Origin: Oscillospiraceae bacterium | GTDB taxonomy: Bacteria > Bacillota > Clostridia > Oscillospirales > Ruminococcaceae | NCBI GenBank assembly: GCA_017555565.1 | Contig: JAFZGF010000003.1 | Span: 1-33,776, forward strand | DNA length: 33,776 nt | Direction of reading: 5' to 3' | Shown: positions 1 through 33,776 of the stretch, piece by piece | How positions within the stretch are numbered: the stretch's first letter is position 1 | How the letters are laid out: each line of letters begins with the position of its first letter | Made by a program: the position numbers and the translations under genes | Notes under the pieces: model-generated | The model's input: only the letters and a program-made list of their open reading frames with translations | Databases searched by the model: none | Told to the model about the DNA's origin: nothing

Positions 1-338
1 CTGTCCTGATATATTTATTCATCTCCAGCAGCTGTTTGCGGTTTGCCACGCCCAGCTTGGAGTATATATTGCGGTTGTGATATTTCAATGTAGACTCTTT
101 GATATTCATTGTAGCCATAATTTCCTTTGATGTGGCGCGTGGCAGCAGGGCTTCGTATATGGCTGTTTCGGCAGGCGTCAGTTTTTCCACACCGCTCACA
201 AACATTTCTATCTGTTCTACGGTGAAATGCTCACTTTCCAAAGGTTTATCCAATATATTATCTACATCATTTTCCTGTGGAAGATGGCTGTTGATGATTT
301 CTGCCTGTTTTTGACTGGACTCGTTCCAATCTTTTCCA
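1..338 (-). pseudogene. LuxR-type DNA-binding C-terminus, truncated fragment
   Basis: Read on the minus strand, this stretch encodes about 110 residues ending in a recognisable LuxR/FixJ helix-turn-helix: LTPAETAIYEALL, then SKEIMATMNIKESTLKYH and NIYSKLGVANRKQLLEM. The family binds promoter DNA through this domain, usually behind a sensory or response-regulator domain that is absent here. The frame has no convincing start: upstream it reaches a stop at 356-358, inside sequence that codes for a uxuA piece on the other strand. The C-terminal end runs off the window edge but is nearly complete. I infer a gene remnant that lost its N-terminus in a rearrangement. Confidence 0.7.
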
Positions 339-339
339 C

Positions 340-787
340 GAAGTAGGCGATGGCTCTACTGCTCTTTTCTATGAAAAGAATATGATCCAGGATGACTACA
401 ATGCTATGGCAAAATATATTCTGGATTTTACAGAAAAATACAATATGTCTTTCCCGGGCTGGGAGCCTGAAAGAATGGCAAAGCTGGATGAGCTGTTCAA
501 GAAATACGAAGGCATTGACCACGAAAAACTGTGGGCGAATCTGAAGTACTTTCTGGAAGCAATTATGCCGGTATGTAAGGAAACAGAAATCAAAATGGCT
601 ATCCATATGGACGACCCACCTTGGGATATTTTCGGTCTGACAAGACTGTTGGTTGACGAGCCATCAATAGACAGATTCCTTAAAATGGTGGATGACCTTT
701 ACAACTGCCTTACACTGTGTTCCAGTTCACTGGGGGTAAACCTTGAAAACAACGTGGCTGACATTGTGCGCAAACACGCAGACCGCT
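340..787 (+). pseudogene. uxuA: Internal fragment of mannonate dehydratase (uxuA)
   Basis: The frame reads VGDGSTALFYE, later PGWEPERMAKLDELFKKYEGID, then MAIHMDDPPWDIFGLTRL and LTLCSSSLG. From memory of UxuA, which dehydrates D-mannonate to 2-keto-3-deoxygluconate in glucuronate breakdown, this matches about 150 residues from the middle of the roughly 350-390-residue enzyme. The metal-binding His of the MAIH motif is kept. There is no N-terminus, and after HADRF the sequence changes to an unrelated gene piece on the other strand. The longest ORF starts at an internal ATG (382) and runs to 843, so its last residues are not UxuA. This is a non-functional slice. Confidence 0.8.
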
Positions 788-1065
788 TTCGTCTCGTTTG
801 CTTTCATCTTTCTGATAAATGCCCATACGCCAGTCGGCGATAAACAGCTGGCCTATTTTTCTTTTACAGACAGCTGTTTTACATAGCTTTTTGCGCGCTG
901 TTTTGGGCTAAGACGCCAGTCATTGTAATATTTCATCACTCCACTGCCGTCGATATCTTTGAAGTAAAGTCCATCTTGGCAGAGCACATTTCTGTGCACT
1001 GTGCCAATTACAGGACCGTTTTAGTTTTTATAATATTTCACAAGGTCGCTGGCTTTTTTGCTCAT
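787..1065 (-). pseudogene. Broken N-terminus of a glycoside hydrolase family 3 protein
   Basis: On the minus strand an ATG at 1065 opens a frame that hits TAA after 14 codons. The same frame then reads NGPVIGTVHRN, DGLYFKDIDGSG and YYNDWRLSPKQRAKSYVKQL, the typical N-terminal pattern of family 3 beta-glucosidase-like proteins (DG..FKDLNGNG....DWRL..EERA). A one-base shift after VKEK moves the expected IGQLF continuation into another frame, and homology stops near 787 where uxuA sequence begins. A nonsense codon, a frameshift and a truncation mark this as a decayed fragment. The substrate cannot be inferred. Confidence 0.7.
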
Positions 1066-1198
1066 TCTGTATCTACTTTACAAGGCTTTTTATTAATGAT
1101 ACCATATCTCGAATAATTTATCTATTGTTTGTCTTTGGGCTATGGCTTGAAAATATATGTACAAACCGTTAATTTTTATCATAAATTATCAATAACTA

Positions 1199-1228
1199 TT
1201 GATATATAACAGTTGGATAGTATATATT
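1199..1228 (+). promoter_or_regulatory. Candidate promoter of the small coiled-coil gene
   Basis: TTGATA at 1199-1204 is followed by TATATT at 1223-1228 (18-base spacer), inside a strongly AT-rich stretch about 45 bases before the coding start at 1274. This is a motif match only; several other A/T hexamers nearby could serve. Confidence 0.35.
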
Positions 1229-1273
1229 AATATTAGAATATGTGTTCGTAAAAATAATTATGGAGGTTTTATT

Positions 1274-1699
1274 ATGGCATTCCTGGACAAACTCAACAAA
1301 ATGGCAAAAGTTATCGAAGACAAAACTGCAGATGCAATCGAATTTTCAAACTACAGCGCAGCTATTACTGCAGGCGAAAACGGTTTTGCAATGGATATCA
1401 AAAAAATCGGTGAATTCTACTATGAATTTTATGTAAACGGCGGTACTGTTGAACCAAATATTCTTGCTGTTCTTCAGTCAGCCAAAGCTCATCAGGACTC
1501 AATTGCACAGGCAAAAGCTGATATTGAAAGACTGAATGCTGAAATCGCAGCAGAAAAAGAAGCAGCAAAAGCTGAAAGAGCTGCCGCAAAAGAAGCTGCA
1601 AAGGCTGAAAAAGAAGCAGCGAAAGCCGCTGAAGCTGCTGCTAAAGAAGCAGAAGAACAGGTTGAAGAAATCGTAGAAGAAGTTGTAGAAGCTGAATAA
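1274..1699 (+). CDS. Small alanine/lysine/glutamate-rich coiled-coil protein
   Basis: A 141-residue protein of unknown function. The start at 1274 is chosen because GGAGGT lies 6 bases upstream; the in-frame extension back to 1199 has no ribosome site. The N-terminal 50 residues (MAFLDKLNKMAKVIEDKTADAIEFSNYSA pattern) resemble small Clostridial cytosolic proteins often annotated as zinc-ribbon-containing, but no cysteines are present. From residue 70 on it is a long helix dominated by A, K and E with repeats of EKEAAKA type, ending in an acidic EEIVEEVVEAE tail. No signal peptide or membrane segment is seen. It stands alone between its own promoter and terminator and may be a structural or stress protein; no function is assigned. 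Confidence 0.8.
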   Translation: MAFLDKLNKMAKVIEDKTADAIEFSNYSAAITAGENGFAMDIKKIGEFYYEFYVNGGTVEPNILAVLQSAKAHQDSIAQAKADIERLNAEIAAEKEAAKAERAAAKEAAKAEKEAAKAAEAAAKEAEEQVEEIVEEVVEAE

Positions 1700-1732
1700 A
1701 AAACTGATTTTTAAATTGAATTTAACAAAAGT

Positions 1733-1768
1733 AAAAGCCAAGCTGGTTTTCAGCCTGGCTTTTGTTTT
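1733..1768 (+). terminator. Rho-independent terminator after the coiled-coil gene
   Basis: A 13-bp stem with one mismatch (AAAAGCCAAGCTG against CAGCCTGGCTTTT), 5-base loop and following TTTTGTTTT lies 33 bases after the stop codon. Confidence 0.8.
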
Positions 1769-1816
1769 ATATTACTATCTGTCAAAGTAAATTTGTATCC
1801 GTTAGAAAATTGAAAT

Positions 1817-2269
1817 TTATCGTTTCATATAAAGCAACGGGTATGGTCTGCCTTGCTCATCCAAGTCGGTTCTTTTATAAACCATAAAGCCCATATGTTC
1901 ATAAAAGGCGATAGCCTGTGGGTTTTGCTCATTTACAGTGACTTCATTGATAGAAAATCTTTCAATTCCATACTGAATGAATTCCTTTCCTATACCTTTT
2001 CCACGGTATTCTGGTGAAATAAAGAGCATTTCAATCGTTCTGTTTTCTATGCCTATAAAACCAACAGGGAAGCCGTCTTCATTTTCGGCGACTATCAAAT
2101 GGGAAATCTCCTGTAAAGCCATTGGAATGTAGGGCTTTATTTCAGCAATTTCTGACTCTGATAGAAACAAATGGGTTGCTTTTACAGATTGTTCCCACAC
2201 GTTTGTCAGTTGACTTATCACTTCACTTGTTCTTTCGTATATGCCAATGTTTCTCACTGCTACAGACAC
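1817..2269 (-). CDS. GNAT-family N-acetyltransferase, YjaB-like
   Basis: A 150-residue GCN5-related acetyltransferase, which moves an acetyl group from acetyl-CoA to an amine. The pattern VWEQSVKATHLFLSE near residue 26, the acetyl-CoA loop PEYRGKGIGKEFIQYG (about 90-104), NEQNPQAIAFYEHMGF and the closing GRPYPLLYM all fit E. coli YjaB, a protein of similar length whose physiological substrate is not settled. The start is uncertain: GTG at 2269 keeps the first beta strand expected from YjaB, while GTG at 2257 has the better ribosome site (GAGGTG, 9 bases before). It is monocistronic and convergent with the coiled-coil gene. Confidence 0.85.
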   Translation of the reverse strand: MSVAVRNIGIYERTSEVISQLTNVWEQSVKATHLFLSESEIAEIKPYIPMALQEISHLIVAENEDGFPVGFIGIENRTIEMLFISPEYRGKGIGKEFIQYGIERFSINEVTVNEQNPQAIAFYEHMGFMVYKRTDLDEQGRPYPLLYMKR

Positions 2270-2338
2270 CTCGCCAAATTCAAATTTTCCTAACTGTCTA
2301 TAATCATTTTATCATCTTATATAAAATTATGCAATAAC

Positions 2339-2366
2339 AGGCATAGCGGTGTTACCTGCTATGCCT
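2339..2366 (-). terminator. Hairpin downstream of rlmA, probable terminator
   Basis: A 9-bp perfect stem (AGGCATAGC/GCTATGCCT) with a 10-base loop lies about 40 bases after the rlmA stop, between two minus-strand genes. The following T-run is weak on the minus strand, so termination is likely but not certain. Confidence 0.5.
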
Positions 2367-2406
2367 ATAACTGTATTGGTAATATTAACTTTCAGCAATA
2401 TATTGT

Positions 2407-3228
2407 TTATTTCTTTCTGTATACATAAATTATAAAATGAGCATTTACGGTAAGCCTTTCAGCCTTCAGCAACACTTCCTGTGCTTCTTTAGGGCTGCGG
2501 TACACATAAGGTGTCATTTTGAAAAGGTTGTTTATATCTTCATTGCTTTCAATATAAATTTCTTTTTCTGCCTTGACTGTGTCAATCAGTTCAAAACCTT
2601 CGTACTGTTCTTCTTTCAGAGGGTTTTCGTATGGTGTTTCGTACAGAGCTTCCTTCAGTTGCCACAGATGTTTTGGGGCCGGTACTACATAAAGAAATAC
2701 ACCTTTTTTCTTCAGCACTCTATTGAACTCTTTTACAGCCAGCGGTGAAAAACAGTTTATAAGAATATCCACACTTTTGTCAGCAACAGGCAAATGGAAT
2801 GAAGAAGCCACCGCAAATTGCCCCTCTGGCATTCTTTTTGCAGCCAGGGCAACAGCATCCTTTGATATATCAATACCTTGGATATTGGCCATTTTACCGC
2901 TGTTTTCAAGTGCTTCGTATACACCTTGGGTATAATATCCCTCACCACAGCCACAGTCCAGGATGTTTACATTGTTTTCTGAATATTTATCGCACAATTC
3001 ACCCAGACTGTCTTTAAGATGGCTGTAATATCCCAATGACAAAAAATTGTTTCTGGCCATAACCATACCTTTGTCATCGCCTGGATTGGCAGAGCGTTTT
3101 TTGTTTGCAGGCAACAGGTTTACATAACCCTTTGCGGATATATCAAAGCTGTGTCTGTTTTTGCATACATAGCTTCTTTCTTTTATAGTCAATGGCTGTG
3201 AACATACAGGACATAAAAACTGTGACAT
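2407..3228 (-). CDS. rlmA: 23S rRNA (guanine-N1)-methyltransferase RlmA
   Basis: A 273-residue SAM-dependent methyltransferase that modifies N1 of a guanine in 23S rRNA (G745 for RlmA-I of Gram-negatives, G748 for RlmA-II/TlrB of Gram-positives). The N-terminal zinc site is visible as C6-x2-C9, C22 and H26 (FLCPVCSQPL, YVCKNRHSFD), followed by the family's KGYVNLL and the long GDDKGMVMAR motif. The SAM-binding glycine motif is NILDCGCGEGYYTQGV near residue 90. Length and domain order match the family. The start has AGAGGAA 7 bases upstream. In TlrB-type members the modification contributes to tylosin resistance; whether this one does cannot be told from sequence. Confidence 0.93.
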   Translation of the reverse strand: MSQFLCPVCSQPLTIKERSYVCKNRHSFDISAKGYVNLLPANKKRSANPGDDKGMVMARNNFLSLGYYSHLKDSLGELCDKYSENNVNILDCGCGEGYYTQGVYEALENSGKMANIQGIDISKDAVALAAKRMPEGQFAVASSFHLPVADKSVDILINCFSPLAVKEFNRVLKKKGVFLYVVPAPKHLWQLKEALYETPYENPLKEEQYEGFELIDTVKAEKEIYIESNEDINNLFKMTPYVYRSPKEAQEVLLKAERLTVNAHFIIYVYRKK

Positions 3229-3287
3229 AGCAGATTCCTCTATAATAATTAATCGTTATTATTAATAATAAACCAATTTTCACAAAT

Positions 3288-3326
3288 AAACAAGCCCCGG
3301 ACAGTGCACATACCGGGGCTTTGTTT
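3288..3326. terminator. Strong hairpin upstream of rlmA, terminator or attenuator
   Basis: AAACAAGCCCCGG pairs with CCGGGGCTTTGTTT around a 12-base loop. On the minus strand it lies 60 bases upstream of the rlmA start and is followed by TTGTTTATTT, so it could attenuate a leader transcript of rlmA. On the plus strand it lies in the leader of the yjjG operon. No gene ends next to it, so an attenuator is as likely as a leftover terminator. A perfect 16-bp AT palindrome (TTATTATTAATAATAA) sits at 3256-3271. Confidence 0.5.
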
Positions 3327-3408
3327 ATGGTTAATAGGTCAGCTTTATACTGATTTGTTAGTATTATATTACATAAATGTTCTTTTTGCAATGGGAATTT
3401 ATTTTATG

Positions 3409-3426
3409 GTTAAACTGTTTAACAGT
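3409..3426. promoter_or_regulatory. Overlapping palindromes, candidate operator
   Basis: Two interleaved perfect palindromes, GTTAAACTGTTTAAC (3409-3423) and ACTGTTTAACAGT (3414-3426), lie about 75 bases upstream of a likely -10 box for the nucleotidase operon. The geometry fits a repressor or activator site. The binding protein is unknown. Confidence 0.4.
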
Positions 3427-3479
3427 AAATTTTTATCCCATTTTTGTCATATTTTGTGACTTTATGTAAAATAAAAGCC

Positions 3480-3508
3480 TTTATTTATTCTTTATTTTGG
3501 TATATAAT
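3480..3508 (+). promoter_or_regulatory. Candidate promoter of the yjjG-to-Nudix operon
   Basis: A perfect TATAAT at 3503-3508 lies 38 bases before the first gene of the operon. The -35 (TTTATT at 3480) is poor, which would suit an activated promoter. Confidence 0.45.
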
Positions 3509-3545
3509 TAATATATTAAAATAGGCTAGCTATGCGAGGTGCTAT

Positions 3546-4259
3546 ATGTCTTATAATTGCGTGCTTTTGGATTTTGATGATACCTTGGTATCATTCGGCC
3601 AGAGTGAAAGAATCGCCATTACAAAGGTGTACAACAAATACAATATTCCCGTAACAGAAGAAAATATTGAATATTACCACACAGAAAATGAAAAACTGTG
3701 GAGAGATTTTGAAAAAGGAAAAATCAAGAAAAAAGATATAGAGAAAACCCGTTTTCAGAAAGTTATCAACAAATTTGGTATTTCAGGTGTAAACGGCGAC
3801 CAGATGAACCGCGATTATCTCAATTATCTGAAAAACAGTGCTATCCTCATGGATGGTGCAATTGAATTTCTGGAAGATATTGAAGACTATGCAACAATTG
3901 CTATTGTTACCAACGGCATCGAAGCAGTTCAGCAGAACAGACTTAAGCTCAGCCGTGTTATAGATTTTGCAGATGGCGTATTTACCAGCGAAAAATCGGG
4001 CTATAATAAACCTGATAAACGCATTTTCTTCAATGCTCTCAAGACTTTGGGAGTAGAGAATAACAAAAAGGTTCTGGTAGTCGGTGATAACCTCCATTCC
4101 GATATCAAAGGCGGTATAAATGCAGGCCTCGATACCTGCTGGGTTAATTTTTCGGGAGCAGAAAACAGCACAAATATCACTCCTACCTACACAGCCCTTG
4201 ACTTCACACAGCTCAAGATAATTATTTTAGGTGAAAATTATGAAAATCTTAAAAAATGA
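3546..4259 (+). CDS. yjjG: YjjG-family HAD hydrolase, pyrimidine 5'-nucleotidase
   Basis: A 237-residue haloacid dehalogenase-type phosphatase. The four HAD motifs are visible: DFDDTL (residues 9-14, nucleophile and acid Asp), TNG near 122, the Lys in YNKPDKRIF and GDNLHSDIKGG near 180. The cap domain between motifs I and II is helical. From knowledge of E. coli YjjG, members dephosphorylate pyrimidine nucleoside monophosphates and remove non-canonical or mutagenic nucleotides. It is the first gene of a seven-gene operon and overlaps the next gene by 20 bases. AGGT lies 6 bases before the start. Confidence 0.88.
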   Translation: MSYNCVLLDFDDTLVSFGQSERIAITKVYNKYNIPVTEENIEYYHTENEKLWRDFEKGKIKKKDIEKTRFQKVINKFGISGVNGDQMNRDYLNYLKNSAILMDGAIEFLEDIEDYATIAIVTNGIEAVQQNRLKLSRVIDFADGVFTSEKSGYNKPDKRIFFNALKTLGVENNKKVLVVGDNLHSDIKGGINAGLDTCWVNFSGAENSTNITPTYTALDFTQLKIIILGENYENLKK

Positions 4260-5181
4260 GTTTTCTTTTCCATCATCAAACGGCATCAATACAATCCGCG
4301 GTATAAAAGTATTTAACGAAGCAGGCCCATACAGAGGTATGGTGGAAATCTCTCACGGTATGGTTGAACATTATGACCGCTATATCGATTTTATGGAATT
4401 TCTGGCCACCCAAGGCTTTGTAGTGTATATGCACGATCACCTTGGCCACAAACACAGTGTTGACAATGATGAACAGCTGGGATATTTTGCGCCTGAAAAC
4501 GGATATATACACGTTCTTCGTGACCTTCTCCACACAGCAAAACTGGCTAAAAAAGAATATCCAGAGCTGAAACTGTTCCTGCTGGGGCACAGTATGGGGT
4601 CATTCTTTGCACGAGTGTTTGCATCCATACACAGCGATGTTATTGACGGCGTGCTTATATCCGGTACAGGCGGCGGTACAAAAGCCGCAGGTGCAGCGGG
4701 TCTGGCAGCTGTAAAAGCAATGAAGCTGATAAAAGGCGACAAACACCGCTCTGAAACAATGAACAATATTGCCTTTGGCAAGTACCTTGAAAAAATCGAA
4801 AACCCTGACACCAAGAGTGACTGGATTACAAGAGATAAAGAAATTGTACAGCAGTACGTAAACGACAAATACACACAGTTTGTGTTTACTCTCAATGGCT
4901 TTGAAACATTGATGGAGATTATTGCACTTTCCAACAGTGAAGAAACCTATGAAAAAACAAGCAAAGATTTACCGGTTTATATCTTCTCCGGTTCTATGGA
5001 CCCAGTGGGGGACTATGGTATGGGAGTTATGCAGGTATTTGACAACTATAAAAAATCCGGTTGCACAGATGTTACTGTAAAAATCTATGATGGTGGCCGT
5101 CATGAAATGCTGAATGAAATCAACAGATCAGAAGTTTATGCAGATGTTTTGAACTGGCTTGTTTCAAAAGTGGAGGAATAA
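4240..5181 (+). CDS. Alpha/beta hydrolase, lysophospholipase-like (serine aminopeptidase S33 type)
   Basis: A 313-residue soluble alpha/beta hydrolase. The oxyanion region is EISHGMVEHYDRYIDF, the nucleophile elbow is GHSMGS (Ser118), and the acid and base are likely the Asp in SGSMDPVGD and the His in DGGRHEML near the end. This pattern fits the monoacylglycerol lipase/lysophospholipase (PldB-like) branch. The natural ester is unknown. The start at 4240 is preferred over GTG 4231 because TAGGTG lies 6 bases before it; the start sits inside yjjG, pointing to translational coupling. No signal peptide is visible, so it probably acts in the cytoplasm. Confidence 0.88.
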   Translation: MKILKNEFSFPSSNGINTIRGIKVFNEAGPYRGMVEISHGMVEHYDRYIDFMEFLATQGFVVYMHDHLGHKHSVDNDEQLGYFAPENGYIHVLRDLLHTAKLAKKEYPELKLFLLGHSMGSFFARVFASIHSDVIDGVLISGTGGGTKAAGAAGLAAVKAMKLIKGDKHRSETMNNIAFGKYLEKIENPDTKSDWITRDKEIVQQYVNDKYTQFVFTLNGFETLMEIIALSNSEETYEKTSKDLPVYIFSGSMDPVGDYGMGVMQVFDNYKKSGCTDVTVKIYDGGRHEMLNEINRSEVYADVLNWLVSKVEE

Positions 5182-5184
5182 TCT

Positions 5185-6903
5185 ATGGCAATGAAAGCAG
5201 ATACAATTTTCTATAACGGCTATATATATAACACACCTTTCAAAAAATTCTTCAAAGGCTATTTTTCAGTAAAAGGTGAAAAAATTCTCCATATTGGTAT
5301 CGGTGATATCAGAAGTGACATTGAGTATGACAATGCTATTGACCTTCAGGGGAAATGGGTTATCCCAGGCCTTATAGACAGCCATATGCACGTTGAAAGC
5401 AGTATGCTGGCTCCACGTCCATTTGCAAAACTTATGGTTGAAAATGGCATTACAACTGTTGTCAGCGAACCACACGAAATCGCCAATGTAACAGGTATGG
5501 ATGGCGTTTTGGCTATGATCGAAGCTGCCAGGGGTGCAGTTATGGATATTTTCTATGCTGTGCCAAGCAGTGTTCCTTCCACCAGCGCCGAGTTTGAAAC
5601 TACAGGCGATGTTGTTGATATGCCACAGCTTATGGAACTTATCAAACACAAGGAAGTGGTGTGCCTTGGCGAAGTAATGAATACATATAAAATTCTTACT
5701 GACCCAGATGACAAACAGAATCAGTTTGTAAAATATCTTAAAGAAAACCGCCCTGATATGCCATTGGAAGGCCATTGCCCACGAATTGTAGGCAGCGACC
5801 TTAACCAGTATGTGTATACAGGTATCGGTTCAGACCATACAGAACACGACGTGGATGCCTTTATGCAGCGTGTGTTCAACGGTATGCTGTTCCAGGTACA
5901 GGACAAAATGGCCAAGCCTGAAATTGCAAAAGCAATCAAAGACCACGAACTGTATGAAAATGTGGCTCTGGTTACAGATGACACAACACCATCTAACCTT
6001 ATTAACCACGGTCATCTCAATGCAGTTGTAATGGAAATGGTAAAATGTGGTCTTGACTTTGAAAAGGCAGTTTACTGTGCATCTGCCACACCTGCCCGTA
6101 GAATGAGACTGTACGACCGCGGTCAGATTATGCCTGGCCTCCTGGCTGATTTTTCTATCCTTGATACTCTGGAAGAAATCAAACCTGTGCAGACTTATAA
6201 AAACGGCAGACTCGTTTTTGACAAATCTGTTGGCAATACTTTTGAAACAGAAAAAGCATTCCCTGACAGTTTTTACAAAACGATGAAGCTTGACCACGTA
6301 ACTCCTGAAATATTCGATATTAAAACTCCTGTTGAAAATGGTGAAATCAGTGTAAATGGCCTGGAAGTTCTGCCAGATTTTACACGAACACCAAAGGTGA
6401 CAAAAACTCTTACAGCAAAAGATGGCAAACTGATGCTGGACAGCGAAACAGGTAAAATCATTGTTCTTGAACGCCACGGTAAAAATGGCAATGTATTCGG
6501 CACAATCGCAACAGGCGCCTGTGTCGTAGACGGTGCAGTTGCTACCAGTTATGCCCACGACCACCACAACTTGCTGGTGCTGGGTGGCTCAAATGAAGAT
6601 ATGGCCCTTGCCGCCAACACAGTTATCGACAACTGCGGTGGTCTGGCAGTAGTGCAGGATGGCAAAGTTATTGCCCAGGCTCAGCTGGAAGTGTGCGGTC
6701 TTATGAGTGAACGCGACCCTTACGAAGTGGCAAAATCCATCGAAGACGTGGAATCAGCTATGCGTGCCATCGGATATGTTCACTATAACCCTGTAATGAG
6801 CTTGGCCACAACCTGTCTGCCAGTTTCAATGGATGTGAAAATAACAGACAAAGGCCTTGTTGATGTAATCAACGGCAAAATTATTTCAATTTTTAACGAC
6901 TAA
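5185..6903 (+). CDS. ade: Adenine deaminase
   Basis: A 572-residue metal-dependent amidohydrolase that converts adenine to hypoxanthine and ammonia in purine salvage. The metal-binding HxH is in GLIDSHMHVESSM (about residues 65-77), followed by TTVVSEPHEIANV, GEVMN, LEGHCPR and TDDTTPSNL, and the C-terminal domain with SYAHDHHNLLVLG and MSLATTCLPV, all characteristic of Ade. Length matches the Bacillus enzyme. GGAGG is 9 bases before the ATG and the gap to the previous gene is 3 bases. With the nucleotidase and Nudix genes it gives the operon a nucleotide-salvage or clean-up flavour, which is inference. Confidence 0.95.
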   Translation: MAMKADTIFYNGYIYNTPFKKFFKGYFSVKGEKILHIGIGDIRSDIEYDNAIDLQGKWVIPGLIDSHMHVESSMLAPRPFAKLMVENGITTVVSEPHEIANVTGMDGVLAMIEAARGAVMDIFYAVPSSVPSTSAEFETTGDVVDMPQLMELIKHKEVVCLGEVMNTYKILTDPDDKQNQFVKYLKENRPDMPLEGHCPRIVGSDLNQYVYTGIGSDHTEHDVDAFMQRVFNGMLFQVQDKMAKPEIAKAIKDHELYENVALVTDDTTPSNLINHGHLNAVVMEMVKCGLDFEKAVYCASATPARRMRLYDRGQIMPGLLADFSILDTLEEIKPVQTYKNGRLVFDKSVGNTFETEKAFPDSFYKTMKLDHVTPEIFDIKTPVENGEISVNGLEVLPDFTRTPKVTKTLTAKDGKLMLDSETGKIIVLERHGKNGNVFGTIATGACVVDGAVATSYAHDHHNLLVLGGSNEDMALAANTVIDNCGGLAVVQDGKVIAQAQLEVCGLMSERDPYEVAKSIEDVESAMRAIGYVHYNPVMSLATTCLPVSMDVKITDKGLVDVINGKIISIFND

Positions 6904-6904
6904 T

Positions 6905-7390
6905 ATGAAAGTACAAAAAACTATAGTAGAAAAATTCCTTGACCAGAAAAAAATCCCACACGAAAGTTACAGCTACCCATCAGACGAATTCGCTGATGGT
7001 GTGACTGTTGCAGGATACATAAACAAACCGGTAGAGCAGGTGTTCAAAACTCTCGTTACCACTGGCAGCAAAGGTATCTGCGTATTTGTTGTGCCGGTTG
7101 CCCAGGAACTTGACCTTAAAAAAGCAGCAAAAGTCAGTGGGCAGAAGTATGTAGAAATGTTGCATCAGAAAGATCTGCTGGCAACAACCGGATATATTAA
7201 AGGCGGCTGCAGTCCTATAGGAATGAAAAAACTTTTCCCTACGTTTATCGATAAATCACGGGAAAATTTTGATTCTATCATCTTTTCAGGTGGCAAAATA
7301 GGCAAGCAGGTGCAGGTAGGGGTAAAAGACGTGGTCAACCTCACAAGGGCTAAACTGGAATTTATCTGCAAGGAGGAACCATGCTTATAA
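6905..7390 (+). CDS. ybaK: YbaK/EbsC-type aminoacyl-tRNA deacylase
   Basis: A 161-residue single-domain editing protein. YbaK hydrolyses Cys-tRNA(Pro) formed by mistake by prolyl-tRNA synthetase. Family signatures are VFKTLVTTGSKGICVFVVP near residue 45, DLKKAAKVSGQKYVEML, the catalytic Lys in the first strand region, GYIKGGCSPIGMKKLFPTFID (about 98-118) and ISGG-like IFSGGKIGKQVQV. It starts one base after the ade stop and ends inside the ABC-F gene, so it is part of a tightly packed operon. The substrate follows from family knowledge, not from the sequence alone. Confidence 0.9.
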   Translation: MKVQKTIVEKFLDQKKIPHESYSYPSDEFADGVTVAGYINKPVEQVFKTLVTTGSKGICVFVVPVAQELDLKKAAKVSGQKYVEMLHQKDLLATTGYIKGGCSPIGMKKLFPTFIDKSRENFDSIIFSGGKIGKQVQVGVKDVVNLTRAKLEFICKEEPCL

Positions 7391-9273
7391 CACTGGAAAA
7401 TGTGGGCAAAAGCTGGGGTATAGATGTAATTCTGCAAAAAATCAATGCAGTTGTAAACGAAGGTGACCGCATCGGCATTATCGGCGAGAATGGGGCAGGT
7501 AAAACTACTTTACTCAACCTGCTTATGGGCGTTCTTGAAAATGATGAAGGCGATATTATCTTTGATGACAATGCTACGGTAGGTTATCTGCGTCAGATGG
7601 ATGGTTTAAACCTGGAAAACACCATTTATCAGGAAATGCAGACAGTTTTCGAGGCTGTTTACAGTGCAATCAGTGAATGTGCAGATATTGAAAAGCAACT
7701 TACCTTTACACCTGATGATGCAGCTCTTATTGAGCGCCACCACAGTTTACAGAATTTAATATACTCAAAAGACGGTTATAACACCGATTTTCTTATCAAG
7801 AAGATGCTGGGTGGTATGGGCTTTAAGGAAGAGGAATACAACAAAGTTGTAAAAGTCCTCTCCGGTGGTGAACGCACACGACTTAACCTTGCCAAACTTC
7901 TGCTGGAAAATCCGGATATACTCATCCTGGACGAACCTACCAACCATCTGGATTTTGACACACTTGTATGGCTGGAAGATTATCTCATCAGCTATAAAGG
8001 CGCTATCATCGCAGTCAGCCACGACAGATTCTTCCTGGACAAAGTTGTAAAAAAAATATGGGAAGTGGAAGATACTCTTCTTACTGAATACAAAGGCAAC
8101 TATTCAGCTTTTGATGTGCAGAAGCAGGAAAAACTCAAAGTTCAGCAAAGACAGTATGAAGCCGATATGGAGAAAGCTGCAAAACTGCAGGACTATGTTG
8201 ACCGCAACCTTGTTCGTGCATCTACCACAAAAATGGCACAGAGCCGTCGTAAACAGCTGGAAAAAATGGAAATCACAGAGAAACCGAAACCACTCCGTGT
8301 TCCTCTTAAATTTACATTTGATTTTGATGTAAAACCTTACGACGAAATACTTACAATAGAAAACCTTACAGTTGCCACAGGCAACCGTACACTTATCGAA
8401 AAACTCAATGTGGTCGTACGTCGCGGTCAGCGTCTGATTATTGCAGGTGCAAACGGCAGTGGCAAAACCACACTTATAAATACTATCACTGGCAAAATTC
8501 GTCCGAAAGAGGGCAAAATCAAACTGGGGCAGGGGGCAGTACCTGCTACATTTGACCAGCATATCACAGTTGGTTCATCTACAGTTATAGACACTATATG
8601 GGCTCTGCGTCCAAAATGGACACAGTTGGAAGTGCGTTCCTATCTGGCACGTTTTGGCTATCGCGGCGAAGATGTTTTCAAGGAATGTCACACACTCTCT
8701 GGCGGTGAAAGGGCAAGACTGCGCTTTTGTGAAATGAGCCTTGACCGCGCTAACATTATGTTTCTGGATGAACCTACCAACCATCTGGATATCTATATGC
8801 GACGGGCGGTTACAGAAGCGCTGGCTAAATACGAGGGTACAATACTTGTTGTTACCCACGACCGCTTCCTTATGCAGCAGCTGGATTGTCCGATTATGAA
8901 TATCGAAGGCGGCAAAGGTGTATTCTACGAAAACTTCGACGAATTTATGGCCAAACATAAATCCGAAGGCTTCAATACCAAACAGCAACAGCCAAAAATT
9001 GAAAAAACAGAAAAAACCAACAACTATTCTGCAAATCAGAAAGAAGCCCGCCGCCAGGCTGCAGCAGACCGTCTGCGAATGAGAGAATGCGAAAGGGATA
9101 TTGAACGACTGCAGGAAGAAATAGACAGCTACAACAACGATATGCAGAATCCTGAAATTACCACAGATCCTGTGAAAATGAGCGAATTGTGGCAAAAGCT
9201 GGAGGCCGCCAACACCCAGCTGGATGCCCTTTATGAAGAATGGGCTATACTTGGCGAAAAACTTGAAAGCTAA
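7381..9273 (+). CDS. ABC-F family ATPase (YdiF/Uup-like ribosome-associated factor)
   Basis: A 630-residue protein with two ABC ATPase domains and no membrane segments, which places it in the ABC-F class of translation factors acting at the ribosomal E site. Walker A sequences are GENGAGKTT (residues 35-43) and GANGSGKTT in the second half; signatures are LSGGERTRLNLAKLL and LSGGERARLRFCEM; both Walker B regions read LDEPTNHLD. The linker is charged and helical, and the C-terminal 110 residues form a coiled coil (ECERDIERLQEEIDSY), as in YdiF and Uup. It overlaps ybaK by 10 bases with GGAGG inside ybaK. Antibiotic protection by target displacement is possible for this class, but its chromosomal operon suggests housekeeping. 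Confidence 0.92.
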   Translation: MLITLENVGKSWGIDVILQKINAVVNEGDRIGIIGENGAGKTTLLNLLMGVLENDEGDIIFDDNATVGYLRQMDGLNLENTIYQEMQTVFEAVYSAISECADIEKQLTFTPDDAALIERHHSLQNLIYSKDGYNTDFLIKKMLGGMGFKEEEYNKVVKVLSGGERTRLNLAKLLLENPDILILDEPTNHLDFDTLVWLEDYLISYKGAIIAVSHDRFFLDKVVKKIWEVEDTLLTEYKGNYSAFDVQKQEKLKVQQRQYEADMEKAAKLQDYVDRNLVRASTTKMAQSRRKQLEKMEITEKPKPLRVPLKFTFDFDVKPYDEILTIENLTVATGNRTLIEKLNVVVRRGQRLIIAGANGSGKTTLINTITGKIRPKEGKIKLGQGAVPATFDQHITVGSSTVIDTIWALRPKWTQLEVRSYLARFGYRGEDVFKECHTLSGGERARLRFCEMSLDRANIMFLDEPTNHLDIYMRRAVTEALAKYEGTILVVTHDRFLMQQLDCPIMNIEGGKGVFYENFDEFMAKHKSEGFNTKQQQPKIEKTEKTNNYSANQKEARRQAAADRLRMRECERDIERLQEEIDSYNNDMQNPEITTDPVKMSELWQKLEAANTQLDALYEEWAILGEKLES

Positions 9274-9295
9274 ATATCGGAAAGAGGAAAAAAGT

Positions 9296-10450
9296 ATGAA
9301 TTTGAATTTCCTTTCATCAAAATACAGAAACAGCGTTATTGACCAGGCCACAAGCGGTGATGTGCCTGTGGAATATGATGACCTTATCAACCTGTCCATC
9401 GGCGATCCGGATATCAATACACCACAGCTGATTATTGACCGGGCCTTTAAAGATGCCTCTAATGGCCATACAAAATACACAGCATCCCGCGGTTATCCTG
9501 AATTGCGTTCTGCAATCTGTGATTTTTATAAATCAAGATACAATATGGATGTTAAAGACGAAGAAGTGTTCGTATCGACAGCAGGCAGTGTGGCTATGTA
9601 TATCACTATGCAGGCTATCCTTGATGAAGGTGACGAAGTGATTATCATCGAGCCATACTTTTTCCCTTATCCAGACCAGGTGAAAATGGCTGGCGGCGTG
9701 CCTGTGTTTGTAAAAACATCAATGGAAGACAACTTCCAGATTGATTTTGATGCTCTTGAAGCAGCTGTTACAGACAGAACCAAATGCATCATCATCAATA
9801 CACCAAACAACCCTACAGGCATCTGCTATACATACGAAACATTGGGCAAACTGGCACAGTTTGCCATTAAACATGACCTTGTGGTTGCCGCTGATGATAT
9901 CTATACATCATTTACCTACACAGCTGAAAAGTTTATGCCTATTGCATCTTTCCCAGGTATGAAAGAAAGAACAATCACTATCAACAGCTTTTCAAAAAAC
10001 TTTATTATGACAGGTTTCCGTGTAGGCAACATCATTGCGCCAGATTACATCATCCGTGTAATCCAGACAATAAATGAAAATGTTGTTTACACAGCCCCAT
10101 CAATTTCACAGCGTGCGGCGCTTCACGGTCTGCACCACTTTGACGAATTCGAAGATGATGTAGTTAGCGTATTCCGCGAAAGAGTAGAGTATGCCCATAA
10201 GCGACTGTCAGAAATTCCTTGGGTTGATGTTCTTCCGGTAAGCGGCAGTTTCTACATCTTCCCATCCATTAAAAAGACAGGCCTTACCAGTGCACAGTTT
10301 TCACAGAAACTGTTTAATGAATGTCATGTACGTGTTATTCCTGGCCGCGCCTTTGGTGAAAGCGGGGAATATCACATCCGTATTTCCTGTACACTTGGCA
10401 TAGACAAGCTGAAAGAAGCATTTGACCGAATGGAAAAAATGACTTTTTAA
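9296..10450 (+). CDS. Class I/II PLP-dependent aminotransferase
   Basis: A 384-residue fold-type I aminotransferase. Substrate-side motif NLSIGDPDINTP (residues 32-43), TAGSVAMY, EPYFFPYPDQ, NTPNNPTG (168-175), ADDIYTSF (199-206) and the PLP-binding lysine in SFSKNF (Lys234), with MTGFRVGN after it, all fit aspartate/PatA-type enzymes. The amino donor cannot be chosen from sequence. The ATG at 9296 is used because GAGGAAA lies just upstream; an upstream in-frame ATG at 9224 is inside the ABC-F gene. It is cotranscribed with the ABC-F gene 22 bases away. Confidence 0.9.
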   Translation: MNLNFLSSKYRNSVIDQATSGDVPVEYDDLINLSIGDPDINTPQLIIDRAFKDASNGHTKYTASRGYPELRSAICDFYKSRYNMDVKDEEVFVSTAGSVAMYITMQAILDEGDEVIIIEPYFFPYPDQVKMAGGVPVFVKTSMEDNFQIDFDALEAAVTDRTKCIIINTPNNPTGICYTYETLGKLAQFAIKHDLVVAADDIYTSFTYTAEKFMPIASFPGMKERTITINSFSKNFIMTGFRVGNIIAPDYIIRVIQTINENVVYTAPSISQRAALHGLHHFDEFEDDVVSVFRERVEYAHKRLSEIPWVDVLPVSGSFYIFPSIKKTGLTSAQFSQKLFNECHVRVIPGRAFGESGEYHIRISCTLGIDKLKEAFDRMEKMTF

Positions 10451-10488
10451 ATAAAATAACCACCATACATAAAAGGACGGTGTTTCCT

Positions 10489-10908
10489 ATGAGAACAGAA
10501 AAATCCTGCGGCGCAGTAGTTTTCCGCAACAAAAAAAACAACATACAGGTTTTGCTTATCCGCCATCTCAACGGCGGCCATTGGGCTTTCCCAAAAGGTC
10601 ACGTGGAAAAAGGTGAAACGGAAGAACAGACTGCCCTGCGCGAAATTCTGGAGGAAACAGGTCTTGCAGTAGAGCTGGATAACAGATACCGTCAGGTTGT
10701 TTCATACAGCCCTAAAAAAGATGTTGTTAAAAATGTGGTGTATTTTGTTGCCACAGCTTCATCTGATGCTGCCACCGTGGCGCAGGAAGAAGAGATCAGC
10801 CAGATTGTATGGGTAGATATGCACAATGCAGCAGACTATGTCAGCTTTGACAATGACAAAAAAGTTTTGCTTGGTGCGATAGAACATTATCTCAACACAC
10901 ACAAATAA
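10489..10908 (+). CDS. Nudix hydrolase, diadenosine tetraphosphatase-like
   Basis: A 139-residue Nudix protein. The full Nudix box is present at residues 37-59 (G-x5-E-x7-REILEETGL), preceded by HWAFPKG, so the Mg-binding glutamates are intact. The layout SCGAVVFRNK at the N-terminus and GHWAFPKGHVE is typical of bacterial relatives of the Ap4A hydrolase/NUDT2 group; the actual nucleotide substrate is not determined. It is the last gene of the operon, with AAGGA 12 bases before the ATG (a GTG at 10480 is a weaker alternative). A terminator follows directly. Confidence 0.9.
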   Translation: MRTEKSCGAVVFRNKKNNIQVLLIRHLNGGHWAFPKGHVEKGETEEQTALREILEETGLAVELDNRYRQVVSYSPKKDVVKNVVYFVATASSDAATVAQEEEISQIVWVDMHNAADYVSFDNDKKVLLGAIEHYLNTHK

Positions 10909-10909
10909 T

Positions 10910-10938
10910 AAAAGAGGTGCGTCTGCACCTCTTTTTGT
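10910..10938 (+). terminator. Terminator of the yjjG-to-Nudix operon
   Basis: An 11-bp perfect stem (AAAAGAGGTGC/GCACCTCTTTT) with a 4-base loop and a TTTTTGTTT tail starts 2 bases after the Nudix stop. Confidence 0.9.
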
Positions 10939-10942
10939 TTAA

Positions 10943-10968
10943 AACAAAACCGCCTTGGCAGGCGGTTT
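10943..10968 (-). terminator. Terminator of the minus-strand DtxR-type regulator
   Basis: AAACCGCC pairs with GGCGGTTT around a 6-base loop. On the minus strand it is followed by TTTTGTTTT and lies 3 bases after the regulator's stop, back to back with the operon terminator. Confidence 0.85.
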
Positions 10969-10971
10969 ACT

Positions 10972-11337
10972 TTATTTTATGTTATACTGTTTTTTTATAG
11001 CTTCAAATGTTTCGTCGCTGATTACGTGCTCAATCTTGCAGGCATCTTCGGCGGCGGTTTCTTCGCTTACACCCATCATAAGAAATACTTTTGTCAGCAC
11101 ATCGTGGCGCTCTTTGATTGTCAGGGCGTGAGCCTTACCCATATCTGTAAAAGTTATATATCCGCTGTCATCAACTGTTATGAATTCACCTTTTTTCAGT
11201 ATACCCAGAGCACGGCTTACACTTGGCTTGGAATAACCTGTATAGTTGGCAATGTCAATTGCACGCACCTGTGGCTGCTGGTTGCTCAGCACATAGATGG
11301 CTTCCAGATACATTTCGCCTGATTCCTGTATTTTCAT
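10972..11337 (-). CDS. DtxR/MntR-family metal-dependent repressor
   Basis: A 121-residue two-domain regulator with an N-terminal winged helix (ESGEMYLEAIYVLSNQ, then IDIANYTGYSKPSVSRALGILKKGEFI) and a helical metal-binding/dimer domain (ERHDVLTKVFLMMGVSEETAAEDACKIEHVIS). The pattern E-x2-EH near residue 100 plus the early Glu and His correspond to the metal ligands of MntR. It lacks the C-terminal SH3-like domain of DtxR, as MntR does. Either Mn or Fe could be the signal. A ribosome site GGAGGTG precedes the ATG by 5 bases. It is divergent from a second relative at 11551 and an operator-like dyad lies upstream of its promoter. Confidence 0.88.
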   Translation of the reverse strand: MKIQESGEMYLEAIYVLSNQQPQVRAIDIANYTGYSKPSVSRALGILKKGEFITVDDSGYITFTDMGKAHALTIKERHDVLTKVFLMMGVSEETAAEDACKIEHVISDETFEAIKKQYNIK

Positions 11338-11367
11338 ATAAGCACCTCCTTCGGAATAACTTTGTAT

Positions 11368-11396
11368 ATCATACCATATACCAGAAGATATTTCAA
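11368..11396 (-). promoter_or_regulatory. Promoter of the minus-strand DtxR-type gene
   Basis: On the minus strand TTGAAA (11396-11391) and TATGAT (11373-11368) are separated by exactly 17 bases, and TGG just before the -10 makes it an extended -10 promoter. The start codon is 30 bases further on. Confidence 0.65.
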
Positions 11397-11408
11397 TATA
11401 ACAAGATA

Positions 11409-11422
11409 TTAGATTTGCCTAA
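11409..11422. promoter_or_regulatory. Candidate DtxR-type operator 1
   Basis: TTAGATTTGCCTAA fits TTAG-N6-CTAA, the outline of known DtxR/IdeR boxes. It sits 12 bases upstream of the -35 of the minus-strand regulator. Confidence 0.45.
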
Positions 11423-11455
11423 CATTTTGGCTTTTTTGAAAATTTTTGATTTTTA

Positions 11456-11484
11456 TTGACAAATTCAGTCAGAAATGTTACTTT
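11456..11484 (+). promoter_or_regulatory. Promoter of the plus-strand DtxR-like gene
   Basis: Perfect TTGACA at 11456-11461, a 17-base spacer and TACTTT at 11479-11484. The predicted RNA start falls next to operator 2. Confidence 0.65.
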
Positions 11485-11494
11485 TAAATTAAAG

Positions 11495-11508
11495 TTAGCC
11501 AAAGCTAA
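11495..11508. promoter_or_regulatory. Candidate DtxR-type operator 2
   Basis: TTAGCCAAAGCTAA, again TTAG-N6-CTAA with an inner GC/GC match, begins 11 bases after the -10 of the plus-strand promoter, where a bound repressor would block transcription initiation. Confidence 0.5.
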
Positions 11509-11550
11509 TTTTGAGATTATGAAATTATTCAATTCAGGTTAGGATATAAT

Positions 11551-11955
11551 ATGGATAAAAATGAGCTTACTCTTTCTGCAACCCATATAAGATATTTGCT
11601 GGGAATTCATTTTTTGTCCCAGGGGCGGGAAGTAATCAAATGTACGGATATAGCTGATTTATTGAATGTTACACGTCCAAGCGTGCATTCTATGATAAAA
11701 ACTTTGTCTGCACTGGACATTATCACAAAGCCCCATTACGGCAAGGTTAATTTCACTGAAGATGGCAAAGCCCTTGCCCGGGACTATGCCTCATTTTATG
11801 TTGTGCTCAGCGCCCATTTCAGATTGCTTTTCACGGAAGAAACCACAGATATATCCGAGGCTGTGTGCGCATTTATGTCACAGATGACATACCCACAGCT
11901 TAAAAAAATCTGCACTCCATCGGCAAATCATCCACCTTTTAAAATTGAAAAGTAA
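11551..11955 (+). CDS. DtxR/MarR-like winged-helix regulator
   Basis: A 134-residue winged-helix protein. The DNA-binding part reads IRYLLGIHFLSQGREVIKCTDIADLLNVTRPSVHSMIKTLSALDII followed by the wing KVNFTEDGKALA, which is the DtxR-family pattern. The second half is less conserved than in MntR: I see HFRLLFTEETTDISEAVCAFMSQM but not the paired Glu-His ligands, so metal sensing is doubtful. It is divergent from the better-conserved family member at 11337, separated by a 213-base control region with two matching dyads. The pair may cross-regulate; that is inference. No clear Shine-Dalgarno stronger than AGG at 11543 is seen. Confidence 0.75.
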   Translation: MDKNELTLSATHIRYLLGIHFLSQGREVIKCTDIADLLNVTRPSVHSMIKTLSALDIITKPHYGKVNFTEDGKALARDYASFYVVLSAHFRLLFTEETTDISEAVCAFMSQMTYPQLKKICTPSANHPPFKIEK

Positions 11956-11959
11956 AATC

Positions 11960-11990
11960 AAACCCGTGCATTTCTGCACGGGTTTTAAAA
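11960..11990 (+). terminator. Terminator after the plus-strand DtxR-like gene
   Basis: An 11-bp perfect stem (AAACCCGTGCA/TGCACGGGTTT) with loop TTTC lies 4 bases after the stop. Confidence 0.85.
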
Positions 11991-11993
11991 TAT

Positions 11994-12021
11994 TAAAAAG
12001 CACAGCCATTTCTGACTGTGC
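11994..12021 (-). terminator. Minus-strand terminator at the host/prophage border
   Basis: GCACAGTC pairs with GGCTGTGC (one wobble) around a 6-base loop, followed on the minus strand by TTTTTAATA. It would end transcription leaving the integrase gene, and marks the approximate left boundary of the prophage. Confidence 0.65.
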
Positions 12022-12139
12022 CTGGTCGGGATGACGTGAACGAAATAGCAGTGTTTTTATGTGCTTTTTGGTGCGAAAATGGGTAAAAGTATGCTGTTTT
12101 TGATTGTTTTGTTGTTTTTTTTGCAAGTATTTTTTAAAA

Positions 12140-12161
12140 ATTCGTGTACGATTCGTGTATG
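12140..12161. repeat. Tandem 11-bp repeats beside the integrase, possible arm-type att sites
   Basis: ATTCGTGTACG is followed directly by ATTCGTGTATG. Two short direct repeats between the integrase stop and the chromosome are the usual geometry of integrase arm-binding sites. The core att sequence cannot be defined because the other prophage end is outside the window. Confidence 0.45.
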
Positions 12162-12163
12162 GA

Positions 12164-13294
12164 TTATTCTATAGAGTTCAGTATTTCAAGAGCGCGTTCA
12201 CTTTCTTTAGGGAATAAATGTGAATATGTTTTTAAAGTTTGTTCTACAGTTGAATGGCCGAGGCGTCTGGCTATTTCCAAAGCATTGATGCCGTTGTTTA
12301 TAAGCAGGCTGGCGTGACTATGCCTGAAGTCGTGTATTCGGATTTTCTTTTGCTGTGAAGCTTTGGCGTATTTGATGTTTTCATTTTCCAGAGAAGAATC
12401 ACGCAGGGATTTATAATAACCGCAGATAAAACCATCTTCGGACCATTTCTGCCCGATAGAAAGTACAGCTTTTTGCTGTCTTGATTTATGTTCTGTGAGT
12501 ATTTTCATAAGTGGTAGCGGTATCTGAATGGTTCGGATACTGCTTTTGTTTTTCGGTGGAGTTTCCACATCGCCACCTTTCAGCTTCTGAGTGATTGATT
12601 TTTTGATTGAAAAATAATCACTGTCAATGCTGCTCCAGCGCAGGGCGTGTATTTCGCCTTTTCTGGCGCCGGTGTAATATGCTATACAGAAAAACACATA
12701 GTAATCATAATAACCGGTCTGCTCAGCTGTAATCAATGCTGCATCACGGAATAGCTTGAATTCTTCAGGGGTGTAGAACTGTATCTCTGATTTTTCTTCG
12801 TAGGCGTCGCGGAAGTTGCCTACTTTTAGCAAAGGGTTTGTGGAGAGATATTCCATTTTAACGGCATAGTTGAGCAGTGCCCTGAATTCGGTGTACAGGT
12901 TTTTTCGAGTCTGAAGCCGCAGCCCTTTTTCATTGATATATGTTTTCCAGTCGGACAGGGTCTTTGTGTTTAAATGGGTAAGCTGCTTGGAGCCGAGAAC
13001 AGGCTCTATGTGGAGTTTGAATATTGACTGCTTTTTTTCAAGGCTGGTTTGTCTGATCTCGTGCTGGATGCTGTTGCAGTATTCGCTGAACAGTGTGGAA
13101 AGCGTAATGCCGGTGGTTATGGAGCGTGAATCTGTTTGTTGTGTGAGCTGGCGTTCCAGCTCTTTGGCTTCGCGTGCTCCCCAGGCGGTGCGGGTGAGCT
13201 GTTTGTGATTGCCAAAACTGTCGGTATAATTAACGCGGACTTTGTATTTATAAACGCCGTCTTTGTTCTTTTCTTTTTGCTTATAAATAGGCAC
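12164..13294 (-). CDS. int: Phage integrase, tyrosine recombinase
   Basis: A 376-residue site-specific recombinase. The AP2-like arm-binding N-terminus reads YKYKVRVNYTDSFGNHKQLT; the SAM-like core-binding domain follows (about 60-160); catalytic residues are Arg211 in YYTGARKGEIHAL, His321 and Arg324 in HDFRHSHASL, His347 in RRLGHS and the nucleophile Tyr357 in TLKTYSHLFP. The start is GTG at 13294 because AAAGGTGGT lies 5-6 bases upstream; the open frame to 13429 has no ribosome site and crosses a promoter-like hairpin. It points toward the host junction, as expected at a prophage end. Confidence 0.95.
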   Translation of the reverse strand: MPIYKQKEKNKDGVYKYKVRVNYTDSFGNHKQLTRTAWGAREAKELERQLTQQTDSRSITTGITLSTLFSEYCNSIQHEIRQTSLEKKQSIFKLHIEPVLGSKQLTHLNTKTLSDWKTYINEKGLRLQTRKNLYTEFRALLNYAVKMEYLSTNPLLKVGNFRDAYEEKSEIQFYTPEEFKLFRDAALITAEQTGYYDYYVFFCIAYYTGARKGEIHALRWSSIDSDYFSIKKSITQKLKGGDVETPPKNKSSIRTIQIPLPLMKILTEHKSRQQKAVLSIGQKWSEDGFICGYYKSLRDSSLENENIKYAKASQQKKIRIHDFRHSHASLLINNGINALEIARRLGHSTVEQTLKTYSHLFPKESERALEILNSIE

Positions 13295-13326
13295 AAAAAT
13301 ACCACCTTTCGTAAAAATAGGTACAC

Positions 13327-13356
13327 TTGATAAACCTATACGAAATGTGGTATACT
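13327..13356 (+). promoter_or_regulatory. Strong plus-strand promoter in the int leader
   Basis: TTGATA (13327-13332), an 18-base spacer and TATACT (13351-13356) with TGG in front (extended -10). It points away from int and has no protein gene downstream on its strand. The -10 lies in one arm of an imperfect inverted repeat (TGTGGTATAC.. / ..GTATATACCACA, 13346-13385). Confidence 0.6.
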
Positions 13357-13362
13357 CGTAGT

Positions 13363-13446
13363 GTTCAAGTAGGAGTATATACCACAAAACGTATAAGCTT
13401 CTATAACTAATCCTCGGTGTTGGTAGCACCGGGGATTTTTTTTATT
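13363..13446 (+). ncRNA. Candidate small RNA antisense to the repressor-cargo-int transcript
   Basis: Between the promoter at 13327 and an intrinsic terminator (stem CCTCGGTG/CACCGGGG at 13412-13434, loop of 7, then ATTTTTTTTATTTT) lies an RNA of about 85 nucleotides with no reading frame of note. It would be transcribed opposite to the three minus-strand lysogeny genes and covers the gap between the cargo gene and int. Evidence is promoter plus terminator geometry only. An alternative is that the terminator serves an unseen longer plus-strand transcript. Confidence 0.5.
13412..13446 (+). terminator. Rho-independent terminator, plus strand
   Basis: GC-rich 8-bp stem with a 7-base loop and a run of eight T. 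No plus-strand protein gene ends here, which is why the small RNA is proposed. On the minus strand the same hairpin has no T tail. Confidence 0.75.
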
Positions 13447-14362
13447 TTATTGTATAGTTTTCACCAACGCATTTTGAACATGGGGAGCGATGTCCTTCTG
13501 AAAATGCATAGGCCATAGGACCAGATGTTATAACTTTTGCTTTTCTTAATGCAAAGCATTTGTCTGTGGAATGAAAAGACTTTCCATTTGGAGTCCAGTA
13601 TACACAATAAGGGTCAACCGGAACTGTATTAGTGGGTACCTTTTCCCAGTATTCGGAAGAGGATTTTTTAGCAGTTTCTTCTTTTTTAGGATAGGCAGGA
13701 AGTGTTGGTTGTAGGGTGTAATCTTTTTCAGGCGGTGGGGTAGTGTAAACAATACTTTCAACTGCCCACTTATCAGTTGTTAAAGGTTCTGCTTGTGGTT
13801 GCTTGGTTTTAGGAACAAAAACAGGGATGTCGCCAGAGTTTGTAGTGGATGAAACACTGTTCATGGGAACTTTTTGCTGTTCAGCAACAAAACTGGTTGT
13901 AGTTATAATGGGGTCATTACTATTTTCAGTATTGTATTTGTTCTTTTTCTTTGGTTTGATCAAGAATACAATTAATGCGATGAAAAGCAACCGTATTTTA
14001 ACAGAATTGGAGCTGTTCTCTTTATTGCGTTCATTTTGCTGCTGTTGCAACGATTCATACTCATTTAAATGATGTGCATCTTCCGGAACATATTTGTCGC
14101 GCTCACTGTAATCATATTGATGTTGTCTGTCATATTCTGCCTGTGTAATATAGCCGATATAGCCTTTGTCAGTTTTGTCTATCCAGTTATATTCACAGTA
14201 ATCTCCGTTATGCTCGTGAGCAGGCCAGCCGTGGTGGTAGTGATACTCGTCGCTATCGTAATCAACATGGCCGCCGTATTCGTCAAGGCTTCCAGGATGT
14301 GCATAAGCAGTAATAACAGAAAGTACCGATAACAGCAAGATAAAACAGAGTGTACGTTTCAT
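13442..14362 (-). CDS. YHYH-domain membrane/secreted protein, prophage cargo
   Basis: A 306-residue protein. It has a signal peptide (MKRTLCFILLLSVLSVITAYA), then a short YHYH segment (GHVDYDSDEYHYHHGWPAH, residues 29-47) as found in many secreted Gram-positive proteins, a polar stretch, a membrane helix near 128-143 (IRLLFIALIVFLIK), a long Pro/Thr/Ser linker and a C-terminal module VYWTPNGKSFHSTDKCFALRK..C-SKC. That module, with one His and three or four Cys, resembles the small metal-binding tail seen after bacterial thermonucleases and competence proteins. Start ATG 14362 is one base after the repressor stop, so it is co-expressed in the lysogen. A role in altering the host surface is inference. 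Confidence 0.75.
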   Translation of the reverse strand: MKRTLCFILLLSVLSVITAYAHPGSLDEYGGHVDYDSDEYHYHHGWPAHEHNGDYCEYNWIDKTDKGYIGYITQAEYDRQHQYDYSERDKYVPEDAHHLNEYESLQQQQNERNKENSSNSVKIRLLFIALIVFLIKPKKKNKYNTENSNDPIITTTSFVAEQQKVPMNSVSSTTNSGDIPVFVPKTKQPQAEPLTTDKWAVESIVYTTPPPEKDYTLQPTLPAYPKKEETAKKSSSEYWEKVPTNTVPVDPYCVYWTPNGKSFHSTDKCFALRKAKVITSGPMAYAFSEGHRSPCSKCVGENYTIK

Positions 14363-14363
14363 A

Positions 14364-14999
14364 TTAAAACATTCTGATAAAGCCGATGGCTTTACCTTCG
14401 ATTGATACTGAATTGATTTCGTCTTTTGTAAGGACGATTGGCGGAAAGTCTGAATTTTCTGCAATAAGCATCAGCTGGTCCGGAGCAGGGCGGTAGACCT
14501 TTTTCAGTGTGGCTTCGTCGCCTATGCGGACTGCAGCTATTTCGCCATTATCAACTGTAGGCTGTTTACGGATAAGAACCAGGTCGCCGTTCTGGCAACG
14601 CGGCAGCATACTGTCGCCTTTGCAGATTAAACAAAAGTCTGCAGAATCATCCGGGTTAAGGGAGAGATAACCTTCTATATTTTCCTGCGCCAGGATAGGT
14701 GTACCGCAGGCTATAGAGCCGATGATAGGAACACGCTTGCCGGTTGGCAGGGGGATAATGCCTGGAATATTCATTTCTGTATGTTTTGTGTTGTCTTCAT
14801 CCAAATCACCAAGCAGTTGAGAGGGTGAGATATTTAATACTTTGGCAAGATTGCCGATTTTATCTCTGCGGAGATTTTTGATTTCTCCACTTTCCCAGCG
14901 TTGTACGGTGGCTTTAGAAACACCGACAGCGTTTCCGATTTCTTCAAGTGTTAAATTTAATTCTGTTCGCTTTATTCTTAAAATATCTTTAAGTTCCAT
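14364..14999 (-). CDS. CI-like phage repressor with S24 self-cleavage domain
   Basis: A 211-residue repressor. The HTH is ELNLTLEEIGNAVGVSKATVQRWESG (residues 13-38). The LexA-type peptidase domain has Ser130 in GDSMLPRCQNGD and the general base Lys in EATLKKVYR (166/167). The cleavage loop SIACGTPILA puts a Cys-Gly bond where LexA has Ala-Gly, as in the P22 c2 repressor. RecA-stimulated self-cleavage in the SOS response should induce the prophage. The start ATG 14999 has GAAGGTG 6 bases upstream; it is divergent from the Cro gene across a 155-base operator region. Confidence 0.93.
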   Translation of the reverse strand: MELKDILRIKRTELNLTLEEIGNAVGVSKATVQRWESGEIKNLRRDKIGNLAKVLNISPSQLLGDLDEDNTKHTEMNIPGIIPLPTGKRVPIIGSIACGTPILAQENIEGYLSLNPDDSADFCLICKGDSMLPRCQNGDLVLIRKQPTVDNGEIAAVRIGDEATLKKVYRPAPDQLMLIAENSDFPPIVLTKDEINSVSIEGKAIGFIRMF

Positions 15000-15030
15000 A
15001 TATTTCACCTTCTTTAATTTATATATTATC

Positions 15031-15052
15031 ATTATAGTAACGAAAATGCAAC
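15031..15052 (-). promoter_or_regulatory. Repressor promoter -10 with operator copy
   Basis: On the minus strand TATAAT (15036-15031) precedes the repressor gene by 31 bases. Directly upstream of it, in the promoter spacer, lies GTAACGAAAATGCAAC (15037-15052), a diverged copy of the GTTACG-N4-CGTAAC operator. Occupancy here would turn off repressor synthesis. Confidence 0.55.
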
Positions 15053-15076
15053 AAAAAACTAAAAAAAGAGAAAAAA

Positions 15077-15119
15077 GTTACGAAAAAGTGTTGACAATAA
15101 AAAAAGGCTATGATAGTAT
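15077..15119 (+). promoter_or_regulatory. Early rightward promoter with an operator half-site
   Basis: TTGACA at 15091-15096, 17 bases, TAGTAT at 15114-15119 with TGA before it (extended -10). A well-preserved operator half GTTACG with a weak partner (15077-15092) overlaps the -35, so repressor binding should block the early operon. Confidence 0.65.
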
Positions 15120-15122
15120 AAA

Positions 15123-15138
15123 GTTACGGAAACGTAAC
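15123..15138. promoter_or_regulatory. Operator, perfect dyad
   Basis: GTTACGGAAACGTAAC is a perfect 6-4-6 inverted repeat placed just after the early promoter's -10 and before the Cro ribosome site. It is the best copy and defines the operator consensus. Confidence 0.75.
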
Positions 15139-15154
15139 GAAAGGAGAAAGAAAA

Positions 15155-15355
15155 ATGTTTAGAATTGAAAAGTTCAAAGCTGCGTTAGTCGAAAACGGCC
15201 TTACTGTTGCAGATGCTGCAGCGGCTATGGGAATAAGTAAACAGGCATTATATCGCAAAATGAATGGCGAAAGTGATTTTTACAGAGAAGAAATACAAGC
15301 TTTCCGAAAGTTGATAAATCGTGATAATGTCGATGACATTTTTTTTGCCGAATAA
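15155..15355 (+). CDS. Cro-like small helix-turn-helix protein
   Basis: A 66-residue protein that is almost entirely a helix-turn-helix: GLTVADAAAAMGISKQALYRKMNGES at residues 15-40. The strong site AAAGGAGAAAG precedes the ATG. Its place opposite the repressor, its size and the flanking operators fit Cro, which in lambda-like switches represses the repressor promoter. The operators lie both before and just after the gene, which supports autoregulation. Confidence 0.85.
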   Translation: MFRIEKFKAALVENGLTVADAAAAMGISKQALYRKMNGESDFYREEIQAFRKLINRDNVDDIFFAE

Positions 15356-15371
15356 GTTACGGAAACGCAAC
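15356..15371. promoter_or_regulatory. Second near-perfect operator after cro
   Basis: GTTACGGAAACGCAAC differs from the perfect operator by one base. It begins one base after the Cro stop codon and lies between cro and the next small gene. Confidence 0.65.
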
Positions 15372-15384
15372 ACCGAGGTGCTTT

Positions 15385-15525
15385 ATGAGTGAAGAAAAAA
15401 ATCTGGTGGAAGAAACCGGAAAGAAAATAGCAGAGCTGATAATAAAAGAAAAGCTTACATACAGCGAAGCGGAAATGGCCCTGATGTATGCAAGCGCTTT
15501 CTTGAAAGAAAGAGTAATTATTTAG
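15385..15525 (+). CDS. Small phage protein, 46 residues
   Basis: A short frame (MSEEKNLVEETGKKIAEL...) with GAGGTG 6 bases before its ATG. It is a single charged helix-rich protein with a conserved-looking TYSEAEMALMYASAFLKER stretch. It follows cro and the second operator closely, so it is cotranscribed with cro. It is too short for function assignment; small acidic phage proteins at this place are often transcription or replication accessories. The 3' end overlaps the convergent gene by 8 bases. Confidence 0.6.
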   Translation: MSEEKNLVEETGKKIAELIIKEKLTYSEAEMALMYASAFLKERVII

Positions 15526-15655
15526 TGTTTTTGGATATTTCTTCAACCTTTACTGCAAGTTTGGCAACGGCGCAGTGATAAGGCTGGGTAGGGATATACC
15601 AGGCACAGTTAGGGTTACACATCTGATTTTTGAGAGGACAGATTTTGTTTTCCAT
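15518..15655 (-). CDS. Small cysteine-rich phage protein, 45 residues
   Basis: The minus-strand frame reads MENKICPLKNQMCNPNCAWYIP..., with four Cys/His in the first half (C6, C13, C17, later H27 and C28) that could hold a zinc ion. AAGGAGGT lies 7 bases before the ATG and a promoter-like pair precedes it. Proteins with CPL...C...CAWY motifs are common in Firmicutes phages next to the repressor region; their job is unknown. It is the only minus-strand gene to the right of the repressor. Confidence 0.7.
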   Translation of the reverse strand: MENKICPLKNQMCNPNCAWYIPTQPYHCAVAKLAVKVEEISKNTK

Positions 15656-15686
15656 AGCAAGACCTCCTTTCGTAAAGATGTAAACA

Positions 15687-15715
15687 AGCATAGCACAAAA
15701 ATGCAAACAAAACAA
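15687..15715 (-). promoter_or_regulatory. Candidate promoter for the small cysteine-rich gene
   Basis: On the minus strand TTGTTT (15715-15710), 17 bases and TATGCT (15692-15687), with TG one base before the -10. Its -35 lies just outside the left arm of the 23-bp inverted repeat. Confidence 0.45.
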
Positions 15716-15719
15716 TAAG

Positions 15720-15910
15720 CCTGTTCTGTATATAATGCCGGCACATCAAGTCGGTTATTGATGTCAAGAGAAAAATATGGTGGTTTCATAAGGCAGCTGA
15801 TAATCACCTCCTGTTGAATTAAATATCACTTTATACCTCTCGAGATTTAAAAGTGTTTTGAAAAAAGTTGCTGTATGCATACTCAAAGCCGGCATTATAT
15901 ACAGAACAGG
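15720..15910. repeat. 23-bp perfect inverted repeat enclosing 145 bp
   Basis: Bases 15720-15742 are the exact reverse complement of 15888-15910. Each arm reads CCTGTTCTGTATATAATGCC toward the inside and so carries a TATAAT. The 145-bp interior holds a small hairpin (ACATCAA/TTGATGT, 15743-15764) and, on the minus strand at 15812-15803, AGGAGGTGAT, a perfect anti-16S match without a well-spaced start codon. The element fills the gap between the divergent genes at 15655 and 15947. It may be an invertible control segment, a long RNA hairpin or a small non-autonomous element; no target duplication is visible. Confidence 0.8.
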
Positions 15911-15946
15911 AAATAACAAAGAGTGAAAACAAAGGAGGTGCGGGAT

Positions 15947-16240
15947 ATGGCAAGAGTGCCCCGTATAAATGCTGACACTATGACATTGTTCAGACTGTAC
16001 TATCAGTACGAAACCGTGAGCAGTAAAGACCTGCAGGAAGTGTTTGGCTTCAGCCGCTCCAAATGTGCGTACATTATACGATATGTGCGAGAGTATATGG
16101 CTGAAAAAGGGATGAAACCATATGCTCCGCCAACAGTTGTGATAGTACCGACAAATATTTTGTTTGAGGTGTACGGCTGGGATATAGAACAGATAACCAG
16201 GAAGGCCAGAGTGCTGCAGAAAAATGGGCTGGCCGGATGA
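15947..16240 (+). CDS. Phage protein with predicted helix-turn-helix
   Basis: A 97-residue basic protein. ADTMTLFRLYYQYETVSSKDLQEVFGFSRSKCAYIIRYVREYM (residues 8-50) looks like a winged helix-turn-helix with SSKDLQEVFG as first helix and SRSKCAYIIRYV as recognition helix. The C-terminal half (PTNILFEVYGWDIEQITRKARVL) is helical. The start at 15947 has AAAGGAGGTG 6 bases upstream and lies 36 bases after the inverted repeat, so the repeat probably affects its expression. Likely a phage regulator; family not recognised. Confidence 0.75.
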   Translation: MARVPRINADTMTLFRLYYQYETVSSKDLQEVFGFSRSKCAYIIRYVREYMAEKGMKPYAPPTVVIVPTNILFEVYGWDIEQITRKARVLQKNGLAG

Positions 16241-16373
16241 TCTGACACAGGGGTTAACCTTGTGTAAAGGGCAGGGAAATATAAAAGCACCTGTGATTGC
16301 GCTCATGGCACAGGGGAGCATATATGCTGCCTTTTACAAAGGGTTAAAACCACAAAAACAAAGGAGAAAAGTT

Positions 16374-16631
16374 ATGGGCAAAAAAGGTGTAGCAGTAGTT
16401 TTACTGTCAGAAGATCGCGAAGTGAGAAACGGTGTGGTTTCTTTTGTACTGTCCCACGATAACGATATAGGCGATGTGAGACTGGATGTGACTATGGATG
16501 ATGATTTTATATCAGCACGGGAAAAAGCATATCCAGGAATGGGCCAGGACCTGGAAAAATTTGTTGAAGATGAGCTGATTCCGATGCGGGATAAGCTGAC
16601 AGTTATTGTGGAAAAACACATGCAGAGGTAG
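16374..16631 (+). CDS. Conserved-looking small acidic phage protein
   Basis: An 85-residue protein (MGKKGVAVVLLSEDREVRNGVVSF...). It shows an alternating beta/alpha pattern and acidic MTMDDDFISAREKAYPG without cysteines or membrane segments. The start is set at 16374 because AAAGGAGAAAAG lies 3-5 bases upstream; the frame is open back to 16224, overlapping the previous gene, but that extension has no ribosome site. The function is not recognised. It belongs to the early operon. Confidence 0.7.
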   Translation: MGKKGVAVVLLSEDREVRNGVVSFVLSHDNDIGDVRLDVTMDDDFISAREKAYPGMGQDLEKFVEDELIPMRDKLTVIVEKHMQR

Positions 16632-16635
16632 GGCT

Positions 16636-16851
16636 ATGAAAACAAAAGTAAAAAGACAGCGATTTGTGCTGATGTTGATGTTTATATTCTGGGGGATGTT
16701 CCCAACAGCATACCAGATGGCAATGCTTCAGCGCGGTAAGTTCGCCATCGGGGGCGAATACTACCTGCTGATACTGCCATTTGTGATAGCTGAGCTGGTG
16801 TTCACTCTGGCTGACCTGAAGAAAGACCGGAAAGGGTGGTGCATCAGATGA
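16636..16851 (+). CDS. Small membrane protein, two transmembrane helices
   Basis: A 71-residue protein with a basic N-terminus (MKTKVKRQR), a first hydrophobic helix at about 10-31 (FVLMLMFIFWGMFPTAY) and a second at about 43-60 (YLLILPFVIAELVFTLADL), then a basic tail. Both ends are predicted inside. It starts 4 bases after the previous stop with AGAGGTAGG upstream, and its end overlaps the DUF3846 gene by 4 bases. Possible roles such as superinfection exclusion are speculation. Confidence 0.7.
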   Translation: MKTKVKRQRFVLMLMFIFWGMFPTAYQMAMLQRGKFAIGGEYYLLILPFVIAELVFTLADLKKDRKGWCIR

Positions 16852-17159
16852 TAAGAGTTGTGATTGTGCCGCCAGAAGAGCCGGCATACATAAAAGAAAT
16901 AGAAAACGACCTGCAGACTATGCAGGAAATAGTGGGCGGATATATTGAAGTAACCAAACTTACCCAGGGAATAAATATTATCTGCAACGAAGAAGGGCTG
17001 ATTAAGAAGCTGCCTAAAAATGTGCATTTGCCGTGGCTGGTGGGAACGGTGTTCCTGGTTTCCAGCGAGATTGAGGGAGATGGCGAAATGGTGGGGCTGA
17101 AAAAGAGCACAGCCGAGAACTGGAAAAACTGCATCAACTGCGGTGTGCTGGTAGATTAG
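16848..17159 (+). CDS. DUF3846 domain protein
   Basis: A 103-residue protein matching the DUF3846 pattern: MIRVVIVPPEEPAYIKEIEND, then LQTMQEIVGGYIEV (about 24-37), IICNEEGLIKKLPKN and the C-terminal GTVFLVSSEIEGDGEMVGL. The family is common in Firmicutes phages, plasmids and conjugative elements and has no known function. It is translationally coupled (ATGA overlap) to the membrane protein before it. Confidence 0.85.
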   Translation: MIRVVIVPPEEPAYIKEIENDLQTMQEIVGGYIEVTKLTQGINIICNEEGLIKKLPKNVHLPWLVGTVFLVSSEIEGDGEMVGLKKSTAENWKNCINCGVLVD

Positions 17160-17167
17160 GTGGCTGT

Positions 17168-17281
17168 ATGAAAGAAGCGGCCATATTCTTCGGTGGATTT
17201 TACGGCGGTATAGCCTGCAGTGCAGCTGTAGTAATCATAGGCTTTATGATTTGGCTGGATAGCAGACCGCCACAAAAATGA
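17168..17281 (+). CDS. Very small single-pass membrane protein
   Basis: A 37-residue frame: MKEAAIFFGGFYGGIACSAA followed by a hydrophobic VVIIGFMIWL and a polar tail. One transmembrane helix covers most of it. TTAGGTGG lies 6 bases before the ATG and the gene sits 8 bases after DUF3846. Probably the last gene of this sub-operon, because a hairpin terminator follows. Confidence 0.5.
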   Translation: MKEAAIFFGGFYGGIACSAAVVIIGFMIWLDSRPPQK

Positions 17282-17311
17282 TGTTCCACTTATACTCCTA
17301 TAAATATTTAC

Positions 17312-17336
17312 GGAAAAAGGTGTTTTCGCCTTTTTC
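17312..17336 (+). terminator. Hairpin terminator after the small membrane protein
   Basis: GAAAAAGGTG pairs with CGCCTTTTTC (one wobble) around a short T-rich loop. The U-run is part of the stem, so termination may be partial and the next structured region may be read. Confidence 0.5.
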
Positions 17337-17337
17337 T

Positions 17338-17448
17338 GCCTGATGTGTACCTAACCCGAGTGATGACTGCCGGGGAAAGCAGCCATTGATAAGTCTTCTG
17401 CAGGGATTATTTACCTTCATATATTAGTTATTCAACCGTACACATCAG
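17338..17448 (+). other. Structured non-coding segment A
   Basis: CTGATGTGTAC (17340-17350) is the exact complement of GTACACATCAG (17438-17448), closing an 87-base interior without start codon, ribosome site or gene-like frame. Inside, CTGC/GCAG (17370-17388 area) can form a small hairpin and GTCTTCT (17393) can pair with AGAAGAC just outside (17454). I recognise no known riboswitch or ribozyme. Confidence 0.45.
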
Positions 17449-17482
17449 ACAGAAGAAGACGGTAAAGGGTGTTTGCCCTTGC

Positions 17483-17653
17483 ATAGTCCCCTGAATATCT
17501 GGCCTGACCTGCCAGGTGCGCTAATTGTCCAAGGGCGCGCAGTGCATAGCACAAGTCAAAGCGAATTCAAAATATGTAAACGGCATTTTGATTGCAAACG
17601 AACAAATATTGGAAAGTTAAATAATTTCAACAATTTTACCATCAGGGGACTAT
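17483..17653 (+). other. Structured non-coding segment B
   Basis: ATAGTCCCCTGA (17483-17494) is the perfect reverse complement of TCAGGGGACTAT (17642-17653). The 5' half of the interior is GC-rich with local hairpins (ACCTG/CAGGT, TGCGC/GCGCA, GTGC/GCAC). The 3' half is AT-rich and leads to the start of the gene at 17683. A frame crosses it but has no homology or ribosome site. With segment A this gives 400 bases with no gene in an otherwise tightly packed operon. Confidence 0.45.
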
Positions 17654-17682
17654 ATAAGAGCAAACATAATGGGGTGCATTTT

Positions 17683-17931
17683 ATGAAATACATAGTATTT
17701 GAATATGTGGGCAAAGGTGCACTGTACCTGGTGCCGGAATCAGATAAAGCAGAGCTGAATCTGATTGAAGAATATATGAAAGATTACCCTGGCAGTGCAG
17801 AACAGATAGGTGTGCTGGAAAGCAGTCTGCAGATGGGAAGCCACTGGTGGAATGTAGGGAAAAGACCTGAAATGCTAAAACGCAAAAGCTGGCTGGAAAA
17901 ACTGAGAAGCAGAAATGCGGATAATTTGTAG
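17683..17931 (+). CDS. Small phage protein, unknown function
   Basis: An 82-residue protein (MKYIVFEYVGKGALYLVPES...). Predicted beta hairpin at the N-terminus, then acidic helix EAELNLIEEYMKD-like, then ESSLQMGSHWWNVGKRPE and a basic tail. No cysteines or membrane helices. GGGGTG precedes the ATG by 8 bases; the frame is open back to 17473 but the start here is preferred because the upstream part lies in structured non-coding DNA. Not recognised. Confidence 0.65.
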   Translation: MKYIVFEYVGKGALYLVPESDKAELNLIEEYMKDYPGSAEQIGVLESSLQMGSHWWNVGKRPEMLKRKSWLEKLRSRNADNL

Positions 17932-17939
17932 GTGATAGT

Positions 17940-18251
17940 ATGGCAAAGGTGGATTACAAATCACTGGGGATGGATACAAAGCTGGGGCGCAAGTACAAAT
18001 ACTGTGCAAAGTGCAGGGAAGAAAGCGCTGTGACGGTGCTGTGTCCGTTGAGAGAGAAAAGCAGAAATCCGTATGTATGTGTTTATTGCTGCTGGAAATG
18101 CGGATTTTCAAGGCAGACACCGCAGGGCAGAGTCTGCAGTATACTGGTAAACCGAAAGGAAAAGGAAAGAGAAGAGCAGCAGCGTATCAGAGCTGGCAGG
18201 AAGATAAAAAAGGCTGGCGGCGGGCAAGATGCAGAGCAGAGCTTTTTATAG
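17940..18251 (+). CDS. Cysteine-rich, probably zinc-binding phage protein
   Basis: A 103-residue basic protein. Cys pairs appear as CAKC (22-25), a single Cys at 35 and CVYCCWKC (47-54), with a further Cys at 67. The C-terminal third is strongly charged (NRKEKEREEQQRIRAGRKIKK). This suggests one or two zinc fingers with nucleic-acid binding. AGGTGATAGT precedes the start and the gap to the previous gene is 8 bases. Family not recognised. Confidence 0.65.
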   Translation: MAKVDYKSLGMDTKLGRKYKYCAKCREESAVTVLCPLREKSRNPYVCVYCCWKCGFSRQTPQGRVCSILVNRKEKEREEQQRIRAGRKIKKAGGGQDAEQSFL

Positions 18252-18260
18252 AGGTGCAAT

Positions 18261-18563
18261 ATGTCAAAGAAAAGCAGAGCGGTAAAAAGACGGCGCAGGT
18301 GCTACCTGTGCGGCAGAAACGGAAATGGTGACCCATTGGAAGAGCACCATGTATTCGGGGGTCCATACCGAATGAAAAGCGAAAGATATGGAGCAAAAGT
18401 TCCTTTGTGCGGATTCAGATGTCACAGGGAAGGCAAGGAGTCAGTACATAGAAACGCGGCGGTTGCGTTGGCTTTGAAAGAGGAATTTCAATTAAAAATT
18501 ATGGCCGAGCAGGACTGGACTGTTGAGCAGTTTGTGGAAGAGTTCGGCAAAAATTATACATAA
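18261..18563 (+). CDS. HNH-like zinc-finger phage protein
   Basis: A 100-residue basic protein. RRCYLCGRNG (13-22) gives the first Cys pair, EEHHVFGG (27-34) carries the His pair typical of an HNH active site, and VPLCGFRCHREGKESVHRN (47-65) gives the second Cys pair and the last His. The order C-C, HH, C-C, H is that of HNH nucleases and related phage recombination proteins. Nuclease activity is plausible but not proven. It sits in the early operon among other small metal-binding proteins. Confidence 0.7.
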   Translation: MSKKSRAVKRRRRCYLCGRNGNGDPLEEHHVFGGPYRMKSERYGAKVPLCGFRCHREGKESVHRNAAVALALKEEFQLKIMAEQDWTVEQFVEEFGKNYT

Positions 18564-18580
18564 GTGGAAGGAGCGTATTT

Positions 18581-18769
18581 ATGCGAGCAATGACTGTAGG
18601 CGAGCTGATGGATTTTCTTAATGAGCAGCCAAGGGAAGCGGAAGTTCTGGTATGTGGAGACAAGTGCATACCAACACAGGACGGCTGTCGGGTTACAGAT
18701 GCGCTGTATATATTCAGCCGAAAAATCAATAGCGACAATGTAATTCTTTTATTTGAAGTGGAGGGCTGA
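18581..18769 (+). CDS. Small phage protein, 62 residues
   Basis: MRAMTVGELMDFLNEQPREAEVLVCGDKC... has a helix then beta strands. A segment TVGELMDFLNEQPREAEV resembles small phage and plasmid proteins in which a 'xLxxxLxxxPxdaeV' start precedes a small beta domain. GGAAGGAGCG lies upstream and the next gene starts 2 bases after its stop. Function unknown. Confidence 0.65.
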   Translation: MRAMTVGELMDFLNEQPREAEVLVCGDKCIPTQDGCRVTDALYIFSRKINSDNVILLFEVEG

Positions 18770-18771
18770 TT

Positions 18772-19191
18772 ATGGATGTAATGAAATTTCAGGCAGAGAT
18801 AGTGAAAAATCCTGCCCTATGGAAATGGGACTATGACAAAGAGGAAGAAATAGTGTATTTCTCTGACAGCGCAATGATAAGACAGATTCCGGTAAGGGAG
18901 TGCCTGCTGGACCTGTCAAAGTTTGAACAAACAGACTGCATTAAATGGTTCCAGGATGAGGGAGACTGGCCGGAAGTTAAACCAACAAAGCTGAGGCTGA
19001 AAGAAACAGGGTATACTGCCATACAGCTGGAAGGAGAAGGCTATAAGTGCTGGATTAACGAAGGTTATTATAAAATCTTCAAAAAATATCAGCTTGAATA
19101 TAAGGGCGGCGATTATGTGAAAGTACGCCACCCATCCACGCTGGAAATCGTGGCTGTAATAGGAAAAATGAAAGTAAGTACAACGGTTTAA
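18772..19191 (+). CDS. Phage protein, unknown function
   Basis: A 139-residue soluble protein. It has many Trp/Lys/Glu residues (ALWKWDYDKEEEIVYFSDSA, GYKCWINEGYYKIFKKYQ) and no motif I can name. GTGGAGGG lies upstream, inside the end of the previous gene. It is the last gene before a 320-base gene-free stretch with seven hairpins. Confidence 0.65.
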   Translation: MDVMKFQAEIVKNPALWKWDYDKEEEIVYFSDSAMIRQIPVRECLLDLSKFEQTDCIKWFQDEGDWPEVKPTKLRLKETGYTAIQLEGEGYKCWINEGYYKIFKKYQLEYKGGDYVKVRHPSTLEIVAVIGKMKVSTTV

Positions 19192-19203
19192 GGTTGTGCC
19201 TGG

Positions 19204-19433
19204 CTGCAGAAAAATCTGCAGTCTGACAGAGCTTTAAAAACAAAAAGGCCGCCGGTGCAGAAATGCACTGACGGCTTTGGCATAGGAAAATATATTTGGA
19301 CACATGGCAGGGACAGGCCCAGGATGTGTCTTTTTTATTCCGGCAATAAGCCGGAATAAGGTCCTCGTACCCTGAAGGGTACGCGTTGGGCAAAGCCCAA
19401 GTCGGACACTTTGAACCACCAAAACGGTGGTTC
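19204..19433. other. Seven consecutive hairpins upstream of the Rep gene, candidate replication origin
   Basis: Between 19192 and 19511 there is no gene. Hairpins: CTGCAGA/TCTGCAG (19204-19221), a 15-bp interrupted stem with GAAA loop (19245-19278), GACACAT/ATGTGTC (19299-19330), TTATTCCGGC/GCCGGAATAA (19335-19359), GTACCCT/AGGGTAC (19367-19382, 2-base loop), TTGGGC/GCCCAA (19386-19400, 3-base loop) and GAACCACC/GGTGGTTC (19413-19433). All stems but the second are perfect. Rolling-circle origins place the nick near such stem-loops next to the rep gene, and here a HUH Rep starts 80 bases later. No nick motif is identified. Confidence 0.5.
19299..19337 (+). terminator. Terminator within the hairpin array
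   Basis: GACACAT/ATGTGTC stem followed by TTTTTTATT. It would stop the early operon before the rep gene, so rep probably needs its own promoter or read-through. Confidence 0.6.
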
Positions 19434-19511
19434 TTCGGTCCTTGTAATCAGTATTGAAAACGAAACAATCTCTAATAAGTACGCGCGATTATATATAAAG
19501 GGGGTAAGGCT

Positions 19512-20375
19512 GTGAGGGGCAGTAGGTTGTATGAGAAAGAGCGAGACAGTCTGATGGAGCTGATAGAGCAAAATGCAGACTGGCATAGTAAAAAAGAGTA
19601 CAACGCAAAAACCATACAGTCGGGTGATCAGCTGGAGGTACAACTGTATGAAACCTGGCCAACCAATGCAGCCAACAAAGGAAAGGCAGAGAATATAAGC
19701 AGGCCTGCCCAGCAGAAGCTGAACCGGAAATACAAACAGCAAAGGCTTGCCCGACTGATAAATGCAAATTTTACAGAGCGGGGGACCTGGCTGACGCTGA
19801 CGTATACACAGGCAAATCTGCCAGGTGATGAACAGGAAGCAAAAAAGCTGGTGTACAACTACCTGCGCAGCGTACAGAGAAAATTTAAAGATACAGAGGT
19901 AAAGGCAGTATATACGGTGGAGCATACGGGAAAACACTGCCACCACCATATAAGCATAAACATTGGGGACCGTGATGTTCTGGAGGAGCTGTGGTGCAGT
20001 GCATCAGAGCGAGCGAGGAAAAGGAAAAAGTCAGGATATATCGTAAAAAGATACGGCAGAACCCACGCACGCCGCCTGCAGGCTGATGATTTCGGATTCA
20101 CAGGTATGGCTATGTATATATGCAAGCACGGCCGATACCATACATTTGGCAAGCTGGCAGAGCCAGTGGAAAAGAAAACAAAGAACCTGAAGGGCAGAAA
20201 GTTGACCAGGGCTTTTGTAAAAAGAATAGCTGAAGACAGACGGGCGGCCAAGCTGGAGATGCAAAAGCTGTTTCCGGAATATCAGTTTAACGATATTGAT
20301 GTAAGGCAGACACCGTATACCCGTGGGTATTATGTGTATGCCAGACTGAAATATATATCAGATTCGGGAGGATAA
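19512..20375 (+). CDS. HUH endonuclease, rolling-circle replication initiator-like (Rep)
   Basis: A 287-residue protein with the three motifs of HUH Rep proteins. Motif I is WLTLTYT (residues 93-99), motif II is EHTGKHCHHHISI (137-149) with the metal-binding His pair at 144/146, and motif III is MYICKHGRY (201-209) with candidate nicking Tyr202 and Lys205. Such proteins cut one strand at an origin and stay covalently bound to the 5' end. The size and the REP_ORF2/G2P-like layout fit initiators of filamentous, micro- and P2-type phages. The start is GTG at 19512 after AAAGGGGG. A hairpin array lies directly upstream. No RAYT-type signature or second transposon protein is seen. Confidence 0.8.
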   Translation: MRGSRLYEKERDSLMELIEQNADWHSKKEYNAKTIQSGDQLEVQLYETWPTNAANKGKAENISRPAQQKLNRKYKQQRLARLINANFTERGTWLTLTYTQANLPGDEQEAKKLVYNYLRSVQRKFKDTEVKAVYTVEHTGKHCHHHISINIGDRDVLEELWCSASERARKRKKSGYIVKRYGRTHARRLQADDFGFTGMAMYICKHGRYHTFGKLAEPVEKKTKNLKGRKLTRAFVKRIAEDRRAAKLEMQKLFPEYQFNDIDVRQTPYTRGYYVYARLKYISDSGG

Positions 20376-20379
20376 ACAA

Positions 20380-20646
20380 ATGATCATTACAAAGGAAAAA
20401 TTGTTTTTAGAAGGTGCAGAAAAATATGACTATGCAACCGGAGAATATCAGCAGTATATGCTGCCGGAAGGGGCTGTTATGATTGCTGAAATAGGGCAGG
20501 AGATAGTATGTGCAGACTGTGGAGAAAAACTGCTGTTTGATGACAGCTATTCTTCCTGCAGGATAACAAATCATTATGGGATAGGCTATCTCGTGTGTGA
20601 AAAGTGTATGCAGCAGGAGATGAAAGACAGACAGGAGCAGTGGTAG
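20380..20646 (+). CDS. Small zinc-ribbon phage protein
   Basis: An 88-residue protein with CADCGEKLLF (45-54) and CEKCMQQEM (73-81), two CxxC pairs spaced like a zinc ribbon. The N-terminus (KYDYATGEYQQYMLPEGAVM) is beta-rich. It starts 4 bases after the rep stop, so it is in the rep operon. The function is unknown; a role in replication is a guess from position. Confidence 0.65.
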   Translation: MIITKEKLFLEGAEKYDYATGEYQQYMLPEGAVMIAEIGQEIVCADCGEKLLFDDSYSSCRITNHYGIGYLVCEKCMQQEMKDRQEQW

Positions 20647-20649
20647 GGT

Positions 20650-21549
20650 ATGGCTGGTAAATGGTCTGCAGAAGAAACTGCTCTGTTAAAAGAACTGCTG
20701 ACAGCACATACGGTACGGGAAGCGCGGCAAAAGCTGGGGCGCAGTGAGTATGCTGTAAGAAAGCAGATGCGAAAGCTGAAAGACAGTAAAGACCCGGTGA
20801 AGTACGAAGATATGAACCGGGAAGACGGTGAGAATATACGCAGGATGTATAAAAGGGCCGAAAACAAGGTAGAACGGCTGAAAATACTGAAAGAGTTATA
20901 TCCAAGCTATACAAAGGAAACAATCCTGGCAGCGGCGTTACATAATCCGTTCCTGGAAAGTGATAAATTTTATGAGCAAATAACAAAGGAGCAAAACGAA
21001 GTGAAAAAAGTAATCAAAGGTTTTGACGAGGAAACCAAGGCGGCGGCAGTCAGAGCTGTAATGCTGGATGGTGAAAAAGTCACAACAGTAGCTGAAAGAT
21101 ATGGCATATCAGACCAGACCGTTTATAACTGGGTGAAGCGGGCGAAGAAAACACAACAGCAGTTTATAGATTATGCCGAAAAAACAGAAAAAGAGCTGGC
21201 CGAAGAAAAGGATGCAGAGCCAGAAGATAAAAAAATCGACTGGCAGCGTCTGGAAAAGGCATCAGCTGAGCGGAATAAGAAAGTCGTGGATAATCTGGGA
21301 TTAGGGCAAAAACGGGATGTCGAGGACGCCATCCCCTACGCGAAAGATGAAACAGATACTGTGTATGAGTATGTGGATGAAGGCAGTAAGACTGCGATAG
21401 ATGAAAAAGCAATCAAAGCAGCGGCTTTTGATGTAATTACAAACCAGATGAACGACTACCCATCAAGTAACACTGATACAATGATGCGGTTTATCCAGGG
21501 GGTACAGGCTCTGGCGGGGCAGTTATGCGAGGCGCAGGGAAAATGTTGA
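20650..21549 (+). CDS. DNA-binding protein with SANT-like and transposase-type HTH segments
   Basis: A 299-residue protein. Residues 1-45 (KWSAEETALLKELLTAHTVREARQKLGRSEYAVRKQMRKL) look like a Myb/SANT-type helix triplet. Residues 123-165 (FDEETKAAAVRAVMLDGEKVTTVAERYGISDQTVYNWVKRA) are a helix-turn-helix of the kind at the start of IS3-type OrfA proteins, but no transposase domain follows. The remainder is charged helix. Two DNA-binding parts in one protein beside rep suggest a role in origin recognition or regulation; this is inference. It starts 4 bases after the previous stop. Confidence 0.65.
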   Translation: MAGKWSAEETALLKELLTAHTVREARQKLGRSEYAVRKQMRKLKDSKDPVKYEDMNREDGENIRRMYKRAENKVERLKILKELYPSYTKETILAAALHNPFLESDKFYEQITKEQNEVKKVIKGFDEETKAAAVRAVMLDGEKVTTVAERYGISDQTVYNWVKRAKKTQQQFIDYAEKTEKELAEEKDAEPEDKKIDWQRLEKASAERNKKVVDNLGLGQKRDVEDAIPYAKDETDTVYEYVDEGSKTAIDEKAIKAAAFDVITNQMNDYPSSNTDTMMRFIQGVQALAGQLCEAQGKC

Positions 21550-21857
21550 AAAAACAGATGGACGAAGTAAATACCAAGGCGATACTGCATTATGGCATCC
21601 AGAAACAGAGTGTTGTATGTATGGAAGAGCTGGCGGAGCTGACGAAGGAAGTTTCAAAATTTGTTAGAGGCAGCGGTTCAAAGAGTAATCTGACAGAGGA
21701 AATGGCTGATGTATATATCTGCCTTGACCAGCTGCGGAAAATGTACAATGTGGACCCAGAGCAACTGCAGGATGAAATATACCTGAAGCTGTGCAGGACC
21801 TGGCAAAGGTTGGAAGCAGAAAGGATACAAGATGAAATCACCGTGCCTGGGATGTGA
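21525..21857 (+). CDS. MazG-like nucleotide pyrophosphohydrolase
   Basis: A 110-residue protein with the all-alpha NTP pyrophosphatase pattern: CMEELAELTKEVSKFVRG (E-E-x2-E near 33-37) and NLTEEMADVYICLDQL (E-E-x2-D near 58-62), the metal-binding helices of the MazG/dUTPase-2 fold. Phage versions cleave non-canonical or regulatory nucleotides. Two starts are possible, 21525 (GGCGGGG upstream) and 21543; both lie in the end of the previous gene. Confidence 0.8.
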   Translation: MRGAGKMLKKQMDEVNTKAILHYGIQKQSVVCMEELAELTKEVSKFVRGSGSKSNLTEEMADVYICLDQLRKMYNVDPEQLQDEIYLKLCRTWQRLEAERIQDEITVPGM

Positions 21858-22053
21858 AGACAGGTTTTATAACCCGGAAACAAAGAAACGTTGTCACAAC
21901 AGCTGCGAAAAGTATGCACGGTATCATCGGGAAAGAGAAAAGCTGATAGCTGAGAATCAGGTGAGAGTGCAGTTTAACAGCTATAAGTATGACAATGTGC
22001 CGAGGCTGAAAAGGGCCTCTGTCAATAAAATGTTCAGGAGTACAAGAAAATGA
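21832..22053 (+). CDS. Small cysteine-rich phage protein
   Basis: A 73-residue basic protein. CLGCEDRFYN (5-14) and CHNSCEKYARYHRERE (21-36) give a C-x2-C...C-x3-C zinc-binding pattern seen in many small Firmicutes phage proteins with no known role. It starts inside the MazG-like gene and ends with an ATGA overlap into the next gene, so it is translationally coupled on both sides. Confidence 0.7.
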   Translation: MKSPCLGCEDRFYNPETKKRCHNSCEKYARYHREREKLIAENQVRVQFNSYKYDNVPRLKRASVNKMFRSTRK

Positions 22054-22286
22054 AAAATAAAGAATTACTGCCCTGCCCTTTCTGTGGGGGTGAAGCTGGT
22101 ATTGATAGGGAATATATTTTCTGTGACAGTTGTCATATTATCTTGCGTTTTGATGATTTAATTTACAATGGTGAAGCTGAAAATTTAATAGAAGCAAAAA
22201 AAATTGGTATTAAAACTTGGAACACTCGCACAAACACAATAACTGTTGGTAATGGAAAGAACTATGAGGTGCGTAATGACGGATAA
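22050..22286 (+). CDS. Lar-like restriction-alleviation family protein, copy 1
   Basis: A 78-residue protein with the Lar pattern: LLPCPFCGGEAG near residue 6, a second Cys pair (CDSCH) near 26, and AKKIGIKTWNTRTN near the end. Lar of the Rac prophage reduces type I restriction by EcoKI; most phage relatives are untested. The C-terminal TRTNTITVGNGKNYEV is repeated in the next gene, showing recent duplication. It overlaps its neighbours by 4 and 11 bases. Confidence 0.8.
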   Translation: MKNKELLPCPFCGGEAGIDREYIFCDSCHIILRFDDLIYNGEAENLIEAKKIGIKTWNTRTNTITVGNGKNYEVRNDG

Positions 22287-22472
22287 AAAATTGAAACCTT
22301 GCCCTTTCTGTGGCGGTGAAGCAAAAGTTAGAAATTTTATTAGCGGTCGGGATGTTCATTGTAAAAATTGTTATGCTTCAGTAAAAATTTTAGATTCAAA
22401 GGAAGAAGCAATCAAGGCCTGGAACACTCGCACAAACACAATACCTGTTGGTAATGGAAAGGATTATGAGGT
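22218..22472 (+). repeat. 53-bp near-identical direct repeats in the two lar-like genes
   Basis: Bases 22218-22270 and 22420-22472 match at 50 of 53 positions, 202 bases apart. The CPFCGG regions upstream are also similar at the DNA level, so a whole gene unit has been duplicated. Confidence 0.85.
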
Positions 22473-22518
22473 AACGCCAGTATCAGAGATTGATTGGAAC
22501 AGGATGCGAAACGAATGA
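22276..22518 (+). CDS. Lar-like restriction-alleviation family protein, copy 2
   Basis: An 80-residue paralogue of the gene before it: KLKPCPFCGGEAKV, CKNCYAS, EEAIKAWNTRTN. It adds a longer tail (GNGKDYEVTPVSEIDWNRMRNE). This copy keeps the family consensus better than copy 1 (LKPCPFCGG, A-x2-AWNTR). The start at 22276 has GAGGTG 6 bases upstream; the open frame to 22246 has no such site. Confidence 0.8.
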   Translation: MTDKKLKPCPFCGGEAKVRNFISGRDVHCKNCYASVKILDSKEEAIKAWNTRTNTIPVGNGKDYEVTPVSEIDWNRMRNE

Positions 22519-22545
22519 TTAATTTACAAGATTTCGGTTTGCAGT

Positions 22546-22652
22546 AATCTGGCAGGTTACAAACATCAAAAAATGTAGCCTATCAGATTACATTTGGGCA
22601 AGGTGGCAATACCGTGGGGAGTGTTTGCATCCTTGCATCCTTGCCACCTTGG
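22546..22652. other. Two hairpins in the gap after the lar-like genes
   Basis: GTAATCTG (about 22546) pairs with CAGATTAC (about 22582), and CAAGGTGGCAA (about 22600) pairs perfectly with TTGCCACCTTG (about 22641). Between the latter arms GCATCCTT occurs twice in a row. The gap of 164 bases has no gene. A regulatory RNA structure or attenuator is possible. Confidence 0.4.
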
Positions 22653-22682
22653 AATATCTAAATATGACGAAGGGAAAAGACG

Positions 22683-23177
22683 ATGGCTAAATCAAAAAAG
22701 ACATGTAATGATTGTATGCATTATGGGAGATGTGTTTCCTTAGCTGAGGAATACAACATGAATTTTATGTGGACGACTGATGCGGAAAATTGCAGAGACT
22801 TTGAACAGCTAATTCGCTGCAAAAAGTGCAGATATTATAACCGCCGATGGGGATGCCGGAAGCTGGAAATCAATGTATCTGCAGATAACTATTGCTTTAT
22901 GGCAGAGCCGGCAGTGGCAGAGGTTACGGTCAGTTTGTCAGATAAAAAGATTTTGGAATTTTTGGCGAAAGAATCAGATACAGATAATTTCATAAGAACT
23001 GCTATGGAAAGACAACTGATGCGGATGGAAGGCCAGATAATCAGATGCAAGGACTGCGGATATTATAATGGCGGCGGTTTCTGCCGAAAACATGAAATCA
23101 AGACGAACAGGCGAAATTACTGTGATTCTGCAAAACTTGCTGTTTCAAACAACAAGGTGGTGCCTGATGAAAAGTAA
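22683..23177 (+). CDS. Two-module cysteine-rich phage protein
   Basis: A 164-residue protein with repeated zinc-binding modules: an N-terminal CNDCMHYGRC...C (8-37), then RCKKCRYYNRRWGCRKLE...YC (45-71) and RCKDCGYYNGGGFCRKHE...YC (119-146). The second and third modules are clear repeats. Between them (80-115) is a helix (KKILEFLAKESDTDNFIRTAM). Such CxxCxYY...CxK proteins are frequent in phages of anaerobic Firmicutes; function unknown. Confidence 0.75.
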   Translation: MAKSKKTCNDCMHYGRCVSLAEEYNMNFMWTTDAENCRDFEQLIRCKKCRYYNRRWGCRKLEINVSADNYCFMAEPAVAEVTVSLSDKKILEFLAKESDTDNFIRTAMERQLMRMEGQIIRCKDCGYYNGGGFCRKHEIKTNRRNYCDSAKLAVSNNKVVPDEK

Positions 23178-23355
23178 AGGCCGTAAAGTTGGCAGGCGGT
23201 ACCGCAATGCGAAGTTGCTGACTACTCTGCACGCAAAGCAGGGTAAAGACAGGTCGAGGCAGAACAGACAGGACCGCCAAATGGAAGAAAAAGTAAAACT
23301 GAGAGGTTTGAAAATTGAAAAACACAAAAAAGAAACAGAAGAAAAGACAGTATAA
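23167..23355 (+). CDS. Small highly basic phage protein
   Basis: A 62-residue protein rich in Lys and Arg (MKSKGRKVGRRYRNAKLLTT...). It lacks a named motif; the composition suggests nucleic-acid binding. The start at 23167 has AAGGTGG 7 bases upstream and overlaps the end of the previous gene by 11 bases; the frame open to 23068 is inside that gene and rejected. Confidence 0.55.
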   Translation: MKSKGRKVGRRYRNAKLLTTLHAKQGKDRSRQNRQDRQMEEKVKLRGLKIEKHKKETEEKTV

Positions 23356-23527
23356 AAGTAATCTGCGTCGCCACAACTGTATATTTACAGCACAGACAGA
23401 GGGACATCTGCTGGAGATATGTGCATATAACGGCTGGTCTGAAAAAGATATAGGCCGTGCCATAGATGTGGTGACAAAAGCTTATCGGGTTCGGAGGAGT
23501 ACAGCATGGAGAGAAAAATACGAATAA
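23315..23527 (+). CDS. Small basic phage protein, TTG start
   Basis: A 70-residue protein: basic start (MKNTKKKQKKRQYKSN), then HNCIFTAQTEGHLLEICAYNGWSEKDIGRAIDVVTKAYRVRR, which has a helix-turn-helix-like feel (GWSEKDIGRAIDVV). The TTG start has AGAGG 9 bases upstream. It overlaps the genes on both sides, which supports coupling. Not recognised. Confidence 0.55.
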   Translation: MKNTKKKQKKRQYKSNLRRHNCIFTAQTEGHLLEICAYNGWSEKDIGRAIDVVTKAYRVRRSTAWREKYE

Positions 23528-23769
23528 ATGACATAAAGCCAGGTATGTGGGTAAAAGTGCACAGAGAGGTAAATCCCAAAGCCTCAGATATACATACAAG
23601 CAAACTGACACTGAGCATAGGTGTTATCACAGAGATACCCAGTCACCAGAGATTCCGGGTGGTGCAGTTTTACAATAAAAAGGGTGAGCCGGCATATAGA
23701 GAGTGTTTTACCTGGACAGATATTCTGTTTGTAATGCCGAATTACAGAAATGAGGCAAAGTATGGATAA
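23506..23769 (+). CDS. Small beta-rich phage protein
   Basis: An 87-residue protein, MERKIRINDIKPGMWVKVHREV..., with beta strands around a central LTLSIGVITEIPSHQRFRVVQFYNKKG. The 'IkpGmwVkv' opening resembles small SH3-like/OB-like domains. GGAGGAG precedes the start by 6 bases. Function unknown. Confidence 0.65.
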   Translation: MERKIRINDIKPGMWVKVHREVNPKASDIHTSKLTLSIGVITEIPSHQRFRVVQFYNKKGEPAYRECFTWTDILFVMPNYRNEAKYG

Positions 23770-23854
23770 GCCAGATGTAGAAGTTATGCTGAAACGATTT
23801 TTCGGCCGGATATTGGTGCGGGGTGTTGTGGCAGCAGTTGTAAGTTATTTTTAA
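23762..23854 (+). CDS. Very short phage frame, 30 residues
   Basis: MDKPDVEVMLKRFFGRILVR followed by GVVAAVVSYF. It begins 8 bases before the end of the previous gene with GAGGCAAAG upstream. It could be a real short membrane-associated peptide or just a relict; low confidence. Confidence 0.35.
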   Translation: MDKPDVEVMLKRFFGRILVRGVVAAVVSYF

Positions 23855-23888
23855 TGCCGGCAGCGGTAATTGGAGAGGGGGAGATTTG

Positions 23889-24227
23889 GTGACAAACAAA
23901 GAGTGGCTGAACAGAGGCTGGAAGCTGATAGAGGAAGTAAACAGCCTTGAGAAAGCCAGAGACAAGCGGATAAAGGTCCGGGGAGAAAAGAAAGCTGAAA
24001 AATACACAAAGTTGATTGATAAAAAGGTTCGCGAGCTGATTGTTGTGCACATTGAAATACTGAGAGCAATCAACCGACTGGCCGACAGAAAAGACAGAAT
24101 GATTCTGCAGCTGAGATACCTGGCATATATGAGTCACGAGGAAATCGCCCGGGTGATGGAATATGACGAAACCAGAAGCGTGGCAAGAAGAATTGATTCT
24201 GCAGCTGAAAGAATAGTGCAGAGGTAG
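23889..24227 (+). CDS. Sigma-region-4-like phage late transcription regulator (ArpU/RinA type)
   Basis: A 112-residue helical protein. The first two thirds are a charged helix bundle. The C-terminal part RMILQLRYLAYMSHEEIARVMEYDETRSVARRIDSAAERI is the RNA-polymerase sigma region 4 pattern (LRY...S..EIA..M.Y....V.R....A). Proteins like this directly before the terminase genes control late phage transcription in Gram-positive phages. The start is GTG 23889 with AGGGGG 8 bases upstream (TTG 23886 is possible). Three dyad-type promoters in the late region are its obvious candidate targets. Confidence 0.75.
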   Translation: MTNKEWLNRGWKLIEEVNSLEKARDKRIKVRGEKKAEKYTKLIDKKVRELIVVHIEILRAINRLADRKDRMILQLRYLAYMSHEEIARVMEYDETRSVARRIDSAAERIVQR

Positions 24228-24229
24228 AT

Positions 24230-25561
24230 ATGGTTATAAACTGGAAAGCAAACCCACAGCAGAGAAAGTTTTTCAATGCAACGGCAGACGAGGTGCTGTA
24301 TGGCGGTGCTGCAGGTGGCGGGAAAAGCTATGGTGCTGTAATGGATGCATTTATGTATGCACTGAGATATCCGAAATCAAAGCAGCTGATACTGCGCCGC
24401 ACCTTCCCTGAACTGGAAAAGAGTATAATCCGTGTACATCTGGAACTGTACCCAAGAGAACTGTACAAATATAACCAGACAAACCATACAGGAAAGTTTG
24501 TAAATGGCAGTATTATAGACTTTGGCTATATTGACCACGAAAATGATGTAATACAGTATCAGTCTGCAGAATATGATGTTATACGATTTGACGAGCTGAC
24601 GCACTTTACCGAAAACATGTATGTATATATGCTGTCCCGACTGCGCGGTGCCAACGATTATCCGAAGCAGATAAAAAGCGGCACCAACCCAGGAGGAATT
24701 GGTCACCGGTGGGTGAAAAAGAGGTTTATAGACACGGTACCAGCTGGGCAGGTATACACATCAGATGCAGGGACAACAAGGGTGTTTATCCCTGCGAAGG
24801 TAACTGACAACGTGGCGCTGATGAAAAAAGACCCGTCATATATAAAAAGGCTGATGAACCTGAGCGAGAAAGATAAAAAAGCTCTGCTGGATGGCAGCTG
24901 GGATTTCTTTGAAGGCGCGTATTTTTCAGAGTTTGACAGGAGTATACACGTGTGTAAGCCGTTTACAGTACCGGAATACTGGACAAAATATGTTGCCCTG
25001 GACTATGGGCTGGATATGCTGGCAGCATATGTAATAGCCGTTGATGAAAGCGGCAAAGCCTGGGTAATGCGTGAGGTAAGCGAAAGCAATCTGATTATTA
25101 AACAAGCAGCGGCACGTATAAAAAGCTTGGTAGGAAATGATAAGATAACAGCTTATTTTGCTCCACCGGATATGTGGAACAGGCGCCAGGACACAGGTAA
25201 GAGTGTGCGGGAGATTTTTGCAGAAAACGGCATTTATATCGTGAAAGCCGGAAATGACAGAGTGCAGGGATGGTATGGCCTGAAAGAATACCTGCATCCA
25301 TATAAGGATGAAACAGGAAGTATTACAGCAAAGATGGCTATATTTGAAAATTGCACATATCTGATAAGCAGTTTGCCGAACCTGGTACACGATGACCACA
25401 ATCCAAACGATGTATCCACAAAGCCTCACGAACTGACGCACGGTGCGGATGCAATAAGATATTTTGTAGCCGGCAGACCTATCAATGGACAGGTGCCACA
25501 GGAAAGAGATGACGACGTTCTGGATTATGATGACCAGATAGATGATTTTCTGGATTACTGA
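24230..25561 (+). CDS. terL: Terminase large subunit
   Basis: A 443-residue DNA-packaging motor. The ATPase has Walker A GGAAGGGKS (25-33), Walker B DVIRFDELTHF (acidic pair Asp121-Glu122) and the coupling motif SGTNPGG (about 150-156). The nuclease has YVALDYGLD near 251-259, a middle acidic residue and HGADAIRYF near 415-423, which fits the RNase H-like fold. The acidic C-terminus is unusual in being so Asp-rich (RDDDVLDYDDQIDDFLDY). It starts 2 bases after the late regulator. A repeat- and terminator-bearing gap follows, unlike the normal tight packing with portal. Confidence 0.95.
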   Translation: MVINWKANPQQRKFFNATADEVLYGGAAGGGKSYGAVMDAFMYALRYPKSKQLILRRTFPELEKSIIRVHLELYPRELYKYNQTNHTGKFVNGSIIDFGYIDHENDVIQYQSAEYDVIRFDELTHFTENMYVYMLSRLRGANDYPKQIKSGTNPGGIGHRWVKKRFIDTVPAGQVYTSDAGTTRVFIPAKVTDNVALMKKDPSYIKRLMNLSEKDKKALLDGSWDFFEGAYFSEFDRSIHVCKPFTVPEYWTKYVALDYGLDMLAAYVIAVDESGKAWVMREVSESNLIIKQAAARIKSLVGNDKITAYFAPPDMWNRRQDTGKSVREIFAENGIYIVKAGNDRVQGWYGLKEYLHPYKDETGSITAKMAIFENCTYLISSLPNLVHDDHNPNDVSTKPHELTHGADAIRYFVAGRPINGQVPQERDDDVLDYDDQIDDFLDY

Positions 25562-25625
25562 GTTATTCTTTATAAATCAGCAGACAGCGGTTTATAACGA
25601 ATAATTTTTGATTTATAACGAATAA
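25562..25625. repeat. Three copies of a TTTATAACGAATAA repeat after terL
   Basis: Direct copies lie at 25591-25604 and 25612-25625, 21 bases apart. An inverted copy with one mismatch (GTTATTCTTTATAAA) is at 25562-25576, touching the terL stop. The spacing of two helical turns fits a protein-binding array. Confidence 0.6.
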
Positions 25626-25628
25626 CAG

Positions 25629-25664
25629 CCTGACATGTAATGACAGGCAGCAGCGGTGTAGAAT
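25629..25664 (+). promoter_or_regulatory. Late promoter candidate 1 (dyad plus -10)
   Basis: Dyad CCTGACATGTAATGACAGG at 25629-25647, 11 bases, then TAGAAT at 25659-25664. The dyad would cover about -24 to -42, where the usual -35 is missing. It lies upstream of a terminator, so its transcript may be short or anti-terminated. Confidence 0.6.
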
Positions 25665-25712
25665 ATATATGTGCCTGGCAGGGCACCTCCTTTGTATTTA
25701 AGTTTGGCAGAG

Positions 25713-25738
25713 AAGACGGGATAATTCCCGTCTTTTTT
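25713..25738 (+). terminator. Terminator between terL and terS
   Basis: AAGACGGGA/TCCCGTCTT stem, loop TAAT and TTTTTT tail. It separates the terL transcript from the late structural operon. Confidence 0.85.
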
Positions 25739-25745
25739 GCTTTTA

Positions 25746-25781
25746 CCTGACATGTGATGACAGGATAGCAGGGGGTAAAAT
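25746..25781 (+). promoter_or_regulatory. Late promoter candidate 2, before terS
   Basis: Dyad CCTGACATGTGATGACAGG at 25746-25764, 11 bases, then TAAAAT at 25776-25781, 23 bases before the terS start. There is no TTGACA-type -35. It follows the terminator directly, which makes it the likely start of the late operon. Confidence 0.65.
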
Positions 25782-25803
25782 AGGCTGTGAAAGGGGGTAA
25801 ATT

Positions 25804-26346
25804 ATGGCTAAAAAAGGTACCACAAAAAAAGAGGGTAAAAAAACAGCTAAAAAAAGAGGCAGACCGGCAAAGCCAAAAGAGAAAATCAAAAAGGAAGAAC
25901 TGCTGACGGAAAACCAGGAGCTTTTTTTATATTTTTTAGTATACGAGGGTTTGAGCCAGCGTGAAGCCTACAGGAAAGCATACCCCAACTGCCACGCCAA
26001 AGACAGCGTGGTTGACGTGAAAGCAAGTACGCTGCTGAAGGTGGATAAGGTAAGGGTAAGGTATCAGACTATGCTGGAAGACCGCAGAAGACGCCGATAC
26101 AGCCGTGCTGTTGCCCGTGCTCCACTGGTGGAAGACAGGCTGTATAACATAGCGATGGGAGAAACAAAAATCAAAATTACCGACAAAAAAGGTAGGGAGA
26201 TTGAAGTGTATCCCAATGTAAAGGAACAAACCAGAGCATTGGGCGAACTGAACAGGGTATTCAGCGAAGTAATGAACAAACAGGAATTTGGAGCCACAGA
26301 AGACTCAAGGCAGGTAATTATCAATATTTCACCATTTGAAGAGTAA
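25804..26346 (+). CDS. terS: Terminase small subunit
   Basis: A 180-residue DNA-recognition subunit. The basic N-terminus (KKGTTKKEGKKTAKKRGRPAKPKEK) carries an AT-hook-like GRPAKP. The Terminase_2 helix-turn-helix follows: LTENQELFLYFLVYEGLSQREAYRKAYP then VDVKASTLLKVDKVRVRYQTM (39-100). The C-terminal part is an oligomerisation/motor-binding region. TerS normally precedes TerL and binds the pac or cos site; here it follows TerL and is itself followed by a 450-base repeat region that may be its binding site. GGGGG lies 7 bases before the ATG. Confidence 0.9.
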   Translation: MAKKGTTKKEGKKTAKKRGRPAKPKEKIKKEELLTENQELFLYFLVYEGLSQREAYRKAYPNCHAKDSVVDVKASTLLKVDKVRVRYQTMLEDRRRRRYSRAVARAPLVEDRLYNIAMGETKIKITDKKGREIEVYPNVKEQTRALGELNRVFSEVMNKQEFGATEDSRQVIINISPFEE

Positions 26347-26354
26347 AGCATTTT

Positions 26355-26406
26355 TATAGCATCACTATAGCATCACTATAGCATCACTATAGCATCAGCA
26401 TAGCAT
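26355..26406. repeat. 11-bp tandem repeats, four copies plus a partial one
   Basis: TATAGCATCAC repeats at 26355, 26366, 26377 and 26388 (last copy ends in G), with a partial CATAGCAT at 26399. The period of one helical turn starts 8 bases after the terS stop. Confidence 0.9.
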
Positions 26407-26466
26407 TTTATCGATTGCATTTTGTTTTATCGCTGGTTTCGATATGAGATATCGAGTGTATCGAGG

Positions 26467-26499
26467 GCTTGGATTAAGCTTGGATTAAGCTTGGATTGA
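26467..26499. repeat. Second 11-bp tandem repeat, three copies
   Basis: GCTTGGATTAA at 26467 and 26478, and GCTTGGATTGA at 26489. It has the same period as the first array but an unrelated sequence. Confidence 0.9.
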
Positions 26500-26500
26500 T

Positions 26501-26614
26501 GTTAATACGTGCATGTTTTAAGAAAAGATGCACGTATTAACAATAAATGCTGCACGTATTAACAAAAATGCTGCACGTATTAACAAAAATGCTGCACGTA
26601 TTAACAAAAATGCT
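26501..26614. repeat. 21-bp tandem repeats with an inverted copy
   Basis: GCACGTATTAACAAAAATGCT occurs at 26552, 26573 and 26594 without gaps, and a 22-base variant at 26530. The reverse complement of its core, GTTAATACGTGCA, stands at 26501-26513 and makes a 14-bp perfect stem with the first direct copy. The period equals two helical turns. Confidence 0.9.
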
Positions 26615-26745
26615 GCAGAAATGTAAAGTATAGTTTCAGGTTTATAGAAAAAAGTTACATTTTGTAACATTTTTCGTAATAAATTTGATTTTCAGTGGAA
26701 AAATTTTCTTTTTTTGGAGTGTTTTATAGTGTTTTCGAGTGAATA

Positions 26746-26760
26746 TCGAGTTTAACTCGA
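26746..26760. promoter_or_regulatory. 15-bp palindrome in the repeat region
   Basis: TCGAGTTTAACTCGA is a perfect palindrome. TATCGAG-type words recur through 26410-26465 and at 26744. The remainder of the 456-base gap (26615-26745) is AT-rich with GTTAC/GTAAC (26654-26668) and no gene. Confidence 0.45.
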
Positions 26761-26802
26761 CAGGTCGCGCGAATTTTACACGCGGGCGTGAAAGGACAAT
26801 GT

Positions 26803-26922
26803 ATGAAAGCGAGAGTAAGAGGAAGGATAAACGGCCATTGCAGATACTGCAGGCGAAGGAACTGCAGCAGGTTAAAAAGATTTATACACAGATTCATCCT
26901 TTGTGATGACTGGAAATGGTGA
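26803..26922 (+). CDS. Very small basic cysteine-containing protein
   Basis: A 39-residue frame: MKARVRGRINGHCRYCRRRN, then CSRLKRFIHRFILCDDWKW. It has four Cys and two His with 11 Arg, so a single zinc knuckle that binds nucleic acid is plausible. AAAGGA lies 6 bases before the ATG. It directly follows the repeat block and overlaps no other gene. Confidence 0.5.
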   Translation: MKARVRGRINGHCRYCRRRNCSRLKRFIHRFILCDDWKW

Positions 26923-26935
26923 AAGGAGGGGGAGT

Positions 26936-27136
26936 ATGGAAGTGTTTTACACATGTGCAGTTATAGCAATGTTTGTGCTGGGTACAGGCTTTGGCTATTG
27001 CATCGGCAAAAACGGTGCGGTGGTAATCGACAGGGCTGATACAAAGAAAAAGGAAGAAATTACGGCAAAGAAATCTGTGGAACAGCAGTGGGAAGATATG
27101 ATGAACTATGATGGCAATATCGGAAAGGATAAATGA
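26936..27136 (+). CDS. Small membrane-anchored phage protein
   Basis: A 66-residue protein with an N-terminal transmembrane helix (MEVFYTCAVIAMFVLGTGFG), a basic middle and an acidic tail (VEQQWEDMMNYDGN). GGAGGGGGAG precedes the ATG at 26936. It overlaps the portal gene by 4 bases. The N-in/C-in single-pass layout is common among small proteins upstream of portal genes; function unknown. Confidence 0.65.
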   Translation: MEVFYTCAVIAMFVLGTGFGYCIGKNGAVVIDRADTKKKEEITAKKSVEQQWEDMMNYDGNIGKDK

Positions 27137-28737
27137 TGGCAGATATAACAAGCAAAGAGATATTTGAAAAATATCGCAGAGATACCAGGTACAAATCAAA
27201 CTTGGAGCTGTATGACAAGATAGAGCAGCAGGAGAATTTCTTTATTGGCAGGCAGTGGGTGGGGCTGAATGCACCTGACCTGGAAAAGCCAGTAATCAAT
27301 GTAACAAAGCGAGTTACAAACTATGAAATCAGTGTTCTGCTGGTTAATGATGTGGGTGTAAACTTCCGAGATGGCCTGCCTACAAGCGGCAATAAGAATA
27401 TTGCAGAGATTAAAGATAACAGCAAGTGGATGGAGATGGTATCCAACGAACTGGAAAAGGTACAGGAAAATATAAAGTTTCGTGAAAAGATGCGCCACGT
27501 GCTGCGCAATGCGGCAGTAGATGGTGATGCGGCAATGTATACCCGCTTTATTCCAGAAGACGGAGGAAACCCGGATGTGGTGTCAGGTCACATCGAAACA
27601 GAGATTATTGACAATCTGAATGTACATTTTGGTGATAAACAGACATCAGAAGTACAGAAACAGCCGTGGATTATTATCAGTAAAACAGAGCTGACAAGGG
27701 GCCTGAAGGAAAAATATCCGGACAAGGAAGAATATATAAGTGCAGACGGCAGAAATTATTTCAGTGAGAATAAAAGCCGTATTGATGATGAAATGACAAC
27801 AGTCTGCATTTACTTCTGGCGAAACAAGGACACGGGCAATGTATGGTATATGATGTGTACAGAAGACTGTGTACTGGAAGAGGCAACTGATACGATGCTG
27901 AAAAGATACCCTGTGTCCTGGATGAACTGGGAAATGGTGAAGGATTGCTATCACGGGATAGGTGTGGTGGAGGAAATTATACCTAATCAGATTGCAATCA
28001 ATAAACTGTGGGCAATGAGCCTGCTGTATGCAAAAAACAGTTCTTTTCCAAAAATAATTTTTGATAAAACCAAACTGGATAAATGGACAAACAAGGTGGG
28101 CGCTGCCATAGGTGTGGCAGGCAATCCGAATGATGCAATAGCGGCCACGTTCAGACCAAGTGACCTGCCTGGACAGATCCTGAACCTGGTAAGCCAGACA
28201 ATTTCATACACAAAAGAGTTTATGGGTGCCAATGATGCGGCGCTGGGTAATGTAAGACCGGAAAACACTTCTGCTATTATTGCGCTGCAGCAGTCAAGTG
28301 CCGCGCCACTGGAACTGCAAAGACAGACATTTTACCAGTTCATTGAGGACTGGGTGAGAACAGTATACGAGATTATGCGTGTAAAATACGGAAAAAGATA
28401 TACCATAGCCGAACAGGAAATACAGGATGAAAATGGTCAGGCCATAAAACAGAAAATGGCTGTGCTGGTGGATTTTGGCGAAATGCCTGCGGACAGTGAT
28501 GTGATAGTAGATATCGGGGCATCAGACTACTGGAGCGAAATTACCCAGACCAGCACAATGGATAACCTTTTCAGTAAAGGCATTTTACAGGATGCATTGG
28601 TGTATATGGAAAATGTTCCGGACAAACATATCAAAAATAAGCAGAAAGTAATTGAAGCAATTAAACGAGCCCAGGAACAGCAGCGGCAGAAAGAGGCGCA
28701 GGCCCAGCAGATGCAGATGATGGGGCTGAAAATGTAA
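27133..28737 (+). CDS. Phage portal protein
   Basis: A 534-residue protein forming the head vertex through which DNA enters and leaves. The start region KYRRDTRYKSNLELYDKIEQQENFFIGRQWVG, the PVINVTKRVTNYEISVLLVND segment (about 53-73), the internal TKEFMGANDAALGNVRPENTSAIIALQQSS (about 358-387) and the C-terminal charged Gln-rich helix (RAQEQQRQKEAQAQQMQMM) are typical of portals of short-tailed and P22-like Firmicutes phages. The start at 27133 overlaps the previous stop (ATGATGG); 27136 is equally good. It is followed by late promoter 3. Confidence 0.9.
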   Translation: MMADITSKEIFEKYRRDTRYKSNLELYDKIEQQENFFIGRQWVGLNAPDLEKPVINVTKRVTNYEISVLLVNDVGVNFRDGLPTSGNKNIAEIKDNSKWMEMVSNELEKVQENIKFREKMRHVLRNAAVDGDAAMYTRFIPEDGGNPDVVSGHIETEIIDNLNVHFGDKQTSEVQKQPWIIISKTELTRGLKEKYPDKEEYISADGRNYFSENKSRIDDEMTTVCIYFWRNKDTGNVWYMMCTEDCVLEEATDTMLKRYPVSWMNWEMVKDCYHGIGVVEEIIPNQIAINKLWAMSLLYAKNSSFPKIIFDKTKLDKWTNKVGAAIGVAGNPNDAIAATFRPSDLPGQILNLVSQTISYTKEFMGANDAALGNVRPENTSAIIALQQSSAAPLELQRQTFYQFIEDWVRTVYEIMRVKYGKRYTIAEQEIQDENGQAIKQKMAVLVDFGEMPADSDVIVDIGASDYWSEITQTSTMDNLFSKGILQDALVYMENVPDKHIKNKQKVIEAIKRAQEQQRQKEAQAQQMQMMGLKM

Positions 28738-28745
28738 ATTTTTAA

Positions 28746-28781
28746 CCTGACATGTAATGACAGGTAACAGTGTTTTATAAT
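28746..28781 (+). promoter_or_regulatory. Late promoter candidate 3, before the head genes
   Basis: Dyad CCTGACATGTAATGACAGG at 28746-28764, 11 bases, then a perfect TATAAT at 28776-28781. It lies 8 bases after the portal stop and 18 bases before the next start, so scaffold and capsid can be made at a higher level than portal. Confidence 0.7.
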
Positions 28782-28798
28782 TTGGGCGAGGTAAAAAA

Positions 28799-28990
28799 AT
28801 GAAGACTTGCATATGCAGTGAGAGACCATTGACCATAATTTCTTCCAAAACAGTAATGATGGACAATGTACCCTATGAAGAATTGCAGTTTGCGTGCAGT
28901 AACAAAAACTGCGAGCACTACAAAAAGCCGGTGGTAAGACAGCTGATAAATCTGTTGGATAAGAAAACCACTATTGAGGAAGAGATATAA
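28799..28990 (+). CDS. Small zinc-ribbon protein between portal and scaffold
   Basis: A 63-residue protein with Cys residues CIC (4-6) and CSNKNCEHYKKP (33-44), a Com/zinc-ribbon-like pattern. GCGAGG precedes the ATG by 8 bases. Similar tiny zinc proteins occur near head genes in some phages; the role is unknown. Confidence 0.65.
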   Translation: MKTCICSERPLTIISSKTVMMDNVPYEELQFACSNKNCEHYKKPVVRQLINLLDKKTTIEEEI

Positions 28991-29059
28991 GCCGCAAGGC
29001 TTTATCTATATATAATTTTGACGGAATGCCGGTAAACCAACGGCAGAAAGGAAATACAT

Positions 29060-29911
29060 ATGTTTGAAGCTGAACAGACCAATCAGTATGAAAACGATTT
29101 TTTGGCCGGTCTGAATGAGACCGATGATTTCTCTGAAGAAACAGAGGAAGAAACAACAGCCACAGAACAGGAAGAAGCAGAACAGACCAGTGAAGCTGAA
29201 ACTGACGATGAAGGCGCACAGGAACAGGAACAGCAGCAGGAGCAGAAAGAAGATGCCCAGCAGGCTGAAATGTTTCCAAGAGTTATAAAATTTCTGGGTG
29301 AAGATAAACAGATTACCATGGACGAGGCGGTTATAGCTATTCAGAAAGGCATGAACTATGATCGCATGCTGGAAAAATACAAAGGTCAGCTTGCGGACGT
29401 GCAGAAAGACCCACGTATTATGTTCGTAGAAAATCTGGCGGCAAAAGCCGGGGTGGATGCAAACACATATATTACCATGCAGAACAACCAGGGTGAATAC
29501 CAGGCGTTGATTGATGAATATGGTGATATTTCAAGTGTGCCAGTATCCATTATGGATAAATTCAATAAATACTCACAGTCTGCTATCGAAAAAGCAAAGG
29601 CCGACAGTAGAGCGGCAGAGGAACAGGCTTACCTGGAACAGAAAGAGGCTGAGTATTATGAGTTTATGGAAAAACATCCAGAGTTCAGCGGTGAAGTACC
29701 GCAGGAAGTAATTGCAATGGTACATAAAGGCGAAAGTCTGGAAGGTGCATATGCAATACACAGAGTGGCAGAACTTACAAAAGAGCTGGCACAGACAAAA
29801 AAAGACTTTGATATTTTTAAAGCCAACACAGCCAATAAAAACAGCGGACTGCCTGATGCAAAGGGCGGCAAAAGAGAGCTGGACGATTTTTTGGAAGGCT
29901 TACTGGGCTGA
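29060..29911 (+). CDS. Scaffolding protein
   Basis: A 283-residue, very acidic, helix-rich protein directly before the capsid gene. Residues 1-70 are a disordered Glu/Thr/Gln stretch (ETEEETTATEQEEAEQ type); 70-280 are predicted coiled helices (KADSRAAEEQAYLEQKEAEYY, ELAQTKKDFDIFKANTA). Composition, length and position are those of phage scaffolds that template capsid assembly and then leave. The C-terminal KRELDDFLEGLLG would be the capsid-binding end. AAAGGAAA precedes the start. Confidence 0.85.
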   Translation: MFEAEQTNQYENDFLAGLNETDDFSEETEEETTATEQEEAEQTSEAETDDEGAQEQEQQQEQKEDAQQAEMFPRVIKFLGEDKQITMDEAVIAIQKGMNYDRMLEKYKGQLADVQKDPRIMFVENLAAKAGVDANTYITMQNNQGEYQALIDEYGDISSVPVSIMDKFNKYSQSAIEKAKADSRAAEEQAYLEQKEAEYYEFMEKHPEFSGEVPQEVIAMVHKGESLEGAYAIHRVAELTKELAQTKKDFDIFKANTANKNSGLPDAKGGKRELDDFLEGLLG

Positions 29912-29949
29912 TTTTGTGGCTTTGTGGCAAGAGATAAGGAGAGACAAAA

Positions 29950-30780
29950 ATGGCAGTAAATCTTGCTTCAAAATACTCAAAACATATTCAGACAATTTAT
30001 GTGAAAGAGTCACTTGTTGCTGGCAGACTGAGCCAGGAATATGACTTTAACGGTGTAAAGACAGTTACTGTATACACACCTACAACAGTTCCAATGGGCC
30101 CATATACACGCGAAGGCGCTAACCGATATGGCACACCTACAGAAATGCAGGACACAAAACAGGAACTGACACTGACACAGGACCGCGCTTTTTCACTGAC
30201 AATCGATAAAGGCAACAATGAAGACCAGATGGGTGCAAAATCTGCAGGCAAAATGCTGCAGCTGCAGATTGCTGAAAGAGCTGTGCCAGAGTTTGACAAG
30301 TATGCACTTGGCAAAATGGCTACAGGTGCCGGCAAGGTAAACGCAGGTGCAGCGCTGACAAAATCAACAATCTGTGAAAGAATCTCTTCTGGCACAGAAT
30401 GGCTTGATGATGCAGAAGTGCCTGAAACAGACAGAACACTGTGGATTACAACTGCTGGTTACAAACTGCTGAAACATTCAGAAGAATTTATGGCAGTGGA
30501 AAAAATCGCAGGCAGAGCGATTGCAAAAGGTGAAGTGGGTACATACGATAATATGACAGTTATCAAAGTACCAAAATCCAGAATGCCTGACGGTGTGAAC
30601 TTTATTATTGCGCACAGAAATGCGGCAACAGCACCTGTGAAAATGAGCGAAACAAAAATCCATCAGGACCCACCAGGCATCTCCGGCGCACTGCTGGAAG
30701 GCAGAGAATACTATGACTGCTTTGTATTCGAAGCAAAGAAAAACGGTGTGTACTGTGACAAAAATACATCAGGCACTTAA
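29950..30780 (+). CDS. Major capsid protein
   Basis: A 276-residue protein following the scaffold. MAVNLASKYSKHIQTIYVKESLVAG at the start, KTVTVYTPTTVPMGPYTREG, the SLTIDKGNNEDQMGAKSAGKMLQLQIAERAVPEFD spine-helix region (about 77-118) and C-terminal IAHRNAATAPVKMSETKIH fit small HK97-fold capsid proteins of Firmicutes phages. The gene uses preferred codons more than its neighbours, as highly expressed capsid genes do. GGAGAGAC lies 5 bases upstream; a hairpin follows. Confidence 0.88.
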   Translation: MAVNLASKYSKHIQTIYVKESLVAGRLSQEYDFNGVKTVTVYTPTTVPMGPYTREGANRYGTPTEMQDTKQELTLTQDRAFSLTIDKGNNEDQMGAKSAGKMLQLQIAERAVPEFDKYALGKMATGAGKVNAGAALTKSTICERISSGTEWLDDAEVPETDRTLWITTAGYKLLKHSEEFMAVEKIAGRAIAKGEVGTYDNMTVIKVPKSRMPDGVNFIIAHRNAATAPVKMSETKIHQDPPGISGALLEGREYYDCFVFEAKKNGVYCDKNTSGT

Positions 30781-30790
30781 TGTAGTGAAC

Positions 30791-30820
30791 AAAGGCGAGC
30801 AGTTATCTGCCCGCCTTTTG
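30791..30820 (+). terminator. Hairpin after the capsid gene
   Basis: AAAGGCG/CGCCTTT with an inner GCA/TGC stem and a TTTTG tail. It lies 10 bases after the capsid stop and would reduce, not abolish, expression of the head-tail genes. Confidence 0.6.
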
Positions 30821-30835
30821 ATATAGAGGTGGAAA

Positions 30836-31219
30836 ATGAAAGTAAACGATATATACAGCACAAGTGTTATTTTGGTAACAGGTGCGAAAGATGAAAGTGA
30901 ATACAAAGAAATTGCTGTGCCTTTGTTTAACCTGGTGCTGAGCAAATGCTTTAACGAAAATAACCACCTGCGCCGCTTTAAGGAAAAGGATGCGCTGAAA
31001 GAAATCCCGACAGTGGGAAGTCTGAATGATGAAATTCCGTATGAAGATGAGTTTGCGACTGCGCTGAAATACGGCCTGGCCGCAGAGCTGCATATTGCTG
31101 ATGCCGATATGGACGATGGTAAACACAGTATTTATCTGCAGATGTTTGCCGACGAGGTAAACAAATGGGCAATGAAGGCGGTAGAAGAAAGTGTGGTGGA
31201 TGTGTATGCAGAATATTAA
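30836..31219 (+). CDS. Head-tail connector/adaptor-type protein
   Basis: A 127-residue soluble protein right after the capsid gene. The helical pattern FNLVLSKCFNENNHLRRFKEKDALKEIPTVGSLNDEIPYEDEFATALKYGLAAELHIAD resembles small adaptor proteins (gp4/gp6/gp15 type) that sit under the portal ring. The phrase 'IPYEDEFATALKYGLAA' (about 72-88) is commonly seen in such proteins. Assignment rests on position and fold impression. AGAGGTGG precedes the start. Confidence 0.65.
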   Translation: MKVNDIYSTSVILVTGAKDESEYKEIAVPLFNLVLSKCFNENNHLRRFKEKDALKEIPTVGSLNDEIPYEDEFATALKYGLAAELHIADADMDDGKHSIYLQMFADEVNKWAMKAVEESVVDVYAEY

Positions 31220-33098
31220 TATACCTACACCAAGAAGCACAACGAAGTACACGGTGTATGACAATCTGGCCGGGGTGGACTTCAGCCAGAGCGCAGAGAA
31301 CGTGGCAAAGAACCGCAGTCCACTGCTATTGAATATGATTTCTGACAACGGCAGACATCCTGTAAAAAGGGCAGGCTGGGAGATATGCTGTACTCTTGAA
31401 AGCCCGGTCCATAATATCTGGCATACATATGTCAACAGGCAGGAATATTTCCTTGCCCATGCAGGCAGTAAGATTTATAAAATTGTTGAAAATGGCGGTG
31501 TTTTCTCTGCTGCGGTACTGAAAGAAAATGTGAACAACGGCAAAGGCTGTGGTTTTTTCTTCAGAAAAGGTGAAAAGGACGGCTTTTATATCTTAACCGG
31601 CAAGGAATACCTGGTGTTTGACGGCGAGAGCGTAAAAGATGTAATGGAAGATGCATATGTACCGACCACAGTAATTGCCCGCAGTCCTTCCGGCGGTGGT
31701 GAAAGCTATGAGGATATAAACTTCCTGACGGGCAAACGCTGTGAAAAGTTCACAGGGGACGATACAAAGATATATCAGTTGAGCGAAATTGACATTGAAA
31801 GTGTAAGCAAGGTAGAGAGCCTGAACAGCGAAGGTGATCTGGATGTGCTGAAAGCTGGCACGGATTACACAGTGGATTTAAAGCTGGGGAAAGTTACCTT
31901 TACCACTGCGCACAAAACACCTGTAGAGGGACAAGACAATATCTATATTACTTACACAAAGACAGTGGCAGGATATAAGGAAAGAATTGTGAACTGCAGT
32001 ATATACGCACATTACGGCGTAGGCGGTAACAACAGGGTTTTCCTCAGTGGTAATCCGGAATATATGGCCTATGACTTCTGGAGTAACATTTACGACCCGA
32101 CCTATTTTCCAGACTTGAAATATTCCATTATAGGCAGTGCCAATACGGCTGTAATGGGATATCACAAGGTAGCAGGCTATCTGGCTATAGTAAAAGAGAG
32201 AACACAGCAGGATACAACAGTTTTCCTGCGCAGCGGTTCTCTTGACAGCGAAGGCGAGGTTATATGGGAAGTAAGACCTGGCATTGTAGGTATCGGTGCA
32301 GTAAGTAAGCATTGCTTTATAGTTCTGAACGACGACCCATTGTTTCTGTCAGACAGAGGGGTGTACTCCATAACCAACAGCAGTATCACCTATGAAAGGA
32401 CACTGCAGAACAGAAGCTACAACGTGGATGCAAAGCTGACAGAAGAAATAGGGCTGGAAAATGCCGTGGCTGTGGAGCATAACGGGCTGTATATCCTGGC
32501 AGTGAACAATGTGTGTTATGTGCTGGATGGTAAAAAGACCATAAGTGGCAGGGTGAGCAGCGGTTTTAACTATGAATGTTATTACTGGGATAATGTGCCT
32601 GCAAAATGCTTTTCCAGCTGGAACAGTATACTATGGTTTGGTGATGATGCAGGGAATATCTGCAGATTTAAAGACTATATGACCAGCATGGAAAAATACA
32701 ACGACAACGGCCAGGCCATCAGAGCTGTATGGGCTACACCATATGACGACGACGGAATGATACACAGGTTTAAGACTGTTACAAGAAAAGGCTGCCTGGT
32801 TGTACTGGCTCCATTTACCGCCAGCAGCTGTAAGGTATATTACTGCGTTGATGGTGCAGATGAAAAATATATTACAGGCGGAACAATGGATATTTCCGAC
32901 TGGTTTATAAACTTGAACTTTGAAAGGTTTACCTTTGAAAAGTCTGAAACACCGAGAGAAATCTATTTTAACAAACGGCAGAGGAAATACAAACGACTGA
33001 TGCTGATGTTTGTAAATGATGAAGTCAACGAAGGGTTTGGCATACATCAGATAGTAAAAACATACAAGGTGAACGGATATTCAAAGAACAGGAGGTAA
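31206..33098 (+). CDS. Large beta-rich neck/tail hub protein
   Basis: A 630-residue protein made almost wholly of beta strands with repeated NVCYVLDGK, GVYSITNSS and DPLFLSDRGVYS-like blades, suggesting a beta-propeller. It starts MQNINIPTPRSTTKYTVYDNLAGVDFSQSAENVAKNRSPLLLNM, a 'threading' N-terminus that also occurs in proteins closing the portal channel. P22 gp10 and short-tailed Firmicutes phage hub proteins have the same size and place. Start ATG 31206 has GGTGG 6 bases upstream and overlaps the previous gene by 14 bases. No tape-measure or tail-tube gene is found between capsid and this gene. Confidence 0.7.
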   Translation: MQNINIPTPRSTTKYTVYDNLAGVDFSQSAENVAKNRSPLLLNMISDNGRHPVKRAGWEICCTLESPVHNIWHTYVNRQEYFLAHAGSKIYKIVENGGVFSAAVLKENVNNGKGCGFFFRKGEKDGFYILTGKEYLVFDGESVKDVMEDAYVPTTVIARSPSGGGESYEDINFLTGKRCEKFTGDDTKIYQLSEIDIESVSKVESLNSEGDLDVLKAGTDYTVDLKLGKVTFTTAHKTPVEGQDNIYITYTKTVAGYKERIVNCSIYAHYGVGGNNRVFLSGNPEYMAYDFWSNIYDPTYFPDLKYSIIGSANTAVMGYHKVAGYLAIVKERTQQDTTVFLRSGSLDSEGEVIWEVRPGIVGIGAVSKHCFIVLNDDPLFLSDRGVYSITNSSITYERTLQNRSYNVDAKLTEEIGLENAVAVEHNGLYILAVNNVCYVLDGKKTISGRVSSGFNYECYYWDNVPAKCFSSWNSILWFGDDAGNICRFKDYMTSMEKYNDNGQAIRAVWATPYDDDGMIHRFKTVTRKGCLVVLAPFTASSCKVYYCVDGADEKYITGGTMDISDWFINLNFERFTFEKSETPREIYFNKRQRKYKRLMLMFVNDEVNEGFGIHQIVKTYKVNGYSKNRR

Positions 33099-33101
33099 CG
33101 G

Positions 33102-33776
33102 ATGTCATTTGAAAATTTAAAAATTTCGGCAGAAGAAATAAACAGGCTGAATGTTAAAAGTGCCGCGGACTCATATAACAACAACAGTCCGCGAGACAAT
33201 AAAAATATTTTTGATAAACTACCGGAGCATATTGCGGAAAAACACAATTCTCTAGTCGAATGGCTTACTGAACACGGACAGCCTGTACAGAGTGGCGATG
33301 TAATGCAGTTGCGCATCGGTGAAAGCGGAGATTTGCAGGTATCTGCTGATGGAGTGCAGTGGCTGAATGTGGCTGACAAAGCACTGGAAGGCAAGGCAGA
33401 TAAAGATAAGTCCTACACAAAAGACCAGCTGTATACAAGAGAGGAAACAGATTTAAAGCTGGGTAAAAAGGCTGAAGCAGATAAAGTATACACCAAAGAG
33501 GAAACCGATAAAGCTATTGGTGACAAGATGACGGAAATTGGTGCAGGTGATATGCAGAAGGATGTGTACGATGCCGATGGTGACGGCACTGTGGATAAAG
33601 CAAAGACTGCGGGTAGTGCAGACAAGGCTACAAATGCCGACAATGGCATATTCACCTATGTGCATACAAAGTCAGGCACAGTGCATAATCTTGCCGGCAG
33701 CGGTGAAAACATCAAGTTTATTGCAGCCGCAGACTGGAACGAAGGGGACAGTCTGACAATCAATGGCAAGGTAACA
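33102..33776 (+). CDS. Tail fibre-type protein, cut by the window end
   Basis: The frame is open for 225 codons to the last base. After an N-terminal domain (MSFENLKISAEEINRLNVKS, later LPEHIAEKHNSLVEWLTEHG) come fibre-type repeats such as SYTKDQLYTREETDLKLGKKA and VYTKEETDKAIGDKM at about residues 105-143, then AKTAGSADKATNADNG. These YTKEETD modules are typical trimeric shaft segments of phage receptor-binding proteins. Strong GGAGG is 7 bases before the ATG. The receptor-binding tip lies outside the window. Confidence 0.8.
   Translation, partial: MSFENLKISAEEINRLNVKSAADSYNNNSPRDNKNIFDKLPEHIAEKHNSLVEWLTEHGQPVQSGDVMQLRIGESGDLQVSADGVQWLNVADKALEGKADKDKSYTKDQLYTREETDLKLGKKAEADKVYTKEETDKAIGDKMTEIGAGDMQKDVYDADGDGTVDKAKTAGSADKATNADNGIFTYVHTKSGTVHNLAGSGENIKFIAAADWNEGDSLTINGKVT

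What the first reader, a model, noticed from the sequence alone, without database searches (positions are those of the whole stretch)
25629..28781. Three fixed-spacing dyad promoters in the late region, likely targets of the adjacent sigma-like regulator
The 19-bp dyad CCTGACATGTRATGACAGG (half-site CCTGNCAT) occurs three times, at 25629, 25746 and 28746. In every case exactly 11 bases separate it from a -10-like hexamer (TAGAAT, TAAAAT, TATAAT). No copy has a -35 box; the dyad occupies that place. All three lie in gene-free gaps ahead of late genes (terS, head genes), and a sigma-region-4-like protein of the ArpU/RinA type is encoded just before terL. The simplest reading is a late regulon with its own activator and operator, which I do not recognise as a described sequence family. 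I noticed no fourth copy in the window.
Basis: partly seen in the sequence, partly recalled or inferred. Interest (0 to 1): 0.78.

Follow-up and report, generated by a model that had tools for sequence, protein, structure and literature searches.

The report
Phage late promoters lacking -35 box
A virus dormant in a gut bacterium carries three copies of a 19-letter sequence exactly where the usual second promoter signal should be, which is best read as landing sites for a viral protein that switches on its packaging and shell genes.

Summary
Three 19-bp imperfect dyads (25629, 25746, 28746) lie exactly 11 nt before TAGAAT/TAAAAT/TATAAT. Identity stops at the element edges, there is no usable -35, and no fourth copy in the window or its 2.08-Mb genome. 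Best reading: activator-dependent late promoters of a temperate phage, with the operator on the -35 position (centre about -33); they work like, but are not members of, Mu Mor/C or T4 MotA-box promoters. Sites 2 and 3 precede terS and the capsid genes. The PF07374-type protein before terL is the best candidate activator, but nothing ties it to the dyads, which no other searched genome carries. Sister genomes hold something larger: genus-wide, scattered GTA-like capsid cassettes. In 8 of 9 split genomes both cassettes share another fixed-spacing box (GGA-N7-GGGATG, usually 26 nt before the -10), and that box led to a barnase/barstar cassette in three genomes.

The parts
25629..25647 (+). dyad 1 CCTGACATGTAATGACAGG (predicted -42 to -24 of promoter P1)
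25659..25664 (+). -10 hexamer TAGAAT of P1
25671..25743 (+). predicted short RNA from P1: 5' hairpin 25671-25686, 19-nt open linker with CUCCUUUG, terminator stem 25706-25741; no ORF
   Evidence: 25669-25745: MFE -35.2 kcal/mol, z -5.07, 0 of 200 shuffles as good; start inferred as 7 nt after the hexamer
25746..25764 (+). dyad 2 CCTGACATGTGATGACAGG (P2, terS)
25776..25781 (+). -10 hexamer TAAAAT of P2
28746..28764 (+). dyad 3 CCTGACATGTAATGACAGG (P3, small ORF - scaffold-like - major head protein)
28776..28781 (+). -10 hexamer TATAAT of P3
23886..24227 (+). candidate activator: 113-aa PF07374 / sigma-region-4-like protein, directly before terL
24230..25561 (+). terminase large subunit (upstream of all three promoters)
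25804..26346 (+). terminase small subunit, first gene of P2
   Evidence: three PHROGs terS families; Pfam Terminase_2 hit is below its cut-off
27133..28737 (+). portal protein
28799..28990 (+). 63-aa ORF, first gene of P3
   Evidence: no family above cut-off
29950..30780 (+). major head protein, downstream of P3
25563..25625 (.). three copies of TTTATAAMGAATAA (25563 -, 25591 +, 25612 +) directly upstream of dyad 1 only
15123..15371 (.). two GTTACG-N4-CGTAAC dyads (15123 exact, 15356 one mismatch) beside the CI-like repressor: presumed CI operators, unlike the late dyad
   Evidence: repressor 14364-15032

Best explanation
The three sites are late promoters of a temperate phage that depend on a phage-encoded activator. 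Each has a good -10 for the host RNA polymerase but no -35. The 19-bp operator lies on the -35 position (about -42 to -24, centre about -33), so an activator bound there must take over or remodel the contact that sigma region 4 normally makes. P2 starts terS and the genes up to the portal; P3 starts the scaffold-like and capsid genes; P1 starts an untranslated RNA of about 70 nt that ends at an intrinsic terminator just before P2. The most likely activator is the 113-aa sigma-region-4-like protein (PF07374) made with terL from an upstream, presumably middle, promoter, probably as a dimer. Shown: sequence, spacing, lack of -35, positions, predicted terminator fold, gene family hits. Inferred: promoter activity, timing, the activator's identity, the RNA's existence.
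For: Exact spacing and element-only conservation. No usable -35 or TGn. All three sites fall in gene-free gaps that make up 1021 of 8869 bases of the late region as I listed its genes (chance 0.0015 if independent). Hexamers of P2 and P3 end 22 and 17 nt before an ATG, with SD-like AAAGGGGG and GCGAGG between. Neighbouring late genes identified. No other copy in 2.08 Mb of host genome at up to 3 mismatches except 21846, so a host regulator is unlikely. Presumed CI operators differ. Region-4-like protein directly before terL, arrangement kept in G242. Sister capsid cassettes in the same genus carry, ahead of their packaging genes and ahead of their capsid genes, another fixed-spacing box at about -38 to -32.
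Against: No expression or binding data. The dyad was found in no relative, so there is no comparative test of operator against regulator. No equivalent trio in 40 other PF07374 neighbourhoods. An activator centred at -33 is unusual (Mu Mor sits at -43.5), so a repressor is a natural alternative. The 299-aa HTH protein 20650-21546 hits phrog_36 (4.8e-5) and phrog_836 'late transcriptional activator' (4.7e-4) and could be the binder. In the sister promoters 10 of 16 have a 4-of-6 -35 at 16-18 nt, so they may be ordinary weak promoters and only a loose parallel. The longest late gap (26347-26902) has no dyad.
Confidence: 0.57

Rival explanations
1. The dyads are operators of a phage repressor that covers the -35 region and keeps late genes silent; promoters fire when it leaves.
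For: A dyad centred on the -35 position is a classic repressor position (recalled); it would block sigma region 4.
Against: With no -35 and no TGn there is little promoter left to repress; the one clear repressor, CI-like 14364-15032, has different apparent operators.
Confidence: 0.15
2. Activator-dependent late promoters as in the best explanation, but the binder is another phage protein, e.g. the 299-aa HTH protein at 20650-21546 or an early protein.
For: 20650-21546 hits HTH_23 (1.7e-10), phrog_36 (4.8e-5) and phrog_836 'late transcriptional activator' (4.7e-4) among ten families; nothing links the PF07374 protein to the dyads by co-occurrence.
Against: Late activators of Gram-positive phages lie just upstream of the packaging genes (PMC13123087 passages), as the PF07374 protein does; the best hits of 20650-21546 are transposase-type HTH models, and it lies far from terL.
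Confidence: 0.23
3. The dyads are packaging or replication sites (terminase or partition binding), and the -10-like hexamers are incidental.
For: Two of three copies lie just before terS; pac/cos sites often lie near terS (recalled).
Against: Three of three share TANAAT at the same offset (about 1.5e-7 if any of 40 offsets counts); the third is 3 kb away ahead of the capsid genes; a better packaging-site candidate is the 21-bp repeat array 26502-26628.
Confidence: 0.04

Closest known systems
Phage Mu middle promoter Pm / Mor (and C-dependent late promoters)
   Same: -10 without -35 or extended -10; a phage activator dimer binds a dyad in place of the -35; host sigma-70 polymerase (PMC4287176 and PMC4390567, passages).
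   Different: Mor dyad is 16 bp (-51 to -36), centred -43.5; here 19 bp, centre about -33, about one turn closer. No hit named Mor or C among the window proteins scanned. Sequence not compared.
T4 middle promoters (MotA box, sigma appropriation)
   Same: Element replaces the -35, lies 12 +/- 1 bp from the -10 and is centred at -30 (PMC2988021, passages); here the element ends 11 bp from the -10.
   Different: MotA box is about 10 bp, not a dyad, bound by a monomer with AsiA; no hit named MotA or AsiA here; three promoters rather than nearly 60.
Late transcriptional regulators of Gram-positive phages (phi13 Ltr, TP901-1 Alt, RinA, ArpU)
   Same: Small protein (about 130 aa in the paper, 113 here) encoded just before packaging genes, controlling late genes; -10 present.
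   Different: phi13 Ltr and Alt act on four repeats upstream (-107 to -42; -76 to -32) (PMC13123087, passages), not on one dyad at -33. RinA/ArpU likeness rests on family hits (PF07374, phrog_36) and recall; the RinA papers were not held.
GGGATG-box promoters of the genus's GTA-like cassettes (found here)
   Same: Ahead of packaging genes and ahead of capsid genes, fixed spacing to the -10.
   Different: Different box (GGA-N7-GGGATG, GGGATG starts 25-27 nt before the -10), no dyad in most copies, 10 of 16 with a 4-of-6 -35; regulator unknown.

Membership tests
Mu Mor/C-type activator promoters | -10 present, no -35, no TGn | tested here: met
Mu Mor/C-type activator promoters | dyad centred near -43.5 | tested here: not met
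   centre about -33 from the sequence (19 bp + N11, start inferred); -43.5
Mu Mor/C-type activator promoters | Mor/C-family activator encoded by the phage | tested here: inconclusive
   no hit named Mor or C; 20650-21546 hits phrog_836 'late transcriptional activator' weakly; the contig ends inside the late region
T4 MotA-box middle promoters | element replaces -35, 11-13 bp from the -10 | tested here: met
   N11 in all three; 12 +/- 1
T4 MotA-box middle promoters | MotA and AsiA homologues | tested here: inconclusive
   no hit of that name among the window proteins scanned; the cut-off right end and small ORFs were not examined
PF07374 (DUF1492) ArpU/RinA-like regulators | score over the Pfam gathering cut-off | tested here: met
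   22.0 v 21.5 bits, marginal; the G242 relative passes Sigma70_r4_2 (28.4 v 25.7) and does not hit PF07374
PF07374 (DUF1492) ArpU/RinA-like regulators | encoded directly before packaging genes | tested here: met
   23886-24227 ends 2 nt before terL; same order in G242:C48
PF07374 (DUF1492) ArpU/RinA-like regulators | binds and activates the late promoter | not testable with these tools
   needs footprinting or in vitro transcription
CI operators | same sequence as operators beside the repressor | tested here: not met
   GTTACG-N4-CGTAAC at 15123 and 15356; that these are CI's operators is inferred
Intrinsic terminator after P1 | stable GC-rich hairpin followed by U tract | tested here: met
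   16-bp stem 25706-25741 by folding, z -5.07 for 25669-25745; not listed by the simple scan, which lists only the weaker 25671-25686 hairpin there and finds no more terminators than shuffles (10 v 9.2)
Gene transfer agents (sister cassettes) | packaging of random host DNA into particles | not testable with these tools
   only gene content, conservation and scattering were seen

The most novel reading that the evidence does not exclude
The phage does not recruit sigma-A by a neighbouring activator but swaps its region 4: a free-standing, dimeric region-4-like protein occupies the -35 position itself (dyad centre -33, two TGACA cores one helical turn apart) while host sigma region 2 reads the -10. 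One of its three promoters is devoted to a stable late small RNA of about 70 nt with an exposed anti-SD-like CUCCUUUG.
Probability: 0.2. Interest if true: 0.75.

Novelty: new variant of a known kind. Interest (0 to 1): 0.5.

Why it matters
It gives a compact, testable example of a phage replacing the -35 contact of host RNA polymerase with a dyad centred on -33, in a phage with a small sigma-4-like late regulator whose mechanism was not described in the passages read. It also predicts a late phage small RNA. Because the phage is a temperate cousin (TerL 62%, capsid 65%) of scattered capsid cassettes kept throughout its host genus, it offers a living comparison for how phage late control may have been rewired in GTA-like systems.

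Tried and rejected
Pattern scans for relatives of the dyad. 88 IMG/VR stretches match the 14-base dyad; none of the readings printed has TANAAT at N11 (one reading of L027 is cut by the locus end). 49 stretches match a relaxed dyad plus hexamer, each with a single match. I read both as chance level. 148 sampled genomes of the family at up to 3 mismatches: 60 places, 56 outside the own genome (5 of these at 2 mismatches, the rest at 3), against 48 for the reversed-pattern control. 394 sampled genomes of the order with dyad+N11+hexamer at up to 3 mismatches: 1 of 394, the own genome.

Search for an equivalent trio in relatives. One search looked for repeated dyads in 47 sequences including the window, at most the best five pairs printed for each; several have other repeated dyads (for example L131, L257, L258), and none printed resembles the window trio. 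One search looked for repeated blocks before TANAAT in 61 sequences, 903 kb: 12 pairs, of which 3 are the window trio, 1 is L358 and 8 (L374 four, L384 two, L256 and L365 one each) match along 32-45 of the 45 bases compared. Three decoy hexamers gave 5, 8 and 5 pairs; most are such long matches, but three (window 2559/12805, L359, L258) are short ones at 15 of 17, so single weak pairs mean little. An earlier count said the decoys gave only duplications; that is wrong. L358 (GTCGTTGTCCCGAAAATGATACA-N10-TATAAT, twice) lies ahead of what read like ImmA and UmuC/YolD-type genes, not late genes (no family search).

I first took AGGGGATGCTGTCCCCT-N11-TATAAT (L249) as a second dyad of the same geometry. 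Of 16 sister promoters most keep only the left box, so I dropped that claim.

Short-RNA targets: the best predicted duplex of the linker apart from its own complement (-20.5 kcal/mol) is inside an ORF and unremarkable; the complement to the SD at 15930 is what an anti-SD-like stretch gives. No Rfam family: two hits far below gathering.

Consensus sigma-70 sites are no more frequent than in shuffles (19 v 23.2).
Full report
WHAT IS THERE. The window is the whole of contig C30 of a 2.08-Mb, 85-contig genome. A same-genus contig (G242:C48) has the same length and match as CASFSP010000048.1, titled uncultured Oscillospiraceae, and is taken to be that record. Genes with host-type family hits lie at the left. 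A prophage begins near an integrase (12164-13429, -) and a CI-like repressor (14364-15032, -) and runs to the cut-off right end. The late region is: regulator 23886-24227, terL 24230-25561, gap, terS 25804-26346, long gap, ORF 26903-27136, portal 27133-28737, small ORF 28799-28990, scaffold-like 29060-29911, major head protein 29950-30780 and further genes. 'Scaffold-like' is my reading of position; its only hit is phrog_14606, unknown function.

CHECK OF THE OBSERVATION. The three elements and their spacing are exact. Aligned on the dyads, the copies agree at 18 of 19 dyad columns and 5 of 6 hexamer columns, but at only 1 of 11 spacer, 3 of 40 upstream and 1 of 44 downstream columns. Selection on two elements and their distance explains this; duplication of a longer block does not. 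At 16-18 nt spacing the best match to TTGACA is 3 of 6. The 5-of-6 matches ATGACA and CTGACA lie at 13 and 23 nt, outside the normal range, and there is no TGn. With the hexamer at -12 to -7, the dyad spans -42 to -24 and its centre is at -33, the middle of where a -35 hexamer would lie. The element can also be read as two direct TGACA cores 10 bp apart (6 of 9 positions at shift 10, against 7 of 8 inverted arm pairs), so inverted or tandem recognition is open.

P2 and P3 read directly into terS and into the small ORF before the scaffold-like and capsid genes: 22 and 17 nt lie between the hexamer and ATG, with SD-like sequences. P1 has no gene. From its predicted start (25671) come a 6-bp hairpin, a 19-nt open linker containing CUCCUUUG (the anti-SD core, recalled), and a 16-bp terminator stem with U tract, then P2. 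The stretch folds at -35.2 kcal/mol, z -5.07, 0 of 200 shuffles as good. So P1 should give a short stable RNA of about 70 nt, or a terminated leader. The terminator may simply end terL transcription, the plainer alternative. P1 alone has three copies of TTTATAAMGAATAA just upstream of the dyad, unexplained.

WHO BINDS. The 113-aa protein before terL hits phrog_36 (transcriptional regulator, 1.6e-7) and phrog_248 (activator, 9.9e-4), passes PF07374 by half a bit, and is below the cut-off for Sigma70_r4_2. NCBIfam gives 13 models, all far below their cut-offs, 12 of them sigma factors. Its one close relative (43%, G242:C48) keeps the order regulator-terL, but the contig ends inside terL. Elsewhere: 297 sampled genomes of the family, 13 with a match at E <= 1e-3 including own and G242, the rest 25-37% identical; 2 of 16 genomes of the genus, own and G242; no relative in IMG/VR or the phage collection; 2 loci in GTDB contigs, the G242 record and a 35% hit. 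A link by co-occurrence is therefore impossible at present. The CI repressor is unlikely because its apparent operators differ. A host factor is unlikely because the genome has no other copy at up to 3 mismatches except 21846, which lacks the hexamer. The phage's 299-aa HTH protein (20650-21546) also hits phrog_36 (4.8e-5) and phrog_836 'late transcriptional activator' (4.7e-4), below its best hits to transposase-type HTH models; it is the main rival binder.

IS IT A GENERAL PLAN? The dyad itself looks private: 1 of 394 sampled genomes of the order, and only chance-level matches in IMG/VR. Of 69 PF07374 places in 297 genomes I fetched 40 neighbourhoods, many cut by contig ends; none has an equivalent late trio. 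TerL relatives led to the sister loci below.

THE SISTER SYSTEM. TerL relatives occur in 16 of 16 genomes of the genus and capsid relatives in 16 of 16, one each except two in the own genome. In nine genomes (G000, G101, G242, G293, G301, G304, G305, G306, G307) the terL and capsid cassettes are apart. In seven of these they are on different contigs, so their distance is unknown. In G293 RsfS and LeuRS lie between (the same pair precedes the capsid cassette of G000), and in G301 YibE/F, NfeD and SPFH genes lie between, with the portal a third piece. The other seven (G183, G297, G298, G299, G300, G302, G303) have terL and capsid on one contig, 1.6-4.7 kb apart. In 8 of the 9 split genomes (not G293) both cassettes have a GGGATG box before a TANNAT hexamer. 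These 16 were collected by that box (the same patterns hit 4 other places in the 23 loci scanned), so its presence in all 16 is by construction. Not part of the pattern, and shared by 16 of 16, are GGA ten to eight bases before it and an A two bases before it. GGGATG starts 26 nt before the hexamer in 13, 25 in 2 and 27 in 1. A -35 of 4 of 6 exists at 16-18 nt in 10 of 16, so these may be weak ordinary promoters with an added box. The small genes before terL and before the capsid gene are called terS and scaffold from position only (one of the latter was scanned: no hit).

A strict version of the box was then sought in 396 sampled genomes of the family: 8 places in 4 genomes, all among the 7 genomes of this genus in the sample (own genome 0), reversed-pattern control 0. 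Five are known cassettes. The other three (G301:C15, G304:C26, G101:C33) were not used to make the pattern. All three precede a gene with a barnase-type RNase domain (PF00545 over cut-off) and a MuF-like N-terminus (PF04233 just below cut-off), followed by barstar (PF01337 over cut-off), again at 26 nt. Scattered, genus-conserved capsid cassettes under one box look like a gene transfer agent. Such an element (FpGTA, two operons about 125 kb apart, podovirus-like) was reported in Faecalibacterium in 2026, with GTA-type packaging also seen in Oscillospiraceae (PMC12946183: passages and section 9); 'promoter' occurs 0 times in its main text. I did not test homology to FpGTA proteins, and particle production cannot be tested here.

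HOW IT MOST LIKELY WORKS. The regulator and TerL are made from an upstream promoter; the regulator binds the three dyads and brings in or remodels host polymerase at promoters that lack a -35; packaging, portal, scaffold and capsid genes follow, with a short RNA from P1. The logic is that of Mu Pm/Mor (dyad at -43.5, no -35; PMC4287176 and PMC4390567 passages) and of the T4 MotA box (12 +/- 1 bp from the -10, replacing the -35; PMC2988021 passages). Gram-positive Ltr/Alt regulators use repeats further upstream (PMC13123087 passages). Membership fails for Mor/C on position, is undecided for MotA/AsiA, and is met, marginally, for PF07374. PMC4461284 was seen as passages only.

NOVELTY. New variant of a known kind: a -35-replacing dyad centred on -33 with fixed N11, in a phage with a sigma-4-like regulator, plus a predicted late small RNA. 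That this is not in print rests only on the word searches in an open-access library; none searched for the letters of the dyad.

Noticed in passing
G000:C14:105750 and C46:3438; L249, L254, L255, L429, L431-L437, L445, L452, L455, L456: Genus-wide, scattered, GTA-like capsid/packaging cassettes (TerL and capsid relatives in 16 of 16 genomes). In 8 of 9 split genomes both cassettes have the promoter box GGA-N7-GGGATG, 25-27 nt (13 of 16: 26) before the -10.
   Followed up: partly
L470:4375-5324, L471:4469-5416, L472:5114-6060: The same box precedes a third cassette in three genomes: a MuF-like N-terminus fused to a barnase-type RNase, followed by barstar. It suggests a nuclease/immunity pair co-regulated with the GTA-like capsid genes.
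   Followed up: partly
26344-26398 and 26502-26628: Terminase-portal gap holds 4 overlapping 22-nt copies of an 11-nt unit (TATAGCATCAC) and 5 overlapping copies at 21-22 nt spacing of GCTGCACGTATTAACAAAAAT; candidate packaging or TerS-binding site.
   Followed up: no
15720-15742 and 15888-15910: Perfect 23-nt inverted repeat CCTGTTCTGTATATAATGCCGGC around 145 bp in the early region: possible invertible segment or divergent control element.
   Followed up: no
25563-25625: Three TTTATAAMGAATAA copies (two direct at 21 bp, one inverted) between the terL stop and dyad 1; no other copy in the window with one mismatch or fewer.
   Followed up: partly
L358:6189-6211 and 8751-8773 (-): Unrelated pair of identical 23-bp elements GTCGTTGTCCCGAAAATGATACA 10 nt before TATAAT, one ahead of what reads like an ImmA peptidase gene followed by a UmuC-like gene, one ahead of another gene; looks like a regulon of a mobile element (no family search).
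   Followed up: partly
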